Source: Mycobacterium sp. UM_WGJ (GTDB lineage: Bacteria; Actinomycetota; Actinomycetes; Mycobacteriales; Mycobacteriaceae). From it: DNA of 36,062 nucleotides. Shown one piece after another: positions 1-36,062 of this stretch; position 1 is the first letter of the stretch; each line of letters starts with the position of its first letter. The DNA is taken from NCBI RefSeq assembly GCF_000455125.1, contig NZ_AUWR01000039.1:1-36062 (forward strand), read 5' to 3'. A program made the translations under genes and the position numbers. The notes under the pieces were generated by a model. That model was not told where the DNA came from, ran no database searches, and saw only the letters and a list, made by a program, of their open reading frames with translations.

Positions 1-3000
1 GGTATGACTGGCCGCACCCGCGGCACCGTCCTTACCGCCACCACCATTGCCGCCGACACCGGCCGTGCCATCAGCGGCGTGGCCGCCACCGACCTGCAGA
101 CCACCATGCCCGGCGTTACCACCGACACCACCATTGCCACCCGAGGTACCTGCCGCAGCAGTCGCATCCGTAGCGGCGTCATACCCGGACCCACCGGCGC
201 CACCGTTACCGCCCTTACCGGCCGAACCATTGGTGCCGCTGGCGGCGTTGGTCGCGCCCGAGCTACCACCGGCGCCACCGGCACCGGCGTTACCACCATC
301 GCCACCATTGCCACCCGCACCACCGGTGCGGTCCTGCGCGGTGCCCGTGGTACCAGCACCGCCATTGGCGCCATCAGAACCCGAACCACCATTGCCACCC
401 ACACCACCGACGCCGTGCGCACCCGCAACGGTGCCGCTACCGCCGGCACCACCGTCACCACCGGCGCCACCATTGGTGCCCGACGTGCCGGCCGCCGCAC
501 CAGCACTAACCGCGTCATACCCGGCACCACCCTTACCACCGGCACCACCGGCACCACCATTGCCCTGCGCAGCATGACTGCCGTTGGTGTTCAGGCCGCC
601 CTGGCCACCGTTACCACCGGCGCCGCCGGTGCCGCCATTGCCACCGGCAACGCCCGCGGTGGTGGAGTTGGCACCATCGAAGCCCTTACCGCCCTGGCCG
701 CCGGCACCACCCACACCGGCTGTACCAGCGGTTCCATCGAGGGCCTTGCCCACGCCGTCGCCATTGGCGCCACCGGTCCCAGCCTTGCCGGCGTTACCAC
801 CGGCACCACCGTTACCGCCGGCGGTGCCGTTCGCGTTGCCGGCCGTGCCATCGACACCGGTCGAACCCGCGGCACCCGCGCCACCGTTACCGCCATTGCC
901 GCCGACGCCACCCGCACCGGCCGTGCCGTCGTTGGTGCCCTGCCCACCGGCACCACCGGCACCACCGTTACCGCCGGCCCCACCGTTGGTGCCGCTGCCA
1001 CCCGGTGCGGCTCCGGTGACGCCCGCGAGGCCCGCCCCGCCCTTACCGCCGGCGCCACCGTTGCCGCCATCGCCCTGGGCGGCACGTGTTCCGTCGGTTT
1101 CCAGACCGCCCTGGCCGCCGTCACCACCGGCGCCACCGGCGCCACCGTTGGTGCCGTCCACACGTCCGGTGGTGCCGTCGACACCGGCGAAGCCGGCGCC
1201 ACCGGCACCGCCCTTACCGCCCGCGCCGGCCGAACCGTCGGTGCCGCTGCCGGCGTTGGTTCCATCGCCGTTGTCGCCGCCGGCGCCGCCCTTGCCGGCG
1301 TTACCACCGGCGCCACCGGTCTGACCTGCCGCACCGTCCACATGGGTTGCGGTGCCGGCCGCACCGGCCGCGCCCGTGGCGCCGTCGCCACCGGACCCAC
1401 CGTTACCGCCCTCGCCACCGGCGCCGTGCGTTCCCGCGTTGGTGCCGGTTCCGCCGACACCACCGGCACCACCGGCACCGCCGTTGCCGCCGTTCTCCCC
1501 GGCCGCGCCCGCAGCCACCGCGTTCTGGCCCTCGTAGCCGGCACCGCCCTTGCCGCCGGCACCACCGTCACCGCCGTCGCCGTCAGCGGCCCGCGTGTTG
1601 TCAGCTTTCAGGCCGCCCTGGCCGCCGTTACCCCCGGCGCCGCCGGCCTGACCGGCGGTGCCGTCCGGGTTGGCCTGGGTACCCGCGGCACCGTCTTGGC
1701 CGTCTTTGCCGTCACCACCGTTGCCGCCGACACCGGCAGTGCCCGCAGCCGCGCGAGAACCGTCGGCCTCCATACCGCCGACACCGGCGTTACCGCCGAC
1801 ACCACCATTGCCGCCTGCAGCACCCGCCGCCGCGGCCAAGTCGGAGGCAGCGTCATAGCCCGCGCCGCCGATGCCACCATTGCCGCCCTTACCGGCCGAA
1901 CCGCTGGTACCGGTCGCAGCATGATTGCCATTGCCGGAGCTGCCACCCGCGCCGCCCACGCCGGCGTTACCGCCGTTGCCGCCGTTGCCGCCCGCGCCGC
2001 CATCGGGGTTGGTGGCATCCCCGGCGGTTCCGGCCCCGCCATTGGCGCCGTCGGTGCCCGAACCACCCTTGCCACCGACACCCCCGACGCCGTGAGTGCC
2101 CGCCGTCGAACCGGTGCCCCCGACACCTCCGTCGCCGCCGGCACCACCATTGCCGCCCGAAATGCCCTGCCCTGCACCAGCACCCAGCGCGTCGTAGCCG
2201 GCGCCGCCCTTGCCGCCCGCGCCACCGTCACCACCGACGCCGTCCACAGCGCGCGTGGTGCCGTCGACCTCAAGGCCACCCTGCCCACCGTTGCCGCCGG
2301 CACCGCCGGCGCCACCGGCCTTGCCGTCCGGCGTCAGTGCGGTGCCCGCGGCACCGGCCGCACCGTCCTTACCGTCGCCACCGTTGCCGCCGAGGCCGGC
2401 CGTGCCCGCAGCCCCGCGCGTGGTGCCGTCGGCTTGCAGACCACCCAGGCCGGCGTCACCGCCGGCGCCGCCATTGCCGCCAGCCGTACCGGCCGCCGCA
2501 GTCGAGTCCGTCGCCGCGTCATAGCCCGCACCACCGGCACCACCGCTGCCGCCCTTACCGGCCACGCCCGCCGTGCCGCTACCGGCCTGACCACCAGCGC
2601 CCTGACCTCCGGCACCGGCATGCCCGGCGTCACCACCGTTGCCGCCGGCCTGACCGGCTGTACCGTCCGGGCTACTCGCCGTGCCCGCATTGCCGGCCGC
2701 GCCGTCGAGGCCGTCGCCACCGCCACCACCGTTGCCGCCGAGTCCGCCGACGCCCTCCGTGCCGGTCGCGCCCGCAGGACCGCTGCCCATGAACCAGCCA
2801 CCGGCCCCACCGGCACCGGCAGTACCGGCCGCGCCGCCGTTGCCGCCTAACCCACCATTGCCGCCACCGGTGCCGTCAAGGTCGAGACTGGTGCCGTCCG
2901 CACCGTCGGCACCCGCGCCGCCGGCGCCACCGTTCCCACCGTCGCCAGCCGCGCCACCCTTGCCGCCGGCGCCGAACCAGTACGAACCCCGGCCGCCAGC

Positions 3001-3858
3001 ACCACCGTTACCGCCGGCACCACCCTTGCCGCCGTTGCCGCCGTTGCCATCGCCACCGTTGGCGAAGCTGCCGGCCAACCCGGCCGCGCCGGCAACCCCG
3101 TCACCGCCCTGGCCACCGACGCCCGCCGTGCTGAACAGGCCCCACAGCGCAGCATCGCCACCGATGCCACCGGTACCACCGACACCACCGACCGTGGTCG
3201 CGTCGCCGCCGGCGCCACCGTCACCGCCGTGGCTGAACCAGGCGAACAGACCCGCGGCACCACCATCGCCACCATCACCACCGTCGACGCCATCACCGCC
3301 GGCGCCACCGTCGCCGCCGAACAGACCGCCCTGGCCACCGTTACCACCGTCGTCGCTGGCGCCGGTGCCGTCGGCGTCCCAACCCGCGCCCCCATTGCCG
3401 TAGATCCAGCCGCCGGCGCCACCGTCGGGGTTGGTGGCCGTGCCGTCCGCACCGTTTCCGAACGGCATCAGCCAATTGATGTCAGCCCAATTGAAGGACG
3501 CATCGGCCGAGCCGGGCAGATCCAGCGAGGCCGCCCCGATACCAGCCAGATTCAGATCCGCAAGAATCGCATCCCACATGGCCGGCTCACCCAGGCCGTC
3601 GAAGAACGGCGTCCAACTCCCCGGATCGAAGACCACCGCCCAGGCGGCCTGGTCGCCCCAGTCGGCGCTCAGATCGGCAACGGCCGTCCCCAGGTCAGGA
3701 CCGAACAGATCGACCCACACGTCTTCGATGTCGGCGTGCGCGGTGGGCGACGCCGCCAGTGGTGCCATGCCGAACGTCAGGAATGCGCTCACCGCAGTTC
3801 CAGCGCCGAATACGCGGCTACGACGAGCCTTAGATCCCCCTTGACGATGACTAGCCAT
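1..3858 (-). CDS. Secreted PGRS-repeat protein lacking a PE domain (3'-truncated by window edge)
   Basis: The minus-strand frame starting at ATG 3858 is open for 1286 codons to base 1 with no stop, so the C-terminus lies outside the window. An AAAGGGGAG Shine-Dalgarno sits 7 nt upstream of the start. Residues 1-42 look like a signal peptide: a basic start (MASHRQGGSKARRSR), a hydrophobic core and an AHA-D cleavage site. Residues 43 to about 125 are an acidic, Trp-rich non-repetitive domain (ADIEDVWVDLFGPDLG...). From about residue 130 (GNGADGTATNPDGGAGG) the protein is Gly-Gly-X/Gly-Gly-Asn repeats typical of mycobacterial PGRS domains. There is no PE motif (normally the first ~100 residues of PE_PGRS proteins), so export is probably by Sec or Tat rather than by ESX type VII secretion. 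GYD anchors recur inside the repeats about every 333 bp. Function is unknown; PGRS proteins are usually surface-associated. Confidence 0.88.
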   Translation of the reverse strand, partial: MASHRQGGSKARRSRVFGAGTAVSAFLTFGMAPLAASPTAHADIEDVWVDLFGPDLGTAVADLSADWGDQAAWAVVFDPGSWTPFFDGLGEPAMWDAILADLNLAGIGAASLDLPGSADASFNWADINWLMPFGNGADGTATNPDGGAGGWIYGNGGAGWDADGTGASDDGGNGGQGGLFGGDGGAGGDGVDGGDGGDGGAAGLFAWFSHGGDGGAGGDATTVGGVGGTGGIGGDAALWGLFSTAGVGGQGGDGVAGAAGLAGSFANGGDGNGGNGGKGGAGGNGGAGGRGSYWFGAGGKGGAAGDGGNGGAGGAGADGADGTSLDLDGTGGGNGGLGGNGGAAGTAGAGGAGGWFMGSGPAGATGTEGVGGLGGNGGGGGDGLDGAAGNAGTASSPDGTAGQAGGNGGDAGHAGAGGQGAGGQAGSGTAGVAGKGGSGGAGGAGYDAATDSTAAAGTAGGNGGAGGDAGLGGLQADGTTRGAAGTAGLGGNGGDGKDGAAGAAGTALTPDGKAGGAGGAGGNGGQGGLEVDGTTRAVDGVGGDGGAGGKGGAGYDALGAGAGQGISGGNGGAGGDGGVGGTGSTAGTHGVGGVGGKGGSGTDGANGGAGTAGDATNPDGGAGGNGGNGGNAGVGGAGGSSGNGNHAATGTSGSAGKGGNGGIGGAGYDAASDLAAAAGAAGGNGGVGGNAGVGGMEADGSRAAAGTAGVGGNGGDGKDGQDGAAGTQANPDGTAGQAGGAGGNGGQGGLKADNTRAADGDGGDGGAGGKGGAGYEGQNAVAAGAAGENGGNGGAGGAGGVGGTGTNAGTHGAGGEGGNGGSGGDGATGAAGAAGTATHVDGAAGQTGGAGGNAGKGGAGGDNGDGTNAGSGTDGSAGAGGKGGAGGAGFAGVDGTTGRVDGTNGGAGGAGGDGGQGGLETDGTRAAQGDGGNGGAGGKGGAGLAGVTGAAPGGSGTNGGAGGNGGAGGAGGQGTNDGTAGAGGVGGNGGNGGAGAAGSTGVDGTAGNANGTAGGNGGAGGNAGKAGTGGANGDGVGKALDGTAGTAGVGGAGGQGGKGFDGANSTTAGVAGGNGGTGGAGGNGGQGGLNTNGSHAAQGNGGAGGAGGKGGAGYDAVSAGAAAGTSGTNGGAGGDGGAGGSGTVAGAHGVGGVGGNGGSGSDGANGGAGTTGTAQDRTGGAGGNGGDGGNAGAGGAGGSSGATNAASGTNGSAGKGGNGGAGGSGYDAATDATAAAGTSGGNGGVGGNAGHGGLQVGGGHAADGTAGVGGNGGGGKDGAAGAASHT

Positions 3859-4541
3859 GACCCGTCTCCCCTTTGGTCGGACTTAGCTGGCGCACAACGA
3901 CAGCACAGTGAGCGTGATGAAACGCTACGTTAACAGTGATTCTGGCTCCGTCAACCCTTTTCCACCCGGACAGACTCTGGCGCTGTAAATGAACTTGTGG
4001 CCGCGTATTTCGGTTAGCGATACTCCATAAGTAGGCTTACTACGAATCGGGGCATTCCGGTTCTCACAGGTAGATGCCAGGTTAATGGACATTCTGCATC
4101 GCTCAGCAAATACCGGGCGAGGGCGAAGAATTTGCTGAGTGCGTGCAGCGTTACCGGTCACTGCACAGTGGCGGCGGGCCGATTGCCGGCCGCGGCAGCC
4201 TGCACTCCGTCGCCTCGGCGCGGGCCGCGTGACGCGGCAAAGCCCGACGTTGAGTAACACCTGGAATGCCTTCTGGCACAACACTCTTGTTACGAACAAG
4301 TTCGCGCACTAGAGCGGCTACGCGCGGAGCTGGACGGACGCAGCCGAATTGACGTCGGGCAAGTCGTAGAGACCCGGCGGCCAGGGCCCGCGGGGGCTAC
4401 GCAACGGTGAAAGGTACTGACCGCCAACGGGCCTGACCCCGATCACATAGCTTCGGCATCCAGGACCCAGCCGCCCGCGCGCACCTGACCTCTCAGGTCA
4501 CGATGTCCGGCCCCCGCATCCCATCAACCCCCCAAACGAAT
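3859..4541. other. Non-coding interval, about 680 bp
   Basis: The interval lies between the PGRS gene start and the terminator of the 4595-5143 gene. Its only sizeable open frame (3925-4299, minus) is Arg/Cys-rich with no domain, no Shine-Dalgarno and no protein-like pattern, so I do not call it. It holds the candidate PGRS promoter and a small inverted repeat CTTGT-TACGA-ACAAG (4286-4300). I see no RNA gene here. Confidence 0.6.
3927..3954 (-). promoter_or_regulatory. Candidate SigA-type promoter of the PGRS gene
   Basis: On the minus strand TTGACG (3954-3949) is followed after 16 bp by TAACGT (3932-3927). These are good matches to mycobacterial -35 and -10 elements. A start near 3920 would give a leader of about 60 nt to the ATG at 3858. 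This is inferred from sequence only. Confidence 0.5.
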
Positions 4542-4576
4542 CAGCACCGGCTGCGCCAGTGGCGCAACCGGTGCTG
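4542..4576 (-). terminator. Strong hairpin terminator after the 4595-5143 gene
   Basis: Arms 4542-4557 and 4561-4576 pair at 15 of 16 positions around a 3-nt loop (AGT). The hairpin lies 18 bp beyond the stop of the minus-strand gene. It has no U-tract, which is common for mycobacterial intrinsic terminators. The symmetric stem could act on either strand. Confidence 0.75.
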
Positions 4577-4594
4577 AACCGGATAGTTGCTGAA

Positions 4595-5143
4595 TTACTG
4601 CTGCTGGCAGAGGTTGTCCAGGACGTCGATCTGCCCGCGCAGCTGGTCGCGCAGCGGCTGCTGGACGGCGTCCTCGGGCGAGTGCCCGGCCAGGTAGTTG
4701 ATGCTCAGCGCCTCGAGGGTGTCAGCCATGTCGCCAACGGCCTTCGACAGGTCGCCCGGGGTGGCCGGGTTGGCCTCAAGGTTCTGGTGCAGGAAGGCGC
4801 CGCCGGCGAACAGCGAAAGCCGCGCGTTGGTGCCCACCGCCAGGTCGCCGGCCAGGTCGCCCGGGACCGGGTTCTGCAGGTTGGTGTTGAACTGGGTGCC
4901 CTGACGCACGACGGCCTGCGCCTCGCAGATCTTGCCCTTGGCGTCGGCGCGCTGGTCGTCGGAGAACTTCTGGCTAGTCGACGGGTGGAACCAACCGAGA
5001 ATGGCCAAAACGATGCCGATCACGGCCAGCGCCAACGCGGCGATGGTGGGCACCGACAACGCCGACGCGGTGGTGGAAGATTGCGGAAAACCCGCGCTCT
5101 TGGGCTTGGCAGACGAAGATTCACTCGCAGGAGTCTCAGGCAT
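4595..5143 (-). CDS. Single-pass membrane-anchored hypothetical protein
   Basis: This 182-residue protein starts at ATG 5143. It has a short Ser/Pro-rich cytoplasmic N-terminus (residues 1-30), one clear transmembrane helix at about 32-53 (ending in [10 protein letters not shown]), and an extracytoplasmic helical domain of about 125 residues. That domain has two cysteines, C73 and C179, that could form a disulfide linking its two ends. The layout resembles mycobacterial small conserved membrane proteins, but I cannot name the family with confidence. It is transcribed divergently from dprE1 across a 77-bp gap. In M. tuberculosis the position upstream of dprE1 holds gtrA (Rv3789), a multi-pass protein; this protein is not a GtrA homologue. 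Function unknown. Confidence 0.8.
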
Positions 5144-5220
5144 TGCGCGATCGTAGCGGGACAGCTCGCATTAGTCACGCGCAACCAGGATCCGGCGCGT
5201 TGCCGGTACCCTCATGTGCG

Positions 5221-6603
5221 ATGTTGAGCACCGAGCCGCAGACCACACCACGCCGCCTCACCGGTTGGGGCCGCACCGCGCCGAGCGTGGCGCAGGTGTT
5301 GTCGACCCCGGATGTCGAGGTCATCGCCAAGGCGGTGGCGCGGGCGGCCGACGCCGGAAGCCGGGGCGTGATCGCGCGGGGCCTGGGCCGGTCTTACGGC
5401 GACAACGCCCAGAACGGCGGCGGCCTGGTGGTCGACATGACCGCACTGAACCGGATCCACTCGATCTCCGCCGACCGCGGTGTCGTCGATGTCGACGGCG
5501 GGGTGAGCCTGGATCAGTTGATGAAGGCGGCATTGCCCTTCGGGTTGTGGGTGCCGGTGCTGCCCGGGACTCGCCAGGTCACCATCGGTGGGGCGATCGC
5601 CTGCGACATCCACGGCAAGAACCACCACAGTGAGGGCAGCTTCGGCAACCACGTGGTGTCGATGGAGTTGCTGACCGCCGACGGTTCGGTGCGGCACCTG
5701 ACTCCAGACGGTGACGAGGCCGCATTGTTCTGGGCCACGGTCGGCGGCAACGGCCTGACCGGGATCATCCTGCGCGCCAAGATTGCCATGACGCCGACCG
5801 AGACGGCGTACTTCATCAACGACGGCGACAACACCACCACTCTCGACGAGACCATCGCCTTCCACAGCGACGGCAGCGAAGCCGACTACACCTATTCCAG
5901 TGCCTGGTTCGACGCGATCAGCCCGCCGCCGAAACTGGGCCGCGCCACCATCACCCGCGGACGGCTGGCCTTGCGCGACGAGCTGCCGAAGAAGCTGGCC
6001 CGCAATCCGCTGAAGTTCGACGCGCCGCAGCTGATGACGGTGCCCGACATCTTCCCCAACGGGTTGATGAACAAGGTGAGCCTGAGCGCCATCGGTGAGC
6101 TGTACTACCGTCGCGGCGGCCACTATCGCCGCAAGGTGCAGAACCTGACGCAGTTCTATCACCCGCTGGACCTACTTGGTGAGTGGAACCGCGGCTACGG
6201 GCCGGCCGGTTTCGCCCAGTACCAGTTCCTGGTGCCCACCGAGGCTGTCGAGGAGTTCAAGAGCATCATCATCGACATCCAGGCCAGCGGGCACTACTCG
6301 GCGCTCAACGTGTTCAAGCTGTTCGGACCGGGAAACGAAGCGCCGCTGAGCTTCCCGATGCCCGGCTGGAACGTGTGCCTGGACTTCCCGATGAAACCCG
6401 GCGTCAACGAGCTGCTCAACGAGCTGGACCGCCGTGTGCTGGAGTTCGGCGGCCGGCTCTACACCGCCAAGGACTCTCGCACCACAGCGGAGAATTTCCA
6501 CGCCATGTACCCGCGGATCGACGAATGGATCGCGGTGCGCCGCAAGGTGGACCCCGACGGGATCTTCGCCTCCGATATGGCCCGACGTTTGGAGCTTCTG
6601 TAG
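5221..6603 (+). CDS. dprE1: Decaprenylphosphoryl-beta-D-ribose 2'-epimerase, FAD subunit
   Basis: DprE1 oxidises decaprenyl-phospho-ribose to the 2'-keto intermediate, the first half of the epimerisation that yields decaprenyl-phospho-arabinose, sole arabinose donor for cell-wall arabinan. The 460-residue product matches the M. tuberculosis enzyme (461 aa) almost end to end. The FAD-binding domain carries [16 protein letters not shown] (about 53-68) and the conserved His131 in DIHGKNHH. The substrate-domain cysteine targeted by benzothiazinones (Cys387 in M. tuberculosis) is kept as Cys386 in GWNVCLDFP (codon 6376-6378). I chose ATG 5221 ([22 protein letters not shown]) because it aligns with the M. 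tuberculosis start; the frame is open further upstream to 5143 but that extension is not conserved. The stop abuts dprE2 directly, indicating co-transcription. Confidence 0.97.
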
Positions 6604-7368
6604 ATGGTGTTCGACGCAACCGGAAACCCCCAGTCGATTCTGCTGCTGGGCGGCACGTCCGAGATCGGTTTGGCGATCTGTGCGCGCTACCTGCGCAATG
6701 CCTCGGCGAGCGTGATCTTGGCCTGCCTGCCCGGTGATCCCGGCCGGGACGGCGCCGTGGCGGCGATGGAGGCGGCCGGCGCGAAGTCGGTGCGGATCGT
6801 CGACTTCGACGCGCTGGACACCGCGAGCCACCCGGCGATGATCGACTCCGCTTTCGGCGCCGGCGATATAGATGTGGCGATCGTGGCATTCGGCATGGAC
6901 GCCGACGCCGAGGAGCTCTGGCACAACCAGGCCAAGGCGGTTCAGGTCGCGCAGATCAACTACACCGCAGCGGTATCGGTGGGTGTGCTGCTCGCCGGCA
7001 AGATGGGCACTCAGGGCTTCGGGCAGATCATCGCGATGAGCTCGGTGGCCGGTGAGCGGGTCCGCCGGACCAATTTCGTCTACGGCTCCACCAAGGCCGG
7101 GCTCGACGGCTTCTACCTCGGCCTGGGCGATGCGCTTCGCGAAGACGGGGTCGGGGTGCTGGTGATCCGGCCCGGCCAGGTGCGCACCCGGTTCTCCGCG
7201 CATGTCAAGGAAGCACCGTTGACCGTCGACAAGGAAGACGTCGCCGAACTGGCGGTGACCGCAGCCGCCAAGGGCAAGGAGATCGTCTGGGCGCCAGGGG
7301 CGTTCCGCTACGTCATGATGGTGCTCCGGCACGTCCCGCGGGCGATCTTCCGCCGGTTGCCCATCTAG
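6604..7368 (+). CDS. dprE2: Decaprenylphospho-2-keto-ribose reductase (NADH-dependent SDR subunit)
   Basis: DprE2 reduces the 2'-keto intermediate made by DprE1 to decaprenyl-phospho-arabinose. The 254-residue length equals that of M. tuberculosis DprE2. It is a classical short-chain dehydrogenase: nucleotide-binding glycine motif GGTSEIG at about residues 17-23, an active-site serine in MSSVAGE, and the YGSTK (YxxxK) catalytic pair near residue 160. Its ATG follows the dprE1 stop codon with no intervening base, so translation is probably coupled. A 133-bp gap containing a long perfect palindrome separates it from aftA. Confidence 0.96.
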
Positions 7369-7428
7369 CCGATGAGCCGCGCCAGCCTCGTGCGTCACAC
7401 ACGTCACGGCGGGGAAGGCTGCGGTGAG

Positions 7429-7473
7429 TTGCCCGCCTTTGAGCGACAATCGTTGTCGCTCAAAGGCGGGCAA
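7429..7473. repeat. Perfect palindrome, 21-bp arms, TTGCCCG...GAGCGACAA family
   Basis: Arms 7429-7449 and 7453-7473 are exact reverse complements around TCG. The arm core GCCCGCCTTTGAGCGACAA is nearly identical to the 23-bp inverted repeats at 12662-12684 and 13068-13090. It sits 60 bp after dprE2 and 28 bp before aftA. As RNA it would form a very stable hairpin, so it may attenuate or process the operon transcript. Its repetition elsewhere marks it as a repeat-family member rather than a simple terminator. Confidence 0.9.
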
Positions 7474-7501
7474 TCGGCATATATCTCTTTCCGAGTGAAA
7501 G

Positions 7502-9385
7502 TTGAGACTGGTGGTGGCCGTGCGTAATGCGCTGAACGCGGTGGCCCAGATGATCCTGGCCGGCATCATCGCCGTCGTCGTCGCGGTGGTCGCACTGGTG
7601 GCGATCGCCCGGGTGCAGTGGCCGGCCTACCCGTCGTCGAACCAACTGCACGCCCTGACCACCGTCGGGCAGGTCTGCTGCCTGGCCGGGTTGGCCGCGG
7701 CCGCCGTGCTGTGGCGACGCGGCCGGCAGGCGCTGGCCTGGCTGGCGGCGGTGGTGTTCGCCAGCGCGTTCTCGGTGGTGACGCTGGCGATGCCGCTGGG
7801 GGCCACCAAGCTCTACTTGTTCGGAATCTCGGTGGACCAGCAGTTCCGCACCGAATACCTGACCCGGCTGACCGACAGTCCCGCGTTGGCCGACATGACC
7901 TACCTCGGGCTGCCGCCGTTCTACCCGCCCGGCTGGTTCTGGCTCGGCGGGCGGGCCGCGGCCTGGACCGGGCTGCCGGCCTGGGAGATGTACAAGCCGT
8001 GGGCGATCACCTCGATAACGGTGGCCGTCGCGGTCGCGCTGGTGCTGTGGAACAAGATGCTCCGCTTCGAGTACGCGCTGCTGGCCACCGTCGCCGGGGC
8101 GGCGGTGACGCTGGCCTACAGCTCCCCGGAGCCCTACGCGGCGATGATCACCGTGCTGCTGCCCCCGGTGCTGATCCTGACCTGGTCGGGCCTGCGGGCG
8201 TCCGGCCGAGGCTGGGGCGCAGTCGTCGGTGCCGGTGTCTTCCTGGGCTTTGCCGCCACCTTCTACACCCTGCTGGTGGCCTACACCGCCTTCACGGTGA
8301 CTCTGATGGCGGCGCTGCTGGCGGCGTCGCGGGCGATCAAACGCGCCGGCGCCAAAGCCGCGCTGAGCCCGCTGGGCCGGCTGGCGGTGATCGGCGTGAT
8401 CGCCACGGCCATCGCGTCGCTCACCTGGACGCCTTATCTGCGGCAGGCGCTGTACCACCCGGCCGGCGAGTCGCGCAGCGCCTTCCACTACCTGCCCGGC
8501 GACGGCGCCGAGCTGAGCTTCCCGATGCTGCAGTTCACGCTGCTGGGAGCACTGTGCCTGCTGGGCACGCTGTGGCTGGTGACGCGGGCCACCAAGTCAA
8601 CCCGAGCAGGGGCCCTGGCGATCGGCGTCGTCGGCGTCTACCTGTGGTCGCTGCTGTCGATGCTGTCCACACTGGCCCTCACCACCCTGCTGAGCTTCCG
8701 GCTCCAGCCGACGCTGACGGTGCTGCTGGCCACGGCCGGCGTGTTCGGCTTCATCGAGGGCGCCCAGGCGCTCGGCCGGGCCGCGCACGGCTGGCACACC
8801 ATCGTCTACCCGGTCGCGACCGCGGTGGGGCTGGCCGGGGCGATCGCGTTCAGCCAAGACATTCCCGAGGTACTGCGGCCCGACATCACCGTCGCCTACA
8901 CCGACACCGACGGCCACGGCGATCGCGGCGACCGGCGCCCACCCGGCGCGGCGAAGTACTACGAGGCCGTTGATGCCGCTATCACCGCGGCCACGGGCAA
9001 GCCGCGCAACGAGACGGTGGTGCTCACCGCCGACTACAGCTTCCTGTCCTACTACCCCTACTGGGGCTTCCAGGGGCTGACGCCGCACTACGCCAACCCG
9101 CTGGCGCAGTTCTCCGCGCGCGCCGCCGCGATCGAGGCCTGGTCCAAGCTCGAGACCCCCGAGCAGTTCACCCACGCGCTCGACGACTTGGCGTGGCCGG
9201 CGCCGACCGTATTTCTGATGCGTCCCGGCGCCGGGGACAGCTACACGCTGCGACTGGCCAAGGACGTCTACCCCAACCATCCCAATGTGCGCCGCTACAC
9301 CGTGGAGCTCGATGCGGCCCTGTTCGCCGGGCCGCAGTTCCACGTGCAGAAGATCGGCCCGTTCGTGCTTGCCATCCGCACCTGA
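7502..9385 (+). CDS. aftA: Galactan 5-O-arabinofuranosyltransferase AftA
   Basis: AftA transfers the first arabinofuranose residue from decaprenyl-phospho-arabinose onto the galactan of arabinogalactan, priming the chain that EmbA/EmbB extend. The 627-residue polytopic GT-C protein (M. tuberculosis 643 aa) has a hydrophobic N-terminal helix (about 17-36) and then the conserved stretch [23 protein letters not shown] (about 98-120), whose acidic residues D112 and E118 lie in the first periplasmic loop, where GT-C catalytic acids sit. The C-terminal periplasmic domain includes [17 protein letters not shown] and ends GPFVLAIRT. The start is uncertain: TTG 7502 gives the longest sensible form, and GTG codons at 7511, 7514 and 7520 are alternatives. 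embC begins 35 bp downstream. Confidence 0.95.
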
Positions 9386-9420
9386 CCGACGCCGTCGAGC
9401 GCACCGATAGCATCTGGTCC

Positions 9421-12400
9421 GTGACCGATACGCGCGCCGACTTCCGGATCGCTCGGGCCGTCGCCGTCGTCGCCGGCATCCTGGGCACCCTCCTGGCGAT
9501 CCTCACCCCGTTATTACCGGTCAAGCAGACCACCGCCGAACTCAACTGGCCGCAGAACGGTGCCCTGGCCAGCGTGCAGGCACCGCTGATCGGCTACGTC
9601 GCCACCGACCTCGACATCAGCGTGCCGTGCCAGGCCGCGGCCGGCCTCACCCCGGCCAAGTCGGTGCTGCTGTCCACGGTGCCCAAACAGGCCCCCAAGG
9701 CCGTCGATCGTGGACTGCTCATCGAACGCGTCAACGACGACCTGGTTCTGGTGGTGCGCAACGTGCCGGTGGTGGTGGCGCCGCTTTCGGCGGTGCTGGG
9801 CCCGAACTGCCAGAAGCTGACCTTCACCGCGCACGCCGACCGGGTCACCGCCGAATTCGTCGGCCTCACCTACGGACCCAACGCCGAAAAGCCCGGCTCC
9901 CCGCTGACCGGCACCCGCAGCGGCTACGACTTCCGCCCACAGATCGTCGGGGTCTACACCGACCTGTCCGGCCCGGCGCCCGACGGACTGGACTTCACCG
10001 CCACCGTCGACACCCGCTTCTCCAGCGCCCCCACCCCCCTCAAGCTGGCCGCGATGATCCTCGGGGTGGCGCTGACACTCATCGCGCTGATCGCCCTGCA
10101 CATCCTGGACACCGCCGACGGCACCCGGCACCGGCGCTTCCTGCCGGCCCGCTGGTGGTCGGCCTCCCCGCTGGACGCCCTGGTCACCTGCGTGCTGGTC
10201 TGGTGGCACTTCGTCGGCGCCAACACTTCCGACGACGGCTACATCCTGACCATGGCGCGGATCTCCGAGCATGCCGGCTACATGGCCAACTTCTACCGCT
10301 GGTTCGGCACCCCCGAGGCGCCGTTCGGCTGGTACTACGACCTGCTCGCGGTGTGGGCCCACGTGTCCACCTCCAGCATCTGGATGCGGCTACCCACCCT
10401 GGCCATGGCACTGGCGTGCTGGTGGCTGATCAGCCGCGAGGTGATCCCCCGCCTGGGCCACGCCGTCAAACACAGCCGGGCGGCGGCCTGGACCGCGGCC
10501 GGCATGTTCCTGGCGTTCTGGCTGCCGCTGAACAACGGCCTGCGTCCGGAGCCGATCATCGCGCTCGGGATCCTGGCGACCTGGTGCTCGGTGGAGCGGG
10601 CGGTGGCCACCAGCCGACTGCTGCCGCTGGCGATCGCCTGCATCATCGGCGCGATGACGTTGTTCTCCGGGCCCACCGGGATCGCGTCGATCGGTGCGCT
10701 GCTGGTCGCGATCGGGCCGCTGCGCACCATCTTGCACCGGCGCTCCAAGCAGTTCGGCCTGGCGCCGCTGCTGGCGCCCATCGCCGCGGCGGTCAGCATC
10801 ACCGCGATCGTGATCTTCCGCGACCAGACCCTGGCCGGTGAGATCGAGGCCAGCACGCTGAAGTCCGCGGTCGGGCCCAGCCTGGCCTGGTTCGAGGAGC
10901 ACGTCCGCTACGAGCGGCTGTTCCTGGCCACCCCCGACGGCTCGGTGGCGCGCCGGTTCCCGGTGCTGGCGCTGGGTGTCGCGCTGGCGGTGGCGGTGGC
11001 GATGGCGCTGCGCAAGGGCCGGATTCCCGGCACCGCTGCCGGACCGAGCCGGCGCATCATCGGGATCACCATCATCTCGTTCATCGCGATGATGTTCACG
11101 CCTACCAAGTGGACGCATCACTTCGGGGTGTTCGCCGGGCTGGCCGGGTCCCTGGGTGCACTGGCCGCCGTCGCGGTGAGCGCCGCCGCCATGCACTCGC
11201 GGCGCAATCGGATGCTGTTCACCGCGGTGGTGCTGTTCATCACCGCGCTGTCGTTCGCCAGCGTCAACGGCTGGTGGTACGTCTCCAACTTCGGGGTGCC
11301 GTGGTCGAACGCGTTCCCCAAGTGGCATCTGGCGTTCGCCACCATCGGCGTGGGACTGACGGTGGCGGCAGCCCTGGTGGCGGCCTGGTTCCACTTCGCC
11401 AACGGCGCCGAGCGGCGACCGCGCTGGGCGGCACTGTCCGGCTACCCGCTGGCGATCGCCTCCTGGGTGCTGATCGTGTTCGAGGTGGTGTCGCTGACCG
11501 CCTCGATGCTCGGCCAATACCCGGCCTGGACGGTGGGCCGCTCCAACCTGGGCGCCCTCACCGGCAAGACGTGCGGGCTGGCCGACGATGTGCTGGTCGA
11601 ACAGGACCCCACCGCCGGGATACTCCCCCCGGTCGACTCGCCGGTCGACGACGCCCTGGGCGCGACGTTCTCGGTCGGGTTCACCCCCAACGGGATCCCC
11701 GCCGACGTCTCGGCCGACCAGATGATCGGCCCGCCCGGGCTGGGTCGGCTGGCCGACGACGACGCCCAGGTCGCCGGCGGCGAGGCCGGCACCGAGGGTG
11801 GCATCACCTCCGGCGAGGGGATCAACGGCTCACGAGCCCGGCTGCCCTACAAGCTGGACCCGGCCCGGGTGCCGGTACTGGGCAGCTGGCGCGCCGGCAT
11901 TCAGGTGCCCGCGCTGCTGCGTTCGGCCTGGTACCGGTTGCCCGCCGACCGGGCCAACGCCGGACCGCTGCTGGTGGTGGCGGCCGCGGGCCGCTTCGAC
12001 CGCGGCGAGGTCACCGCGCAGTGGGCCACCGATGCCGGGGCCGAGGCCGACAAGCCGGGCGGCACCGTGGACTTCGGTGACATCGGCGCGGTCCCGGCCT
12101 GGCGCAACCTGCGCGCGCCGATGTCGACGATCCCCGCCGAGGCCACCCGCATCCGGTTGGTGGTCCGCGACGACGACCTGGCCCCGCAGCACTGGATCGC
12201 GGTGACGCCGCCGCGCGTCCCGCAGCTGCGCACCCTGCAGGAAGTGGTGGGCTCGCAGGACCCGGTGCTGCTGGACTGGCTGGTCGGCCTGGCGTTCCCC
12301 TGCCAGCGTCCGTTCGGTCACCAGAACGGGGTGACCGAGGTGCCGAAGTGGCGGATCCTGCCGGACCGGTTCGGCGCCGAGGCGAACTCTCCGGTGATGG

Positions 12401-12606
12401 ACAACAACGGCGGCGGCCCGCTGGGCATCACCGAGCTGCTGGTGCGCGCCACCACGGTGCCCAGTTATCTGAACCACGACTGGTTCCGCGACTGGGGCGC
12501 CCTGCAGCAGTTGACGCCGTACTACCCCGCGGCCACACCGGCGAATCTGGATCTGGGCACCGCCGTGCGCTCCGGGCTGTGGAGCCCGGCGCCGCTGCGG
12601 CACTGA
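9421..12606 (+). CDS. embC: Arabinosyltransferase EmbC (lipoarabinomannan arabinan synthesis)
   Basis: EmbC polymerises the arabinan of lipoarabinomannan with decaprenyl-phospho-arabinose as donor and is an ethambutol target. Starting at GTG 9421 the protein is 1061 aa; the frame is open upstream into aftA, but the conserved Emb N-terminus (RIARAVAVVAGILGTLLAI) begins here. The GT-C acidic motif SDDGYILTMAR is present (D271, D272), followed by many membrane helices to about residue 680. The C-terminal periplasmic carbohydrate-binding domain ends RSGLWSPAPLRH. It is assigned to EmbC rather than EmbA/B by first position in the cluster and by EmbC-type segments such as GYDFRPQIVGVYTDLSGPAP and SFASVNGWWYVSNFGVPWSN. 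It is about 30 residues shorter than M. tuberculosis EmbC, mostly in the N-terminus and loops. It is followed by an atypically long 535-bp gap before embA. Confidence 0.95.
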   Translation: MTDTRADFRIARAVAVVAGILGTLLAILTPLLPVKQTTAELNWPQNGALASVQAPLIGYVATDLDISVPCQAAAGLTPAKSVLLSTVPKQAPKAVDRGLLIERVNDDLVLVVRNVPVVVAPLSAVLGPNCQKLTFTAHADRVTAEFVGLTYGPNAEKPGSPLTGTRSGYDFRPQIVGVYTDLSGPAPDGLDFTATVDTRFSSAPTPLKLAAMILGVALTLIALIALHILDTADGTRHRRFLPARWWSASPLDALVTCVLVWWHFVGANTSDDGYILTMARISEHAGYMANFYRWFGTPEAPFGWYYDLLAVWAHVSTSSIWMRLPTLAMALACWWLISREVIPRLGHAVKHSRAAAWTAAGMFLAFWLPLNNGLRPEPIIALGILATWCSVERAVATSRLLPLAIACIIGAMTLFSGPTGIASIGALLVAIGPLRTILHRRSKQFGLAPLLAPIAAAVSITAIVIFRDQTLAGEIEASTLKSAVGPSLAWFEEHVRYERLFLATPDGSVARRFPVLALGVALAVAVAMALRKGRIPGTAAGPSRRIIGITIISFIAMMFTPTKWTHHFGVFAGLAGSLGALAAVAVSAAAMHSRRNRMLFTAVVLFITALSFASVNGWWYVSNFGVPWSNAFPKWHLAFATIGVGLTVAAALVAAWFHFANGAERRPRWAALSGYPLAIASWVLIVFEVVSLTASMLGQYPAWTVGRSNLGALTGKTCGLADDVLVEQDPTAGILPPVDSPVDDALGATFSVGFTPNGIPADVSADQMIGPPGLGRLADDDAQVAGGEAGTEGGITSGEGINGSRARLPYKLDPARVPVLGSWRAGIQVPALLRSAWYRLPADRANAGPLLVVAAAGRFDRGEVTAQWATDAGAEADKPGGTVDFGDIGAVPAWRNLRAPMSTIPAEATRIRLVVRDDDLAPQHWIAVTPPRVPQLRTLQEVVGSQDPVLLDWLVGLAFPCQRPFGHQNGVTEVPKWRILPDRFGAEANSPVMDNNGGGPLGITELLVRATTVPSYLNHDWFRDWGALQQLTPYYPAATPANLDLGTAVRSGLWSPAPLRH

Positions 12607-12661
12607 TCCGGGTCACCCGCCCCACTCGCCCCGCCCGTCACCGGAGCCGAGGCATGTGAGC

Positions 12662-12684
12662 GTTGCCCGGCTCTGAGCGACAAC
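12662..12684 (+). repeat. Left 23-bp inverted repeat
   Basis: It begins GTTGCCCGGCTCTGAGCGAC and ends CAAC-type, matching the reverse complement of 13068-13090 except at one base (C in place of T at position 12). It lies 56 bp beyond the embC stop. Confidence 0.85.
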
Positions 12685-12722
12685 TGCCTGCCCTGTCGGA
12701 CCGGGGTGCCAGGGTTCGCCAC

Positions 12723-13031
12723 ATGACGAACCGGAGATCACTGCGCGGCATCGAACTGCGCTACATATTGACCCACCACCTGTTCCATTACGGGACGTGC
12801 AGCATCAACGAGCTGGCCGCGGAGCTGGACTCGCGAGGCTTCAGCGTCGCGGGGCGGCCGTCGAAGGCGATCTCGGATGCCCTGCGCTGGGAACGCGAAC
12901 ACGGCCGGGTGTTCCGGCGCGGGCGGGGCCGCTACGGGCCCGCGTCGATGCCGCGGAGTACCGAGTACCGGATTCACCAGCGGGTGATGGCGTTGCGCGC
13001 CGAGGCCGCGGGCCAGGACCTCGGCCCGTAA
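12723..13031 (+). CDS. Small basic winged-helix-like hypothetical protein
   Basis: This is a 102-residue, Arg/His-rich protein from ATG 12723, with AGGG about 8 nt upstream. The frame is open a little further back, but that would start inside the left repeat. The predicted fold is a winged helix: helix [18 protein letters not shown] (about 7-24), helix SINELAAEL (27-35), a recognition-like segment [18 protein letters not shown] (43-60), then a basic RRGRGRYGP hairpin that could be the wing. I infer DNA binding from this pattern; no specific family is recognised with certainty. It is the only gene between the 23-bp inverted repeats, so those repeats are plausible binding sites. It interrupts the emb operon between embC and embA, in the same orientation. 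Confidence 0.75.
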
Positions 13032-13067
13032 CCCGGCGCACCTCGTCCTGCACCCGACATGACGTGG

Positions 13068-13090
13068 GTTGTCGCTCAAAGCCGGGCAAC
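13068..13090 (-). repeat. Right 23-bp inverted repeat
   Basis: This is the inverted partner of 12662-12684. Read on the minus strand its core is GCCCGGCTTTGAGCGACAA, matching the arm of the 7429-7473 palindrome except for one base (GGC versus GCC). It ends 51 bp before the embA start. The bases just beyond it, CAACTCTGCG, resemble the outer arm of the 19587-19643 hairpin. Confidence 0.85.
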
Positions 13091-13127
13091 TCTGCGTATG
13101 GTCCGCCGCGGCGTCGACGCGGTCGCC

Positions 13128-13133
13128 TAACAT
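13128..13133 (+). promoter_or_regulatory. Candidate -10 element upstream of embA
   Basis: TAACAT lies 8 bp before the GTG start of embA, so a transcript from it would be nearly leaderless, a common mycobacterial arrangement. No convincing -35 is visible. It would give embA its own promoter downstream of the inserted element. Confidence 0.3.
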
Positions 13134-13141
13134 CGAGGCTC

Positions 13142-16100
13142 GTGTCCTCCACCTACGATCAGCCTAAGCAGCGCTATCGGATCGCCCGGCTGATCGCGGT
13201 GGTGGCCGGCGTCACCGGCGTGCTGCTGTGCGGCATCACGCCGCTGCTCCCGGTCAAACAGACCACCGCCACCATCGCCTGGCCCCAGGGTCTCAACGCC
13301 GACGGCCACGTCAGCGACGTCACCGCTCCGCTGGTGTCCGGTGCGCCCCGCAGCCTCAACATCACCATCCCCTGTTCGGCGATGGCCACCCTGGGCGTCA
13401 ACGGCGGCCTGGTGCTGTCGACCGTGCCGGCGGGCGGCGTCGACGCCACCGCGCACGGCCTGTTCGTGCGGGCCAATAAGACCGCCGTGTTCGCCGCCTA
13501 TCGCGACCAGGTGGCCGCGGCCGCTCCCCGCGCCAAAATCGCTGACTGCACCGAACTGCACCTGTGGGCCAACGCGGGCGAGGTCGGCGCGGATTTCGTC
13601 GGCATCCCCGGCGCGGCCGGCACCCTGCCACCGGAGAACAAGCCGCAGATCGGCGGCGTCTTCACCGAGCTGAAGATCGGCCCGCAGCCGGGCCTGAACG
13701 CCCGCATCGACGTCGACACCCGGTTCATCACCAACCCCACCACCCTCAAGGCTGCCGTGATGGCCCTGGGCGTGCTGGCGGTGCTGGCATCGATCCTGGC
13801 CCTGGCCGTCCTGGACCGGCGGCAATGCCACCGCACCCCGCGCAGCTGGCGGCACTGTTTCAAGGCCAACCCGATCACCTGGCTGGCCGACATCGGCGTC
13901 GTCGGCACGCTGGCGCTGTGGCACGTCATCGGCGCCATCTCCAGCGACGACGGCTATAACCTCACGATGGCGCGCAACGTCGCGCACGCCGGCTACGTGG
14001 CCAACTACTACCGGTTCTTCGGCACCAGCGAGGCCCCGTTCGACTGGTACCCGGCGCTGCTGGGCCAGTTGAGCACGATCAGCACCGCCGGGGTGTGGAT
14101 GCGCCTGCCCGCCACGCTGGCCGGGGTGGCCTGCTGGCTGATCATCAGCCGCCGCATCCTGCCCCGGCTGGGCCGGCTCTCCGGCAACCGGGTGGCGGTG
14201 TTCACCGCCGCGGCCATGTTCGCGGCGGCCTGGCTGCCGTTCAACAACGGCCTGCGCCCCGAACCGCTGATCGCGCTGGGCACCCTGGGAGTCTGGGTGC
14301 TGGTGGAACGCACCATCGCCACCCGACGGCTGGTGCCCACCGCGTGCGCGGTCCTGGTGGCGGTCTTCACCGCCACGCTGGCCCCGCACGGACTGATCGC
14401 ACTGGCTCCCCTGCTCACCGGCTCCCGAGCCATCGGGGCGGTGATCCGCCAGCGCCGCGGCAGCGACGGCCTGCTGGCTCCACTGGCAGTGCTGGCCGCG
14501 GCCGGCTCGGTGATCGCCGTGGTGGTGTGCCGGTCCCAAACACTGGCCGCGGTCGCCGAATCGGCCCGGATCAAGTACGTGGTCGGCCCGACCATCGCCT
14601 GGTACCAGGAGTTCCTGCGGTACTACTTCCTGACCGTCGAAGAGAACGTCGACGCCTCGCTGACCCGCCGATTCGCCGTGCTGGTGCTGCTGTTCTGTAT
14701 GTTCGCCATGCTGGTGGTGCTGCTGCGGCGCGGCCGGATCAACGGGGTGGCCAGCGGCCCGGCCTGGCGGCTGATCGGATCCACCGCGGTGGGCCTGCTG
14801 CTGCTGACGTTCACCCCGACCAAGTGGGCGGTGCAGTTCGGCGGGTTCGCCGGGCTGGCCGGGGCGCTGGCGGCGCTCACCGCGTTCACCTTCGCCCGGG
14901 TCGGGCTGCACAGCCGACGCAACATGACCCTGTATGTGACCGCGCTGCTGTTCCTGGTGGCCGTGGCGACCTCGGGGGTCAACGGCTGGTTCTACGTCGG
15001 CGGCTACGGGGTTCCGTGGTTCGACATCCCGCCGGTGATCGCCAGCCGCCCGGTGACCTCGATGTTCCTGGCGGCCTCGATCGCCACCGGCCTGCTGGCC
15101 GGCTGGCAGCACTTCCGGCTGGACTACGCCGGGCACACCGAGGTGACGCCCAACCGGCGCAACCGGATCCTGGCCTCCACTCCGCTGCTGATCGTGGCCA
15201 GCCTGATGGTGCTGCTGATGGTCGGCTCGATGGCCAAGGCCGCCGCGGGGCGCTACCCGGCCTACACCACCGCCCGGGCCAACGCCGACGCTCTCTTCTC
15301 CGGCCTGTCCTCCTGCGCCATGGCCGACGACGTGCTGGCCGAGCCCGACGTCAATGCCGGACTGCTGCAACCGGTTCCGGGACAGACCTACGGCGAGCTC
15401 GGCCCGCTGGGTGGTTCGGACCCGTACGGCTTCGACCCCAATGCCGTCGACGACGACCTGACCTCGCTGGCCGTCATCGCCAAGCCCGGCGTGCCCAACG
15501 CCGATGCCTCCCCCAACAAGCCCAGCGCCAACCAGAGCGACGCCGCGGGTACGGCCGGCGGCAAGATCCCCGACGACGCCCCCGACGGGGTGAACGGCTC
15601 CCGGGTGGCGCTGCCGTTCGGGCTGGACCCGGCCGTCACCCCGGTGCTCGGCTCCTATCACGAGCAGGTCGCAGCGCACGCCACCTCGGTCTGGTACCGG
15701 CTGCCGGAGCAGTCGCCGGACCGGGCCCCGATCGTCGTGGTCACCGCCGCCGGCGCCATCTGGTCGCACGGCGAGGACGGCAAGCTCGACTACGGCCAGC
15801 CGCTGAAACTTCAGTGGGGTATCACCGCCGAAGACGGCACCGTGCAGGCCCAGGGAGAGGTGGAGCCGATCGACATCGGGCCGCAGAACTCCTGGCGCAA
15901 CCTGCGTTTCCCGCTGGCGTGGGCGCCGCCGGGCACCGACACCGTTCGGATCGTCGCCAACGACCCGAACCTGTCCACCGAGCAGTGGATCGCCTTCACC
16001 CCGCCCCGGGTGCCGGTGGTCAAGACCATCAGCGAGTTGATGGGCTCGCAGACCCCGGTGCTGATGGACATCGCCGTCGCGGCGAACTTCCCGTGCCAAC

Positions 16101-16414
16101 GGCCGTTCTCCGAGCACCTGGGCATCGCCGAGCTGCCGGAGTACCGGATCATGCCCGATCACAAGCAGACCGCGGCGTCGTCGAACCTGTGGCAGTCGGC
16201 CGAGGACGGCGGGCCGTTCATGATCACCCAAGCCATGCTCTGGACCACCACCGTCCCGACCTACCTGCGCAATGACTGGTATCGCGACTGGGGTGCGGTG
16301 GAGGCCTACCACCGTCTGATCCCCGCGAAGGACGCGCCGGACGCCGTCATCGAGCAGGGCACTGTCACTGTTACCGGCTGGAGCCGGCCCGGACCGATTC
16401 GAGCACTGCCATGA
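13142..16414 (+). CDS. embA: Arabinosyltransferase EmbA (arabinogalactan synthesis)
   Basis: EmbA works with EmbB as a membrane heterodimer that builds the branched arabinan of arabinogalactan from decaprenyl-phospho-arabinose. From GTG 13142 it is 1090 aa (M. tuberculosis 1094). The upstream open frame crosses the small ORF and the inverted repeat and is not conserved, so it is discarded. Visible features are the N-terminal helix [17 protein letters not shown], the GT-C motif [12 protein letters not shown] near residue 265, EmbA-specific stretches such as [28 protein letters not shown] and [13 protein letters not shown], and a C-terminal carbohydrate-binding domain ending [12 protein letters not shown]. 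Its stop overlaps the embB start (ATGA), indicating translational coupling with its partner subunit. Confidence 0.96.
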
Positions 16415-19400
16415 CGCGCGAGGTGAAACTGACCCGCTGGGTGGCCGTCGTCGCCGGCCTGGTGGGCTTCCTGCTGTCGGTGGCCACCCCGCTGCTGCCG
16501 GTGGTGCAGACCACCGCCACGCTGAACTGGCCGCAGCACGGCGAGCTGAGCAGTGTGACCGCACCGCTGATCTCGCAGACCCCGATCTCGATGACGGTGA
16601 AGGCGCCGTGCGCGCTGGTGCGCGCACTGCCCGCTGAGGGCGGCACGCTGCTGGCCACCGCGCCGGCCAAGGGCAAGGACGCCGCGCTCAACGGGCTGTT
16701 CATCACCGTCACCGAGAAGCGGGTGGACGTCACCGACCGCAACGTGGTGCTGGCCACCGCGCCGCGGGCCAAGGTGGAAGGCCCCGGCTGCACCGATATC
16801 GAGGTCACCTCGTCGCACGCCGGAACCTTCGCCACCATCGGCGGGATCACCCAGCGCTACGGCTGGCCCGACCCGAACCTGCGCCCGCAGATCGTCGGGG
16901 TGTTCACCGATCTGGCCGGTCCCGCCCCGGCCGGGCTGTCGCTGACCGCCGACATCGACACCCGGTTCTCCACCAAGCCCACGGCGCTCAAGCGGGCCGC
17001 GATCTACGCCGCCATCCTGGCCACCGTGATCGCGGTGCTGGCGCTGTGGCGCCTGGACCGGCTCGACGGGCACCGGATGCACCGGTTGATCCCGAGCCGG
17101 TGGCGATTCTTCTCGCTGGCCGACGTGGCGGTGGTCTTCGGCTTCCTGCTCTGGTACGTGATCGGCGCGAACTCCTCCGACGACGGCTACATCCTGGGGA
17201 TGGCCCGGGTGGCCGATCACGCCGGCTATATGAGCAACTACTTCCGGTGGTTCGGCAGCCCCGAAGACCCGTTCGGCTGGTACTACAACCTGCTGGCGCT
17301 GATGACGCACGTGTCCGACGCCAGCATCTGGATCCGGCTGCCGGACCTGGTCGCCGGGCTGGTGTGCTGGCTGCTGCTGAGCCGCGAGGTGCTGCCCCGG
17401 TTCGGTCCCGCGGTGGCGGCCAGCAAGCCCGCGCTGTGGGCCGCCGGCCTGGTGCTGCTGGCGGCTTGGATGCCGTTCAACAACGGCCTGCGCCCCGAGG
17501 GAATCATCGCCGTCGGCGCGCTGATCACCTGGGTGTTGGTGGAGCGGGCGATCATCTCCAGCCGGCTCACCCCGGCAGCGCTGGCGATCATCTGCGCGGC
17601 CTTCACCCTGGGCATCCAGCCCACCGGGCTGATCGCGGTGGCCGCGCTGCTGGCCGGCGGCCGTCCGCTGCTGCGGATTCTGGTGCGTCGTCACCGTATT
17701 CACGGCACCTGGCCGCTGGTGGCGCCGCTGCTGGCCGCCGGAGCGGTGATCCTGACCGTGGTGTTCTCCGACCAGACCATCCGAGCGGTGCTGGAAGCCA
17801 CCAGGGTTCGCACCGCGATCGGCCCCAGCCAGGCCTGGTACACCGAGAACCTGCGCTACTACTACCTGATCCTGCCGACGGTCGACGGCTCGCTGTCGCG
17901 GCGGTTCGGTTTCCTGATCTGCGCGCTGTGCCTGTTCACCGCGATGTTCATCATGTTGCGGCGCAAGCGTGTTGCCGGTGTCGCCAGCGGCCCGGTGTGG
18001 CGGCTGATGGGCGTCATCCTGGCGACCATGTTCTCGCTGATGTTCGCGCCCACCAAGTGGGTTCACCACTTCGGCCTGTTCGCGGCGGTGGCCGGAGCCA
18101 TGGCGGCGCTGACCACGGTGCTGGTATCGCGACAAGTGGTGCGCTGGTCGAGAAACCGGATGGCATTCGCGGCGGCGGTGCTGTTCATCCTGGCGTTGTG
18201 TTTCGCCACCACCAACGGCTGGTGGTACGTCTCCAGCTATGGGGTGCCGTTCAACGCCGACATGCCGCGTATCGGCGGGATCACCGTCAGCACAATCCTG
18301 TTCGCCATGTTCGCGGTCGCGGCCGGTTGGGCGGCCTGGCTGCACTTCGCCCCGCGTGATCGGGGCGAGGGCCGGCTGGCCCGCGCGTTGACCGCCGCGC
18401 CCATCCCGGTGGCGGCCGGCTTCATGGTGTGCGTGTTCGTCGCCTCGATGGTGGCCGGGATCATCCGCGAATACCCGACCTACTCCAACGGCCTGGCCAA
18501 TGTGCGGGCGTTCGTGGGCGGCTGCGGGCTGGCCGACAACGTGCTGGTGGAGCCGGACCCCAACGACGGTTCGCTGACGCCGCTGCCCGGGGAGTACGGC
18601 GACCTCGGACCGTTGGGCGGTGTGGACCCGGTGGGCTTCACCGCCAGCGGGGTGCCGGAGAAGGTGGTCGCCGAGTCACTGCGGATGCCGATCACCCAGC
18701 CCGGCACCGACTACGACTGGGACGCCCCCAAAAAGCTGAAGACGGCCGGAATCAACGGCTCGACCGTGCCGCTGCCCTATGGTCTGGACCCGGCCCGGAT
18801 TCCGCTGGCGGGCAGCTACAGCACCGACGGTCAACAGGAGTCCAAGCTGACCTCGGCCTGGTATGCGCTGCCCCCGGCCGACGCCGGTCACCCGCTGGTG
18901 GCGGTGACCGCCGCGGGCACCATCGCCGGCAACAGTGTGCTCAAGGGCTACACCACCGGCCAGGACGTGCAGCTGGAGTACGGGGTGCCGGGTCCCGACG
19001 GCGCCCCGGTGGCCGCCGGGCGGCTGGTGCCCTACGACCTGTTCGGCGAGTGGCCGCGGATGTGGCGCAACCTGCGCTACCCGCGGGCGCAGATCCCTGC
19101 CGACGCCGTGGCGGTACGCATTGTGGCCGTGGACAAGTCGCTGAACCCGCGGGACTGGATCGCGTTCACCCCGCCGCGGCTGCCCGAGGTCAAGACCATC
19201 CAGTCCTACATCGGCTCCGACAAGCCGGTGCTGCTGGACTGGGCGGTGGGCCTGGCCTTCCCGTGCCAGCACCCGATGCTGCACGCCAACGGTGTCACCG
19301 AGGTGCCGCAGTACCGGATCACCCCGGACTACAACGCCAAGAAGCAGGACACCGACACCTGGCAGGACGGGGTCAACGGCGGGCTGCTGGGTATCTCCGA

Positions 19401-19575
19401 CATGCTGCTACGGGCACACGTGATGGCCACCTACCTCAATTACGACTGGGGCCGCGACTGGGGCTCGCTGCGTCAGTTCGAGGTGATCACGCCGGCCACG
19501 CCCGCGGAGTTGGAGCTGGGCAGCGCGACGCGTTCGGGCTGGTGGTCACCGGGCCAGATCCGGATCAAGGCCTAG
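16411..19575 (+). CDS. embB: Arabinosyltransferase EmbB (arabinogalactan synthesis; ethambutol target)
   Basis: EmbB is the partner of EmbA in arabinogalactan arabinan synthesis and the main ethambutol target. The protein has 1054 residues (M. tuberculosis 1098). The difference is a shorter N-terminus and loss of a cytoplasmic loop insertion: [20 protein letters not shown] here runs straight into the next helix. The GT-C motif [22 protein letters not shown] is intact. Met264 (codon 17200-17202) corresponds to Met306 of the ethambutol resistance-determining region and is the susceptible-type residue; the preceding Ile-Leu pair is also the susceptible type. The C-terminal domain ends [15 protein letters not shown]. 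It starts at ATG 16411, overlapping the embA stop by 4 bp. It converges on the DUF559 gene, with a hairpin repeat between them. Confidence 0.97.
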
Positions 19576-19586
19576 TTTTTATCCGC

Positions 19587-19643
19587 GAGCGTGCAGAGTT
19601 GTCCGGCATTTCCCCAGGTGAGGGTGGACAACTCTGCACGCTC
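19587..19643. repeat. 57-bp hairpin repeat, copy A (convergent embB / DUF559 junction)
   Basis: Perfect 18-bp arms (19587-19604 and 19626-19643; GAGCGTGCAGAGTTGTCC and complement) enclose a 21-nt loop containing TTTCCCCAGGT. It lies 11 bp after embB and 14 bp after the end of the DUF559 gene, so it can act as a bidirectional terminator. A second copy in the opposite orientation lies at 20621-20677 with 45 of 57 bases identical, and the loop core is fully conserved. Confidence 0.92.
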
Positions 19644-19657
19644 ACAAAGAGTAGGGG

Positions 19658-20539
19658 TCAGGCCACCCGGTCCAGCTGAAACCTGATCCGTCGCAGCAAC
19701 TCGTAGGGCCGGTGCCGCACATCGTCGACGATCACAGCCAGCACCACCCAGCCCGCCTCCTGCAGTGCAGCCCGTCTGACCCGGTCGTAACGCAACGCAC
19801 CCACTCCGCTGTGCCACTCCAGACCGTCGTATTCGACCGCGACCCGGTACGCTGGCCAGGCGAAATCCACTCGCCAGGTCCGGAAATTGCGGTCGACGAT
19901 CTCGTACTGAAGCTCCGGCGCGGGTAGGCCGCCGTCGATCATCACCAGCCGCGTCTCGCTCTCCATCGGTGACTCGGCGCGCGGGTCGGCCAGCGGCAGG
20001 AGGTCACGCACCTTGACGATCTCGCGCCGGCCGGCCTGGCGCTCCGCGGCCGCCCACAGCTCCCGTTCAGTGCAGGTGCCACTGCGCAGCGCGGCGTCAA
20101 GGGTGGCCAGCGCACGCGGTCGCCATAGGCTGCGAGCCGTCTCGATCGCAGTCCAGGCCGGGGCGGTGGCGAGCCTCCCGTCGACCTCCACCAGCGGGGC
20201 GCCCTCCCGGCGGTGCACCACCAGGCCGTCGACCGGCCGGAGCTGTCTGCCTTCAGGATTCAGCACATGCAGCTCCTGGGGGCATTCCACGTCGAAGCCG
20301 TGGGTGGCGGCTGCGGTGGCCAGACAGGTCGCGACTCGACTTCCGGTCAGCAGGTCCAGGCCGCGCAGCCGCAACCCGGCGTCGGGTTCTCCGGCACCGT
20401 AGATTCCGTGCCAAAGTTGTTGCAGCTGTCCGTGTTTGACTGCGTCACGAAGCGCGCGCCGACTCAGATGGTTGAGGGCCTGGCCGCAGGTGACGACGCC
20501 GCCCTGGTGTGCCAACAGCTCGCGGAGGTCTGGGTTCAT
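19658..20539 (-). CDS. DUF559 (Vsr-like) nuclease-domain protein with N-terminal AbiEi-like helix-turn-helix
   Basis: This is a 293-residue protein from ATG 20539. The N-terminus (about 1-50; LAHQGGVVTCGQALN...WHGIYGAG) resembles the AbiEi-type winged helix often fused to this family. The middle (about 60-185) is typical of actinobacterial members. The C-terminus (about 190-293) is a DUF559 domain with PD-(D/E)XK-like residues: E193/E195 in MESETR, D225 in WRVDFAWP, E236 and D238 in VAVEYDGLEWH, then RYDRVRRAALQEAGW. The related Vsr fold nicks mismatched DNA, but activity here is not established. It lies 39 bp downstream of the MFS gene on the same strand. It is bracketed by copies of a 57-bp hairpin repeat, 14 bp after its stop and 81 bp before its start. 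Confidence 0.85.
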   Translation of the reverse strand: MNPDLRELLAHQGGVVTCGQALNHLSRRALRDAVKHGQLQQLWHGIYGAGEPDAGLRLRGLDLLTGSRVATCLATAAATHGFDVECPQELHVLNPEGRQLRPVDGLVVHRREGAPLVEVDGRLATAPAWTAIETARSLWRPRALATLDAALRSGTCTERELWAAAERQAGRREIVKVRDLLPLADPRAESPMESETRLVMIDGGLPAPELQYEIVDRNFRTWRVDFAWPAYRVAVEYDGLEWHSGVGALRYDRVRRAALQEAGWVVLAVIVDDVRHRPYELLRRIRFQLDRVA

Positions 20540-20578
20540 GGGCGCCTATCGTCGGCGCCGGTACCCCATCCCGCCCAG

Positions 20579-22096
20579 TCACCCTGCCGCGGCGCTGTGG
20601 ATAATCCCTGCTCCTTCGCCCACCGTGCAGATTTGTCCGCCCCGACCTGGGGAAACACCGGACGGTTGTGCACGCTCGCGGGAGAGGGACGCCAAGTCCC
20701 GCAGCTCGCGCTCGAGTTCGCCCTGCACACCGGGGATGCCGGTGCCGCGCAGGGAGCACCCGAGGGTCTCCGGTAGGAACCGCAGGGCGACCAACCCGAG
20801 CACCGCGGCGGCCACCAGATATGCCGCCGGAAAGAGCTGCCATCCGGTGTGCTCGATGACCGAGTCGGCCAGCACCGGCGCGGTGCCGCCGAAGACCGCG
20901 ACCGCCGCGTTGTCGGCGATCGCGAAGCCCGCATAGCGGACCTGGGTGGGGAACATCGCCGGGAACGTCGCCGCCACGGTTGCCAGCGGCGCCGCGAACA
21001 GCACACTGAGCACGGTGAATCCGATCAGCGCGCAGGCGAATCCCTGGCCCATCAGCCAGTACATCGGCAGCGCCAACACGATGAACCCGACCAGCGAGCC
21101 GCGCCACAGAGGTTTTCGACCGATCCGGTCCGACCAGGCGCCCGCGAACGGGATGCAGGCCATCATGGCCAGTTCCCCGACCAGCACCACCGCCGTCCTG
21201 CTGCGCTCGTCGAGGCCGGCGGTGGCGTGCAGATAGGTCGGCTGGTAGGTCACCAGGGTGTAGTCGATGATGTTCAGCGCGACCAGCAGGGCGAACGTCA
21301 CCAGGATCGGTCGGGTGTAGTTGGTCAGCAGGTCGACCAGTCGGTCCCAAGCCGATCCCTTGATCGCATCGCAGGCGACGCATTCGGCGAACACCGGCGT
21401 CTCGGGCATCCGGCTGCGCAGCACCAACCCCAGCACGCCTAACGGCAGGGCCAGCAGGAACGGAACACGCCAACCCCAGGCGGCCATCTGGTCGTGGCTG
21501 AGCATCGCCTCCAGCGCCAACACGACGGCACTGCCCAGGACAAAACCACCGACAGCGCCGAACTCCAGGAAACTGCCATAAGTCCCGCGTTTGTGGTCGG
21601 GCGCGCTCTCGGCCATGAACGTCGCCGCGCCGCCGTATTCACCACCGGTGGAGAATCCCTGCACCACTCGCAGGGCGATCAACAGCCCCGGCGCCCACCA
21701 CCCCGCCGTGGCGTAGGTGGGCAACACGCCGATCAATGTCGTCGCCACCGCGATCAGCAGGATGGTCGCGACCAGGACCGACTTGCGCCCGAACCGGTCT
21801 CCGATCGGGCCCCAGATCATGCCGCCCAGCGGCCGAAGCACGAAGGAGACCGCGAAGCCGAGCATGGTCCCGAGGTTGCCGAGCATGTCCGGAAAGAACG
21901 CCTCGGTCAGATAGGTTGCCACGACGGCATATACGCCGTAGTCATACCATTCGGTCGCGTTGCCGATGGCTGATGCCGCAATCGCCTTGCGCAGCAGCCG
22001 TTTACGTTCATCTGACGCACTTCGCGGATGCCGCGCCTGCGACGCCGACGGCCTCGCCGGTAGCAGCAGACTCATCGAGCCTCGCCGCCAGGGCAT
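20579..22096 (-). CDS. MFS transporter, metabolite:H+ symporter (ProP-like) family
   Basis: This polytopic protein of up to 505 residues has about 12 membrane helices. Two MFS signature loops are visible, GDRFGRKS after helix 2 and the internally duplicated SDRIGRKP after helix 8, as well as the family motif FSTGGEYGGAATFMAE. These place it among ProP/ShiA-type proton symporters for compatible solutes or organic acids; the substrate cannot be read. ATG 22096 gives 505 aa, while ATG 22075 (MSLLLPARPSAS), with a purine-rich GGCGAGG upstream, is an equally good start. Oddly, residues 474-492 (ERAQPSGVSPGRGGQICTV) are encoded by copy B of the 57-bp repeat, so the C-terminal tail appears replaced or extended by repeat insertion. 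The DUF559 gene follows 39 bp downstream. Confidence 0.9.
   Translation of the reverse strand: MPWRRGSMSLLLPARPSASQARHPRSASDERKRLLRKAIAASAIGNATEWYDYGVYAVVATYLTEAFFPDMLGNLGTMLGFAVSFVLRPLGGMIWGPIGDRFGRKSVLVATILLIAVATTLIGVLPTYATAGWWAPGLLIALRVVQGFSTGGEYGGAATFMAESAPDHKRGTYGSFLEFGAVGGFVLGSAVVLALEAMLSHDQMAAWGWRVPFLLALPLGVLGLVLRSRMPETPVFAECVACDAIKGSAWDRLVDLLTNYTRPILVTFALLVALNIIDYTLVTYQPTYLHATAGLDERSRTAVVLVGELAMMACIPFAGAWSDRIGRKPLWRGSLVGFIVLALPMYWLMGQGFACALIGFTVLSVLFAAPLATVAATFPAMFPTQVRYAGFAIADNAAVAVFGGTAPVLADSVIEHTGWQLFPAAYLVAAAVLGLVALRFLPETLGCSLRGTGIPGVQGELERELRDLASLSRERAQPSGVSPGRGGQICTVGEGAGIIHSAAAG
20621..20677. repeat. 57-bp hairpin repeat, copy B (inside the 3' end of the MFS gene)
   Basis: It aligns over its whole length with the reverse complement of 19587-19643: 15/18 in one arm, 16/21 in the loop and 14/18 in the other arm. 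The loop core ACCTGGGGAAA is invariant. Its own arms pair less well (10 of 14 in the inner stem), suggesting an older, decaying copy. It is translated as part of the MFS transporter. Confidence 0.85.
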
Positions 22097-22302
22097 ACGC
22101 TTACAGCACGCACGGCGTCCCCCTCGTCACGCCCCCGACGATTCACACGGCGATCCGTTCAGCCGGAATCACCTTCCAGCCCCGCAGAATTGGAACATCG
22201 GCGGCTAGCCCATCGTGGGATCGCCTGGGGTAAACGATAAATGGTTTGCGACAGATGTGACTGGCGTTGCTGAAGCGTTACGCAACACTTATCCGTCCGA
22301 GA

Positions 22303-23595
22303 CTAGGAGGCGGCTTCCCAGTAAGCAGGATCGAAGTATTGACCGACCAACGACTCCCACATCATGTTGGTCAGGCCGTTGAGCATCTCGCTCACCGTCG
22401 GGTCCTCACCTGGGGCAGCACCCACGCCAACCATCGCTGCGAGCAATCCGTCCAGTGCGGCGTTGTCGAGCATGTCCACCTGCACGTAGGTCTGGGGGTC
22501 GAAGATATCGGTGACGAAGGCGCCCACGCCGGTCATCGCCGCCGCAAACAGCGCGTTGCTCACCTCGTTCCAGTCGAGGTCGGGCATGACGTCCGTCGCC
22601 ATCGTCGGGACATCCGCGGGGCCGTCGTTCCATCCATGATCGATGCTGCCGTAACCCAGGTTCACCAGGATCCGCATGACCGGCTCCAGCAGGTCATAGA
22701 TCGGCTTTCCGGTGATCGGGACGAACAGCAGCGGGTACAGCAGCGGAAGGTACTCGCTGGGGATCACATACGAGTTGATCATGCTGTCCGGGCTCGACTC
22801 CAGCAGGACGGCGTCCGCGATCTGTTCGGGCGTCAAGCCGAGGTACGCAATGTGCTGGATGGCCATACCCATGACCGCGTTCAGGCTCGACAGCGGGTTC
22901 ATGAAGTACTTTGGGAAGTCCGCGTAGCCGTCGTACTCCAAGGTGTAGATGTCGGTGCGGTACAGATCGTTCGGGGTCGCGTTACCGAGCGTCACGCCCT
23001 CTTTCGCCATGTTCTCGGCGATGCCCGGATAATCCGCGAAGCCGACCAGCAAGCCACCGTTCGGATTCGCCGAATCACCGATCAGCACGAAGCGCACCGC
23101 CGAACTCGGCACGCCGGCCTCGTCGAGCTGCTGCATCGTCAGAGTCGTGAGGGCGGCGCTCTGCGAGTAACCGAAGACCGTCACCGGGCTGTCCTCGCCC
23201 GCCTTGCCTTCGTCGATCAGGGTCAACACTCTGTCGGTCAGTATCTTCGCGCCCTTGGCCATGGACTCGTCCAGCAGGTAGGCCTCCTGCGGAGTGGTCA
23301 GCACCTCAAGTCGGCCATCGAACCCGTTCGGCTGCAGAAAGAGAGAGGAGACCGTATCGGCGAACTGCTGGCTCGGCGTCGGCATCATGCTGGGGCCCAT
23401 GATCAGCGCAACGCCAGAGTTGGCGAGGGAGCCGGCGTCGGCGGCCGACAGCAGGACCCCGGCGTGGTCGGGAGCCGACGTCAACGGCGCGAACTGGGGG
23501 GCGCCGACGATACCGCCGAGCAGCACGACGGCGGCTAATGCAGCTCGCAGGCCGGGCTCGCGGTGACTGATCCGTGCCGCGACTGCATCAAACAT
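22303..23595 (-). CDS. Secreted PE-PPE-domain (PF08237-type) serine hydrolase without PE or PPE module
   Basis: This is a 430-residue protein. I chose ATG 23595 because GAGGA sits 7 nt upstream and because it puts a signal peptide (RAALAAVVLLGGIVGAP, about 17-33) at the N-terminus; the frame is open back to 23664. The mature part is an alpha/beta hydrolase of the PE-PPE family: entry strand SGVALIMGPSMMPTPS, nucleophile elbow GYSQSA (Ser144), and RFVLIGDSANPNGGLL, a hallmark of this domain. Such domains are normally fused to PE or PPE modules and act as esterases, lipases or trehalose-mycolate (Chp-type) acyltransferases. Here it stands alone with a Sec signal. Its place next to the mycolate condensation genes suggests an envelope lipid role (inference). 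The C-terminal ~150 residues are acidic and unassigned. Confidence 0.85.
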   Translation of the reverse strand: MFDAVAARISHREPGLRAALAAVVLLGGIVGAPQFAPLTSAPDHAGVLLSAADAGSLANSGVALIMGPSMMPTPSQQFADTVSSLFLQPNGFDGRLEVLTTPQEAYLLDESMAKGAKILTDRVLTLIDEGKAGEDSPVTVFGYSQSAALTTLTMQQLDEAGVPSSAVRFVLIGDSANPNGGLLVGFADYPGIAENMAKEGVTLGNATPNDLYRTDIYTLEYDGYADFPKYFMNPLSSLNAVMGMAIQHIAYLGLTPEQIADAVLLESSPDSMINSYVIPSEYLPLLYPLLFVPITGKPIYDLLEPVMRILVNLGYGSIDHGWNDGPADVPTMATDVMPDLDWNEVSNALFAAAMTGVGAFVTDIFDPQTYVQVDMLDNAALDGLLAAMVGVGAAPGEDPTVSEMLNGLTNMMWESLVGQYFDPAYWEAAS

Positions 23596-23654
23596 CCAGG
23601 GTTCCTCGCCACATTCTCGAGGCCGCCACATCAGTGGGGCGTTGTTGAATGTGG

Positions 23655-23683
23655 ATGATTTCAATCACACTCTGTTATGTCAA
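23655..23683 (-). promoter_or_regulatory. Candidate promoter with overlapping palindrome upstream of the PE-PPE hydrolase
   Basis: On the minus strand a consensus -35 TTGACA (23683-23678) is followed after 17 bp by AATCAT (23660-23655), a weak -10. The inverted repeat TGATT-GA-AATCA (23667-23656) overlaps the -10 and could be a repressor operator. The predicted leader is about 50 nt. Confidence 0.4.
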
Positions 23684-23839
23684 ATTTAGGTTCACTAATC
23701 TGGAAACGCGCCCTTACCAGGAAAAGTTGGCGCGCACCCTGAGAGCGCAGGCCACCTATTGTTCCCACAACCTGAGTCGCAGCTGAGCGGGTTAAGGGTA
23801 GGGACCCGCGCGCCTACGACAGAGTGCGGAGGGTGTGGC

Positions 23840-30765
<6,926 letters not shown>

Positions 30766-30771
30766 CTGGGG

Positions 30772-32682
30772 TTAGACCTCGTCGGGGTAGGCGTTCGGGC
30801 CGGTGGTGCCGCCGCGCAGGCTGCCGTCCAGGTAGGCGGCCCGGCAGGCGCGGCGACCGATCTTGCCGCTGGAGGTACGCGGGACGGTGCCCGCCGACAC
30901 CAGCAGCACGTCACGCACGGTCACGCCGTGGCGCACCGCGATCGCCGCCCGGATGTCGTCGGCGATCGGTTGATATTCCAGCTTGTGGGCGCCCGGAGCG
31001 CGCTCGGCGACGATCACCAGCTGCTCGGAGCTGTCCTCGGGGTCGAACTTCAGCCCGGAGTGCGGGTTGTCGAAGGCCGACTGGGGCAGCTGGTTGGCCG
31101 GCACCGAGAACGCCGCGACGTAGCCGGCGCGCAGCGCCCGGCTGGCCTCCTGCGCGGAGTACTCCAAGTCCTGCGGGTAGTGGTTGCGGCCGTCCACGAT
31201 CACCAGGTCCTTGACGCGACCGGTGATGTAGAGGTCGTCCTTGTAGTAGGCGCCGTAGTCACCGGTGCGCACCCAGAAGCCGTTCTCGTCGGAGCCCTCG
31301 GCCCGCGACGGAGTGGTGCGCGACTTGAGCACGTTGTGGAAGGTGTCGGCCGTCTCCTGCTCACGGTTCCAGTAGCCGACGCCCATGTTGTTGCCCTGCA
31401 GCCAGATCTCGCCGATCTGGCCGTCGGGCAGCTCGGCGCCGGTCTCGTAGTCGACGATCACCGCCCACTGGTCCACGGACACCCGGCCGGCCGAGGCCTG
31501 GCTGACCGCGTTGGGGGCGTCGGCGGGAACCTCGACGAACCGGTTGCCGTTGTTGAGCTCCTCGCGGTCGACGTAGACCACGCGCGGTCCCTCGTCGGGC
31601 GGGGTGGTGGAGACGAACAGGGTGGCTTCGGCCAGACCGTAGGACGGCTTGATCGCCTCTTCACGGAAACCGTACGGGCCGAAGGCCTCATTGAACTTGC
31701 GCACCGAGGCCGCCGACACCGGCTCGCTGCCGTTGAGGATGGCCCGGACGTTGCTCAGGTCCAGCGGCGGGTCGCCCTCCTTGGGCAGGCCGCGCGCGGC
31801 GGCGTGCTCGAAGGCGAAGTTCGGGGCCACCGAGAAGCACTCACCGGTCTCGCCTTCCTTGCGAGCCATCTCCTTGATCCACCGGTAGGGCCGGCGCACG
31901 AACGCCGCCGGAGTCATGAAGGTGAACTGCTGGCCCATCACGCACGACAGCAGGATGGTGACCAGGCCCATGTCGTGGAAGAACGGCAGCCAGGTGACGC
32001 CCCGGTCGCCCTCGCGGCCCTTGAGCGCGTCCAGCAGCTGGACGACGTTGGTGGGCAGGTTCAGGTGGCTGATCTTCACCCCGGTCGGGGTGCGGGTGGA
32101 GCCGGAGGTGTACTGCAGGTAGGCGACCGCGGACCGGTCTGCCTCGGGCATGACCCAGGTCGACCCCACCTCGTCGGGCACCGCGTCGACCGCGATCACA
32201 CGCGGCCGGGCGTTGGCCGGGCGGCTGCGGAAGAACTTCCGCACACCCTCGGCGGAGTCGGTGGTGGTCAGCACCGCCGACGGGGTGCAGTCGTCGAGCA
32301 CCGCGTGCAGCCGGCCCACGTGGCCCGGCTCGCCCGGGTCGAACAGCGGCACGGCGATGCGGCCGGAGTACATGATCCCGAAGAACGACACCAGGTAGTC
32401 CAGGTTCTGCGGGCACAGGATCGCCACCCGGTCGCCGGGCTCGGTCACCTGCTGCAGCCGGGCACCCAGTGCGCGGTTGCGGGCGCCGAAGTCGGCCCAG
32501 GAGATCTCACGAGCTACGCCATCGCGCTCGGTGGAGTAGTCCAGGAAGCGGTAGGCCACCTTGTCGCCGCGCAGCGCAGCCCAGCGCTCGACGGTGCGCA
32601 CCAAGTTGGCGTTGTCCGGGAACCGGATCTTGCCGTCCTTGACGAACGGGTTGTGGTAATTGGCCTGTGTTGCCGGGGCCAT
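30772..32682 (-). CDS. fadD32: Long-chain fatty-acyl-AMP ligase FadD32
   Basis: FadD32 activates meromycolic acid as acyl-AMP and loads it on the N-terminal ACP of Pks13. The start chosen is ATG 32682 ([22 protein letters not shown]). An AGGAG Shine-Dalgarno lies 7 nt upstream and the resulting 636 residues match M. tuberculosis FadD32 (637); the frame is open to 32739, but that extension is not conserved. The adenylation signature [11 protein letters not shown] lies at 191-201. Other conserved parts are [10 protein letters not shown], the [10 protein letters not shown] adenine-binding motif, the hinge region [23 protein letters not shown] and a C-terminal [14 protein letters not shown] with the catalytic lysine position. 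It is first in the fadD32-pks13-accD4 operon. Confidence 0.97.
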
Positions 32683-32835
32683 GCAAAATCTCCTGTCGCG
32701 AACATGCGTGCTCATCAGCTGCCGGGCGCGTGTGGCCACGCCGCTGCGTTACATCGCGCGGGCCCGGGACCTCACAGATGGTAGTGGTTGCCTGCACCCC
32801 GACGACGCGCTGCTGCCCCGCGGCCACGGACCGCC

Positions 32836-32859
32836 GCTCTTAAATTGCTCTTAATGTTA
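32836..32859 (-). promoter_or_regulatory. AT-rich direct repeats upstream of fadD32
   Basis: On the minus strand two copies of TTAAGAGC, 11 bp apart (about one helical turn), follow a TAACAT hexamer. This AT-rich patch stands out in the 293-bp culp6-fadD32 gap, about 155-175 bp before the fadD32 start. It could be the operon promoter with an activator or repressor site on one face of the helix. Inferred from base pattern only. Confidence 0.3.
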
Positions 32860-32975
32860 GAGGTCGGTGCGGTCCATGCCAAATCAAACGGTACCGCGTG
32901 TGTCGCCGGTCTCCAGGTCACAAGGCGGTCCCAGCTTCGCCTCTCCTTCGTCGAGCCTCCCTGAACCGCCGGGTC

Positions 32976-34043
32976 TCAGCCGTGCGGCGGGCGTGGCGCG
33001 TTGTCGACCAGGTCACGTGCCCAGTTCAGCGTCCACTGGGTGGCGGACAGCCCGTCGTGGTCCCAGAACTCGGTGGTGCCGTACAGCGCGTGCACCGGTT
33101 GGCCCGCTCCGCCCGCCAGTGTCTCCAGGGTGGCGGGCAGTTTGCCGATACTGAACGCCTCTTGCGGCGCGGCGCAGATCAAATCACCGCGCGCGCAGAT
33201 CTCGTTGGTGCGCTGGGCGAGATCGCCGAATCCGCCGTCGCGCGCACCGGTCATGGTCAGTCCCATTCCCGACAGGATCGGCAGTTCGTGCAGGGTGACC
33301 TCGGCACCTTGTCCCGGCGGGGTGGGTGGTACGTCGATACCGCTGCCCGGCCCGACTTGGCGCCGGCCGTCGGCGATCAGCGTCACGCCCAGCACCAGGT
33401 CCTCGTCGACCGGACCGCGGCCATTACCGATGTCGCTGGCGACATCTCCGGCGATCACCGCACCCTGCGAAAAACCGATCAGCACGTAGCTGGTCAGCGG
33501 GCAGCGGTCGTTCATCTCGGTCAGCGCCTTGACGGTGGCGCGGGTGCCTTCGGCCCGGCTGTCGTTGTAGCTCATCTGCTTATCGGCCGACAACGGATTG
33601 TGGAACTGCGCGGTGTAGGGAACCGTGTAGGTCTGCACCCGAGACGAATCGAACTGCCCGGCGATCGGGCGGGTGACGGTGAGCAGCAGCGCTATGGGGA
33701 ACTGAGTGGGGTTCAGCGGGTCATCGCTGGGCGAGGTCTCCCAGGTGCCGGGTACCGACACCAGCTGCACATCCGGGCAGCTGGCGTCCTGGTAGGCCGG
33801 GCGTGGCTTCTTGGTCCGCGTCGGCACCGAACTGGTCGACGGGACGCCCGCTCCGGGCTGCTCCGCGAGCGGGGGTGAGGCCGGGCGCCGAATCCAGATC
33901 ACCACTGCGACGATCACCAGCGCCACCACGAGCGCCATGGCGCCGGCGGCGATCCAGGCGAGGACGCGGCGGCGGCCAGCCGGGGACTTGCGAGGAGATT
34001 TCGCGGATTTGCGCGGGGTTCTCGATGTTTTCTTCTTGGCCAT
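32976..34043 (-). CDS. Cutinase-like envelope lipase/thioesterase Culp6
   Basis: This is the orthologue of Rv3802c, an essential phospholipase A/thioesterase implicated in mycolate metabolism and envelope lipid homeostasis. It has 355 residues from ATG 34043 (AAAGGCG upstream; a GTG at 34055 is possible). The N-terminus is very basic ([24 protein letters not shown]) and followed by one membrane helix (about 28-50), so the enzyme is anchored with its catalytic domain outside. The cutinase fold carries Ser192 in [11 protein letters not shown], Asp287 in CARGDLIC and His318 in GQPVHAL, with spacing like the known triad (Ser175, Asp268, His299 in M. tuberculosis). The Lys/Arg-rich tail is longer than in M. 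tuberculosis. It lies 293 bp upstream of fadD32. Confidence 0.94.
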
Positions 34044-34080
34044 ATCGCCTTTCACGGTACAGATCGGCGACGGCAGACAC

Positions 34081-34137
34081 TGACTCTGCGTCCAGGGCGG
34101 TACCTACCCGCGGTTTCCCGCCGTAGACGCAGTGTCA
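34081..34137. repeat. Long interrupted inverted repeat upstream of culp6
   Basis: Arms 34081-34092 and 34126-34137 are inverted copies with 11 of 12 bases matching (TGACTCTGCGTC / complement of TGACACTGCGTC). An inner GGCGG/CCGCC pair inside the 33-nt spacer would extend the stem. It lies 38 bp before the culp6 start and may be a leader hairpin, an operator or another dispersed repeat. Confidence 0.7.
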
Positions 34138-34202
34138 GCGCACTGTGCTGATGGCGCGGACCCGCTTCGACCGGCTGGCGCCGCCCTCGCGATCCGCGCT
34201 AA

Positions 34203-34317
34203 CTAGCGGATTGCTCGGCCTAAGCGCGATCCCGCGTCGCCTGGCTGACGCCGCGCTAGCGGATCGCTCGGCCTAAGCGCAATCCCGCGTCGCCCGGCTG
34301 ACGCCGCGCTAGCGGAT
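34203..34317. repeat. 53-bp tandem repeat spanning the mpt51 stop codon
   Basis: CTAGCGGAT recurs at 34203, 34256 and 34309, so the period is exactly 53 bp with two near-identical units and a partial third. Only a few bases differ between units. The third CTAGCGGATCGC is the reverse complement of the last codons and stop of mpt51, so the array looks like duplication of the 3' end of that gene plus its terminator. Each unit contains an imperfect hairpin (GCGGATTGC ... GCGCGATCCCGC). Confidence 0.85.
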
Positions 34318-35202
34318 CGCGCCGACGATGTCGCCGACCATGGCGCCCAGCTGCGACGCCCACGATCCCCAGCCGTTGTCACCGGCAGAGAAGTCGAAAT
34401 GCCCGTTCTTGCCGCGCACCTGCCGGTACTGCGAGTTGAAGTACCGCCCACTGCCGGCGGCCTGCGCCGGGTCACCGATCATCGCGGCCGGGTTGGAGGC
34501 GCCGCCCAGCGGGGCGTAGACCCAGACCCGGGTGTTGTTCTGCGCCAGCAGGGTGGCGTGCACGGTCGGGTCGTGCCACTTCCAACGGCCGAGCTGGGGC
34601 GCGCCCCACATGCCGTAGGGGTCCACCCCGCCGAAGTTCTGCAGGCCCGCGGCGATGACACCGCCCTCGGTGGTGTTGGCCGGCCCCAAGAAGCCCGACA
34701 TCGAGCCGGCGAAGCCGAACCGGTCGGGGTGGAAGGTGGCCAGCGCCAGGGCCCCGTAGCCGCCCTGCGACGCGCCGACCACGGCGTGACCGCCCGGCGC
34801 CAGGCCCCGGTTGGCCGCCAGCCAGTCCGGCAGCTCACTGGACAAGAAGGTGTCCCACTGCTTGCTGCCGTCCTGCTCCCAGTTGGTGTACATGCTGTAG
34901 GCACCGCCGGCCGGAGCGACCACCGAGACACCCTTACCGGCCAGCGTGTTCATCGCGTTGCCCGCGGTCACCCAGTTGCTCAGCTCGGGGTGGGCGTCGA
35001 ACGCGTCGAGCAGGTACACCGCGTGCGGTCCCTGGTTGAGGAATGCCACCGGAATGTCGCGGCCCATCGACGGCGACGGGACCATCAGGTTCTCGAACTG
35101 TGCGGCGTGCGCGCCCGGGCTCACGATTGCGCCGCCTCCCCACAACCCCAGCATCAGCACGGCCACGCACAACGCCCGCAGCAACTTCGACAGTCCGCTC
35201 AT
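34309..35202 (-). CDS. mpt51: MPT51/MPB51 antigen (FbpD), antigen-85-related secreted protein
   Basis: This is a secreted alpha/beta-hydrolase-fold protein of the antigen 85 family; M. tuberculosis MPT51 binds fibronectin and is considered non-catalytic. The start is ATG 35202 (AGGTGG just upstream), giving 297 aa (M. tuberculosis 299). The signal peptide spans about 1-33 (hydrophobic LLRALCVAVLMLGLWGGGAIV, AHA-A cleavage). Conserved segments include ENLMVPSPSMGRDIPVAF, GGAYSMYTNWEQDG and a C-terminal GHFDFSAGDNGWGSW...VGAIR. The nucleophile-elbow position reads GASQGG with Ser145, whereas I recall Ala at this place in M. tuberculosis. It lies next to and in the same direction as the fbpA-like gene. 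Confidence 0.94.
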   Translation of the reverse strand: MSGLSKLLRALCVAVLMLGLWGGGAIVSPGAHAAQFENLMVPSPSMGRDIPVAFLNQGPHAVYLLDAFDAHPELSNWVTAGNAMNTLAGKGVSVVAPAGGAYSMYTNWEQDGSKQWDTFLSSELPDWLAANRGLAPGGHAVVGASQGGYGALALATFHPDRFGFAGSMSGFLGPANTTEGGVIAAGLQNFGGVDPYGMWGAPQLGRWKWHDPTVHATLLAQNNTRVWVYAPLGGASNPAAMIGDPAQAAGSGRYFNSQYRQVRGKNGHFDFSAGDNGWGSWASQLGAMVGDIVGAIR

Positions 35203-35313
35203 ATCCACCTCGCTCGTCGGCACAGATTCTCCGATGTTTCCACCCGCTGGTCACGCGCCCTGACCCCGGGGGGTAGTCAATCACACGGCACTCGCAAGCA
35301 GGGCGGGAAACGA

Positions 35314-35348
35314 CCGACGGCGGCGACCCATCAGGTCGCCGCCGTCGG
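35314..35348 (-). terminator. Hairpin terminator after the fbpA gene
   Basis: Perfect 15-bp arms 35314-35328 and 35334-35348 (CCGACGGCGGCGACC and complement) surround the loop CATCA. It starts 24 bp after the stop of the minus-strand fbpA and precedes mpt51, so the two genes are probably separate or attenuated transcripts. Confidence 0.8.
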
Positions 35349-35372
35349 CGGTACATCTTCAGCGTTGGGAGA

Positions 35373-36062
<690 letters not shown>

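What the first reader, a model, noticed from the sequence alone, without database searches (positions are those of the whole stretch)
19587..20677. DUF559 nuclease-like gene bracketed by oppositely oriented copies of a 57-bp hairpin repeat
Copy A (perfect 18-bp arms) follows the DUF559 stop by 14 bp. Copy B, 79% identical and inverted, lies 81 bp before its start. The loop core ACCTGGGGAAA is invariant between the copies although the arms of copy B have drifted, so the loop itself seems to be under constraint. A small DNA-processing-type protein next to its own palindromes recalls REP/RAYT systems, where a transposase-like protein acts on flanking hairpins. DUF559 with its Vsr-like fold could recognise, nick or control such hairpins. 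The pairing is seen in the sequence; function is inference.
Basis: partly seen in the sequence, partly recalled or inferred. Interest (0 to 1): 0.78.

Follow-up and report, generated by a model that had tools for sequence, protein, structure and literature searches.

The report
Nuclease genes bracketed by matching hairpins
Across mycobacteria and their relatives, a family of genes for probable DNA-cutting enzymes usually sits between two matching, often hairpin-shaped repeats that also occur alone elsewhere in the genome, which looks like a new kind of slow-moving genetic unit that resembles REP/RAYT systems but uses an unrelated enzyme.

Summary
The window gene encodes an AbiEi-like region fused to a Vsr/homing-endonuclease-fold nuclease. 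In 116 of 151 sampled DUF559 genes of the genus, the 5' and 3' flanks carry the same repeat, often a hairpin; for other genes it is 5 of 255, two of those being transposase genes. In other genera it is 9 of 16.

The two repeats at one conserved locus evolve together, and repeat type follows protein identity. One repeat-gene-repeat block (83% identical) lies at unrelated places in two species and ends at the repeats. Solo copies are dispersed, mostly between genes. Five of ten empty embB-MFS junctions keep one. A DnaA-box-like motif often precedes the gene. Nuclease-core residues are almost invariant.

So the REP/RAYT analogy holds, but membership fails: no Y1/HUH domain was found, and Y1 genes are missing from 11 of 15 repeat-bearing genomes. 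Action of the protein on the repeats is inferred. Against: 35 of 151 loci lack a matched pair; strict hairpins flank both sides in only 13 of 81; dispersed copies match a local DUF559 gene in four genomes but not in four others; movement is rare; the loop is not invariant.

The parts
19585..19645 (+). 3'-side terminal hairpin (copy A), 18-bp perfect arms at 19587-19643
19658..20539 (-). DUF559 gene, 293 aa: AbiEi-like region (1-185) plus Vsr/I-Bth0305I-like nuclease domain (188-293) with conserved S190, E193, Q211, D225, E236, D238
20595..20604 (-). DnaA-box-like motif TTATCCACAG between gene start and 5' repeat; at <=1 mismatch on the gene's strand upstream of 53 of 150 DUF559 genes and in 1 of 585 control windows
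   Evidence: DnaA boxes compared with a table in PMC4285127 (passages)
20617..20681 (-). 5'-side terminal repeat (copy B), arms drifted; lies inside the 3' end of the neighbouring MFS reading frame
16411..19575 (+). embB-type arabinosyltransferase gene (left neighbour, converges on the unit)
20579..22096 (-). MFS transporter gene (right neighbour); embB-MFS junctions without DUF559 found in relatives

Best explanation
The repeat-DUF559-repeat block is one genetic unit whose ends are the palindromic repeats. It belongs to a family that works like a REP/RAYT system but with an unrelated enzyme. Proposed mechanism: the AbiEi-like region binds the cognate palindrome and the Vsr-like domain cuts or nicks DNA there. 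Repair of that break from another copy (copying of the repeat, gene conversion, or deletion between repeats) keeps the two ends alike, leaves solo repeats, seeds dispersed copies and occasionally moves the whole unit. Shown here: paired, gene-specific repeats; their concerted evolution at one conserved locus; a block found at unrelated places with its ends at the repeats; dispersed and solo copies; conserved nuclease-core residues; the folds of both protein parts (predicted model). Inferred: that the protein binds and cuts its own repeat, and the repair step.
Against: No binding or cleavage has been shown. 35 of 151 loci have no matched pair; 17 of these have at least one strong hairpin and 18 none (L118 is partly an artefact, as its gene is in two pieces). 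Matched repeats are not all strict hairpins: an ungapped scan found them on both sides in 13 of 81 loci, on one side in 27 and on neither in 41. In four other genomes 0 of 31 dispersed GAGCAGACGC copies match a DUF559 flank of the same genome, and over all 51 listed copies of the eight genomes same-genome matching is no better than other-genome matching (19.6 against 19.1, p 0.96; a first run on 35 of the 51 gave p 0.21). A different test with one copy per genome and pattern, 40 usable of 60, gave p 0.003. Units are mostly inherited vertically (80-90% identity pairs: 19 of 23 syntenic on both sides; no within-genome pair above 68% among loci fetched). At a second site the six empty cases keep no intact repeat. 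Loci were taken from the top of HMM rankings, not at random.
Confidence: 0.57

Rival explanations
1. The palindromes are operators: the AbiEi-like region binds the 5' palindrome to repress its own gene, and the nuclease acts elsewhere (for example in defence). The 3' copy and dispersed copies are by-products.
For: AbiEi-like fold over residues 1-185 and AbiEi profiles; AbiEi antitoxins autoregulate through promoter inverted repeats (PMC7319586, start of abstract in the listing). The inner end of the 5' repeat lies a median 62 bp before the start of the protein match.
Against: Does not explain a matched copy near the stop codon in 116 of 151 loci, concerted evolution of both, a relocated block with both ends, or tens of dispersed copies, of which only 2 of 60 sampled lie between divergent genes.
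Confidence: 0.19
2. The hairpins are transcription terminators that happen to sit at gene ends; the DUF559 gene is an accidental neighbour.
For: Of 60 sampled dispersed copies 23 lie between converging genes, 27 between codirectional ones, 2 between divergent ones (crude ORF caller). A mycobacterial terminator class called TRIT is known (recalled; named in a passage of PMC3526491; its sequence was not seen).
Against: Other genes in the same loci rarely have matched flanks (5 of 255), and none of the five shows a pair of such hairpins. No run of T follows copy A on either strand (read). Gene-specific sequence on both sides of one gene is not needed for termination.
Confidence: 0.09
3. A Y1/HUH (RAYT or IS200/605) transposase elsewhere in the genome moves the repeats and DUF559 is a passenger.
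For: REP palindromes are served by RAYTs in other bacteria (PMC2817692, passages); Y1_Tnp genes occur in 4 of 15 genomes tested.
Against: No Y1_Tnp match at E 0.01 in 11 of 15 repeat-bearing genomes, including this one and several rich in dispersed copies (G007 61, G006 49, G053 26, G072 24, G124 23). Passenger status does not explain one repeat type per DUF559 gene.
Confidence: 0.05
4. Ordinary transposable element whose DUF559 protein is a conventional transposase acting on terminal repeats, now mostly decayed in mobility; solo repeats are miniature derivatives.
Against: No recent multiplication among loci fetched; ends better in direct orientation in 54 and inverted in 62 of 116 loci; no DDE domain; a PD-(D/E)XK enzyme alone does not join strands in systems I know (recalled).
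Confidence: 0.1

Closest known systems
REP/RAYT (REP-associated tyrosine transposases; REPINs)
   Same: Gene flanked closely by two palindromes, one near the stop; dispersed extragenic palindromes; each gene distinct with its own repeat type; mostly vertical inheritance (compared with passages of PMC2817692, and PMC3116915).
   Different: No Y1/HUH domain; enzyme is an AbiEi-Vsr fusion; repeats about 57-65 bp rather than the 20-40 bp given for REPs (PMC3733652, start of abstract in the listing); ends direct or inverted, where RAYT genes are described as always flanked by inverted REPs; found here in Mycobacteriales.
Vsr-like homing endonuclease I-Bth0305I
   Different: Not in an intron; AbiEi-like N-terminal region; bracketed by palindromic repeats.
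AbiEi antitoxin (type IV toxin-antitoxin)
   Different: Neighbours are embB and an MFS gene, not a nucleotidyltransferase toxin; fused to a nuclease.
DUF559 / MTES_1575 / Vsr nucleases
   Same: Pfam and structure matches.
   Different: I know of no described stand-alone form that sits between palindromes (recalled; literature searches are told under Tried and rejected).

Membership tests
REP/RAYT | gene flanked on both sides by REP-like palindromes | tested here: met
   matched flanking repeats in 116 of 151 genus loci and 9 of 16 outside; strict ungapped hairpins on both sides in 13 of 81
REP/RAYT | Y1/HUH tyrosine transposase domain | tested here: not met
   Pfam scan of the window protein gives MTES_1575, AbiEi_4 and DUF559 only at E<=0.001; Vsr-type and AbiEi-type folds
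REP/RAYT | dispersed extragenic copies of the palindrome | tested here: met
   5 of 60 sampled copies inside an ORF against 909 of 1200 random positions
REP/RAYT | each gene single-copy and distinct in its genome | tested here: met
   highest within-genome identity 68% among loci fetched, which is part of each genome's set for most genomes
REP/RAYT | protein and repeat trees agree | tested here: inconclusive
   repeat similarity follows protein identity (Spearman 0.35 over 4257 non-syntenic pairs); no tree comparison was made
REP/RAYT | GT(A/G)G head on the REP | not tested
   no systematic test; the repeats printed were not scanned for it
Classical IS element | DDE transposase | tested here: not met
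   no such Pfam match in the window protein
Classical IS element | target-site duplication | not tested
   no clean recent insertion with an intact empty site was examined
Vsr-like homing endonuclease | nuclease fold | tested here: met
Vsr-like homing endonuclease | resides in an intron | tested here: not met
   window gene lies between embB and an MFS gene
AbiE type IV toxin-antitoxin | adjacent nucleotidyltransferase toxin gene | tested here: not met
   window neighbours are embB and MFS
Intrinsic terminator | hairpin followed by a T run | tested here: not met
   copy A, both strands, read

The most novel reading that the evidence does not exclude
A new class of bacterial hairpin-ended unit, present throughout Mycobacterium and in other Mycobacteriales, in which an AbiEi-Vsr fusion nuclease cuts its own palindrome and spreads it by break repair, possibly timed by DNA replication through a DnaA-box-like site in its leader. 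Many of the dispersed intergenic palindromes of these genomes would be its products, including orphan families left after loss of their gene.
Probability: 0.43. Interest if true: 0.92.

Novelty: categorically new. Interest (0 to 1): 0.84.

Why it matters
REP palindromes and their transposases are a long-standing puzzle in Gram-negative bacteria. An independent, non-homologous system with the same layout in mycobacteria would show that palindrome-enzyme partnerships evolved more than once. It would also give a function to a very common uncharacterised gene family (59 of 59 genus genomes searched; 104 of 120 in the order), help explain families of dispersed intergenic hairpins in mycobacterial genomes, and make the REP question testable with a different enzyme.

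Tried and rejected
Rfam search of the region: six matches up to E 5, all below gathering scores; one of them (Antizyme_FSE) overlaps copy B and is most likely chance. Recent horizontal gain at the window locus: four-fold-site identity to MYC017 is 0.75 for embB, 0.67 for DUF559 and 0.58 for MFS, so no sign of it. Plasmids and phages: 3 plasmid records (Tsukamurella, Nonomuraea) and 1 phage record, all below 40% identity, so no close relative in those two collections. RNA-model searches of whole genomes were lossy (150 candidates scored per genome; the L006 copies are absent from the listing but found), so patterns were used instead. The operator and terminator ideas are kept as rivals.

Dialect test in full: for eight genomes 51 dispersed GAGCAGACGC copies were listed. 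One search used 35 of them, picked by hand; one search used all 51. G114 (8 of 8), G106 (5 of 5), G069 (3 of 4) and G048 (2 of 3) match a DUF559 flank of their own genome at score >=20; G117 (0 of 7), G020 (0 of 2), G094 (0 of 2) and G124 (0 of 20) do not. DUF559 loci used per genome were 13, 10, 5, 8, 8, 6, 7 and 7 in that order, against 13, 11, 8, 13, 9, 7, 7 and 8 matches found (some matches are two pieces of one gene). G069 and G124 have more copies (12 and 23) than were listed (4 and 20). G102 and G007 were listed too but left out: no DUF559 locus of G102 and only one of G007 had been fetched.

Own genome: six DUF559 genes; four with matched flanks (window, L006, L009, L336), one with a 5' hairpin only (L008), one not testable at a contig end (L337).

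Literature, held open-licence library only: held DUF559 as a term; 2 of 2, 20 of 82, 15 of 2,458 and 15 of 55 papers were listed, and none of those listed was about DUF559 with palindromes, judged from titles and starts of abstracts. Searches asked about terminators, repeat letters, RAYTs, mycobacterial palindromes and DnaA boxes. RNIE (PMC3152330) is not held, so it is open whether TRIT terminators, or the Myt-1 and Myt-8 families of PMC2267715 (passages), are the same repeats. PMC3733652 does not mention Mycobacterium or DUF559 (find).

Full report
What is in the window. Copy A (19587-19643) and copy B (20621-20677) are as described and bracket a 293-residue gene on the minus strand. Copy A lies between two converging genes (embB and DUF559); copy B lies in the 3' end of the MFS reading frame. 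The named contigs that share the copy A pattern are Mycolicibacter. A covariance model from seven copies showed that a second DUF559 gene of the same genome, L006, is also bracketed by two related repeats. A hairpin scan then showed strong hairpins of different sequence beside two further DUF559 genes, L008 and L009.

Is it general? The family is present in 59 of 59 genus genomes searched. I used DUF559 loci from the top of that ranking and from ten further genomes; duplicate loci were dropped before counting. Hairpins scoring 13 or more occur at 0.82 per kb within 400 bp of 81 DUF559 genes and at 0.028 per kb elsewhere in the same loci (53 and 17 hits). Strict ungapped hairpins (score 12 or more) stand on both sides in 13 of the 81, on one side in 27 and on neither in 41. 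A more telling measure is whether the two flanks of one gene match each other. They do (score >=20) in 65 of 81 loci, against 11% of flank pairs taken from different genes. For the same geometry slid along the loci the figure is 7 of 360, and for other genes 5 of 255. Of those five, two are transposase genes (DDE_3; HTH_38 with rve), one is a tandem ketoacyl synthase duplication, and two look like similarity inside coding sequence. With more loci the count is 116 of 151, 54 better in direct and 62 better in inverted orientation, and 9 of 16 in other genera of the order. Counting 60 groups of loci that share at least one flank, 47 have a paired case. Of the 35 unpaired loci, 17 have at least one strong hairpin and 18 none.

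The repeats. Aligned lengths have median 70 bp, including some flank; the repeats printed are mostly about 57-65 bp. Some are almost perfect palindromes, others have complementary ends and an imperfect middle. The inner end of the 5' copy lies a median 62 bp before the start of the protein match; the 3' copy lies close to the stop. In other families of the order the letters differ but the layout is the same.

Concerted evolution and specificity. In 26 loci at one conserved position (next to a gamma-glutamylcyclotransferase-like gene), the 5' and 3' repeats of one locus score 36.4 on average and those of different loci 23.8 (permutation p 5e-5; own partner best in 15 of 26). If the two copies had simply been inherited from an old duplication, these would be about equal. 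Among non-syntenic pairs from different genomes, repeat similarity is flat (8.5-8.9) up to 55% protein identity and rises to 14.4 at 55-65% and 19.8 at 65-75%. Paralogues in one genome have different repeats (scores 8-12).

Movement. L074 and L229 (87% protein identity, two species) share a block that is repeat-gene-repeat (83% identical over 1129 columns), with no other match at E 1e-3 apart from the repeats themselves. In the 5' repeat 65 of 66 bases agree and in the 40 bases before it 12. L090 against L094, L097 and L226 gives blocks of the same extent at 69-72% identity; the last three look alike upstream, so this is one case, and L090 has a further solo repeat 1.2 kb away that also matches. 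Most close pairs are syntenic (80-90% identity: 19 of 23 on both sides, 3 on one, 1 on neither; 70-80%: 83 of 142 both, 20 one, 39 neither) and no within-genome pair exceeds 68% among loci fetched. So the unit moves rarely, as reported for RAYTs (PMC3116915, passages).

Empty sites. In ten relatives embB lies next to the MFS gene without DUF559 (L131-L133, L136, L137, L140-L143, L145). Five carry one repeat of these families there: L137 and L142 as clear hairpins (scores 15.2 and 16), L133 and L136 as model matches, and L132 by the GTGCGTGT-CGACACGCC core with only a weak model match. Five carry none. Four more relatives (L134, L135, L138, L139) were not usable because embB was not in the fetched stretch. 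In L137 the solo repeat and its right flank resemble copy B, judged by eye. At the second locus 14 of 16 genomes have comparable context: six intact units, one cut by a contig end (G102), one reduced to a C-terminal piece (G308), and six empty with no intact repeat; one of these (G146) keeps what looks like a scrap of a repeat end, suggesting loss.

Dispersed copies. GAGCAGACGCN{20,50}GCGTCTGCTC occurs in 76 of 98 genomes with up to 83 copies; the reversed pattern in none of the rows shown. GTGCGTGTNTGNNNNNCGACACGCC occurs in 45 of 98, up to 20; reversed in none. Taking one copy per genome and pattern (60), 5 lie inside an ORF (random positions: 909 of 1200), 23 between converging genes, 27 codirectional, 2 divergent, 3 unknown (crude ORF caller). 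In nine genomes with full lists, 5 of 45 hits of the second pattern lie within 300 bp of a DUF559 gene against 0.11 expected. The interior sequence of the first type is specific to the genome. In four of eight genomes 18 of 20 copies match a DUF559 flank of that genome; in the other four 0 of 31 do. Over all 51 the same-genome match is no better than the other-genome match (p 0.96). A test with one copy per genome and pattern gave p 0.003 on 40 usable of 60 (18 had no DUF559 locus fetched, 2 lay at a DUF559 gene). So repeat families without a cognate gene exist, as REPs without their RAYT do (the table legend of PMC2817692 marks the cases in which the cognate rayt is present).

A third element. 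Between the 5' repeat and the gene often lies TTATCCACAG or a near variant: 53 of 150 upstream regions with at most one mismatch on the gene's strand (9 on the other), 1 of 585 control windows, 0 of 227 regions upstream of other ORFs, 0 of 60 surroundings of dispersed copies. The core TCCACAG is in 48 of 150 genus and 7 of 16 other loci against 6 of 2178 windows. The variants resemble DnaA boxes listed for several bacteria (TTATCCACA, TTGTCCACA, TGATCCACA; table in PMC4285127, passages). A link to replication is a guess.

Mechanism and ranking. I favour binding by the AbiEi-like region and cutting by the Vsr-like domain, with repair from another copy. That would explain alike ends, solo remnants, dispersed copies and rare relocation without a strand-joining transposase. 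An operator role of the 5' palindrome is the best rival and may be true in addition. A Y1 transposase in trans is unlikely: PF01797 has no match in 11 of 15 repeat-bearing genomes including this one. By homology this is not a RAYT; by layout it is close to one. I call it categorically new because enzyme, repeats and host group are all unrelated to the palindrome-gene units I know, with the caveat that most subscription literature could not be searched. The confidence was lowered slightly after the complete 51-copy test.

Noticed in passing
window 20579-20690: The MFS reading frame runs through copy B, so its C-terminus is encoded by the repeat; several relatives have a stop codon inside the matched frame (G085, G146, G022, G094, G197, G308).
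   Followed up: partly
L003 7259-7321: A third repeat of the window type lies beyond the MFS gene in MYC017, with a changed loop.
   Followed up: partly
L222 (G103:C1:5501568, 5502625, 5503666): Three repeats of one type about 1.05 kb apart; the first interval holds a DUF559 gene, the second a 313-aa ORF that was not identified.
   Followed up: partly
G103:C1:4005713 and 4005878; G125:C95:62172 and 62367: Inverted pairs of repeats 165 and 195 bp apart, reminiscent of REPINs; not checked for genes.
   Followed up: no
L118, L274, L324: DUF559 genes in pieces or reduced. L118 still has repeat-pattern hits on both sides, L324 a repeat-like stretch, L274 no strong hairpin. Described only.
   Followed up: no
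L327, L328, L329, L330, L331: Y1_Tnp genes exist in 4 of 15 of these mycobacteria (G076, G044, G023, G121); whether they have palindromes of their own was not examined.
   Followed up: no
L090, about 7.1 kb on the gene's strand: A solo GAGCAGACGC hairpin lies about 1.2 kb from a DUF559 unit of the same repeat family.
   Followed up: no
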